Shown here: one piece after another, positions 1 to 40,495 of the stretch
Layout of the letters: every line of letters starts with the position of its first letter
Position numbering within the stretch: the first letter of the stretch is position 1
Source: Pseudobdellovibrionaceae bacterium
GTDB taxonomy: Bacteria; Bdellovibrionota; Bdellovibrionia; Bdellovibrionales; Bdellovibrionaceae
NCBI GenBank assembly: GCA_016785955.1
Contig: JAEUWH010000045.1
Location: forward strand, 1-40,495
Direction of reading: 5' to 3'
DNA: 40,495 nt
Made by a program: the position numbers and the translations under genes
Notes under the pieces: generated by a model
The model's input: the letters and a program-made list of their open reading frames with translations, nothing else
What the model was told of the DNA's origin: nothing
The model's database searches: none

Positions 1-126
1 CAATTTCTATTTTGGCTAAGAGATTAACTCCCACCCGCGCTGGGCGCGGGCCGATTCTGAAAGTAAGTTAAATTTAGTTTAAAAATCAACCTATGGTTAT
101 AGGTATTCTAAGGATAAATTTTTTTC
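1..126. other. Non-coding end of window with a GC-rich hairpin
   Basis: No convincing gene is visible here. Positions 34-40 (CCCGCGC) and 44-50 (GCGCGGG) form a perfect 7-bp GC hairpin with a 3-nt loop. No T-tract follows on either side, so it is not a standard intrinsic terminator. The rest is AT-rich. It may be the edge of a feature lying to the left of the window. Confidence 0.4.
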
Positions 127-231
127 AAAAATTCAAAATGCAAGACGTTCAAGGATTTCTCGCGGAGTCCTACGCAATGTAGGCCGCTCAAGCGGAATCC
201 CATAGTGGCAACGAAGTCAGTTTGAATTTTT
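127..231. repeat. Nested inverted-repeat (structured) element
   Basis: The ends are a perfect 11-bp inverted repeat, AAAAATTCAAA (127-137) and TTTGAATTTTT (221-231). Inside, further complementary blocks nest in order: GAC/GTC, CGTT/AACG, GGATT/AATCC, GCGG/CCGC and CCTAC/GTAGG around a GCAAT loop. The whole segment can therefore fold as one long interrupted stem of about 105 nt. It starts 10 nt beyond the 3' end of tRNA-Val in the direction of transcription. It could end the long leftward operon, protect RNA 3' ends, or be a copy of a dispersed REP/MITE-like repeat. The pairing is seen directly; the role is inferred. Confidence 0.55.
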
Positions 232-240
232 AGGAAGAAT

Positions 241-316
241 TGGTGCGAATAACTGGACTCGAACCAGTGACCTCGTCCATGTCAAGGACGCGCGCTACCA
301 ACTACGCTATATCCGC
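241..316 (-). tRNA. tRNA-Val (anticodon GAC)
   Basis: On the minus strand a full cloverleaf can be drawn. The acceptor arm is GCGGATA/TATTCGC, the D-stem GCGT/GCGC, the anticodon stem CGTCC/GGACG with loop TTGACAT (anticodon GAC, reading GUC/GUU valine codons), and the T-arm ACTGG-TTCGAGT-CCAGT. The discriminator is A and the CCA end is encoded. The first 10 nt overlap the 3' end of lipB, including its stop codon, so the tRNA is probably released from the lipB transcript by RNase P unless a promoter lies inside lipB. Confidence 0.96.
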
Positions 317-1023
317 ACTTTTAAAGTATCTTTAATTGATAATGGTTCTTGTTCGGATTGTAAATCGCAAAAGTCATTAGCTCTTTGCAATAATTTTTTT
401 TGGGCTTCAAATTCTGTCGTCCATTTTTTGAAAATGGTCTCTAAATCATCTTTTAAACCATAATTGCTGACTCGATCGACACGCGCTGAATTGACTCCAC
501 AGCTGCGTATAGAAGCAAAATACGACAGGTCATTGCACACATTAATCGCTAGACCGTGCCTGACGACCCCCTGATCGACCCGAATGCCTAAAAATGCAAT
601 TTTTCCTTGGGAGGTGTATAAACCAGGTGCCGGGCCAGAGAAACTGGTAATGCCGTATCCTTTCAACACGGCCGATGTTGCTTTTACCACCATGCAAACA
701 AAGTCCCGCACCCCAATCCCATGAACCTTCAGATCCATCATCGGGTAAATCACCAATTGTCCCGGTGTATGAAGAGTCGCTTGCCCGCCCCGATCCGTTT
801 GCACCACCGGGATTGCCTCAGCCTTAGCCTCACTCCTCTCAAACAAAACATCCTGACTCTGATCGCCTCGCACCCCCAGCGTGATGACAGATTCAAACTC
901 CATCCCAAGCACACACATCTCTGATGTACCTCGAATTCGGCCCGCCCTACTCTGCTGCTCGAGGGCCACCTGTTGATAGGAGCACAATCCTAAATACCGA
1001 CTAGTAAAGCTCAACGCGATCAT
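307..1023 (-). CDS. lipB: Octanoyltransferase LipB (lipoyl biosynthesis)
   Basis: LipB transfers octanoate from acyl-carrier protein to the lipoyl domains of 2-oxoacid dehydrogenases and glycine-cleavage H protein, in the cytoplasm. The translation carries the family blocks DRGGQATLHTPGQLVIYP, GKIAFLGIRV (catalytic Lys about 141) and the RSCG block (catalytic Cys about 175). The family's usual Tyr-His-Gly is Leu-His-Thr here. The ATG at 1023 gives 238 aa, near family length, and AGGGAGA lies immediately before it. GTG codons at 1041 and 1038 are alternatives. The start overlaps the upstream lipoprotein gene by about 20 nt, implying translational coupling. The 3' end runs 10 nt into tRNA-Val, so the last codons and the TAG stop are tRNA sequence. 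No lipA is seen in the window. Confidence 0.9.
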   Translation of the reverse strand: MIALSFTSRYLGLCSYQQVALEQQSRAGRIRGTSEMCVLGMEFESVITLGVRGDQSQDVLFERSEAKAEAIPVVQTDRGGQATLHTPGQLVIYPMMDLKVHGIGVRDFVCMVVKATSAVLKGYGITSFSGPAPGLYTSQGKIAFLGIRVDQGVVRHGLAINVCNDLSYFASIRSCGVNSARVDRVSNYGLKDDLETIFKKWTTEFEAQKKLLQRANDFCDLQSEQEPLSIKDTLKVRI

Positions 1024-1942
1024 TCTCCCTAAATCCACCACCGGAATGAATCACAGCGATGGCGCCATCTTGACCAAAGAAACTCACAACCTCTAAAGTT
1101 CCTTTTAAACGTCCAGGACTTTTACCAATAAACTGCCCCGTCTCGGTATCAAAAACCTCATCCCCATCATCTGTGACACGCAAAAGATCACCGACATTCA
1201 AACCAGAAATTTTACCCACATTTAAAAATACACGCTCACCCTGCAAAGACGCAATTCGCCCCTCCCATACCGTGGTTTCCAATGATTTCGTAATCTGCGG
1301 AATAAATTCAAACACTGTATCTTTTATAAGGGTAGGCACTATCGGGTTACTGGATTCACTCTTGAGCATTTCGGGACTAGGGGCCGCCGTGTCTTTATAC
1401 GTCACCACCTTCATGTGATTCAAAAGCTCCCGTCCATTTTGATTGACGATTCGTACTATAATCGAACACTCATATTCCGATGTTACACTTTTCAAAATAC
1501 CCTTCACCGGCGTCGAACGTTTCACGCGCAGATCTTTGATCTCGACCTCCAACGTACTATGAACTGTATATTGCTTTAATGACTTAACAATGTCTTTTAA
1601 GTCATACCCACCACCCGGGGACGTTTTAACCGTATCAATACCCAAATCCTTGCTATCAAACGCAATCACCTCGGAAGAACGATTAAGCTCTGCAATCAAT
1701 GTCTTTTGAATAGCCGTCCGCATTTCTGCAGACAGAATGGATTTAGAATCGTTAAAAGGCAAAATCATCAAACGTTTTTTTATCTGCCCTTGATCAACTC
1801 GAGGATTGATCGGAATATCTTTAACCATCCTAATCGCTTGATTCGTGTTTCTCTTTTCAACCGACTGACATGAAATCAACCCCAATAAAAATAACAGACC
1901 CAAAAAAATAATAGATTTGATTTTACTGTTGCTTAAGTTCAA
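1001..1942 (-). CDS. Lipoprotein with FlgT-like middle and C-terminal regions
   Basis: The 313-aa product has a lipoprotein signal peptide with lipobox LISC (Cys25) and is probably attached to the outer membrane facing the periplasm. Residues about 55-230 (starting RLMILPFND, with helical segments and beta strands) resemble the CsgG/LpoB-like fold. The last 85 residues, with VFLNVGKISGLNVGDLLRV and FRENDRVEL, look like the SH3-like C-terminal domain of FlgT, the flagellar H-ring protein of Vibrio. The gene overlaps the preceding FlgT-like gene by 20 nt and the following lipB by about 20 nt. The idea that the two proteins together supply the FlgT domain set is inference from motif pattern. A general CsgG-family envelope lipoprotein is the alternative. 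Confidence 0.6.
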   Translation of the reverse strand: MNLSNSKIKSIIFLGLLFLLGLISCQSVEKRNTNQAIRMVKDIPINPRVDQGQIKKRLMILPFNDSKSILSAEMRTAIQKTLIAELNRSSEVIAFDSKDLGIDTVKTSPGGGYDLKDIVKSLKQYTVHSTLEVEIKDLRVKRSTPVKGILKSVTSEYECSIIVRIVNQNGRELLNHMKVVTYKDTAAPSPEMLKSESSNPIVPTLIKDTVFEFIPQITKSLETTVWEGRIASLQGERVFLNVGKISGLNVGDLLRVTDDGDEVFDTETGQFIGKSPGRLKGTLEVVSFFGQDGAIAVIHSGGGFRENDRVELY

Positions 1943-3095
1943 ACGAGATCTCCTCAGGTTTAGAATCCACTAGCTCTAGTTTCACGTAACTCAAACTCTT
2001 CACATCCATCGCCAACAACTTATCTTGAACATCTTTAATATTTCCAACGAAATCAATTTCGTATGTAACGCTATTGGCAGCGATCGATTTTTCTTTTATG
2101 TTTTTGATATTGCCCGATTGAGCCTTTACCCGCTCTTTCAACAATTCAACTTTCTGCGGCTGTGAAACCATCGCAAACTTGAGACGAATTTTCTGTGAGT
2201 TCACCAATCCACGCTGTAATGCGTCCGTCATCAATGATACGATTTCAGCACCAATCGACTCGGACTCGTCGGCAATTTTTTTACTCAGTTCGGACTCCAT
2301 TTTTGCCGAATCCTTTGCCAGCGGCACATCATAGATCCGTTTGATATCCGCAAGCATCTTACCATTTTCCGCTTGCAATAAATTTAAATGCACTTCGACA
2401 CGCATTTGATCCATCATCCGCTCGGAACGCTTCACCAGCACTTGGCCCGACAGAACGTACGGAGTCTGCGCCAAACGAGCCAGCTTCAAAACCTCATCCG
2501 TGCTCAATTGAGACTTATTATACGATTTCGGCAATGCCGCAGAAAGCTCGATTTGATTGGCCGGCAGCAAATAAAAACCACCGCGCAAAAAAATCTCGCT
2601 CAGTTTGTCTTCCATGGCGACCAACGTCTTCGAGGTCGACTTTTCTTCTTTCGTCCACCACGACGACATTCTTTGAGAAATTGAATTCTCTATCTTAACC
2701 AAGGGTAAGATGGATTGATTTTTATCAATTTCCTCTAGCTGGCCCAAGGACTTTAACATATTACGAAACTCGGCCAGATTGACTTTGAACATCACCGTTT
2801 GCTTTGTTTTTTTATCTATTTGTTGGGATTCCGTAATATTTGAAAACGGAATAAATCGAGATGACTTTTGCACCAGCTGATTAATCACCGATTTTTTTTG
2901 TTTGCTGTAGCGCGCTTCTCCCAATACCTCGACACCAAATTCTTCGACGATTTGCATGATCGCCTTGTCTTGGATTTCCTTGCGGGCTTCCGTCGCCGAT
3001 TCCTTTTCGCTTTCAATTGTATAGGAACGCTCGATCAAACTAACCTGCGCTCCCAAAAGAAATGGCAACAAGATCATGGCACATATTTTTTTCAT
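1923..3095 (-). CDS. Exported protein with FlgT/LPP20-like N-terminal domain
   Basis: The 390-aa product starts with a Sec signal peptide (KKICAMILLPFLLGAQ) with no lipobox Cys. Residues about 28-120 contain a segment (ATEARKEIQDKAIMQIVEEF) typical of the LPP20/FlgT N-terminal fold, in which an Ala/Arg-rich helix follows a short strand. Residues about 165-300 (GGFYLLPANQIE, LARLAQTPYVLSGQVLV) match the pattern of the CsgG-like middle domain that senses or binds partners in FlgT. An SH3-like C-terminal domain is absent; the next gene has one. The ATG at 3095 is preferred over GTG 3098 because AGGGGGG lies 5 nt ahead. Its stop overlaps the next gene by 20 nt and dnaE ends 10 nt upstream. Function in the flagellar base or envelope is inferred. 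Confidence 0.6.
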   Translation of the reverse strand: MKKICAMILLPFLLGAQVSLIERSYTIESEKESATEARKEIQDKAIMQIVEEFGVEVLGEARYSKQKKSVINQLVQKSSRFIPFSNITESQQIDKKTKQTVMFKVNLAEFRNMLKSLGQLEEIDKNQSILPLVKIENSISQRMSSWWTKEEKSTSKTLVAMEDKLSEIFLRGGFYLLPANQIELSAALPKSYNKSQLSTDEVLKLARLAQTPYVLSGQVLVKRSERMMDQMRVEVHLNLLQAENGKMLADIKRIYDVPLAKDSAKMESELSKKIADESESIGAEIVSLMTDALQRGLVNSQKIRLKFAMVSQPQKVELLKERVKAQSGNIKNIKEKSIAANSVTYEIDFVGNIKDVQDKLLAMDVKSLSYVKLELVDSKPEEISFELKQQ

Positions 3096-3105
3096 CACTG
3101 CCCCC

Positions 3106-6100
3106 CTAACTGTTCTTTATTTCCAAAAAGTCTGTTCGCCCAAAATGAGAATGAATTTTTTCAAACAGATCATTATTCACACTGACTCCGGAAATATTGG
3201 GATGATCAATTTCAATTTCCCGATCATAATCCTTCAGCTTCATTTTCAAACTGAGCGGGGTCGTTCCTGGATGATCTTTCAAGACTCCGCTTAAGACAAG
3301 CAACTCGTCCTCATTGAATGATTCTAAATTGAACACAACCCGTTTTGATTTCTTAATGATATCTTCCAAGGGGACCATATTATCCACGATGATTTTAATC
3401 GCCCCATCCGTGTCTTCCAAATTCCCGCCCACCAGCAGAGGTCGTTCTGATTTTACATCCGCTTCATGCTTGGCGAAAACATCGGGAAAGATAACCAACT
3501 CGCAGGAACCATGCAGATCCTCTAGCTTCCCAAAGGCCATGCGCGTGCCTTTTTTAGTGATCATTTCCTTGAACTCGGCCATGATGCCCGACAAGATCAC
3601 CCGGCGTTTGGGCTCGCGTCTTCGATCTTGCGATACCAGCTGCGGCTGCCCAGAATCTTCAGCGGCCTGTTTCTTCAAACGCAACTCTTCGGCAATAGTT
3701 CCCAAATTTCCATTCGTCCACACGGCGGCTAATTTTTCAAAACCGTTCAAAGGATGATCACTGAGATAAAACCCCAACACTTCTTTTTCAAACGCCAAGA
3801 CCGTGGTACGTCCCCATTTTTCCAAATCGGGTAATTTAATGGATTTATCGGCGGTTTCGTCTAAATCAAAAAATGAGGACTGGCCAAGCTCACGATTTTT
3901 TTGCGTCGTCAGCGCCTGATCTAAAAATCGAGAATACCCCGCCATGAGCTGCGCCCGATGAAATCCAAATCCATCCATCGCGCCAGCTTTGATCAAACTC
4001 TCGATCACTTTTTTGTTCACCTTACGAAGATCTATACTTTCAAAAAAACCCTCAAGACTTTGAAATTTCTTGTCGTCTTTTTTCGCACGCGCGTCCAGAA
4101 TCGACTCCACGGCGGCGGAACCGACACCCTTGATCGCCCCCAAGCCAAAGAAGACACCTTCAGAGGTGACGTTAAACAAATAATCCGAAACATTAATATG
4201 CGGTGGCAGCACCTTGATACCGTGCTTTTGACAATCTTTAACGTACTTGACGATTTTGTCCGTGTCGTTGATCTCGGTCGATAACAACGCCGCAAAAAAT
4301 TCCCCCGTGTAATGATGCTTGATCCAGGCGGTCTGTGCCGTGATCACGGAATAAGCCGCGGCATGCGACTTATTAAAACCGTAATCGGCAAATTTATACA
4401 TCAATTCGAATAATTCTTCTGAACGTTTGGAATCATGGCCTTTTTCTTTGGCTCCTTTTAAAAAGCGCAAACGATGCTGATCCATTTCTTCTTTGATTTT
4501 TTTACCCATCGCCCGACGAAGCATATCCGCTTCCCCCAACGAATAGCCGGCAATCAACGAAGCGATCCCCATAACCTGTTCTTGATAAACCATGATACCA
4601 TAGGTTTCTTCTAAGACTTGTTTAGTATCTTCCAATAAGTATTCAATTGGAGACTCTTTGTGTTTACGTTTTGTGTACTCGGGAATATTGGCCATCGGAC
4701 CGGGGCGATACAACGATGTGATCGCTGTGATATCCGCAAAACTGGATGGCTTGATTTTGCGCGTGGCATCCGTGATGCCTTCACCCTCAAACTGAAAAAT
4801 CCCGGCCGTATCCCCACGGGAAAGCAACTCGTAAATTTTGGGGTCTGTCAGGGGAATAAGATTCGCCTTAACATCCACACCATGATTTCGTTTCACCAAA
4901 TTCAACGCATAATTAATATGAGTCAGTGTTTTTAAACCCAGAAAATCAAACTTAATAAGGCCAATCTTCTCGGCATGCTTCATGTCGTACTGGACGACGT
5001 TCTCTCCATCAGCGCCTTTATACAAAGGTGCCAATCGAATCAATTCGCCATCGGCGATGATGACGCCGGCAGCATGGATACCCGCATGACGAACCAATCC
5101 CTCCACACGCTGAGCTAAATCCATCAAGGTCGCAACGGTGGGATTCATGTCCATCATCTCGCGGATACGAGGTTCCATCTCTAAGGATTCTTTTAAATTA
5201 ATTCCCAACTTATCTGGAATCAATTTAGTGACGAGATCGACTTCCGCAAAGGTCATCCCCAAAACACGCCCGACGTCTTTGATCGCGGCACGTGCCTGCA
5301 ACTTTCCGTAGGTGATAATCTGCGACACCGATTGAATACCATATTTTTGGGTCACATAGTTGATCACTTCACCCCGGCGATCTTGACAAAAATCGATATC
5401 AAAATCCGGCATACTGATACGCTCGGGATTTAAAAAACGCTCGAACAGCAAAAAATTAGGCAATGGATCTAAATCAGTAATGCGCAACGAATAGGCCACC
5501 AGCGATCCCGCTCCAGATCCCCGCCCGGGGCCAACAGGAATATTATTATTTTTGGCCCAGTTAATAAAGTCTTGAACGATTAAAAAATAACCGTTGAACC
5601 CCATCTTGTCGATGACGCTCAATTCATAATTCAACCGCTTTTCATAGTCTGGCTCTTGTTCAACGGCAACGGGTTCTCCCCGCTCTTTGGCTTCATCAAA
5701 GCGCAGACGCAAGCCTTCAAATGATCGCGCCGCGATCTCTTCCTTAAGAGATCGCCCCGCTTCCGTTGGGAACGTGGGCAAGTGGTAAATGGCTTTACCA
5801 TTGGCATCTTTCAAATTGAATTTGATATTGATACTATCGGCAATCACAAGAGTGTTCGCGATCGCCTCGGGCACATCCGAAAACAAATCGTGCATGACAT
5901 GCGGAGCTTTAAAGTAAAATTCGTTAGGACCTAATCGAAAACGGGCCTCATCCTGTAAGGTACGATTGGTTCCAATACAAATCAAAACTTCCTGCGCCAC
6001 TTGATCTTCTTGATTGAGATAATAAACGTCGTTCGCCGCAACTAAAGGAATCTCCAATTTCTGCGCCAGCTCGATCAGAAAACTATCGACCGCAGAACCG

Positions 6101-6654
6101 CGCACATGCACGGTACGACTCAGTTCAATATAAAACCGCGAACCAAATATTTCTTTCAAACGAACGGCTTTAGCTTCGGCCGCCTCGGCGCCTTCTTTTA
6201 AAAATGTATCCGTGATCTCGCCACGGTTTCCACCGCTCAAACAAATCAAATGCTCTGAATATTTATTTAAGACTTCATAATCAATACGCGGTTTCCAATA
6301 GAAACCTTCCTGATAACCAATCGAACTCAGCTGACAAAGGTTCCGATAACCCTCAATGTTCTGAGCTAAAAACACCAATCGCCGCGGACCCATAAAGGCA
6401 TCCCGATCCGCTTTCTTTTCAAAACGGTTTTCGCACACATACGCATCCAACCCTAAGATCGGATTGACGTTGTTATCTTTACAGGCAAAATAAAATTCGA
6501 TCGCACCGAACATGGACCCATTGTCAGTCAAAGCAACAGCCTTCATGCCCATTTCGGCCGCTTTTTTAGCAATTTGTTTCACTCGTGGCGTGGCTTCCAG
6601 TAACGAATACTCGGAGTGCGTATGCAGATGTACAAAAGGAACGATCTCAGACAT
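3106..6654 (-). CDS. dnaE: DNA polymerase III alpha subunit DnaE
   Basis: This is the replicative polymerase catalytic subunit, 1182 aa, close to the usual 1150-1200. In order it shows a PHP domain (HLHTHSEYSLLEA near residue 10, VALTDNGSMFGA), the C-family polymerase palm and fingers with GPGRGSGAGSLVAY and the catalytic triad region MPDFDIDFCQDRRGE (about 413-427), tandem HhH near residue 840, and an OB-fold beginning ILSGIMAEFKEMITKKGT around residue 990. Both His residues of the PHP metal-site motif HLHTH are present. The start ATG lies 3 nt after the guaA stop, with GGGAA inside the end of guaA as the ribosome site, so the two are translationally coupled. The linkage of dnaE to guaBA in one gene string is unusual compared with the common lpx-rnhB-dnaE context of proteobacteria. 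Confidence 0.97.
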   Translation of the reverse strand: MSEIVPFVHLHTHSEYSLLEATPRVKQIAKKAAEMGMKAVALTDNGSMFGAIEFYFACKDNNVNPILGLDAYVCENRFEKKADRDAFMGPRRLVFLAQNIEGYRNLCQLSSIGYQEGFYWKPRIDYEVLNKYSEHLICLSGGNRGEITDTFLKEGAEAAEAKAVRLKEIFGSRFYIELSRTVHVRGSAVDSFLIELAQKLEIPLVAANDVYYLNQEDQVAQEVLICIGTNRTLQDEARFRLGPNEFYFKAPHVMHDLFSDVPEAIANTLVIADSINIKFNLKDANGKAIYHLPTFPTEAGRSLKEEIAARSFEGLRLRFDEAKERGEPVAVEQEPDYEKRLNYELSVIDKMGFNGYFLIVQDFINWAKNNNIPVGPGRGSGAGSLVAYSLRITDLDPLPNFLLFERFLNPERISMPDFDIDFCQDRRGEVINYVTQKYGIQSVSQIITYGKLQARAAIKDVGRVLGMTFAEVDLVTKLIPDKLGINLKESLEMEPRIREMMDMNPTVATLMDLAQRVEGLVRHAGIHAAGVIIADGELIRLAPLYKGADGENVVQYDMKHAEKIGLIKFDFLGLKTLTHINYALNLVKRNHGVDVKANLIPLTDPKIYELLSRGDTAGIFQFEGEGITDATRKIKPSSFADITAITSLYRPGPMANIPEYTKRKHKESPIEYLLEDTKQVLEETYGIMVYQEQVMGIASLIAGYSLGEADMLRRAMGKKIKEEMDQHRLRFLKGAKEKGHDSKRSEELFELMYKFADYGFNKSHAAAYSVITAQTAWIKHHYTGEFFAALLSTEINDTDKIVKYVKDCQKHGIKVLPPHINVSDYLFNVTSEGVFFGLGAIKGVGSAAVESILDARAKKDDKKFQSLEGFFESIDLRKVNKKVIESLIKAGAMDGFGFHRAQLMAGYSRFLDQALTTQKNRELGQSSFFDLDETADKSIKLPDLEKWGRTTVLAFEKEVLGFYLSDHPLNGFEKLAAVWTNGNLGTIAEELRLKKQAAEDSGQPQLVSQDRRREPKRRVILSGIMAEFKEMITKKGTRMAFGKLEDLHGSCELVIFPDVFAKHEADVKSERPLLVGGNLEDTDGAIKIIVDNMVPLEDIIKKSKRVVFNLESFNEDELLVLSGVLKDHPGTTPLSLKMKLKDYDREIEIDHPNISGVSVNNDLFEKIHSHFGRTDFLEIKNS

Positions 6655-6657
6655 GAA

Positions 6658-8196
6658 CTATTCCCATTCTATTGTGGCCGGTGGTTTACTGGTGATATCA
6701 TACACCACACGAGAAACACCTTTCACTTTGTTTGTTATACGACTTGAAATCTCGCGCAAATCACGCGTATGAAATTCAAACCAATCCGCCGTCATGCCAT
6801 CACTGGCCGTCACCGCCCGAACAGCCAAGACCGAATCATAGGTACGTCCATCACCCATCACACCCACGGTCTGCACCGGCGTCAGCACACAGAATGCCTG
6901 CCAAATTTTTTCGTACAATCCTTTTTCTTTTAAATAATCAATATAGATCGCATCGGCCTCTTTCAAGATGGCCAATTTTTCCGCCGTCACCTCACCAATC
7001 ACGCGGATAGACAACCCCGGCCCCGGGAAAGGATGACGGTTAATCAGCTCATCAGACAACTTCAAAGCTTTCCCCAGCTGGCGCACTTCATCTTTAAACA
7101 GCATACGAAAAGGCTCCAGCAGTTTAAAATTCAGCTTCTCGGGCAGGCCACCAACATTATGATGAGACTTAATAGTAACCGAAGAACCCGTTGTCGAGAC
7201 ACTTTCAATCACATCGGGATACAAAGTCCCCTGTGCCAAAAAATGAATTTCGACATGATCATCCGCCTGAATTTTCTTTACGGCGGCATCAAACACGTCG
7301 ATAAAAACGCGCCCCACCGTTTTTCTTTTCTTTTCAGGATCAGAAATACCGGCAAGGCTTTGCAGGAAACTCTCCGAAGCATCTACGGGATGTAAATTCA
7401 GGCCCAAACTTTCATAAGATTGAATCACTTTTTCGTATTCATTCTTGCGCAGCAAGCCATTGTTAACAAACACGCAGTACACGCGCTCTTTGCCAAAAAT
7501 TCGCGTCAACATGACGGCCAGGACACTGGAGTCAACCCCGCCCGAAAGCGCGCATAAAATATTTTGCTGCGTTCCCACTTCGGCCAGTACACGATCTTGA
7601 ATGGATTTTAAAAAATCATCCACTTGCCAATTTTTTTTCGCCTTCGTTTTGCCAATAAAATAATTCAGGATTTCATCACCCCGTTGCGTGTGAACCACTT
7701 CGGGATGAAATTGAACGGCAAACACCAAGTCTTTTTCCATCGCCGCCGGATGATCATCCGTTTCCGCAATCACTTGATAGCCCTGCGGAACACTCACCAC
7801 AACATCGCCATGACTCATCCACACGGGTTGAGACATCACCCCATCCACGAAAGGGGACTTACTCCACGTCACCGTTTTAAATCCATACTCCCGACTTTTT
7901 GCCGATTCGACTTTACCACCCAGATCATGACAGATCAGCTGCATGCCGTAACAAATTCCCATTATCGGCGCAATACCCACCAGCTCTTTGATACTGCGAT
8001 AGGGCGCCCCTTCCTGATAAACAGAATGAGGTCCACCACTTAAAATAATACCATCATAGTTACTTTTTTTAATTTCTTCAGTTGGATAACCAAAATGCTT
8101 GATCTCGCTATAGTAACCCATCTCGCGCAAACGCCGCGCAATCAACTGAGTCACCTGAGAACCAAAATCTAAAATCAAAAATCCGTGTCCTGACAT
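6658..8196 (-). CDS. guaA: GMP synthase (glutamine-hydrolysing)
   Basis: GuaA converts XMP to GMP using ATP and glutamine, the last step of guanylate synthesis, in the cytoplasm. The 512-aa translation shows the class I glutamine amidotransferase domain (ILDFGSQVTQLIARR, nucleophile Cys82 in MGICYGMQL, His164 and Glu166 in HPEV), the ATP-pyrophosphatase loop SGGVDSS at 218-224, and the C-terminal dimerisation domain with PFPGPGLSIRVIGE, ending with the characteristic TIEWE. Length matches the family. It begins 5 nt after the guaB stop and ends 3 nt before dnaE, so guaB-guaA-dnaE is almost certainly one transcript. The ribosome-binding site is weak (TTGGAAT). Confidence 0.98.
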   Translation of the reverse strand: MSGHGFLILDFGSQVTQLIARRLREMGYYSEIKHFGYPTEEIKKSNYDGIILSGGPHSVYQEGAPYRSIKELVGIAPIMGICYGMQLICHDLGGKVESAKSREYGFKTVTWSKSPFVDGVMSQPVWMSHGDVVVSVPQGYQVIAETDDHPAAMEKDLVFAVQFHPEVVHTQRGDEILNYFIGKTKAKKNWQVDDFLKSIQDRVLAEVGTQQNILCALSGGVDSSVLAVMLTRIFGKERVYCVFVNNGLLRKNEYEKVIQSYESLGLNLHPVDASESFLQSLAGISDPEKKRKTVGRVFIDVFDAAVKKIQADDHVEIHFLAQGTLYPDVIESVSTTGSSVTIKSHHNVGGLPEKLNFKLLEPFRMLFKDEVRQLGKALKLSDELINRHPFPGPGLSIRVIGEVTAEKLAILKEADAIYIDYLKEKGLYEKIWQAFCVLTPVQTVGVMGDGRTYDSVLAVRAVTASDGMTADWFEFHTRDLREISSRITNKVKGVSRVVYDITSKPPATIEWE

Positions 8197-8201
8197 ATTT
8201 T

Positions 8202-9665
8202 TTATTCCAATCTATAATTAGGCGCTTCTTTCGTAATACTGACATCATGCACGTGGGATTCGCGCAGACCTTGAGCCGTAATCTGTACAAAGCGAGCTTT
8301 CTTTTGTAATTCTTCAATATTTTTAGCACCAATATATCCCATACCTGATTTTAAACCACCCACCAGTTGATGAATAATACCCGACGCATTTCCTTTATAC
8401 GGAACTTTACCTTCAATACCTTCCGGCACTAGTTTATCGAATTCAGAAACATCACTTTGTCCATACCGATCTTTAGATCCTTTTTGCATGGCCGCCAGTG
8501 ATCCCATACCGCGATACATTTTATACGTCCGACCTTGATATAAAATCGTTTCGCCCGGTGCTTCTTCTGCACCAGCCAGTAAATTACCGATCATGACCGT
8601 GTTCGCCCCCAAAGCCAATGCTTTGGAAATATCTCCAGAGAATTTAATACCACCGTCCGCAATGATCGTCTTTCCCAATTTCTTAGCCACTTGAGCACAT
8701 TCCATAATCGCCGAAATTTGCGGCATCCCCACACCCGCCACAATTCGTGTGGTGCAAATACTGCCCGGCCCCACGCCAACCTTAACCACATCAACGCCGG
8801 CTTTAATCAACGCTTCCGTCGCGTCGGCCGTCACGACATTTCCCGCAATGATGGTGACATCCTGATACGAGGCCCGAACCGATTTCACCATCTCGAGTAC
8901 ATTTTTAGAATGCCCATGAGCCGTATCGATACAGAGAACATCCAAATGAGCGGCACACAGCGCATCGGCCCGCTGGCGGGCTTCAGGTCCTATACCAATC
9001 GCCGCCCCCACAAATAATCGCCCATGACTGTCTTTTGTCGCTTGCGGAAAGGCCTGCGCCTTTTCAATATCTTTAATCGTGATCAACCCGCGCAGCTCAC
9101 CTTTTTGATTCACCACGGGAAGCTTTTCGATACGATGTTTTTGCAAGATCTTTTTCGCTTGCTCCAGTGTCGTTCCCTCTTGGGTGGTGACTAGATTTTC
9201 TTTTGTCATGATATTTTCAATCGGCTGATCAATATTGGTTTCAAATCGCAAGTCACGATTCGTTAAAATCCCCACCAATAACTTTCCCGTCGTGATGGGC
9301 ACACCACTGATCGAATACTTTGACATCATCTCTAAGGCCGCACTGACTTTTTCTTTTGGGCCCAACGTGATCGGATCTTGAATCATACCGCTTTCGTATT
9401 TTTTTACCTTTTCCACTTCCAAGACTTGTTTTTCAATATCCATGTTTTTATGAATAATACCCAGACCGCCCATTTGCGCCATGATACGCGCAATTCTGTT
9501 TTCGGTGACCGTGTCCATCGCCGCCGAAATAATCGGCGTGTTAAGATATTTATCACGCGCAAAATAAGACCGCGGCGTAATTTCCGTCGGTACTATTTCC
9601 GAATACTGAGGCAACAGCAAGATATCATCAAATGTTAAAGCATACGGAATACTCTGATTTTCCAT
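8202..9665 (-). CDS. guaB: IMP dehydrogenase
   Basis: GuaB oxidises IMP to XMP with NAD+, the committed step toward guanine nucleotides. The 487-aa protein has the TIM-barrel catalytic domain ([17 protein letters not shown] at the N-terminus) interrupted by two CBS domains at about residues 95-205 ([17 protein letters not shown]). The catalytic loop GPGSICTTR has the nucleophile Cys near 304, and the flap region is [20 protein letters not shown]. Length and all key motifs match bacterial GuaB. It is followed directly by guaA. The 28-nt gap upstream to the carbonic-anhydrase-like gene leaves no room for a riboswitch. Confidence 0.98.
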
Positions 9666-9693
9666 CCCACAAACCCCTTTAAAAATATTTTGG

Positions 9694-10203
9694 TCAGTAC
9701 CACGTTGTATACAAACGATAGTTATCTGCCGATTGTTTTAAAAAATTTAACTCTTCTGGTTTTAGCTTACGAATCGCTTTTGCAGGCCGACCCAAAATCA
9801 ACCAACCCTCTTCGTCTTGACGAAAGCCTTCCGTCACCAGCGACCCCGCCCCAACGATCGAATTCGAAGCGATAAATGAGCCGTCCATCAAGATGGAACC
9901 CATACCAATTAAACAGCGATCGCTCACCGTCGTTCCATGCAAAACAACCTGATGTCCAATAGTGACCTCATCACCAATCGTCGTTCCATATTTTCCGTAC
10001 GTTCCATGAATTATGGACCCATCTTGAATATTAGTGGCCTTGCCAATTCGAATCGGCATCACATCACCGCGAATCACTGTTTGATACCAAATAGAACTGT
10101 CTTCGCCGATTTCAACATCGCCGATAATATTTGCGCTTTCCGCGATAAAAACACGGGACTGAATTTTAGGTGTAAACCCTCGAGCTGTACGGATGAGTGA
10201 CAT
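9694..10203 (-). CDS. Gamma-carbonic-anhydrase-like hexapeptide-repeat protein
   Basis: The 169-aa protein is a left-handed parallel beta-helix of the YrdA/CaiE/PaaY group. Hexapeptide repeats run from about residue 18 to 130 (NIIGDVEIGEDSSIW, RIGKATNIQDGSIIH). The zinc-ligand pattern of gamma carbonic anhydrases is present (SIIHGT; IGHQVVLHG), as are the family blocks GMGSILMD, GAGSLV and GRPAKAIRKL. Known relatives include active carbonic anhydrases and proteins of unknown activity, so the catalytic role is open. It lies between the BFN-domain gene (8 nt) and guaB (28 nt) and is probably co-transcribed with them. Confidence 0.85.
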   Translation of the reverse strand: MSLIRTARGFTPKIQSRVFIAESANIIGDVEIGEDSSIWYQTVIRGDVMPIRIGKATNIQDGSIIHGTYGKYGTTIGDEVTIGHQVVLHGTTVSDRCLIGMGSILMDGSFIASNSIVGAGSLVTEGFRQDEEGWLILGRPAKAIRKLKPEELNFLKQSADNYRLYTTWY

Positions 10204-10211
10204 GCCCTAGT

Positions 10212-10769
10212 CTATTGAAGATAGGTGGCATTTTTCAATAATAATTTTTGATTTTCCGCTAATTTTTTTGTCAAACCTTCGATCTGCACCTGAACCACTT
10301 TGCTTTGATTAATAAACTTTGCCGTCGCATAAATAGGCACCTTCAAAGCCATACAAAGACTCATGGCCTGATCGGCATTCAATTTAATCGAGTTCGAGCC
10401 GGGATGACCATTAAAATACAGACGAACAAACTGCCGATTGCCTTTAGTTTGCACAAACACACACTGCAAAAGCGCAACGCCCAGCGTTTCCAGCAATTTA
10501 GTCACAGCAAAATGCGGCTGCGCCAATTGCACCTCGGGCGTGGCATTCATCTGAGCTAAAATCAAGCTCGCTTCAATGGGATTAACCAAAACAGGTAAAG
10601 TTTTACTTTGAGTTTTGTCCTTTAAAAAGAAAAACGTATTTTTCAAATCCGCCGCGACCGAAATACCAAAAGGCAATAATTGAATCAGGTCTTTTTGATG
10701 AAAGGACTCCTCGTCCGAGGTCTCTGCGAAATGATACTCACCCCCCAATAGAGTATTTAGGTCAGGCAT
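10212..10769 (-). CDS. BFN/DUF151-domain protein (bifunctional nuclease family)
   Basis: The reading frame is open back to 10868, inside miaB, but the ATG at 10769 lies just after the miaB stop with a GAG site 8 nt before it, giving 185 aa. Residues about 28-150 follow the BFN (DUF151) pattern: LPFGISVAADLKNTFFFLKD, LPVLVNPIEASLIL, HFAVTKLLETLGV, VRLYFNG and a final block (ALKVPIYATAKFI) corresponding to the family's ...SDAIALAxRxxxPIxxxxxV. The family is reported to have DNase/RNase activity in plants and to occur widely in bacteria. The canonical Arg-Pro and Asp-Ala pairs are altered here (QPHFA; NADQAMSLCMA), so activity is uncertain. Its placement straight after miaB suggests an RNA-related role (inference). 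Confidence 0.7.
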   Translation of the reverse strand: MPDLNTLLGGEYHFAETSDEESFHQKDLIQLLPFGISVAADLKNTFFFLKDKTQSKTLPVLVNPIEASLILAQMNATPEVQLAQPHFAVTKLLETLGVALLQCVFVQTKGNRQFVRLYFNGHPGSNSIKLNADQAMSLCMALKVPIYATAKFINQSKVVQVQIEGLTKKLAENQKLLLKNATYLQ

Positions 10770-10788
10770 TTCAATTCTCAGCGTCTTT

Positions 10789-12207
10789 TTAATTGATGCT
10801 TCCAACCATGTCTCCTCTGAATACTGCCGGGTAGGCTTTGGTAATTTTAATGTTAACCGTACGGCCAATCAAATCGCTATGGGCGGCGGGCACCTCAAAA
10901 TAGACCAGTTTATTTTGACGACTACGACCTGAAAACTTGATATTTCCAGCCACCGATTCATCATCATGCTTTTTTTCAACCAAAACGTCTAAAATACGAT
11001 TCTCATAAGCTTTCGCCAAATCAAACGCCATCGTATTATGCGCATCAAACAACCGCTGTAGGCGTTCCGATTTGATCGCATCAGGAACCTGATCTTCAAA
11101 TTTAGCGGCCTTTGTATTTGGTCGCTGTGAATACATAAACGCAAATATGGTTTCATAACCCACTTCACGCACCATCGACAAAGTATCTTGAAAATCGGCT
11201 TCTGTTTCCCCTGGAAACCCACAAATGATGTCCGTCGATAAAACAACGTTCGGAATCGTTTTTTTGATCATATTGATTTTTTCAATGTACTGTTCACGAG
11301 TGTAGCCACGATTCATACGTTCCAAAATACGCGAATTGCCACTTTGAAATGGCAAATGAATGTACTCACAAATTTTATCTTGATGTTCAGCGATCACGTC
11401 CACCAAATATTGATCAAAGTCCTTTGGATGAGAGGTCGTAAAACGAATACGCTCAATCCCCGTTTCTTTAGCGATCGTCTTCATCAAATCGGCAAAGCTC
11501 GTCCCACATTCACTTTCATACGAGTTCACATTTTGCCCCAACAAAGTGACCTCTTTCACGCCCCGCTTGACCAAGGTATGAATATCCTGAAGTACGTGTG
11601 TTTTTGGGCGACTTTTTTCACGACCACGCGTGAACGGCACCACACAGAAAGTGCAAAAATTATCGCAGCCCTTCGTGATGTTCACAAACGTGGATACACC
11701 CGGGTTACGCACCAGGGTCTCCACATGATAGGGCTCGCGATGAGCAAATCCTGCTTTGACAATGCGATTCTTTTTATCGTCTTTACTTTCTTCTTTTAAA
11801 ATCAAATCATTTAAAATATCAGGTAACGTATCAATGGTGTCAGTCCCAAAAACAAAGTCGATCATGGGCTGATTTTTAATCAGTTTTTCTTTTTCTTGCT
11901 GACCCACGCAGCCACCAATTCCAATTTTCAACTTAGGATTGGCGTCTTTCAATTTACGATATTTTCCAACCTCGGAGTAAACTTTATGCACCGGCTTTTC
12001 CCGAATCGAGCACGAATTGATGATGATAACCGATGCCTCTAAGGGACTGTCCACCGGTGTGAAATTCGCCATCTCCAACAAACTGTACATGCGATCAGAA
12101 TCGTTGACATTCATTTGACAACCGTAGGTGGAAATATAAACCCCACGGCCTTGCCCAATATCTTGATTTTTATAAGCAAATGGTTTGTTTTCGCTGATGA
12201 TTTCCAC
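10789..12207 (-). CDS. miaB: tRNA-2-methylthio-N6-dimethylallyladenosine synthase MiaB
   Basis: MiaB is a radical-SAM methylthiotransferase that adds the 2-methylthio group to i6A37 of tRNAs reading UNN codons. The 472-aa protein has the N-terminal UPF0004 domain with cluster ligands Cys30 (STYGCQMN), Cys66 (NSCSIREK) and Cys100 (GGC), and the radical-SAM motif CDNFCTFC (Cys181, 185, 188) followed by VPFTRGREKSR. It also carries GQNVNSY and SxHPKDF-type barrel motifs and a C-terminal TRAM domain (SGRSRQNKLVYFE). It is first in the leftward gene string. A strong promoter match lies about 50 nt upstream. Confidence 0.96.
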   Translation of the reverse strand: MEIISENKPFAYKNQDIGQGRGVYISTYGCQMNVNDSDRMYSLLEMANFTPVDSPLEASVIIINSCSIREKPVHKVYSEVGKYRKLKDANPKLKIGIGGCVGQQEKEKLIKNQPMIDFVFGTDTIDTLPDILNDLILKEESKDDKKNRIVKAGFAHREPYHVETLVRNPGVSTFVNITKGCDNFCTFCVVPFTRGREKSRPKTHVLQDIHTLVKRGVKEVTLLGQNVNSYESECGTSFADLMKTIAKETGIERIRFTTSHPKDFDQYLVDVIAEHQDKICEYIHLPFQSGNSRILERMNRGYTREQYIEKINMIKKTIPNVVLSTDIICGFPGETEADFQDTLSMVREVGYETIFAFMYSQRPNTKAAKFEDQVPDAIKSERLQRLFDAHNTMAFDLAKAYENRILDVLVEKKHDDESVAGNIKFSGRSRQNKLVYFEVPAAHSDLIGRTVNIKITKAYPAVFRGDMVGSIN

Positions 12208-12257
12208 GTGTTTATCCTATTTTCGCCTAACGATTGGCCTGGTTTTAGAAAAAAAGT

Positions 12258-12286
12258 AATATGAGAGGAAAAACCCGTTGTGTCAA
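12258..12286 (-). promoter_or_regulatory. Sigma70-type promoter of the miaB-lipB gene string
   Basis: Read on the minus strand, a perfect TTGACA (12286-12281) is followed by a 17-nt spacer and CATATT (12263-12258). The expected start site is about 40 nt ahead of the miaB ATG. No other equally good match was seen in front of the downstream genes, which are too tightly spaced to hold one. Its -35 box overlaps the -35 of the rightward promoter at 12278-12306. Confidence 0.65.
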
Positions 12287-12306
12287 ATATAAGTTTCATA
12301 TATAGA
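12278..12306 (+). promoter_or_regulatory. Candidate divergent promoter for the 12352 gene
   Basis: TTGTGT (12278-12283), a 17-nt spacer and TATAGA (12301-12306) form a moderate sigma70 match ending about 45 nt before the preferred ATG at 12352. The -35 hexamer overlaps by 3 nt the -35 hexamer of the miaB promoter on the other strand, so the two should compete for RNA polymerase. Confidence 0.45.
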
Positions 12307-12351
12307 TCTCCTTCGATTTTAGACATAAAAACCGCCCCGAGAGAGGATCTT

Positions 12352-12969
12352 ATGCAACCTCGACGAACTGATTCTAAAAAATGGACGACGTTACCCAAAG
12401 ACTATCTAGAAAACGTCCAATCGACACTCAAAACTCAATACGCAAAACATTTAAAAATGACCGACGTTATTGTCGAAGGACAGGTTTTTGAACGCGAGAT
12501 TCTTGTGCGTATTGGTTTTTTACCAAACGGCCGCCTAAAACAACATAATTTTGAAATCGCAATGGATGTTCCCGAAGCCAAGGATCAGGTCTTAACGAAA
12601 CTCAGCGGTGCTATCGATTTTCTAGGCTCGATTCTGAACGAATTTTTTGAAAAAGATGGCTTTGAGAATTCCGAATACGAAGAAACCTTACCTGTTTTAT
12701 GGAAACCCCTTTCCGACAAGAAGGATGTATTTCACTTCCAATACTCCACTATCAATTCAAAATTGGAATCAATGGCCGACGAATGGCTCAGTCAACAAAA
12801 TGATGATCTTGTGCAAGAACTGGGTGTTGACGATATGGACGCCTACAGTTTTGCCGAACAGTACGACGCCGAGACATTAGAAAAAATCATCGAACTTAAA
12901 AAAATGGAAAAATCAGAGGCGATTGACCATTCAGACACAAGTCCCACCAACAAAGACCATCTACACTAG
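12352..12969 (+). CDS. Conserved-looking acidic hypothetical protein
   Basis: The function is not recognised. The 205-aa soluble protein has no signal peptide or membrane segment. It has an N-terminal mixed alpha/beta half (VIVEGQVFEREILVRIGFLPNG looks like paired strands), a helical middle (AIDFLGSILNEFFE) and a Glu/Asp-rich, Lys-rich tail. The start at ATG 12352 is chosen because AGAGGA stands 5 nt ahead; the frame is open to 12280 but those codons contain the putative promoter. It is divergent from miaB and followed by 180 nt of non-coding DNA. Confidence 0.75.
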   Translation: MQPRRTDSKKWTTLPKDYLENVQSTLKTQYAKHLKMTDVIVEGQVFEREILVRIGFLPNGRLKQHNFEIAMDVPEAKDQVLTKLSGAIDFLGSILNEFFEKDGFENSEYEETLPVLWKPLSDKKDVFHFQYSTINSKLESMADEWLSQQNDDLVQELGVDDMDAYSFAEQYDAETLEKIIELKKMEKSEAIDHSDTSPTNKDHLH

Positions 12970-13150
12970 GGTCTATCTTCATTTACCTAGCCTATGACGA
13001 AAACGCAATCGGTTCGATTTGAGCGTCGCTCGTCGACGAAATAGCTCTACTATTTCTTTTCCTCGCTTCTCCATCTCTAACCATCTCTAACCAATTGCAT
13101 CTTCTCGCGACGGCTAGTCAAATGAGGGCAGGCCCTAAGATCGATTATTC
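12970..13150. repeat. Intergenic stretch with a tandem 10-mer
   Basis: The gap between two convergent genes holds two perfect tandem copies of CCATCTCTAA (13071-13080 and 13081-13090). It also has a CTAGG/CCTAG inverted pair at its left edge and a GGGC-AG-GCCC hairpin near 13128-13137. None of the hairpins has a clear T-tract, although transcripts from both sides must end here. No gene is seen. Confidence 0.45.
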
Positions 13151-13978
13151 TTAGTTCACAATGTTTTGTTTGATCCAATTTTTATGCGTTTGAATTTTAA
13201 CCATCACACCCGTCCCCGAGCATGACTCTGGTTTATTTTTATTAAAAAATCCATGATTGATTCCCACTAAGTACATCTTGCCTTTCCATTGATAGAACGT
13301 GGGGCCGCCCGAATCTCCATTGCAAATCCCAGATCCGCTGGATTGATCTACCAAAAAGTAAGTCCCCCAATCTTCGACAATTTTAAGACTCGTCGATTTG
13401 TTGAGTTTGCGATTTTGATCCCCCGTTGAATTTGTCACTTTTCCAAACCCAGACGCAATGACGAAATCGTTAACGTTCACTTCCCCTTCATTTGGCAAAA
13501 GCTCTATCGCTTCATACCCATTAGGGACAGCGTTCGACAAAGTGGCAATCGCCAAATCAAAATGGCGCGACATCAAACTATCATTCGTATAGTAAGGATG
13601 AATCACGACTTGATACACTGTTCCTCGCAGCTCGGTGGGTGTCGAGGCTGCCGAACGAGTAAAGTATATTTCCATATATTGTTTTTTTTGAGGATCCGTT
13701 GCTTGAACGCAATGAGCCGCTGTTAAAATCGATCGCTTACCAATAATGACCCCTGTACACATGCTGATCACGCTTGGCTTTGGATCTTCCGGACGATTTT
13801 TTTCGTAATAATTTACTAAGACCGTGTACTTGGCAATGGGATCAAACTGACTCACCTCGATTCCACTAATTATGTTATGATTATCTTTAACAACATCCAA
13901 ATCAACCGATTCATTTTTTGAATCGCAACCGATCAATGTCACGACCAACAACCCCAATAAAAAAAATAATCCCTTCAT
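13151..13978 (-). CDS. Trypsin-like (S1) serine protease lipoprotein
   Basis: This is a secreted chymotrypsin-fold protease of 275 aa. The signal peptide ends in lipobox LIGC (Cys18) followed by Asp19; Asp at +2 is an inner-membrane retention signal in enterobacteria, though the rule is unproven in this lineage. The catalytic triad is intact: His89 in LTAAHC, Asp141 in FDLAIATL and Ser223 in GDSGGP. IISG at 36-39 corresponds to the activated N-terminus (IVGG) of trypsins, but the residue before it is Asn rather than Arg/Lys, so activation by a trypsin-type cut is unlikely. Cys pairs C74/C90 and C219 match conserved disulphide positions. It is divergently transcribed from aceB. A role in digesting external or prey protein is inference. 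Confidence 0.9.
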   Translation of the reverse strand: MKGLFFLLGLLVVTLIGCDSKNESVDLDVVKDNHNIISGIEVSQFDPIAKYTVLVNYYEKNRPEDPKPSVISMCTGVIIGKRSILTAAHCVQATDPQKKQYMEIYFTRSAASTPTELRGTVYQVVIHPYYTNDSLMSRHFDLAIATLSNAVPNGYEAIELLPNEGEVNVNDFVIASGFGKVTNSTGDQNRKLNKSTSLKIVEDWGTYFLVDQSSGSGICNGDSGGPTFYQWKGKMYLVGINHGFFNKNKPESCSGTGVMVKIQTHKNWIKQNIVN

Positions 13979-14030
13979 ACAACCCCTATTCCGAGCAATT
14001 ACTTAAGCAATCAAAAGACCAATCCACCAC

Positions 14031-14043
14031 GGCTTTCAAAGCC
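14031..14043. promoter_or_regulatory. 13-bp perfect palindrome in the protease/aceB spacer
   Basis: GGCTTTCAAAGCC is a perfect inverted repeat around a central C. It lies 53 nt upstream of the serine protease start and 155 nt upstream of aceB. It could be an operator or a hairpin in the protease leader RNA; no family is recognised. Confidence 0.3.
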
Positions 14044-14119
14044 ATCAGGTTTTTATTCGCACAAAATTTTTCAAAAAGTCGTTGTCTATTTTTTTTACAC
14101 CTAGAATTTATTTCATCGA

Positions 14120-14137
14120 TTAGAGTGCTCGCTCTAA
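14120..14137. promoter_or_regulatory. TetR-type palindromic operator candidate upstream of aceBA
   Basis: TTAGAGTGCTCGCTCTAA has 6-bp perfect arms and matches at 7 of 9 positions in each half. Size, spacing and the TCG-centred core resemble operators bound by TetR-family regulators of fatty-acid and acetate metabolism. It lies about 60 nt before the aceB start and just downstream of TAGAAT (14102-14107), a possible -10 element, where a bound repressor would block polymerase. No regulator gene is adjacent. Confidence 0.4.
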
Positions 14138-14197
14138 CTACTTGCAAGAAAAAATTTAAACATACCTTTCCATTTTTTTTTTAGTTACCAATTGTGC

Positions 14198-15808
14198 ATG
14201 CAACAAAATCTAACAATAAAAAAATTTACTTTCAAAAACTATTCTTCTGAAAATTTTAATCTAACCGAAAATCAAATAAGCGAATCCGTTTTAAATGTAA
14301 ACGCGATCAATTTTTTGTATCAATTGCATACACGGTTCAATCCCTCTCGCAAAAAATTACTTCAAGACCGATTCACTCTAGCTAAGAAAATCGATGCGGG
14401 CTTCATTCCTCGCTATCCCGACGAAACTGCCTATATTAGAAATTCTCAATGGTCCGTAGCCAAGTGTCCGGCCGATTTGAACAAACGTAAAGTGGAAATC
14501 ACCGGTCCCGCCGAAGCAAAAATGATCATTAATGCACTTAACTCGGGTGCCGATGTTTTTATGGCGGATTTAGAAGATGCCTTATCACCAACCTGGGAAA
14601 ATATTTTAGTTGGCCACTTTAGCTTGATGTTGGCGGGCGATAAAAAATTAACTTTTAATGGCGACAACGGAAAAAAATATTCTCTGAATGCCAACACCTC
14701 GGCCTTACTGGTTCGCCCGCGCGGCCTGCACCTCGAAGAAAAAAACATCGAGTTTGACCATGAGCCTATGGCCGCATCACTGTTTGATTTCGGACTCAAT
14801 TTTTTCCTAACCGCTAAAAATAGAATTAAACACGGTTCGGGACCTTACTACTATCTGCCAAAAATGGAGTCCTATTTAGAAGCTCAATGGTGGAATGAGG
14901 TCTTCGAATGGGCACAAGCGGAACTACAAATTCCCAAAGGTACGATCCGCGCGACGGTGCTTATAGAAACGTGCTTGGCCGCACTTCAAATGGATGAAAT
15001 TTTACATTCACTCAAAGATCACGCGGCAGGATTAAATGCCGGTCGCTGGGATTATATTTTTAGTTTTATTAAAAAATTCAAAAATCATCAAAACTTTATT
15101 TTTCCTGATCGTCAGCAAGTCACTATGGGTCTGCCTTTCATGAAATCTTATTGCGAACTCCTGGTGAAAACATGTCACGCACGTGGCGCTCATGCCATCG
15201 GCGGGATGGCCGCCTTTATTCCCAACCGCAACGAACCCGAAGTGACGGCCAAAGCGATCGATCAAATTAAACTGGATAAAAAACGCGAAGCCGACATGGG
15301 GTTTGATGGCACCTGGGTCGCGCATCCAGACTTGATTCCTATTGCCCGATCCGAATTTGACGCCGTATTACCCAATCAAGATAATCAAAAACAGAAAAAA
15401 CTTAATATTCAAATTCTTCCCGAAAATATACTTAATACCCAGGTCCCCCATGGGCAGATCACGGAAAATGGAATTCGCACTAATATTAATGTCTCGCTTC
15501 TGTATCTAGATCGCTGGCTCAGTGGGGTGGGAGCGGCCGCTCTTTACAATTTGATGGAAGATGCCGCCACGGCGGAGATCTCGCGCAGCGAATTGTGGCA
15601 ATGGTTGAAATTCGCTGTCGCACTTCCCGATGGACAAAATTTCAACGCTGGCATTTATCAAAATTTAAAAGCGCAAGAACTGGAAAAAATCAAATCGCAA
15701 TTTAAAACTCAACATTTAGACCGCGCCAGTGAAATTTTGGATCAATTGGTTCTGGCACCAGAGTTTACTGAATTTTTAACTACCCATTGCTACAAATTTT
15801 TAACCTAA
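14198..15808 (+). CDS. aceB: Malate synthase A
   Basis: This enzyme condenses glyoxylate with acetyl-CoA to malate in the glyoxylate shunt. The protein is 536 aa, the length of the A isoform. Recognisable blocks are KVEITGPAEAKMIINALNSG, DVFMADLEDALSPTW with the acidic metal site, LLVRPRGLH, YYLPKMES, RATVLIETCLAALQMDEIL, LNAGRWDYIFS and HAIGGMAAFIPNRNEPE, and a C-terminal helical domain holding MEDAATAEISR. The ATG at 14198 was taken; TTG 14192 is in frame two codons earlier. Neither has a visible Shine-Dalgarno sequence, and the leader holds a run of T (14172-14182). aceA follows 18 nt later, so they form an operon. Confidence 0.95.
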   Translation: MQQNLTIKKFTFKNYSSENFNLTENQISESVLNVNAINFLYQLHTRFNPSRKKLLQDRFTLAKKIDAGFIPRYPDETAYIRNSQWSVAKCPADLNKRKVEITGPAEAKMIINALNSGADVFMADLEDALSPTWENILVGHFSLMLAGDKKLTFNGDNGKKYSLNANTSALLVRPRGLHLEEKNIEFDHEPMAASLFDFGLNFFLTAKNRIKHGSGPYYYLPKMESYLEAQWWNEVFEWAQAELQIPKGTIRATVLIETCLAALQMDEILHSLKDHAAGLNAGRWDYIFSFIKKFKNHQNFIFPDRQQVTMGLPFMKSYCELLVKTCHARGAHAIGGMAAFIPNRNEPEVTAKAIDQIKLDKKREADMGFDGTWVAHPDLIPIARSEFDAVLPNQDNQKQKKLNIQILPENILNTQVPHGQITENGIRTNINVSLLYLDRWLSGVGAAALYNLMEDAATAEISRSELWQWLKFAVALPDGQNFNAGIYQNLKAQELEKIKSQFKTQHLDRASEILDQLVLAPEFTEFLTTHCYKFLT

Positions 15809-15826
15809 ACTTATAAAGGAGTTTAT

Positions 15827-17134
15827 ATGCAACCATGGGAACAACAAGTTCAATCACTTAAACAGACGTGGTCTACGGACCCTCGATGGAAGGGAATCCA
15901 TAGAAACTACACTCCAGAAAATGTAGTTTCATTGCGCACCAGCCTTCCCGTCGAATACTCGATCGCCACTCATGGCTCCAAAAAACTTTGGTCGTATTTA
16001 AATACGGAATCTTACGTCAATACATTCGGCGCCTTAACGGGTGCGCAAGCCGTACAAATGGTTAAAGGCGGATTGAAATCAATATACCTTTCTGGTTGGC
16101 AAGTGGCCGCGGACAACAACATGTCAGGTCAAACTTACCCGGATCAATCTTTATATCCCTCAAATTCTGTCCCTCAAGTGGTTCAGCGTATCAACAATGC
16201 GTTTCAGCGAGCGGATCAAATTGATCGTCAAAACACAAAAGGCCCCCACAAAGGCACGGATTGGTATGCACCGATCGTCGCCGATGCCGAAGCGGGTTTC
16301 GGTGGCCCACTGCACGCATTCGAACTTATGAAAAGCATGATCGTAGTGGGCGCCTCCGGCGTTCACTTTGAAGATCAATTGGCTGCCGAGAAAAAATGTG
16401 GTCACTTGGCTGGCAAAGTTCTTGTTCCAACATCAACATTTGTTAGAACCTTGCAATCCGCTCGTTTAGCCGCGGATGTTCTGAACGTACCAACCGTGAT
16501 CATCGCACGCACGGACGCGCAGTCAGCAAATTTAATGACCTCCGATATCGACCCTGCTGACAAACCATTTTTGACGGGCGAGCGAACTCCCGAAGGCTAT
16601 TACATGATTAAAGGTGGCAACGACTATGCGATCGCGCGCAGCTTGGCCTATGCCGAATACGCCGACGTCTTATGGTTTGAGACATCGACTCCGGACTTGA
16701 AAGAAGCCGAAGCCTTCGCCAAAGCTATCCACGCGAAATACCCTGGTAAATTGTTGGCATATAACTGCTCTCCCTCATTCAACTGGAAGAAAAATTTAAA
16801 TGAGGCGGACATTGCTCGTTTTCAAAGACAATTGGGCGAGTGGGGCTTTAAATTTCAATTCATCACCCTGGCAGGATGGCATTTGATCAACTACCACACG
16901 TTCAATTTGGCACAAACGTATGCCGCAACAGGAATGCCCGCCTACGTGGATCTTCAAGAAAAAGAATTTGCGGCGCAACCCGAAGGTTACACGGCAGTGA
17001 AACATCAGCAAGAAGTGGGCACGGGATACTTTGACCAAGTTCTCAATGTCATCACGGAAGGCACCTCATCGACATCCGCATTGAAAGGCTCTACCGAGCA
17101 CGATCAATTTCATGAAGGTTCACGTACACACTAG
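15827..17134 (+). CDS. aceA: Isocitrate lyase
   Basis: It cleaves isocitrate to glyoxylate and succinate, the entry step of the glyoxylate shunt. The 435-aa product matches the short bacterial form. The signature KKCGH carries the catalytic Cys191; [31 protein letters not shown] (metal site), [13 protein letters not shown] and WFETSTPD are all present. AAGGAG 6 nt before the ATG is a good ribosome site. A GC-rich hairpin 10 nt after the stop probably terminates the aceBA transcript. No aceK (isocitrate dehydrogenase kinase) is linked, so flux control probably works through transcription, perhaps via the palindrome upstream of aceB. Confidence 0.97.
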
Positions 17135-17144
17135 TTATTTTTAT

Positions 17145-17180
17145 ACGCGTCTTGAGACCTCTCGGGACGCGTGTTTCTTC
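17145..17180 (+). terminator. Intrinsic terminator after aceA
   Basis: ACGCGTC (17145-17151) pairs with GACGCGT (17166-17172). The inner bases TTGAGA/TCTCGG extend the stem with two G-T wobbles. The downstream side reads GTTTCTTCT, a modest T-tract, and the upstream side has TTATTTTTATA, so some action on the opposite strand is possible. Confidence 0.65.
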
Positions 17181-17266
17181 TGAAATCGACACACTCAACA
17201 CCCGACTTTCGCAAGGTTTGCGCCTAGTCCAGTTTAAAGTCGATAAAGGTTTGCTAAGATAATAGA

Positions 17267-17557
17267 ATGAGCACAATTGGCAAATCCAACGACTCCTCTC
17301 GTCTTAAAGAATATTACTCACAACGTGAAGAGCAAATTGACAGAAAACACCAGAAAACCGTCGACGATCTCAAACAAAGCCATGCTGAAGATCTTGACGC
17401 CGTAAAGTCTCGATCATCGAATGAAATCCAAGAAGTTCGATCGAACATGAAAGAAAAATTATCGGCTCAAGATATTAAGCACCAAAAAGAGATTGAAAGC
17501 TTAAAAAACGTTTACCAAAAGAAGCTCGAAGACGCCAAACGTGATCGCGACACCTAG
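17267..17557 (+). CDS. Short coiled-coil protein, probably truncated paralogue of the 557-aa coiled-coil protein
   Basis: The function is unknown. The 96-aa product is charged, almost wholly helical and lacks Pro and Gly after residue 5. Its pattern copies the N-terminus of the long coiled-coil protein at 32726-34399: both begin near a SRL motif, and the blocks HQKEIESLKNVYQKKL and HQKQIEDVRGVYASQL align. After the TAG at 17555 the -1 frame continues as sensible coding text (LDQDLKLAKRRIFQIQDYF) to 17649. A single-base deletion therefore probably shortened an ORF of about 127 codons. The ribosome site is weak. It stands alone between the aceA terminator and a large lipoprotein gene. Confidence 0.65.
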   Translation: MSTIGKSNDSSRLKEYYSQREEQIDRKHQKTVDDLKQSHAEDLDAVKSRSSNEIQEVRSNMKEKLSAQDIKHQKEIESLKNVYQKKLEDAKRDRDT

Positions 17558-17649
17558 ACCAAGATCTTAAGCTCGCCAAACGACGAATATTTCAAATCCA
17601 GGACTATTTCAAGATCAACATTAACCCGATCTTAAATTGTAAAATTTAA
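17545..17649 (+). pseudogene. Frameshifted tail of the short coiled-coil gene
   Basis: The frame one base to the left of the 17267 ORF is open from 17545 to a TAA at 17647-17649. It encodes a Lys/Arg/Gln-rich helical segment in keeping with the preceding coiled coil, ending KININ...NCKI. The overlap with the upstream frame is only a few codons. This could be a recent frameshift, a sequencing error or programmed -1 shifting; no classic slippery heptamer was seen at the junction. Confidence 0.4.
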
Positions 17650-17671
17650 TTTTTGTCAGCGAGGGCGGCAT

Positions 17672-20600
17672 ATGAAAAAAATCTGCTTCATTTCCTTTTT
17701 TCTTATTATTTCCTGTGTTTCTAGTCAGAAACCAACTTCAGACAGATCTCCTCAGTCTGAAACAGAACCCTACAATCCTGAGTTTGTTAAAATATATAAC
17801 GACGAACTTTTACCGCTCATCGCACAGTCCATTCACTGGCGCCGCCTAAGCATAGAGATACTTAATATTCTTGTCGAAAAAAAGAAAAAAAATGAGTCTA
17901 TTACCGCCGCTGAAAACGATGCTTTTTACGCACAAGCCCGAGCCTATTTAGACATTCGAGAAAATGTTTGGAGAATCGTCGACAAGTTTATATACCTCGT
18001 CGACAAAGACACCGAGACTCGCATTTCAACCATCGAACCAACCTCCAAAACGACGGCTCGGCCAACAAAATGGGTTTTAAATCCAAAAGATCAAATGGGT
18101 AGAGATCATCTATTTGGTTTAAGAATTTCCCTTACTGCGGCTCTTATTCTTTACGATAACTTCTTAATTGGAATTCAACCACATTATGAAAACTCAATGT
18201 CACGGACAAAATTAAAATACGATGCCAGTTCACAATATAAAGGTGCCTTTGAACAAATTGTAAAAAACTATTTTAGCGTAGAACTCCGCCAGAAACTGGC
18301 CCGTGCCATCAACCTATATTCAACGGACTACAGAATAAAAAATCAATATCAAATGTTGATTCCCAACATCGAAGAAAATTTAAATGCGCAAATCTTAGAT
18401 AGCCCATTCTACAACTTCATGTTATCTGAAGGCCTTGCTTCTAATCCAAAAGCCCAGCGCTTAAAAAATATTGTTCGCTCGACTGTGGATTTTTCGAAAT
18501 TTGTAACTCGCGCAACTACCTACGCTGCCAGTTTTGTTTTCGGAAACAGTATGGGCGTCTTGCAATCTCGCAATGGGAATCTAATCAAAAAAGTCGTCGA
18601 AAACCCCGTTGAACTCGCCAAGCTCAAGTCAAAACTTCAACCATTTGATATTCTTCTAGAAAAAACTCCGTTTCGCGCCACAGACACCTTCATTCCCGGC
18701 TACTATGGACATGTCGCCATTTACATGGGGACCGAAGAGCAACTTCGCAACGAAGGCCTTTGGGACAAAATAAAGCCAGAAATGCAAGCGCAAATCTCAA
18801 AAGGTGAAAATATCTTAGAGGCCCTCCGATACAATACTCGTGGTGAGCCCGTCAAACGGTACTTTGAAGGAGTTCAACTAAATTCCCTAGAACACTTTCT
18901 GAATGTTGATGAAATGCTCGTTCTTAGAAGAGTCAATCCACTGACAGACGCTCAAAAGAAAATGTACACCGAGAAATCGGTCGAACAGTATGGAAAACCT
19001 TACGATTTCAATTTCGATGTCACTACAAAAAATAGAATCGTATGTTCAGAACTCGCATTCGTCATTTTCACAGATATCAATTGGCCAACAGCAAAAAGCG
19101 CAGGACGATTTACTATTTCTCCCGACCATGTGATGGCACAAGCACTCCCCGGTCGGCCGTTAAAACCTGTTCTAATGTATGACAAAAATGGCACCTACAA
19201 AGAAGATAAACCGCTTATTCCGAACTACTTAGCCAACGAACTGTACCGAAACATTCAAGGCGAATACACCAGCATTGCTTACAAAGAAGAAAGCATTTTT
19301 CGTACATCCAAAGAGCCTCAGGAGCTTATCCATCTAGCCAGCGGCATCGCTGCTCTACAAAAACGACTAGAGATAATCCGTGGAGCAAAAAATTCTATCG
19401 ATTTGGAATATTTCATTTATAAAACCGACACGGATCCAGCCGCCCGTATGGTTACCCAAGAGTTGATTAAAAAAGCCAAGCAAAATCAAGAAACAGATCC
19501 TAGCAAGAAAATTCGAATTCGTATTTTAATCGATGCCTCTGCGACAGTGTTAACACTCAAAGACGACTATGCGACAGTTCTTAAAGAGCATGGTATCCAA
19601 GTTCGTTACTATAATGCCAGCGAAGAAATCATTACAAACTTCATGAAAGTGAATCAGCGAAACCATCGCAAATCTCTGATTGTGGATGGCAAAGAGGCTA
19701 TCATCGGCGGACGAAACATTGGCGCCGAGTACTTTGACCTGTCACATAAGTATAATTTCTTAGATACAGATATCTACATCAAAGGTGACATGGCGACGGT
19801 CCTTGATGAAAGCTTCGAAGCCTATTGGTACAGCCCCATGAGCGCTGAACCCTACTATATTCTGCCTAACACTAAGCGAGGCGAGAAGGATCCTGAATAT
19901 ATCGCACGAATGTCCAAAGCACGGAGCTTAATCACCGTCACTAAGAACGATCAAGAAATGCAAGCCTCCATTAACTCGTGGGGACCGCGCCTCCTTGCAA
20001 CCCAATTCAGAACAACGTGCCACGATTCCACATTCGTTTCCGACCTACCCAGCGATACACAGAATTCACGCCGTACGTTTGCAACGATCTTAGATGTTGT
20101 TAAAAAATCGACTTCGTCGTTAGATATCGAATCTCCTTACTTTGTGATCACTGACAAGGGACGCCTAATCTTTAAGGAGCTGTTAAAAAAACCAAACTAT
20201 AAACTGAGCATCCAAACGAATAGTCTTCACTCGACCGATGCATCCTACACCGTCGCCGGTTTTTATCCGCTTGTGAAAGAATGGACGCAATTAGGCGTGG
20301 ACATGTACATATACAAAGGCGAAGCACCAAACTATATGGAGTATCCAAAATTCGAAGGTTTCGACGCTGTTTGGGGTACACACTCGAAACGTGCGGTTGT
20401 TGATGGGAAAACGACACTCATTGGAACTTATAACGTAGACCCTCGCTCTACAAATTTAAATAACGAGATGGTGTATATCTGTCACAACAATGAAGCCTTA
20501 GCTCAAGATGTGTTGAAAGAGATGAAACTACGCCAAGCTCAATCCGCACGATTCAAGCGTGATGGAACCCTCGCTGGCGACGATGGTTTGTTCGACAACG

Positions 20601-20677
20601 CTACAAAAAGTAAAAAAGTTCAATATTTTTTGCTGAAAAAACTGGTCGAGATACCGGCTTTGAGAGAGCTGCTATAA
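17672..20677 (+). CDS. Lipoprotein fusing a YiiX/NlpC-like papain-fold domain to a phospholipase D domain
   Basis: The 1001-aa product has lipobox IISC (Cys15). Residues 30-300 are helical and not recognised. Residues about 320-510 resemble the circularly permuted papain-fold YiiX/LRAT-like group: FDILLEKTPFRATDTFIPGYYGHVAIYMG with His near 346, and IVCSELAFVIF with Cys near 457. These are the expected order and spacing for a permuted His...Cys pair. Residues about 560-960 are a PLD/cardiolipin-synthase-type domain with two HKD motifs, HRKSLIVDG near 664 and HSKRAVVDG near 904, each with the following glycine/asparagine block (IIGGRNIG; LIGTYNVD). An envelope-attached lipase or transferase acting on phospholipid or peptidoglycan-linked lipid is likely; the substrate is unknown. 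GAGGGCGG before the ATG supports the start. Confidence 0.85.
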   Translation: MKKICFISFFLIISCVSSQKPTSDRSPQSETEPYNPEFVKIYNDELLPLIAQSIHWRRLSIEILNILVEKKKKNESITAAENDAFYAQARAYLDIRENVWRIVDKFIYLVDKDTETRISTIEPTSKTTARPTKWVLNPKDQMGRDHLFGLRISLTAALILYDNFLIGIQPHYENSMSRTKLKYDASSQYKGAFEQIVKNYFSVELRQKLARAINLYSTDYRIKNQYQMLIPNIEENLNAQILDSPFYNFMLSEGLASNPKAQRLKNIVRSTVDFSKFVTRATTYAASFVFGNSMGVLQSRNGNLIKKVVENPVELAKLKSKLQPFDILLEKTPFRATDTFIPGYYGHVAIYMGTEEQLRNEGLWDKIKPEMQAQISKGENILEALRYNTRGEPVKRYFEGVQLNSLEHFLNVDEMLVLRRVNPLTDAQKKMYTEKSVEQYGKPYDFNFDVTTKNRIVCSELAFVIFTDINWPTAKSAGRFTISPDHVMAQALPGRPLKPVLMYDKNGTYKEDKPLIPNYLANELYRNIQGEYTSIAYKEESIFRTSKEPQELIHLASGIAALQKRLEIIRGAKNSIDLEYFIYKTDTDPAARMVTQELIKKAKQNQETDPSKKIRIRILIDASATVLTLKDDYATVLKEHGIQVRYYNASEEIITNFMKVNQRNHRKSLIVDGKEAIIGGRNIGAEYFDLSHKYNFLDTDIYIKGDMATVLDESFEAYWYSPMSAEPYYILPNTKRGEKDPEYIARMSKARSLITVTKNDQEMQASINSWGPRLLATQFRTTCHDSTFVSDLPSDTQNSRRTFATILDVVKKSTSSLDIESPYFVITDKGRLIFKELLKKPNYKLSIQTNSLHSTDASYTVAGFYPLVKEWTQLGVDMYIYKGEAPNYMEYPKFEGFDAVWGTHSKRAVVDGKTTLIGTYNVDPRSTNLNNEMVYICHNNEALAQDVLKEMKLRQAQSARFKRDGTLAGDDGLFDNATKSKKVQYFLLKKLVEIPALRELL

Positions 20678-20717
20678 ATCTAAAAACGGTCACTGGCTTT
20701 GAATGGCAGAACTAGCT

Positions 20718-21314
20718 TTATACGCCCGCACTATTTTTTACTGAAACGACTCGTGTACGGCACTCAAACACTTTAGCTGGCGGCATATTAAAGAACACCC
20801 ATTTGGATGACACCTCAAAGCGCTCTTCCAATTGGCGACGGAATAGACGACCCGAGCGAGTCATCAGAGCATTACAAACCATGTAGGTCTTAAAATAACC
20901 ACCCTTCTCTAGGTGTTTAGAAATTTCATTTAAAATCGTGGCCCGCATAAAATCATCAAACAAAGACCACGGAAGCGTTGAAACGATCAGATCATATTTA
21001 CGATTTTTGGTGTAATCCGAGATAACTTCAGCCGACGCACACACAAATTGAAATTCTTTATACTCTTCCCGTACATAATTATAAAGATCAGTATTGATTT
21101 CAAAACCTAAATACTTTTCTTTATTCTTCATCACTTTATAAGCTTTTTTAGTCACAGCTCCCGCGCCGACCCCAAGCTCTAGGACTGAACAATGATTGTC
21201 CTGCCTTAAAGGAGACAGCAACCGATTTACCGTTGCTGTCGCTGTTTGAAATAATGTGGAAATTTGCAGAGGCGCTTTGATCGCCGCTTTAAGAAACTGA
21301 AGGGTCGCTGACAT
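20718..21314 (-). CDS. Class I SAM-dependent methyltransferase, phospholipid N-methyltransferase-like
   Basis: The 198-aa cytoplasmic enzyme has motif I VLELGVGAGAVTK (about 44-56), the acidic residue of motif II in LGFEINTDLYNYV, motif III CASAEVISDY and motif IV VSTLPWSLF. The layout matches the PmtA/KsgA-like group, where PmtA methylates phosphatidylethanolamine toward phosphatidylcholine. An N-terminal amphipathic helix (LQFLKAAIKAPLQIS) is also seen in membrane-associating PmtA proteins. An rRNA adenine or other small-molecule methyltransferase cannot be excluded. The gene starts 3 nt after the stop of the Lys-rich gene, so they are coupled. Confidence 0.7.
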   Translation of the reverse strand: MSATLQFLKAAIKAPLQISTLFQTATATVNRLLSPLRQDNHCSVLELGVGAGAVTKKAYKVMKNKEKYLGFEINTDLYNYVREEYKEFQFVCASAEVISDYTKNRKYDLIVSTLPWSLFDDFMRATILNEISKHLEKGGYFKTYMVCNALMTRSGRLFRRQLEERFEVSSKWVFFNMPPAKVFECRTRVVSVKNSAGV

Positions 21315-21317
21315 AGT

Positions 21318-22352
21318 TTATTCGAACTCTTCTTCAATACTTGAACCCTCATTTACACCACGAACTTCATCGATGTAACTTTGAGTATCTTCTTCAAAAT
21401 CTCCATCCAAATTTGACTCATCAATTTCTAGTTCCTGAATGGCCGACAAAAAGTCTTTTTGAGTTCTTAGATCACGACGAATCATCTCTAGAAACTTATC
21501 TGGATACCGTGATGTTAACTCTTCGATATAACGACCCAGCTTACCATCAGCCAAAATCTTCTTGCGAACCTGAATATTTTTCCAGAACAACAGATAATGG
21601 TATCGACAATAACCATCAACCGCCGCAATTTGATCGCAATCGCGAGAACGGCAAAGCTTGTTTCCTTCCGCGTCAGTTAACTCGACATCTTCATATTTCT
21701 TTTCTTTAGTCTCAGCTTCAAGCAGAAGATCATCGTCAGACTCATTATCTAGTTCTTCAACAGCTTTTAACTCGTCCTCATATTCCTCAATTTCACTAGA
21801 TCCCACATCGTCAATAAATACGTCATCAAGCTCATTTTCTTCTTTAGGTTTCTTGGCTTTACGATTGGAAACAGCTGTTGCCTTCGTGTCTGCTTTTTTA
21901 GATTTAGCCGCTTCCACCGGCGCCACGGGCACCTTAATTTTTTGAGCCGTATCTGGTTTAACCGTCTGCTCTTTTCGCAAAAGTTGTGATTTCTCTTGCT
22001 CTTTCTTTTTCAATTCTTTCTTTTTTAAGTACTCTTGCTTGCTCGATTGCTCGATTTTGATTTCTTTTTTAGGAGCTTTAAATCCTAACGCAGAGCCGGA
22101 TTTCTTTAATTCAAACTTTTTCCCGCCCGTTGAGAACGACTTTGGCTTGGTGCTATTCATGACCTTGGCTACAGGCTTAGGGGACTTATCTGGCCTACCC
22201 TGTGGCTTAAACTCCTTCTTTTTTATCTCCAATTTCTTTTTAGGGCCTTTGTTTATAACACTGGGCCGAGCCGAAGCTTTTGGAGCCGGCTTAGAGGATT
22301 TACTTATTGCGTTAGCTTTATGCGTCGATTTTTTCTTGTCTATTTTTGCCAT
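21318..22352 (-). CDS. Lys-rich protein with C-terminal Cys/His knuckle
   Basis: The function is unknown. Of 344 aa, the first 170 are Lys/Ala/Pro/Ser-rich, basic and probably disordered. A Glu/Asp-rich stretch follows (about 170-220), then a folded C-terminal part with C-x4-C-x9-C-x2-H (LCRSRDC...GYCRYHY), a probable zinc site, and helices (NIQVRKKILADGKLGRYIEEL). A basic tail plus a zinc knuckle suggests nucleic-acid binding (inference). The ATG at 22352 has AAAGG 8 nt ahead, and GCTTAAG is repeated at 22353-22359 and 22377-22383 in the leader. It is coupled to the methyltransferase gene. Confidence 0.75.
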   Translation of the reverse strand: MAKIDKKKSTHKANAISKSSKPAPKASARPSVINKGPKKKLEIKKKEFKPQGRPDKSPKPVAKVMNSTKPKSFSTGGKKFELKKSGSALGFKAPKKEIKIEQSSKQEYLKKKELKKKEQEKSQLLRKEQTVKPDTAQKIKVPVAPVEAAKSKKADTKATAVSNRKAKKPKEENELDDVFIDDVGSSEIEEYEDELKAVEELDNESDDDLLLEAETKEKKYEDVELTDAEGNKLCRSRDCDQIAAVDGYCRYHYLLFWKNIQVRKKILADGKLGRYIEELTSRYPDKFLEMIRRDLRTQKDFLSAIQELEIDESNLDGDFEEDTQSYIDEVRGVNEGSSIEEEFE

Positions 22353-22394
22353 GCTTAAGCCTTTATTTACAATTCAGCTTAAGTCAATACGAAA

Positions 22395-23357
22395 CTATCT
22401 CACAATAATCGGTGCGTTGACAGACTTAACTTCCAATCGCGACGACGATTTTTCACCAGAAGTGCGTCCTTTATAAAAAATTTCAGACTTAACTTTTACC
22501 GGTCTCAAAGGCGCCGGCAAATAAATGTCAGCTTCTTTTGAATTCAAATTTAACCAAATACCGCCCACCCCTGAGCTAGCATAACTCAACTTCCCGTTCT
22601 TCATTTTAACATTAAAATCTGAGTCCTTAGTCGCCTTTAAATCGACACCAACATCATCCGTTACAATATCATGTCGCCCCTGAGATTGCACTATCGACAA
22701 CACTCCCTTACTCAGTTCAATTTGCGAACTACCGGTAATCTGATTCAATGTCACATTCCCCTGATAACTAAAAATGGACTCATGCCCCGCACTTTTTTCC
22801 AAATTAATACTGCCGGAATAGACCGTTGATTTAAGGTCGCTGTTCGAGTTTTTAACCGCCAGCTTTACTTGTGAACCGTTTAAAAACAAAGGGGCCATAT
22901 GAGCGTCAAAGCTGACCTCACCTACATTTAGAAAAATACGCATTTCACCTTGAGTTTTAAAGCCCTTCACAGACCCTTTGAATACGATAACCTTCACGCT
23001 ATTTTTTAAACTCTCAAAACTGAGATCAAGCCCCGTTCCCATCACCTGAAGAGGAATAGAGGGAACACGAATCACTATTTTTTCCTTCCCTCCTTCGGAA
23101 ATGTTAGAAAAAATTTTTTCCTCATAGTTTCGCTCTTCCATAACCATCACACCGCCGTCTTCTCTACGAAAATTCCAAAGTGCTTTGTCTTTGACACCCA
23201 CGATAACTATTTTAGACATGGCCGACTCTTGAAACTTGATATCGTGATGAGTGGCCCGAATTTGAATCGACGTATAGTCCGTGCCCACAGGCAGTTCCAA
23301 ATTTTGAGCGTTTATTCTATAACCAACAAGAAGCAGGATTAAGGTTTTTACAATCAT
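22395..23357 (-). CDS. Exported DUF4097-like beta-helix protein
   Basis: The 320-aa product has a short signal peptide (MIVKTLILLLVGYRINAQ). The rest is a regular series of short beta strands with turn residues (FKGSVKGFKTQGEMRIFLNVGEVSF; VYSGSINLEKSAG; YQGNVTLNQITGSSQIELSKG), the pattern of the DUF4097/DUF2807 putative-adhesin fold. No catalytic motif is seen. The likely location is the periplasm or cell surface. It is the divergent neighbour of the thiolase gene with a 62-nt gap. A TTGACA at 23395-23390 on this strand is too close to the ATG to be convincing with a normal -10. Confidence 0.7.
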   Translation of the reverse strand: MIVKTLILLLVGYRINAQNLELPVGTDYTSIQIRATHHDIKFQESAMSKIVIVGVKDKALWNFRREDGGVMVMEERNYEEKIFSNISEGGKEKIVIRVPSIPLQVMGTGLDLSFESLKNSVKVIVFKGSVKGFKTQGEMRIFLNVGEVSFDAHMAPLFLNGSQVKLAVKNSNSDLKSTVYSGSINLEKSAGHESIFSYQGNVTLNQITGSSQIELSKGVLSIVQSQGRHDIVTDDVGVDLKATKDSDFNVKMKNGKLSYASSGVGGIWLNLNSKEADIYLPAPLRPVKVKSEIFYKGRTSGEKSSSRLEVKSVNAPIIVR

Positions 23358-23419
23358 TGACTCTTATTTCAAGATTAATCATAGTGCAATGTCAACGAGT
23401 AATAACTTAAGGAGAACCC

Positions 23420-24595
23420 ATGGATCCCGTCGTCATCGTGAATTCTAAACGAACTGCTGTTGGCTCATTTCAAGGCAGCCTATCATCGCTACCCGCTCCT
23501 AAATTAGGCGCACATGTCATCAAAAATCTTTTAGAAACAACACATGTTAAAAAAGAAGAAATTGATGAAGTCATCATGGGCGAAGTTTTAACTGCGGGCG
23601 TAGGCCAAGCACCTGCACGTCAAGCTGCTTTATATGCGGGACTTCTGCACAGCACTCCATGCATGACGATCAACAAAGTTTGCGGTTCTGGTTTAAAAGC
23701 TGTCATGTTAGCAGCCGACTCAATTCGCCTAGGCCAAACGCAAATCGCGATTGCGGGCGGACAAGAAAGCATGTCTTTGGCACCACATCTTTTAGAAAAC
23801 TCTCGAAGCGGATTTCGTATGGGACCAGCCACAATGACTGACTCTATGATCAAGGACGGCCTTTGGGATCCATATGGCAACATACACATGGGCAGTCTAG
23901 GCGATTTGTGCTCTAAGGAATTTCACTTTACACGTGAAATGCAAGATCAATTCACTATCGAGTCCTACAAAATGGCTCAAACTGCAGTCGAAAAGGGATA
24001 TTTTAAAAATGAAATTGTTCCGGTCGCTATTGAATCTAGAAAAGGAACAACCGTAGTTGAAAAGGACGATGAGCCCTTTAACACCCAATTTGAAAAAATC
24101 CCAACCTTGAAACCTGTTTTCAATAAAGATGGCACAATCACGGCAGCGAATGCATCTAAAGTGAACGATGGCGCAGCCGCGCACATGTTAATGTCAGAAA
24201 AATTGGCAGCACAAAAAGGTATCAAGCCACTGGCACGAATTGTTGCCCAGGCCACCTTCGCCCAAGATCCTAACTATTTTACAACAGCACCCGTAGGCGC
24301 GATCAAAAAAGCATTGAATCAGGTCAATTTGAAAGTTGCCGACATCAATTTGTGGGAAATCAATGAGGCGTTTAGCGTTGTAACCCTGGTCGCCATGAAG
24401 CAATTGGAAATTCCTCGCGACCGTGTCAATGTTCATGGTGGAGCCGTATCTATTGGCCATCCCATCGGTGCCAGCGGCGCCCGAGTATTAACAACATTGG
24501 TTCACGGCCTGCATACACACAACAAGCGTTATGGCTTAGCTACATTATGTATTGGTGGTGGCGAGGCCGTCGCAGTTATCATCGAACGTATATAG
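23420..24595 (+). CDS. Acetyl-CoA C-acetyltransferase (thiolase)
   Basis: The 391-aa thiolase is the size of biosynthetic/AtoB-type enzymes, which interconvert acetyl-CoA and acetoacetyl-CoA. The nucleophile Cys88 lies in INKVCGSGLKAVMLA, His347 in HGGAVSIGHPIGASGAR and the second Cys377 in ATLCIGGGEAVAV. The N-terminal VIVNSKRTAVGSFQG and the internal NEAF motif are also present. A good AAGGAGA precedes the ATG by 4 nt and a strong terminator follows. With aceBA nearby it fits use of fatty-acid or acetoacetate-derived acetyl-CoA (inference). The chain-length preference cannot be read from the sequence. Confidence 0.95.
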   Translation: MDPVVIVNSKRTAVGSFQGSLSSLPAPKLGAHVIKNLLETTHVKKEEIDEVIMGEVLTAGVGQAPARQAALYAGLLHSTPCMTINKVCGSGLKAVMLAADSIRLGQTQIAIAGGQESMSLAPHLLENSRSGFRMGPATMTDSMIKDGLWDPYGNIHMGSLGDLCSKEFHFTREMQDQFTIESYKMAQTAVEKGYFKNEIVPVAIESRKGTTVVEKDDEPFNTQFEKIPTLKPVFNKDGTITAANASKVNDGAAAHMLMSEKLAAQKGIKPLARIVAQATFAQDPNYFTTAPVGAIKKALNQVNLKVADINLWEINEAFSVVTLVAMKQLEIPRDRVNVHGGAVSIGHPIGASGARVLTTLVHGLHTHNKRYGLATLCIGGGEAVAVIIERI

Positions 24596-24613
24596 CCCCT
24601 AGCAAGAAAAACA

Positions 24614-24642
24614 AAAAAGGCTGTGGTTTTCACAGCCTTTTT
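24614..24642 (+). terminator. Intrinsic terminator after the thiolase gene
   Basis: AAAAAGGCTGTG (24614-24625) and CACAGCCTTTTT (24631-24642) form a perfect 12-bp stem with loop GTTTT. The T-run on one side and A-run on the other make it bidirectional, so it can also serve the convergent C45 hydrolase gene. Confidence 0.9.
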
Positions 24643-24660
24643 CTACACTACTTTCATTTC

Positions 24661-24712
24661 ACTATAGTTTTGTTTCATTATAGTTTTGTTTCGAATCGAT
24701 TCGATTCGATTT
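24661..24712. repeat. Short tandem repeats between convergent genes
   Basis: ACTATAGTTTTGTTTC (24661-24676) is repeated in tandem as ATTATAGTTTTGTTTC (24677-24692) with one mismatch. It is followed directly by about three CGATT-type 5-mers from 24692, which include the palindrome GAATCGATTC. This looks like slippage-generated repeat DNA. Confidence 0.75.
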
Positions 24713-24723
24713 AAGAATACGAT

Positions 24724-26496
24724 CTAAAAATCAATGATGTCCATATCAGATAAGGTGACTTTCAGCTTTTTAGATCTTTCCAAAATAGTTTTACGAGCCG
24801 TCTCGGACTTTAGTGCTTTCATATCTGCGGCCAAGGCTTCTTTCATTCGACTTGTTGTCGGCACCACCATTTTGTATATTTCTCCGGCTTCATTGTGATT
24901 ACTTTTCAAAACAGCAATTCTCGCCAATAGCAATGACTGCACCGCCGCCTCATTACCCAAATGGGTTATGGATTTCGTGCGATTTAAAACCATTTGAGCC
25001 TCGTTCAAAAGATGGTCTGATTTACCATCCGTAATACTATAGAGCTTTATCAAGGTGGCGGCATATACGTTATTTAAATTTGCATCGTTTCCATAATATC
25101 CTACCGCTTTACCTAGATGATTTACGACAACATTCAAATCTGCCCCCTGACTACTTTCTGTCATAGCCGCACGAATTTCGTTATCCATCGCCAACATTGC
25201 TGGATCAACAGCTGGAGGCAATACAACCAAGGGTTGGAACTTGGAAAAATCAAAGTTAAAACTTAATGGAAACTCAACAAATGCACCCGATAATGGCTTC
25301 GTATTAATTTGTCGAGCAACAGCAAAGTGTAGTTTATGTTCTTTGGCAGACATCACAACCGACATGATATTACTGAATTTATTTACTGAGAATAACCTTA
25401 GATTCCCATCACTGTCTTGACGACTGGTTAAAAGTTTAATTGCAGACTCGACATCTGTAACTGAATTATTTTTCAGCGTATTTTGCATCAATGTTCTGCG
25501 CATAACAGAACTATGAATATAGTTGTAGCTAGAAAAAAATTCGTCCTTTTTCAATTCTGCAGCATGCGTGTGATTCGTTTCTCCAATTCCATGCGCAGCC
25601 ATGTCCACAAAGAATTCACCCCTGGGAGACACGTCGACCACAAAACCTGAATTCTCTTTCTCTGATGCTACCATGATCTTCCATGGAGTCGTAAACTTTT
25701 TAGATTCAATAAGTTGTTTAGCCTCAGCTAGCGTTTTGGCCCGACGAGCAACCTCATCCACGACATTTAAAATCAAATCACCAGTAGGTCTCATTTGATT
25801 CGCGGTCAATTGGTGCAACGAAATCATAATGCCACTTTGATTATAGGCCGTATGCGTACCAGGAACACCTAAAGCCGTCAGCTGAATATACGGCTGGTCT
25901 TTTACATCCGTGGGATGAAGATAAATAATAGCGGGGTAACGATCAAATAATCCCACGCCCCCAAACTCCAAATTACGACCAAAAATCATACCCGAATTTT
26001 GTGATGACTGAGGAACTATGAATGTCGAGCAACCAAGCTCTGGAATGTCCATAAAGGTTTTATTTTTTGAATAATTTATCGCCGCCAGCATCTCGCCAAA
26101 ATCTGGATAATAAAGCGCTTTAAATACTTGCTGAGATGAAACACCCATCCCCTGCGCAAACGCTTTATAGGCCCGTTCATCCTCGGAACTCATCTTCATC
26201 TTTAGCAAAACATCCAAAGTTTGAGAAACCACGCGAGCCCCGACCGTATTCATTTTCTCCTGAAGCGTTTTATCCATAACCTCGGAAAAAAACTGAAGAG
26301 GAGAATGAGACTTTACATTTTTGCCGGCAAAATACCCATGTGCCCGCATCATATCCTCACGTGTCCCGTGCAGATCTAAAACATAAATTCCGTTGAAATA
26401 ATACAAATTGGAATGATTAAAACTATCTATTTTCTTAGCAAACGCCAATGACATGGCAAAAACAGTTGCGACACCGAAACCAAACAAAAATCTCAT
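24724..26496 (-). CDS. Exported C45/choloylglycine-hydrolase-type Ntn hydrolase
   Basis: The 590-aa protein starts with a Sec signal peptide (RFLFGFGVATVFAMSLAFA). The ATG at 26496 is chosen because AAGGAGG stands 6 nt ahead, rather than the longer frame from 26535. Residues 25-420 match the acyl-coenzyme A:6-aminopenicillanic-acid acyltransferase/phospholipase-B-like family. The putative nucleophile Cys156 is in LGCSTF, followed by GMIFGRNLEF (the RN-[LD]-[DE]-F motif), YNQSGIMISLHQ and WKIMVAS. In this family the Cys becomes N-terminal by autocleavage of a propeptide, here about 130 residues. The C-terminal 150 aa are helical and unassigned. The substrate (an amide or ester of a lipid, peptidoglycan fragment or signal) is unknown. 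Confidence 0.8.
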   Translation of the reverse strand: MRFLFGFGVATVFAMSLAFAKKIDSFNHSNLYYFNGIYVLDLHGTREDMMRAHGYFAGKNVKSHSPLQFFSEVMDKTLQEKMNTVGARVVSQTLDVLLKMKMSSEDERAYKAFAQGMGVSSQQVFKALYYPDFGEMLAAINYSKNKTFMDIPELGCSTFIVPQSSQNSGMIFGRNLEFGGVGLFDRYPAIIYLHPTDVKDQPYIQLTALGVPGTHTAYNQSGIMISLHQLTANQMRPTGDLILNVVDEVARRAKTLAEAKQLIESKKFTTPWKIMVASEKENSGFVVDVSPRGEFFVDMAAHGIGETNHTHAAELKKDEFFSSYNYIHSSVMRRTLMQNTLKNNSVTDVESAIKLLTSRQDSDGNLRLFSVNKFSNIMSVVMSAKEHKLHFAVARQINTKPLSGAFVEFPLSFNFDFSKFQPLVVLPPAVDPAMLAMDNEIRAAMTESSQGADLNVVVNHLGKAVGYYGNDANLNNVYAATLIKLYSITDGKSDHLLNEAQMVLNRTKSITHLGNEAAVQSLLLARIAVLKSNHNEAGEIYKMVVPTTSRMKEALAADMKALKSETARKTILERSKKLKVTLSDMDIIDF

Positions 26497-26714
26497 GATG
26501 TTCCTCCTTGAAAGCCCGACGTTATTGTAAAACAACTACCCCATCAAGCCTAAAAATGAAACAATAAGAATCTTTTGAAATTTTTCGCTGGCCTTTTTTG
26601 TCATCGCCCGACACCCATTGCCTCAACCCGAATCAAAATATGTCTCACTCTAGAACAAAACAACGATTATGATACAGGCAGGTGGCTTGCAATACCAATA
26701 ACTAAGAGGTGGTT
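26497..26714. promoter_or_regulatory. Divergent intergenic region with possible -10 for the 26715 gene
   Basis: This spacer of about 218 nt lies between two divergent genes for exported proteins. TATGAT at about 26669-26674 is a reasonable -10 element for the rightward gene, but no good -35 lies 16-18 nt ahead of it. No gene, strong hairpin or repeat was seen. Confidence 0.25.
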
Positions 26715-27548
26715 ATGAAGTATGTAATGGTTATACTGCCCTTGGTTCTCTCTGCTTTTTGTTCGCATGCAATAAAGCTAGAGCACGTTCCAATGGACAA
26801 GATGAGTTTCGATCAAACAGCACAAGACAATCGCTACAAAGATTGGATTATCACAAAAATCCCAGGAAAACGTGGACACTCGATTCTGCCTTATCGACTG
26901 GATATCAAGATCAGCAAAATGGATCGCAAAAAATTCAATCTGTATAATTTTCGTTTTAATGGCGACCCCATTACTCCGTATCATTCTAACAAAACATATA
27001 AAGCTGAAAACTTTTTACCTCACTTCCTAATAAGTAAAACCAGTCCCAACACCAATAAACGTCTTTCCGAGAACAGCACTCTGTCTAGCACCACTCACTG
27101 GATAGAATGGCTTTCCGGCAATCAAAAACGCTATATTAAAGACTCTCTTGAAGTTCCGGTCACCGACATATCACCAGAAGTTTTTGAGCGCGTAATCGTC
27201 GACTACGGCCAAGAAGTAAGTCTGGGAAAAATTAAAACCGGAGACATCGTCGTCATCTATGGCACTGATGATATCGATCAAATTCAAGTCCCCGTGGCCA
27301 GCTACATATACGTAGGCAACGGAATTGTACTCGAAGCAAAAAAGCTTAAAAATAAAAATTTCTCAAAGTTTGTTTATTTAAAAGATGTTCAGAATCATTT
27401 TAAAAATCGACTGATGGATTACCGTGTTCAAACTTTTAAGATATCAACAAAAAAACCTCTCTATCTTTCAGAGTACTTAAAAGACTCGAAACAACAAGAC
27501 GAATATCTAGAAAAATTAGCGGCAAAACCAGGCGACGAACTGCTCTAA
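26715..27548 (+). CDS. Exported protein with a degenerate NlpC/P60-like domain
   Basis: The 277-aa product has a clear signal peptide (MKYVMVILPLVLSAFCSHA). Residues about 165-250 read like the second half of an NlpC/P60-CHAP fold: SLGKIKTGDIVVIYG, then VASYIYVGNGIVLEAK in place of the usual HVGIYLGNG. The position normally held by the catalytic His is Ser, and no suitable Cys is seen, so any enzyme activity is doubtful. The N-terminal 160 residues are not recognised. The ATG at 26715 has AGAGGTGG ahead. A terminator follows. It may bind cell wall without cutting it (inference). Confidence 0.55.
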   Translation: MKYVMVILPLVLSAFCSHAIKLEHVPMDKMSFDQTAQDNRYKDWIITKIPGKRGHSILPYRLDIKISKMDRKKFNLYNFRFNGDPITPYHSNKTYKAENFLPHFLISKTSPNTNKRLSENSTLSSTTHWIEWLSGNQKRYIKDSLEVPVTDISPEVFERVIVDYGQEVSLGKIKTGDIVVIYGTDDIDQIQVPVASYIYVGNGIVLEAKKLKNKNFSKFVYLKDVQNHFKNRLMDYRVQTFKISTKKPLYLSEYLKDSKQQDEYLEKLAAKPGDELL

Positions 27549-27576
27549 TTTTCTTTACAATAAATAAAAAAACGTC

Positions 27577-27607
27577 GGGCAAAATGAGACACTCATTTTG
27601 CCCTTTT
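27577..27607 (+). terminator. Intrinsic terminator
   Basis: GGGCAAAATGAG (27577-27588) and CTCATTTTGCCC (27592-27603) form a perfect 12-bp stem around ACA, followed by TTTTAATTT. It ends transcription of the NlpC-like gene before the next gene begins at 27638. Confidence 0.9.
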
Positions 27608-27637
27608 AATTTATAGACTGGTCCAGGACATTAGGGC

Positions 27638-28651
27638 TTGTCGGATCTTTATCAGGTAGGTCATAATAAAGAAGTGGCGGAGTCAAAAAAAATCTATAAA
27701 GATAACTATTTGTTTCGCGACGGTGATGCACCAGACTTTATGTACATCGTTAAGTCTGGTCAGCTTGCAATCACCAAAACCAAAGGCACCGCCGAGATTG
27801 TCCTGGCCGAAATCAAAGCCGGCGCAATGGTCGGAGAGATGGCTATCTTTGACAAAAAGCCAAGATCCGCAAATGTAAAGGCCCTAAAAGACTCCGAAGT
27901 TATTGCGCTCCCCTACGAAACGTTAAATCAGCAACTTGAAGTTCTTCCCGTATGGGTAAAAGCCATCATGAGAACCATGAACGAAAACATTCGAGAAGCC
28001 AATAAGCGCATCAAAATGCTTGAAAGCTCGAACCCTGACGAGGATCGTTTTCCTCCTCATATTATTAACAAACTTATTTCTATCCTTAACTATGTCGGCC
28101 ACAAATATGGCACTAAAGAAAACGACGTACTCGTTATTCCACAGAATCGCCTGCGAAACACTACAATTCAAATCTTCCAAGAAGCGACTAACAAAATGCA
28201 AGCCGTCACTACGGCGCTTGAACAGATGAACTTATTCAAAGTAGAAGATCTTGGCGAAGGTAAACAAAAAATCCAAAACTTAAATCCCAATCTGCTGTTT
28301 GATTTTGTAGATTGGCATAACGAATGGTTATTTAAACCAGACAAAGATAAAACATCCTATTCCAATGAAGAAATCAAAACATTATCTGGTGTGATCAACT
28401 ATGCACGAAAAATTGAGCCCAATGCCAAAGGGGCACGTAAAATCAATATCAATGATTTACAGAATGATTCCATGAAAGAACTTGGATTTCTCTTAAAAGT
28501 AGAAGACCTCGCGCCACTGATAGAAAAAAACCTTCTGAGCGAAAAAATCATGGAAGAATCCGGAGTGTTCGTAAATTTAATTCTTGAAGATGTCGAGAAA
28601 ACGTCGATTTATTGGAAAATGATTTGGGATTTCAAAAAGTACCTTCGCTAG
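27638..28651 (+). CDS. Cyclic-nucleotide-binding-domain protein
   Basis: The 337-aa cytoplasmic protein begins with a cNMP-binding beta barrel (about 20-110). The phosphate-binding cassette is VGEMAIFDKKPRSANVKA, with Glu67, Arg76 and Ser77 at ligand-contact positions, so binding of cAMP or cGMP is plausible. The remaining 220 residues hold helices and a possible winged-helix-like region (IPQNRLRNTTIQIFQEATNKMQAVTTALEQMN), not a canonical Crp DNA-binding domain. The start is taken as TTG 27638 because no ATG lies before the domain; AGGA stands about 10 nt ahead and AGGG is very close. GTG 27674 is an alternative. It could be a transcription regulator or an effector scaffold; which is unresolved. 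Confidence 0.75.
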   Translation: MSDLYQVGHNKEVAESKKIYKDNYLFRDGDAPDFMYIVKSGQLAITKTKGTAEIVLAEIKAGAMVGEMAIFDKKPRSANVKALKDSEVIALPYETLNQQLEVLPVWVKAIMRTMNENIREANKRIKMLESSNPDEDRFPPHIINKLISILNYVGHKYGTKENDVLVIPQNRLRNTTIQIFQEATNKMQAVTTALEQMNLFKVEDLGEGKQKIQNLNPNLLFDFVDWHNEWLFKPDKDKTSYSNEEIKTLSGVINYARKIEPNAKGARKININDLQNDSMKELGFLLKVEDLAPLIEKNLLSEKIMEESGVFVNLILEDVEKTSIYWKMIWDFKKYLR

Positions 28652-28660
28652 ATTTAGATC

Positions 28661-30412
28661 CTATTTAACCTGACCGTAAACCTTGATACTCCATCCCCGC
28701 AATGTCCCGGTATTTCCCGTTCGCCCATCAATAACCTTCAAGGACCAATTTCCTGCTGATGCCTCTTGATAAAAAGCGTTGGTTAAAAATCGATAGTTGC
28801 TCATATTCGCGGTCTGATCTAGGGAATTATTCATGGGGACGACAACATTTCTTAGCCCACGTGGCGAAATTAGTTCGATAGCCAGCTCACCCGCATTCGC
28901 ATGAACAACGTCCACGGTAATCTGAATGGCTTCGATAGATAAATTGCTAGAGAATGCAATCGTTGAGCTAACTCCCGTGGCAGAATAATCGGGAATACTT
29001 AAATTCAAGCCCGACGTGGATTGCGAAAATGCTGAAAATGCACCCGAGAAAATAGTTTTGTACGAACTGGCAAAGGCCAACGCCTTATCGACATTTAAAC
29101 GACCAAATCCGTAATAATTACTATATCTAAAACCCGCCGCATTCGTGATCCAACCGGTGTCCCACTCGTATCCTGTCGGAGACTTATGATTTGCATAAGT
29201 TGTTCGATTAATCGAATATAAATAATTTTCGGCTGTATCAAAATCGTGATTTGCATCTGTCGCTGTCTTGGCCAAAATATACTTTACATCCCGCCACGTC
29301 AGCTTCGGATACTCATTTAACAACAATGCAATCGCCCCCGCCGCGGTTGGCGCTGCACTGGATGTACCGTTAAATTGAACAGTATAGTTACATCCACCGT
29401 TTCCATTTTTTCCTTTCTGAAATCCAGAACCGATGGCTCCAGATTGTCCTTGCAACTCTGAATTTGAATATCCAAGAGTACAACCTTTTCGATCCGTCGT
29501 TACCATGGCCGGAGCTTTAATTCCATCGTAACCACCTGTTGAGGATACCCACAGATTTGCGCCCGGCGAACTGTAGTTTGTTACAATTCCCGTTGCCAAG
29601 TAGGCACCAATATTAATCGTATAAGGGGTATTATTGTAGTCATCCAGCACACAGAATCCCAAACGGTAATCATCAACCCCGCGACCAATCTCCTCGATGC
29701 GTGCATTTCCAGAAGACTTAACAAAAATGACGCCTTTGCCTTCCCTTCCGCTGTCAACACCAACCCGCAGTTGATCTTCGAAGGCCGGCTCGATAGCCGT
29801 ATAGCTGGTTTGCGGATAGCCCCAACTCATATTGACAATATCTGCTTTCCCCGTCGGTTGATCTGCAATCACATCCGAAGTCTTTGGTACACCATCTGAC
29901 ATGAAATTCGTTGCATACAGCTTCGCCTTTGGAGCTACTCCAGCACTGCCCTTTAAGTTTCCTCCTACGGCTGCAATAAGGCCGGCGACCGCTGTTCCAT
30001 GAAAATCTGAATCTGTTGGTGGCGCCGCTGTCGAATCCCAATTTTGGGTGTAGTAGTCTCGTGAGTTCACCGTCAACGAAAAATTATCAGCGATATCTTC
30101 ATGTACATTTTCAACGCCATCATCACTGACCAATATTTTTATATTCTGTCCATAGTTCCCAGTCGCCCAGGTCTTTAGCAAATTTAAATCATTCCCCGCA
30201 ATGGCTTGACTACTGGCGAACACCTTTTGTCCCGTATTCGATAAATGCCAAGCATATCCAAACAAAGGATCATCTTGAGGTAAACCACTCGCCAAAGAAT
30301 CTACGATGGGAGGGGTTAAAACACCAAAACCCGTTTGACCGCAATTTTGAAACGCGACCACGAGAATAAAACTAAAAAGCACTAGAAAAATCTGCATCCT
30401 TCGCTTTGTCAA
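28661..30412 (-). CDS. S8 subtilisin/kexin-like protease with P domain, lipoprotein
   Basis: The 583-aa secreted endopeptidase has a signal peptide ending FQNC (Cys24), a lipobox style frequent in Bdellovibrio. The catalytic domain runs from about 50 to 460. It starts with DPLFGYAWHLSNTGQ, as in kexin-type enzymes, and has Asp97 in SDDGVE, His138 in DFHGTAVAG, the oxyanion Asn in KSSGNA and Ser near 351 in NGTSSAAP. Residues about 470-583 form a proprotein-convertase P (Homo B) domain (IQITVDVVHANAGELAIELISPRG; GTLRGWSIKVYG). There is no propeptide between signal peptide and catalytic domain. The gene immediately upstream overlaps by 4 nt and may supply that role in trans. Confidence 0.93.
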   Translation of the reverse strand: MTKRRMQIFLVLFSFILVVAFQNCGQTGFGVLTPPIVDSLASGLPQDDPLFGYAWHLSNTGQKVFASSQAIAGNDLNLLKTWATGNYGQNIKILVSDDGVENVHEDIADNFSLTVNSRDYYTQNWDSTAAPPTDSDFHGTAVAGLIAAVGGNLKGSAGVAPKAKLYATNFMSDGVPKTSDVIADQPTGKADIVNMSWGYPQTSYTAIEPAFEDQLRVGVDSGREGKGVIFVKSSGNARIEEIGRGVDDYRLGFCVLDDYNNTPYTINIGAYLATGIVTNYSSPGANLWVSSTGGYDGIKAPAMVTTDRKGCTLGYSNSELQGQSGAIGSGFQKGKNGNGGCNYTVQFNGTSSAAPTAAGAIALLLNEYPKLTWRDVKYILAKTATDANHDFDTAENYLYSINRTTYANHKSPTGYEWDTGWITNAAGFRYSNYYGFGRLNVDKALAFASSYKTIFSGAFSAFSQSTSGLNLSIPDYSATGVSSTIAFSSNLSIEAIQITVDVVHANAGELAIELISPRGLRNVVVPMNNSLDQTANMSNYRFLTNAFYQEASAGNWSLKVIDGRTGNTGTLRGWSIKVYGQVK

Positions 30413-31182
30413 TTTTTCACCAAATCCACATTTACAATCTCAAAATAAAACCGTTCAATTCGTTGATCCGTTTTTAACTGCATATTTATAGGGGCAAATC
30501 TTTCAAATTCCACGGCACTAACATACCCTGTTCTAATTTCTGGAGAAAATTTGTCCAATTTCAAATTATACTCACGAGCAATAGGATCGATATCATAGTG
30601 ATCACGTACTTTAACAACTAAACGACCGGTTAACACCCCTAATGTTTTTTGTCTTTCATTAAAGACTAGTGTCATTTGATTTTGAATTTGAATTTGATTT
30701 TGCTCTGGACGACGAGAAACATGAAATGGGCCAAACGAGAATAACGAATCATGAGCCTGGTGTTTACTGACTTGCAAATCCAAGAAGAAACTCCAATGAT
30801 CATTTCCAACAAACTGCAAATCCAAAGGCCTTTTTGCTTCACTAGTTACTTGAGTTAAAAGGTCGGCGACCTTTCTAGTGCGTTCTTTCTTTTCCGCCAG
30901 GTAGGGATTGGTCATCGGGTTGATACGATCATCCACAGTCACTTGCATTGCCGACTTACCGGAAGCCACTTCTCTTAAAGATTTACTTAACGATTTTCTC
31001 AACGGACGTGCCAACGATTGCGATGACGTTGGATCTATTTCATCTTCATGGGTGTGGAACACACTGGTTCTTTTAACGATTGTTCTTTCGGCCTGCTCCT
31101 TGGGAACTTTCCGAGAATAGAGGGCATACACAATGAATACAACAAAACATAGAATAACAAAAGGAATCAACTTCCAGCCCAT
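30409..31182 (-). CDS. Membrane-anchored protein, possible trans-acting propeptide for the S8 protease
   Basis: The 257-aa product has one N-terminal membrane segment (KLIPFVILCFVVFIVYAL) and a long periplasmic part. Residues about 175-225 (TGRLVVKVRDHYDIDPIAREYNLKLDKFS...) follow the beta-alpha-beta pattern of subtilase propeptides of the fervidolysin/I9 type, in which a strand carrying L-V-V-K is followed by a helix and a GL-like strand. The similarity is at pattern level only. The start codon is ATG 31182; a TTG at 31206 is possible. It overlaps the protease start in ATGA, so they are translationally coupled. It may act as a folding helper or inhibitor (inference). Otherwise it is a hypothetical inner-membrane protein. 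Confidence 0.55.
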   Translation of the reverse strand: MGWKLIPFVILCFVVFIVYALYSRKVPKEQAERTIVKRTSVFHTHEDEIDPTSSQSLARPLRKSLSKSLREVASGKSAMQVTVDDRINPMTNPYLAEKKERTRKVADLLTQVTSEAKRPLDLQFVGNDHWSFFLDLQVSKHQAHDSLFSFGPFHVSRRPEQNQIQIQNQMTLVFNERQKTLGVLTGRLVVKVRDHYDIDPIAREYNLKLDKFSPEIRTGYVSAVEFERFAPINMQLKTDQRIERFYFEIVNVDLVKN

Positions 31183-31250
31183 TACTCTATTATAAATTTG
31201 ATTCAAATTTTGTGGAATTTTTTGAGTTTTTCGGTATCAAAACAAGTCGT

Positions 31251-32723
31251 TTATCTATAACGCAACGGGATCAACTGATCATCCAGTTTTTCCATATTTG
31301 TCTCACCTAAAATATGAACATAGAGTGCGTTTGTCTTACTTCCGGATTCAATTGGCTGTCCCAAAGTGAGAATCACCCGATCACCCGGTCGCGCCAGACC
31401 ATAACTAACCAACACTTTGTCCAGTTGAGACAAAATATTTTCAAGTGACTTATAGTCGTCAATAATAAGTGTTTGCAGTCCCCAGGTAAGCTCTAAGCGA
31501 TTTAACACCTCTAACTGATTGGTCATTGCATAGATAGGCACCTGCGGCCTGAACCCAGAAATAATCTGTGCCGTTTTACCAGTGGTGGTTAAACACACAA
31601 TCGCCTTAGCATTCAATTTCAAAGCACTTAAACACGCACTGGCGCCTATACTGCTAGGGATGCTTAAAAATTCATTTTCTAACGAAATTCGATAATAGGT
31701 TTCTTCGTTTTTTTCTACTTCTGAAATAATTTCGTGCATCGTCTGTATCGCTTTAAACGGATGCTTTCCACTAGCACTTTCGGCTGACAGCATCAGCGCA
31801 TCCGAACCATCTAAAACTGCATTAGCAACATCAGTAATTTCCGCACGGGTTGGTCTGGGATTTTCAACCATTGAATCCAACATTTGCGTTGCTGTGATCA
31901 CTGGCTTATTCATATCATTACACATCGTAATAATTTTTTTCTGAATTCCAGGCAAACGGCTCTGACCAACTTCCACAGCTAAATCTCCACGCGCCACCAT
32001 CACGGCATCAGACAAACGAATAATCTCATCCAAATTCTCAAGAGCTTCCAACATCTCAATTTTGGCAACGATCTTGGCTTCACTGTTTTCTAATTCGATC
32101 AACTCTCTTAAATAGCGAATATCTCGGCCATGGCGAACAAAACTCAATGCGACATAATCCACTTTATTCTTCAGACCAAACTTCAAATCTTGCAAATCTT
32201 TGTCCGTCAAAGATTTGATTGGCAATTTTGCCTCCGGGATATTAATCCCTTTGCGATCTTTAAGCAATCCGCCATAAATAACTCGCAATACAAGAGACCT
32301 TTGACTTATCTTTTCAACAACAAGCTCGATCAAGCCATCATCTAACAAAACTTTAAACCCAACCGCAACAATAGATAGCAGCTCTTTTAAATCGCAAGGA
32401 ATAAGCTTTTCGCTTCCCTCAACAGCGTCTGGAGTCATCTCGACAAGATCGCCTGGTTTTAAAATAATAGCACCGCTAGGAAAACGGCCCACGCGAATTT
32501 TCGGCCCTTGCAAATCTTGCAGGATCGCCACAGGGACATTTAACTCCTGAGATAAGGAGCGGATATACGAAATGTTTTGCAGATGCCCTTCGTGATTACC
32601 ATGACTAAAGTTCAGCCTCGCAACATTCATTCCCGACTCAATGGCTTGTTTAATCGTGTCTTTTGAACTTGTCGATGGCCCCAGTGTCGCCACAATTTTA
32701 GCTTTTCGCGTGTAGAGTTTCAT
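31251..32723 (-). CDS. pyk: Pyruvate kinase
   Basis: It converts phosphoenolpyruvate and ADP to pyruvate and ATP, the last glycolytic step. The protein is 490 aa. N-terminal KIVATLGPSTSSKDTI and NVARLNFSHG, the catalytic Lys block IVAKIEMLEALENLDEI, metal and substrate residues in VMVARGDLAVEVG, and ITATQMLDSMVENPRPTRAE are all present. A B domain spans about 70-170, and a C-terminal domain with TGKTAQIISGFRP resembles the type II allosteric-site region. It starts 2 nt after the stop of the long coiled-coil gene, an unexpected operon partner. No terminator is evident between it and the next gene 68 nt on. Confidence 0.97.
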   Translation of the reverse strand: MKLYTRKAKIVATLGPSTSSKDTIKQAIESGMNVARLNFSHGNHEGHLQNISYIRSLSQELNVPVAILQDLQGPKIRVGRFPSGAIILKPGDLVEMTPDAVEGSEKLIPCDLKELLSIVAVGFKVLLDDGLIELVVEKISQRSLVLRVIYGGLLKDRKGINIPEAKLPIKSLTDKDLQDLKFGLKNKVDYVALSFVRHGRDIRYLRELIELENSEAKIVAKIEMLEALENLDEIIRLSDAVMVARGDLAVEVGQSRLPGIQKKIITMCNDMNKPVITATQMLDSMVENPRPTRAEITDVANAVLDGSDALMLSAESASGKHPFKAIQTMHEIISEVEKNEETYYRISLENEFLSIPSSIGASACLSALKLNAKAIVCLTTTGKTAQIISGFRPQVPIYAMTNQLEVLNRLELTWGLQTLIIDDYKSLENILSQLDKVLVSYGLARPGDRVILTLGQPIESGSKTNALYVHILGETNMEKLDDQLIPLRYR

Positions 32724-32725
32724 TC

Positions 32726-34399
32726 TTATGCTTTCCGACTGTAATTTTGCATCTTCACAGCCATCGCCCGCAGATCCTCTTGATGACGATCATTCATTCG
32801 ATCTACTTGCGCTTTATATTGGTCTTGTAAATCCTTTATTTTATTCTCATATTTATCTTCTACCTCATTTCGAGTATTGACAATGGCTTTGTTTTTTTCT
32901 GACATTACTGCTTCGTTTTGTTTAGATACCGATTTCATCTCCTTGGCGTGCTCATCATTTAACTTAGCAATTTTTTCTTCAAAGCCTCGAGTCGTTCGAT
33001 CTAAACGCTGCTCATAAGTTTGCTTAAGCTTGCGAAACTTTTCCCCCATAATACCCGTTAAATTATTTAAATCTTTATCATGCTTTTCACGCTGCTCAAA
33101 AACCTTCTCAAGATATCCGTCCTTCATTGCATCCAGGTATTCATCATAGTAACTAACTATGCGTCCTTCACTTTCATGAGCTAAGCGTTGAATCGTTCCA
33201 ATACGTTTTTCCGCCGCATTTTTTGAATTAAATAACTCATTTCTATTTTGCTCTTGAATGGCACTACGATCTTGGCGATGTTTTTCATTTGCCAAACTTT
33301 GCTCGACACGATTTCGCAGGTTTTTTTCCTGCAATATATTTGAATGCGTGGTGTTTATTTTTTCAATCCGCTTATCATTAATATCTTTAAACACACCACG
33401 CTGCTCTTCCATATTTCCTTCGTAGATTCCTATCTTTTTTTCATAGTCATCAACGATGTGTTGTTTTTCTATTCCGTCCTTCTTTTTTTGATTGATTTGA
33501 TCCACGTACATGCGGTTTTTCAAGCGATGAATCTCCGAATCTTTTACACGAACTTGATTATTATACCGTTCATCTATGCCTTCACGAAATTTATCATTTC
33601 CACCGACCAACCGCTGCTCTAAATCATTATATTTCTTATCAAACCGCTCGCGTGTACGATTTACTTCTTGCTGCAACAATTCATCACGAACTGCAAGTTC
33701 ATCACCATACTGCGAATTCAAAGTCTGAACTGTCATAGAATACTTATTCGACCAATCCTCATTATCCCGTTTGTTGTCTTTCTTCTGCGTACTAACTTCG
33801 TTCTCATAGAAACGCCGTAATTTATCTCGTTCATTATATGCTTTTAAACGTTCATCTTCAGCCGAATTTGTTAAATACATCTTTTCTTTTTCTTGCGCCG
33901 CCCGCAACTTTTTCGTGCGTGCTTCTAGAGTCTCCTGTAACTCCGCACGACTTTTCTGATGAAGATTGTCAATCTGTTCGCTTTTCTCTGACATCGCTTC
34001 ATTGAATCTACGACTCATAAGATTTTTCTGACTACCCGTCGACTTGGATTGATGCTCTCGTTCGCTTTCATAAGTCTCCGTCAAACGGGCACGTTCACTT
34101 TGCGAGTCTTCCATTTTTTTTCGCAATTGGCTCGCGTACACACCCCTGACATCTTCAATTTGCTTTTGATGATCACGATCTCGATCTGTCAAACGCTCAT
34201 GAAACTTTTTTTGCATGTCATTTATTTTATTTTCATAATTTGCACTCGTTTCTTTCAGTTCGTCCGTGTGCTTTTTTTGATTACGTTTAATTTCCGCATT
34301 CTTTTTCTTAAGATTGGAGGTCTCGCGATTTTCGTACTCATCTTTTAAATCTGCTAACCGACTAGTTTCCTGAGCACGATCGGATCTTGAAATGGCCAT
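32726..34399 (-). CDS. Long coiled-coil protein (557 aa)
   Basis: The function is unknown. Almost the entire protein is predicted coiled coil: rich in Glu, Lys, Arg, Gln, Asn and Asp, with heptad-spaced Leu/Ile/Val/Met/Tyr and very few Pro or Gly. There is no signal peptide or membrane segment, so it is probably a cytoplasmic filament or scaffold. The frame is open from 34426, but AGGAGG sits 6 nt before the ATG at 34399, and a start there also aligns with the short paralogue at 17267. The repeated blocks HQKQIEDVRGVYASQL and similar (ERLTDRDRD, ERYNNQVRVKD) hint at internal repeats. It is followed after 2 nt by pyk. Bacterial coiled-coil filament proteins shape or stiffen cells; that role here is inference. 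Confidence 0.85.
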   Translation of the reverse strand: MAISRSDRAQETSRLADLKDEYENRETSNLKKKNAEIKRNQKKHTDELKETSANYENKINDMQKKFHERLTDRDRDHQKQIEDVRGVYASQLRKKMEDSQSERARLTETYESEREHQSKSTGSQKNLMSRRFNEAMSEKSEQIDNLHQKSRAELQETLEARTKKLRAAQEKEKMYLTNSAEDERLKAYNERDKLRRFYENEVSTQKKDNKRDNEDWSNKYSMTVQTLNSQYGDELAVRDELLQQEVNRTRERFDKKYNDLEQRLVGGNDKFREGIDERYNNQVRVKDSEIHRLKNRMYVDQINQKKKDGIEKQHIVDDYEKKIGIYEGNMEEQRGVFKDINDKRIEKINTTHSNILQEKNLRNRVEQSLANEKHRQDRSAIQEQNRNELFNSKNAAEKRIGTIQRLAHESEGRIVSYYDEYLDAMKDGYLEKVFEQREKHDKDLNNLTGIMGEKFRKLKQTYEQRLDRTTRGFEEKIAKLNDEHAKEMKSVSKQNEAVMSEKNKAIVNTRNEVEDKYENKIKDLQDQYKAQVDRMNDRHQEDLRAMAVKMQNYSRKA

Positions 34400-34541
34400 C
34401 ATATCCCTCCTGGATATACTTACCATTTTAATTGAGTCTTGTTTTTTTTATGATCCAATTTTTGGGATTTAAACAAAATCAGGCTTTAGTCCATACCGCA
34501 AGATCCGACCAAAAACCAGCACAGACAAAGAAGACTACAAT
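34400..34541. promoter_or_regulatory. Intergenic leader of the long coiled-coil gene
   Basis: This is the only space available for a promoter of the leftward coiled-coil/pyk genes. On the minus strand TTGTTT, a 17-nt spacer and TCATAA form a weak match, and AAAAAAAACAAG follows. AGGAGG at 34405-34410 is the ribosome site. No gene is seen. Confidence 0.25.
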
Positions 34542-35240
34542 TTATCGTTCAAATACTTTTTTAAAGTATTCCTGTTTACGCTTTTCCTGATTCCGCCGTG
34601 CGCGCTCTTGAATTTCACGCACTTTCCGGCGATCACTCTCATCCTGTGCAATAGATCTCTTAACCAGATCCTGATTCAACTCAGAAACCCATTCCACATA
34701 ATTTTTATGCTTCAAACTGAATTCATCAATGTAACTTTGCGCTTGATCTCGATTCAAATTTTTAGTCCTAATATATCGTACCAAATGTTCTTTCAAATCG
34801 ATTGCGCGCAAGGGCTCTAGTTCGATATTTTCCGTAGGCAAAGCATTAAAGGTCGCACTAAAACCTTCCGTTACCTGATATCGTCCCAACTGTAAATTTC
34901 CCGCCAATACATCGACTTGCAACTTCCCTTCATCGCCAAAAAACAAATACTGCCCTTTTTGCATAGTGATGACAGACTTTTTAAAAAGAACATCTGTTTT
35001 GGACCCCACTTCAAAAAGAACCGCTCCATGTATCCACTCCAACATCGTTCGCTGGTGTTTAAGCAAAGTTTTCGTTCCCAAGAAAACCTTCATCCCCTCT
35101 TGATTGTATTCGGAGTTCTGCTTAATGGTACCAAAATAACAATCCCTATCACCTATGGTGACACAATTTTTAGGGAATTCCACATACCCCATACCTAGCT
35201 GACTTATAATCAAAATGAAAAAAACCAAACACCATTTCAT
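34542..35240 (-). CDS. Exported FecR-like domain protein
   Basis: The 232-aa product has a signal peptide (MKWCLVFFILIISQLGMG). Residues about 35-140 resemble the FecR fold of stacked strands (AVLFEVGSKTDVLFKKSVITMQKGQYLFFG; LQVDVLAGNLQLGRYQVTEGFSATF), used for cell-envelope sensing or polysaccharide binding. The last 60 residues are a charged helix (QERARRNQEKRKQEYFKKVF). There is no sigma factor next to it, unlike the classical fecIR layout. It follows the TPR gene by 3 nt and forms a two-gene operon with it. The assignment is moderate. Confidence 0.6.
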   Translation of the reverse strand: MKWCLVFFILIISQLGMGYVEFPKNCVTIGDRDCYFGTIKQNSEYNQEGMKVFLGTKTLLKHQRTMLEWIHGAVLFEVGSKTDVLFKKSVITMQKGQYLFFGDEGKLQVDVLAGNLQLGRYQVTEGFSATFNALPTENIELEPLRAIDLKEHLVRYIRTKNLNRDQAQSYIDEFSLKHKNYVEWVSELNQDLVKRSIAQDESDRRKVREIQERARRNQEKRKQEYFKKVFER

Positions 35241-35243
35241 GAT

Positions 35244-35924
35244 TTACTCTTCTAATCGCGAAATCCTAAGTGCCGCCTCGTCCGCTAAACCTTTGTCTTT
35301 AAACTGCGTTTGCACAATCTTATATATAGAAAGTGCCTCGGCCATCTGATCTGCTTTTTCACTAATTTGCCCCAGTCGCAACAATGCATACCCCGTCATG
35401 ATATGTTCGGGAAACAAGTTAGTCATTTTTTCAATAGAACTAACGGCTTTGTCATACTGACGGTTCAAGAAATATGATTCGCTGGCAAAAAATGTGATTT
35501 CAGGAACCATCATGCTTTGAGAATTTTTGTCTAAAAAAATTTCGGCCAACTCAGTCACTTGGAAATAATTTCTATCGCGAAATGCTTTCTTAATTTTTTC
35601 TGCTTCCAACAAACTCATATCCAGAGAATTAACAGAAGCCGGACCACGCAAATGCGAGCGCAAGTTTTGAAGAGCCAAACTGTTCTTAGGCAAATGCCCT
35701 TCTTTTTCAAGCATGGCTAATGTTTCAACCTTCACCTCATCCAACTGCGAACGAACCACGCGCAGCTCAAATTCTTTTTGTTCAACCTCGTCCGAATGAT
35801 CTTTTGGCATCTCAGCCAGCATTTGCTGACGTTCAAAATAGTTTTCCGATTTGAAAAATAAAATGGTAAGACCTAAGACTATAACCAAACAAAACTGACT
35901 AAATAAACTCAATGAAATTCTCAT
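35244..35924 (-). CDS. Membrane-anchored TPR-like protein
   Basis: The 226-aa product has an N-terminal membrane anchor or uncleaved signal (LFSQFCLVIVLGLTILFF) and a helical stalk (EFELRVVRSQLDEVKVETLAMLEKEG). Tetratricopeptide-type repeats cover about 105-226, with typical small-residue positions in FASESYFLNRQYDKAVSSIEKM and GYALLRLGQISEKADQMAEALSIYKIV. The layout is like YbgF/BamD-type envelope helpers, but no specific partner can be named. The FecR-like gene follows after 3 nt. Confidence 0.75.
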   Translation of the reverse strand: MRISLSLFSQFCLVIVLGLTILFFKSENYFERQQMLAEMPKDHSDEVEQKEFELRVVRSQLDEVKVETLAMLEKEGHLPKNSLALQNLRSHLRGPASVNSLDMSLLEAEKIKKAFRDRNYFQVTELAEIFLDKNSQSMMVPEITFFASESYFLNRQYDKAVSSIEKMTNLFPEHIMTGYALLRLGQISEKADQMAEALSIYKIVQTQFKDKGLADEAALRISRLEE

Positions 35925-35940
35925 ACAGACTATAGATCGG

Positions 35941-35953
35941 CTAGACCTAAGAA
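35941..35953. repeat. 13-bp intergenic motif, copy 1
   Basis: CTAGACCTAAGAA lies 17 nt upstream of the TPR gene start. An identical copy is at 37388-37400, between the HD-GYP and ChaN-like genes. It may be a shared regulatory site (inference). Confidence 0.4.
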
Positions 35954-36001
35954 AAGTGTAGTAAAATTTTAGTGTCTAAAAAAAAGACATTTTATTGAAA
36001 T

Positions 36002-37336
36002 TTATAGAAATATCTCTAAAAGCTTAGGATAAATACTCTTAAACGGTTCTCGAGAATAATATTCTTTTTGACCGACAAAATAGTTTTTTAAATTACAATC
36101 CGGATCAATCATACTTTTGTAAATGACATCTTCACACATAATAAAAGCCGCACTCAGAGGTGAAATTTTAAACGGGGCTAACCCCAAAGGAAAACCACGA
36201 CCATCTGGCCTTTCGTGATGCTGACGAATAATTATATCGACATCACTTGGACACATTGGCCAATTCAAAGTCAACTGTGCTCCGTCTAAAGGATGCGAAA
36301 GCAATTTGTTTCCTTCCGCTGTTTCCTTTAACGTCATAATCTCCCCCGCCATAAGCAAAGTCTGCTTATCGGCGAACAAATCATCATCAAGTTCAATATC
36401 ATGTAAAATTGCGGCAAATGTTAATTTTTCGATAGTTCCTTGCGACGCCCAATTCATTCTGGTAGCAACCTCAGTGAGCATAATTGTTAGAAGAATTGAA
36501 TGAGAAGCCAATTTTTTATTCTTATCGTGCTTTAGCATATCGGTAATCCGCGAAAAGGTCGGTTCCGTCTTAAGCAAATTGATTACGTTCGATATGTTTT
36601 CCTGGGCTAACGATACCACCGCCGGGGACCAACCAAATATCCGCGCAGCCTTACCAATTAGTGCGATATCATCGGCCAGTATATCAATTTTTTCTTCTTG
36701 CTTAACTTTTTCCCAAGCCAAACGAGAAAAAACTGTTTTACGAAACTCCTTAATAAAATTCTCGAATTCAATTTTTTCAATATACAATTCATGAATCGAT
36801 TTATCAGAGAATCGTTTTACCTCGGCATCGTTAAATTCCGTGCCTGGATGAAGCACCTTTACGTATTTTTCACTAGAAATTTTCAAATATACAGCAGTCC
36901 CAATTTTATAAAGGCGCTTCAATGTTTCAATCCCTATGGGAATGTAATCACGAGATTTCGAAGGAGAGACTTTGATCCCCGATTGAATTTGAATGATACG
37001 ACCATTCACATCTTTATCAGAAAAGGGTTTATCAATATGATAAAAATGACTCGCACCCGCAAACTGTTTATGCTTTTTAGGATCTTCCGAAGTCACCAGA
37101 ATAAATGGCGTCGTCGGCAAAATCTTTCTTACCTCTAAAAAAAGATCCCCGCCATTTTTTTTTGGCATATTAAAATCAGAAAAAATGAAATCAACAGATC
37201 TCAGAATATTTATTTTTTCCAAAGCATCTTCGCCGTTACTTGCAATGGTAATTTCAGCCTCAGGAAAATCTAAAGAAATAAAAATCTGAAGTAGATCAGC
37301 AACATCAATCTCATCTTCAACAATAAGCACTTTCAT
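36002..37336 (-). CDS. Response regulator with HD-GYP domain
   Basis: The 444-aa product joins a receiver domain to a probable cyclic-di-GMP phosphodiesterase domain. REC occupies residues 1-125, with acidic pocket Glu7/Asp8, phospho-acceptor Asp54 in FSDFNMP, Thr in LVTSED and Lys in DKPF. A linker of about 130 residues follows. The HD-GYP module covers about 250-444, with HD near 311 in ILHDIELDD, a second His in LLSHPLDGAQL, and HHERPDGRGFP near 370, where Phe replaces the Tyr of GYP. Many active members carry such changes, so activity is likely but not certain. No histidine kinase is adjacent. It probably links a phospho-signal to c-di-GMP turnover. Confidence 0.88.
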   Translation of the reverse strand: MKVLIVEDEIDVADLLQIFISLDFPEAEITIASNGEDALEKINILRSVDFIFSDFNMPKKNGGDLFLEVRKILPTTPFILVTSEDPKKHKQFAGASHFYHIDKPFSDKDVNGRIIQIQSGIKVSPSKSRDYIPIGIETLKRLYKIGTAVYLKISSEKYVKVLHPGTEFNDAEVKRFSDKSIHELYIEKIEFENFIKEFRKTVFSRLAWEKVKQEEKIDILADDIALIGKAARIFGWSPAVVSLAQENISNVINLLKTEPTFSRITDMLKHDKNKKLASHSILLTIMLTEVATRMNWASQGTIEKLTFAAILHDIELDDDLFADKQTLLMAGEIMTLKETAEGNKLLSHPLDGAQLTLNWPMCPSDVDIIIRQHHERPDGRGFPLGLAPFKISPLSAAFIMCEDVIYKSMIDPDCNLKNYFVGQKEYYSREPFKSIYPKLLEIFL

Positions 37337-37387
37337 TAAATTAAGAATAAAAATATTTTAGAACATCGTCCATTGCTTTAAATAGAC

Positions 37388-37400
37388 CTAGACCTAAGAA
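37388..37400. repeat. 13-bp intergenic motif, copy 2
   Basis: This is identical to the motif at 35941-35953. Here it is extended by an overlapping TAGACC on the left. It lies about 52 nt upstream of the HD-GYP gene start and just past the end of the ChaN-like gene. Confidence 0.4.
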
Positions 37401-37409
37401 TGCTCCCGG

Positions 37410-38999
37410 CTAAAGACGATCTATTTTACTTTTAAAGGTCTCGGGCAGGTTTTCAATTACCTCTAGCATTTCATAGTAAAACATATCAAAAGGCTGCGTT
37501 CCAATCTTCTTCGAGATCAAAGAAAGTACAAACTCTAGACTAATAGCCTGGCGTTTGTAGCCCTTATAAATCTTCTCTCCCAAAAGAGATCCTAATAAAT
37601 TGGCACATCGGATATAACTAGAGTTCCGCTTAACTTCCATTTTGTTTCGCAAAACTGGCCGCCCAGACAAAACCATAATTTCTTTTGCTTTTTGAAACAA
37701 GGCCAACTTCAAAGGTTCTTTTTGAATTTCTTTTGTATCAGAGTCCAAAATCTTTTTTTTAATATCCGCAATGGTCTCAGTTTTACGTTTTGGGTTAATC
37801 AGCTTGGTCCCAAAATAACTAATCGCCTCGAGCCAGATCAAACTTAAAAAGTGCTCAGGCAAAGAAAACTTCACATCTTTAATTTTATTCAATTCAAAAT
37901 ACACGTACTGCATGGCCAGCGACGAAGCCTGATTAATCGTAGACCTTCCCAGATAGCCAAAGCCTAAACGTGGAATATAAAACGTTCGTTCTTCTTCAAT
38001 TAAAAGCTTATAAAAACTGTACTCGTCACGAGTTGTATTTTGCTGAAACCGCTTTAAGAACGAAAAATCAAAAGAGGAATACACACTCAAATTTTTTGTA
38101 TTCACATTAATTTTTAACTCTTGAGCAATCAATTTTATGTACTGATCAATATAATCCGTAAAATCTAAAGTTTCATTTTCAATTTCATGATCATATTTAT
38201 TCTCTAGATACATCAGGTGAGATTGCCATTTAACCCAAGGAGGCACATTCATTATACAGTATTCATTTTTATTAAACTTTATAACGTCAACATCGTCTTC
38301 CTTGTTCAAGTCCATCAGCTCAAAATAAATCTCATCGATATTCTGAAAAATCTTGATATATTTCACTTTCTGCTTGTCGAGATCATTCATAAGAGTCTTA
38401 GAGGCCAAATGCGACTCGCCATAAATTACAAAAATCGGCGATGCGGACTTCTTACGACGTTCGCTCAATATATGATTTGCAATAGAATCCCGTTTTCGAA
38501 GGGAGTCTTTTAAATTTCTATGTTTTAGATCATTCAATGCTATGATCGAAATTCTATTCTGCTTAGCCCAATGAAAAATTTCTCGATAGTGCTCCCATGG
38601 GAACCCCCACAACTTTTTCCAAGCCACTTTTTTTAGAAAACTATTCTCGTCTATTTCATTATTTAGATATTGGTCTAAGTACTTCTGATGTTGATATGCT
38701 ATACACTCTACTGCAATTCGGAAGGTCTTTAGTTGAATATTTTTTAGAATTCTCATATGCGAACGCTGAGATTGATGAAGAGAGTGAAAATCGCCCATGA
38801 AAATCAGTTTACTTTTACGAATAACGCGAAAAAGTTCGTCTCGATTCGATAATTTCCATGCCCGGTGATTAAGATGGTCGTATGTTTTTTTGTAGTTATT
38901 AATTTCGGATTGGGGACTGCCCGAACGTAAATTCACCTGATTCAAAACGTATTGATAAAGGTCCCGTTTTATCTGAACTCGATCGCCGCCCCCCGTCAC
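37410..38999 (-). CDS. ChaN-like (Cofac_haem_bdg family) domain protein with long C-terminal extension
   Basis: The protein is 529 aa. Residues about 60-225 match the ChaN/DUF399 pattern: KLIFMGDFHSLHQSQRSHM (the Gly-Glu/Asp-x-His block), FRIAVECIAYQHQKYLDQYL, a Trp-rich WKKLWGFPWEHYREIFHWAK, IIALND and FVIYGESHLAS. ChaN proteins bind haem or act in iron uptake; the fold is related to the Tiki/TraB/EreA group of metal-dependent hydrolases. No signal peptide is present, unlike secreted ChaN. The C-terminal 300 residues are helical and unrecognised. The start is GTG 38999 with GGAG 9 nt ahead. It is divergent from the VKOR gene, 48 nt away. The DNA is AT-rich by eye. Confidence 0.7.
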   Translation of the reverse strand: MTGGGDRVQIKRDLYQYVLNQVNLRSGSPQSEINNYKKTYDHLNHRAWKLSNRDELFRVIRKSKLIFMGDFHSLHQSQRSHMRILKNIQLKTFRIAVECIAYQHQKYLDQYLNNEIDENSFLKKVAWKKLWGFPWEHYREIFHWAKQNRISIIALNDLKHRNLKDSLRKRDSIANHILSERRKKSASPIFVIYGESHLASKTLMNDLDKQKVKYIKIFQNIDEIYFELMDLNKEDDVDVIKFNKNEYCIMNVPPWVKWQSHLMYLENKYDHEIENETLDFTDYIDQYIKLIAQELKINVNTKNLSVYSSFDFSFLKRFQQNTTRDEYSFYKLLIEEERTFYIPRLGFGYLGRSTINQASSLAMQYVYFELNKIKDVKFSLPEHFLSLIWLEAISYFGTKLINPKRKTETIADIKKKILDSDTKEIQKEPLKLALFQKAKEIMVLSGRPVLRNKMEVKRNSSYIRCANLLGSLLGEKIYKGYKRQAISLEFVLSLISKKIGTQPFDMFYYEMLEVIENLPETFKSKIDRL

Positions 39000-39047
39000 T
39001 CAACATCTCCATTTTTCATCAGCACTAATTTATGGTCTCATTAAGAA

Positions 39048-40232
39048 ATGGAAACAAAAAGTAAAAAATTAATCTTCGTTGCGTTTTTATCTACAATATC
39101 TGCCATCGGTCTTCATATTTACCTTTCCTATAAGTACTACAGCTTAAAATACGGACTAGGAACCTCAAGCGCCTGTAACATAAACGACAAGTTTAATTGC
39201 GACGTGGCTTCAACAAGTCATTTTGCTGATTTATTTGGCGTTCCGATAGCTACCTTAGGAGCCCTGACTAATTTTGTCGTATTCATTTTGATGATTAACT
39301 TTTTCTTATCTACCAAAGAAAGTCGACGTGCCTTTCACTTTGGTTTTTTACTGTCTGGATTTGTCTTCGGTGTTTCCATCGTTATGGGAATTATTTCGAT
39401 GGCATTTCTAACTGCTTACTGTCCTTTTTGTATTGCTGCCTATATTCTCTCGGCTATTACTTTTGGTTGTCTTTATTTAGTGAAAGATAGGGATCTCTCG
39501 CTAAACAAAGTTGTTCCTAGTTTGTTTATTGAAAACAAAGGAACTCTTTATCTTTTTGTTGCAATTCCATTACTTGGATTATTCATTAACTGGAATATCA
39601 ATAAGCGTATTGGCGGTGATCGACTGGATATGTATATTTACGACAGTATTCAATCATGGAAAAGTAAAGAAGTAGCCAATTTTGATCTAACCAAGGGCCT
39701 TTCGAAAGGCGCGACAGATTCGAAATTTGTTATTGTTGAATTTGCTGACTATTTGTGTCCACATTGTAAGCATGCAAATGACCCACTTAAGACATTTATC
39801 AGCACGTACCCGCAAGCAAAATTTGTTTTTAAACCCTATCCTCTGGATGGCACATGCAATACCAGCCCGGGCCTTCAAGGCCAAGGCGATGGTATTCGTT
39901 GTCGCCTATCTTTTGCATCTTATTGCGCTGAAAAACTGTTTAATGACGGATTCAAATATCACGACTTTATTTTTGACAACCAAGAGTTTTTCCATGGAGT
40001 TGCCTCTAATGATGATGTTGATAAGAAAATTTGCAGTTTTGATGAATCACGATGTGCTGCCTTGAAAGAATGTATGGGATCAGAAGACGCAATAAATTGG
40101 GTAAAATCAGCAGCAAAAGAAGGTGAAGACGCCAAGATCACGGGCACACCAACTATTTTTGTTAATGGCAAGAAACTAGATGGTGGACAAAACTTCATGC
40201 TCCTTAAAAATCTATATTCAGAACTAAACTAG
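39048..40232 (+). CDS. VKOR-DsbA fusion, disulphide-bond forming protein
   Basis: The 394-aa protein combines both halves of an oxidative folding pathway. Residues 1-150 are a vitamin-K-epoxide-reductase-like membrane domain with four or more helices, loop cysteines Cys43 and Cys51 (SACNINDKFNCDVAS) and the quinone-side CPFC at 125-128. Another membrane helix lies near 167-182. Residues 220-394 are a periplasmic thioredoxin/DsbA-like domain with CPHC at 237-240 and the cis-Pro block ITGTPTIFVNG. Electrons would pass from substrate thiols through CPHC to the VKOR cysteines and then quinone, replacing DsbB. Fusions of this type are known in several bacterial lineages. The ribosome site is weak (TAAGAA). 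Confidence 0.93.
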   Translation: METKSKKLIFVAFLSTISAIGLHIYLSYKYYSLKYGLGTSSACNINDKFNCDVASTSHFADLFGVPIATLGALTNFVVFILMINFFLSTKESRRAFHFGFLLSGFVFGVSIVMGIISMAFLTAYCPFCIAAYILSAITFGCLYLVKDRDLSLNKVVPSLFIENKGTLYLFVAIPLLGLFINWNINKRIGGDRLDMYIYDSIQSWKSKEVANFDLTKGLSKGATDSKFVIVEFADYLCPHCKHANDPLKTFISTYPQAKFVFKPYPLDGTCNTSPGLQGQGDGIRCRLSFASYCAEKLFNDGFKYHDFIFDNQEFFHGVASNDDVDKKICSFDESRCAALKECMGSEDAINWVKSAAKEGEDAKITGTPTIFVNGKKLDGGQNFMLLKNLYSELN

Positions 40233-40495
40233 ACAAAATATTCTCACCATTACCCGACGCCCTCCTTCCCACAAAAAATTATCAAAAGCCCCTCTAAATC
40301 AACACACCAAAAGAAAGAGGAAGGGACGGCGCCCCTCTCCTCAACTCCAGGACCAGGCACCGCCCCAGCCCACTTTGCGGTACACACCATCCTCGCATCC
40401 TCGACAGCAGTGACAGCGCCGTCAACACGTCCTTACGCTACTCACACCGGAGGTAGATCATCCTTCGGGGTTGCCAACTAAAATTGCGGGCGGTG
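40233..40495. other. Unassigned GC-rich region at window end
   Basis: From about 40315 the sequence turns markedly GC-rich compared with all neighbouring intergenic DNA. It contains a hairpin CCGGAGG/CCTTCGG (about 40448-40469) with loop TAGATCAT and a GGCGCC palindrome near 40328. No long reading frame or tRNA was recognised. In an AT-leaning genome such a segment may be part of a structured RNA gene continuing past the window, but no family could be matched. Confidence 0.35.

Follow-up and report, generated by a model that had tools for sequence, protein, structure and literature searches.

A valine tRNA that overlaps the 3' end of lipB in a Pseudobdellovibrionaceae genome and in relatives among the Bdellovibrionales

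Bacterial tRNA genes and protein genes may be close neighbours, and in the window analysed here (the whole stretch of 40,495 nt from a Pseudobdellovibrionaceae genome) the neighbours share nucleotides: the stop codon of lipB, the octanoyltransferase gene, lies inside a valine tRNA on the same strand. This locus raises the question of whether the overlap links the supply of a tRNA to protein lipoylation, or whether two genes have simply been squeezed together. The initial annotation proposed the former. The comparisons reported below favour the latter, at a probability of roughly 0.7: a tRNA unit with its own promoter would sit within the dispensable end of lipB, and the overlap would be a tolerated squeeze rather than a switch.

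The lipB gene and the tRNA at its end

The lipB ORF (Table 1) probably starts at an in-frame ATG near position 1023. Its product scores 111.7 bits against TIGR00214, above the curated cut-off of 83.55 bits, and is thus a member of the LipB octanoyltransferases. Residues K147 and C181, which we take to be the catalytic lysine and cysteine of LipB, are invariant in an alignment of 35 LipB sequences, and the tail beyond about residue 215 is unconserved in the same alignment. Upstream, on the minus strand of window positions 1001-6654, lies an ORF of 1182 aa whose sequence resembles DNA polymerase III alpha (dnaE), followed by ORFs of 391 and 313 aa and then by lipB. Short overlaps join the last three members of this series, and the four ORFs probably form one operon; a search of the 391-aa and 313-aa ORFs gave no NCBIfam match.

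The tRNA has a complete cloverleaf, a GAC anticodon and a CCA end, and is therefore a tRNA-Val(GAC); it matches Rfam RF00005 at 316..244 on the minus strand (69 bits, E 3.6e-13). The 3' end of lipB reads ATT AAA GAT ACT TTA AAA GTG CGG ATA TAG (minus strand), and the mature tRNA starts at the last G of the GTG codon, position 316. The initial annotation had described this junction, with its 10-nt overlap and the lipB stop codon inside the tRNA, in the same way, and the ORF, the ARAGORN model and the sequence itself bear it out. For an ORF that runs into the tRNA in this frame, a stop at tRNA positions 8-10 is unsurprising, because U8-A9-G10 is a common feature, present in 29 of the 43 orthologous tRNAs. 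Adding 30-100 nt of lipB mRNA to the tRNA leaves the cloverleaf as the predicted fold of minimum energy.

Table 1. Features of the lipB/tRNA-Val locus, in window coordinates
Feature	Position	Strand	Details	Basis
tRNA-Val(GAC)	241..316	(-)	CCA encoded	ARAGORN; Rfam RF00005
lipB/tRNA-Val overlap	307..316	(-)	10 nt; lipB stop UAG = tRNA U8 A9 G10	sequence, ORF, ARAGORN
lipB ORF (octanoyltransferase)	307..1041	(-)	244 aa; stop TAG at 309-307	
lipB 3' end	317..400	(-)	codes non-conserved LipB tail; holds predicted tRNA promoter and leader	alignment, promoter scans
Predicted -10 hexamer TATCAA	336..341	(-)	inside lipB, 19 nt before tRNA; score 7.0, rank p 0.06	sigma-70 matrix scan
Predicted -35 hexamer TTTACA	359..364	(-)	17-nt spacer; in the distance range of TTGAC at other loci	sigma-70 matrix scan

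An artefact of annotation, with a true LipB end further upstream or a tRNA pseudogene, is hardly credible. The unconserved tail of LipB would agree with an earlier end; however, lipB has no earlier in-frame stop, the tRNA scores 69 bits and has its CCA, and no other GAC valine tRNA occurs among the 30 best of the 33 tRNA matches in the genome. An established gene that runs into a tRNA is unusual within this genome: at the other tRNAs the nearest sizeable co-directional ORFs stop 43-234 nt upstream, and only two further ORFs, both short and unverified (135 and 97 aa), enter a tRNA.

A GC-rich inverted repeat (CCCGCGC/GCGCGGG) occupies window positions 31-51, about 190 nt 3' of tRNA-Val and near the contig end, with no clear T run on the tRNA strand.

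The arrangement in related genomes

The distance from the lipB stop codon to the tRNA was taken at 80 loci that hold lipB orthologues of Bdellovibrionales. A tRNA-Val(GAC) follows lipB on the same strand within 300 nt at 43 of these loci, and the gene order lipB to tRNA-Val(GAC) is old in Bdellovibrionales. The spacing ranges from +299 to -81 nt, with gaps of 5 to 299 nt where the two genes do not overlap. They overlap at nine of the 43 loci, the window included. Seven loci share the 10-nt overlap with UAG at tRNA positions 8-10 (G000, which is the window genome, G062, G137, G075, G127, G129 and G110). In G016 the overlap is 35 nt long and lipB stops at a UGA formed by tRNA nucleotides 33-35, in the anticodon loop. 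At the remaining locus (G008; L082) the entire tRNA is nested in lipB, and the stop codon comes directly after CCA.

None of the five other genomes of the same genus has the overlap: the spacer is 181 nt long in three of them and 19 nt in a fourth, and the fifth lacks a tRNA at this place. As to whether the overlap is kept in related genomes, a point on which the initial annotation had made its proposal depend, the outcome is therefore divided, with a scattered recurrence elsewhere in the order and absence from the five other genomes of the genus. In the nearest relatives lipB ends with a TAA located 3 nt before a copy of the tRNA-Val 5' half, and an alignment places 18 nt there where the window has 17; thus, a net change of 1 nt moved the lipB stop codon in the window from a place immediately upstream of the tRNA into its first nucleotides.

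Remnant tRNA copies, either half or degenerate, occur at L032-L034 and L216. The same 181-nt spacer separates lipB from tRNA-Val, with 100% identity, in the three same-genus genomes that carry L032 (positions 2236-2420), L033 and L034, although their lipB genes, over most of their length, are only about 71-77% identical in DNA sequence. This spacer contains a 41-nt copy of the 5' part of the tRNA that is 97.6% identical to the window tRNA, and it resembles a scar left by an element that inserted at the tRNA, or a recent transfer. At L216 (1600-1850), a degenerate tRNA copy provides the UAG at which lipB ends, and an intact tRNA-Val lies 144 nt beyond. A lipB without a downstream tRNA, at L051 (2100-2130), ends in GCGGATTAGCTC, which is similar to the first nucleotides of a tRNA and is perhaps a remnant, perhaps a chance resemblance.

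The overlap is easily gained or lost and is scattered on the LipB tree. Placed on this tree as a label, it takes 8 changes for the 9 loci, compared with a mean of 8.4 for shuffled labels, and the well-supported branches force at least three changes. Shared ancestry as the cause of the overlap is thus unsupported by the tree.

Each of the three overlap lengths corresponds to an in-frame stop supplied by the conserved tRNA or by the sequence directly 3' of it. The seven overlaps that involve UAG-type tRNAs all end at the stop at positions 8-10, for which an equal share among the three frames gives (1/3)^7 = 0.0005, or 0.004 with one genus collapsed. This bias exceeds an equal share among frames and is not predicted by pure drift. 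The simplest reason for it would be selection against long read-through into the tRNA.

A further explanation is that the overlap at U8A9G10 is itself under mild selection: the earliest stop within the tRNA would spare the body of the tRNA from ribosomes and put translation before processing, so that translation finishes before the tRNA folds and is cut. The absence of later frames among the seven UAG-type cases, and the recurrence of the 8-10 overlap across three families and five genera, are consistent with this idea. However, the numbers are small, and three of the cases come from a single genus; an equal bias would arise if selection acted only against long junk tails, and in two tRNAs of the UGG type overlaps as deep as 35 and 81 nt are tolerated. 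We regard mild selection as unlikely. A more elaborate version is less likely still. In that version termination at U8-A9-G10 would be selected because the terminating ribosome prevents the tRNA from folding before translation of lipB is complete, after which RNase P would remove the stop codon; each lipB transcript would give a limited burst of LipB before it becomes nonstop, and a separate internal promoter would supply the tRNA.

A predicted tRNA promoter and the fate of lipB transcripts

The 60-80 nt that precede the tRNA were scanned with a sigma-70 matrix, and scores were compared with those of windows sliding along lipB and of dinucleotide-shuffled sequence. All nine overlap loci reach a rank p of 0.08 or less against windows of the same lipB gene, seven of them below 0.05. 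The candidate promoter of the window (Table 1) is weak and ranks below most loci, with a dinucleotide-shuffle p of 0.35, and a simpler consensus promoter scan of window positions 1-3200 listed no minus-strand site close to the tRNA.

The motif TTGAC has 22 matches 40-59 nt before the tRNA, versus about one in each other 20-nt bin up to 400 nt, a peak with a Poisson probability of about 1e-21 that is overstated, the sequences being related. It is found in 16 of 29 genera, and the same TTGAC -35 element stands at some other tRNAs of the window genome. Of the motifs, 16 lie within lipB, 9 in one codon phase and 7 in another, and 11 span the lipB stop codon or fall in the spacer. The two codon phases and the occurrences in the spacer rule out conservation of the LipB protein as its cause; TTGAC thus tracks the tRNA and not the protein. 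Most likely, tRNA-Val has its own sigma-70-like promoter within the 3' end of lipB. A dedicated tRNA promoter was the finding that the initial annotation had set against its own proposal; one is now predicted, from TTGAC at a fixed distance, at the level of sequence prediction only.

In the favoured reading, that of a tRNA unit inside the dispensable end of lipB, tRNA-Val(GAC) would be a small transcription unit that can be transcribed without lipB. The LipB tail would be free of protein constraint, which would let the lipB stop codon drift. Where an upstream stop is lost or the frame is shifted, the ORF would enter the tRNA and end at the first in-frame stop on offer, namely the UAG at 8-10, the UGA at 33-35 or a stop just after CCA. 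A full-length lipB mRNA would then include at least the first ten nucleotides of the tRNA, and the entire tRNA if there is no terminator inside it. If RNase P cuts such a read-through transcript, the stop codon would be lost and a nonstop mRNA would result, probably as a tolerated by-product whose stalled ribosomes may be cleared by tmRNA and SmpB. This scheme would require no coupling between tRNA supply and lipoylation.

The window genome encodes both tmRNA (174 bits) and SmpB (186.7 bits). The claim that an RNase P cut would turn the lipB mRNA into a nonstop target for rescue therefore agrees with the geometry of the overlap and with the rescue genes present, the cleavage itself being presumed. 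The genome also has a second LipB (L218:1585-2280, on G000:C62), located directly downstream of a dihydrolipoamide-dehydrogenase-like ORF whose name was read from the sequence and not from a profile. Thus, lipoylation need not depend on the copy linked to tRNA-Val.

The initial annotation went a step further and suggested a regulatory link, in which the tRNA is cut from the lipB transcript, so that tRNA processing and LipB synthesis are mutually exclusive on each transcript. We know of no role of LipB with tRNA-Val or of any other tie between the two. The predicted tRNA promoter within lipB, the second LipB and the scattered occurrence of an overlap that the genus has not kept all weigh against this link, and leave the proposed connection between tRNA supply and lipoylation unsupported. 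In its favour are the overlap geometry, the stability of the cloverleaf in the context of the lipB mRNA, the presence of tmRNA and SmpB, and a like logic proposed for tRNA-Sec in selB (PMC8124441). Taken together, these points make a regulatory link improbable.

Other gene/tRNA overlaps and tRNA-Val-like units

The closest known case is that of selB and selC. In Alphaproteobacteria, Gammaproteobacteria and Nitrospirae, the tRNA-Sec gene selC is nested in, or overlaps, the 3' end of selB (Mukai 2021; PMC8124441), and that paper presents itself as the first to report a bacterial ORF with a tRNA nested in it. The selB loci, too, include partial overlaps, remnants and sister loci in which the two genes lie apart, and the overlap is not essential (PMC8124441). 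Processing of tRNA-Sec has been proposed to make the selB mRNA nonstop, the two products being alternatives, as a hypothesis only (PMC8124441). The lipB locus resembles selB-selC in that a sense-strand tRNA overlaps the 3' end of a genuine ORF, in that whole, partial, remnant and separated forms are found among relatives, and in a geometry by which an RNase P cut would give a nonstop mRNA; regulation is hypothetical in both.

The two systems also differ. The lipB locus joins an ordinary elongator tRNA to a lipoate enzyme, two partners that are not known to work together; its genes being lipB and tRNA-Val, it is not a case of a protein that works with the tRNA nested in its gene. Unlike in selB-selC, the lipB stop mostly falls at U8A9G10, the tRNA-Val unit has a predicted promoter inside lipB, and there is no constant overlap with the next ORF.

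Animal mitochondria provide another example, in Armadillidium vulgare, where tRNA-Lys lies inside cox1 (cited in PMC8124441). Excision of the tRNA takes away part of the upstream ORF in such overlaps, as it would in lipB; however, mitochondria have compact genomes with few promoters, whereas lipB/tRNA-Val belongs to a bacterial genome of 4.3 Mb. In Escherichia coli, secG-leuU represents the mRNA-tRNA cotranscript type, in which the tRNA lies directly 3' of a protein gene and is released by RNases. The tRNA is directly downstream of a protein gene in lipB/tRNA-Val too, but here the stop codon of that gene itself sits in the tRNA.

A literature search for an overlap between lipB and a tRNA found no paper. 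The lipB/tRNA-Val loci add a second family of nested tRNAs in bacterial ORFs, and here the tRNA is an ordinary elongator. Their three stop positions, the fully nested form and the many non-overlapping sister loci are natural controls for the idea that RNase P makes the upstream message nonstop. They suggest that the dispensable 3' end of an enzyme gene can hide a tRNA promoter, and that U8-A9-G10, a widespread feature, provides a ready-made stop codon for genes entering a tRNA.

Fragments of tRNA-Val(GAC) are scattered in the window genome at L105 (G000:C19), L106 (G000:C86) and L107 (G000:C114). Most are without the 5' part, and ARAGORN calls one tRNA-Val in L107. A search for integrases (PF00589) gave hits, none of them on the G000 and G001 contigs that hold the examined fragments, G001:C74 included. 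Two further units of like layout are present in G001, at L103 (G001:C74 near 402-607) and L104 (G001:C74 near 33013-33229). Each consists of a core, TTGGTAGCGCGCTTCCTTGACAT, about 110 nt, repeats of TTTTGGTAGCTTGGTAGC, and then tRNA-Val or a tRNA-Val-like sequence; the core and repeats could be integrase core and arm sites.
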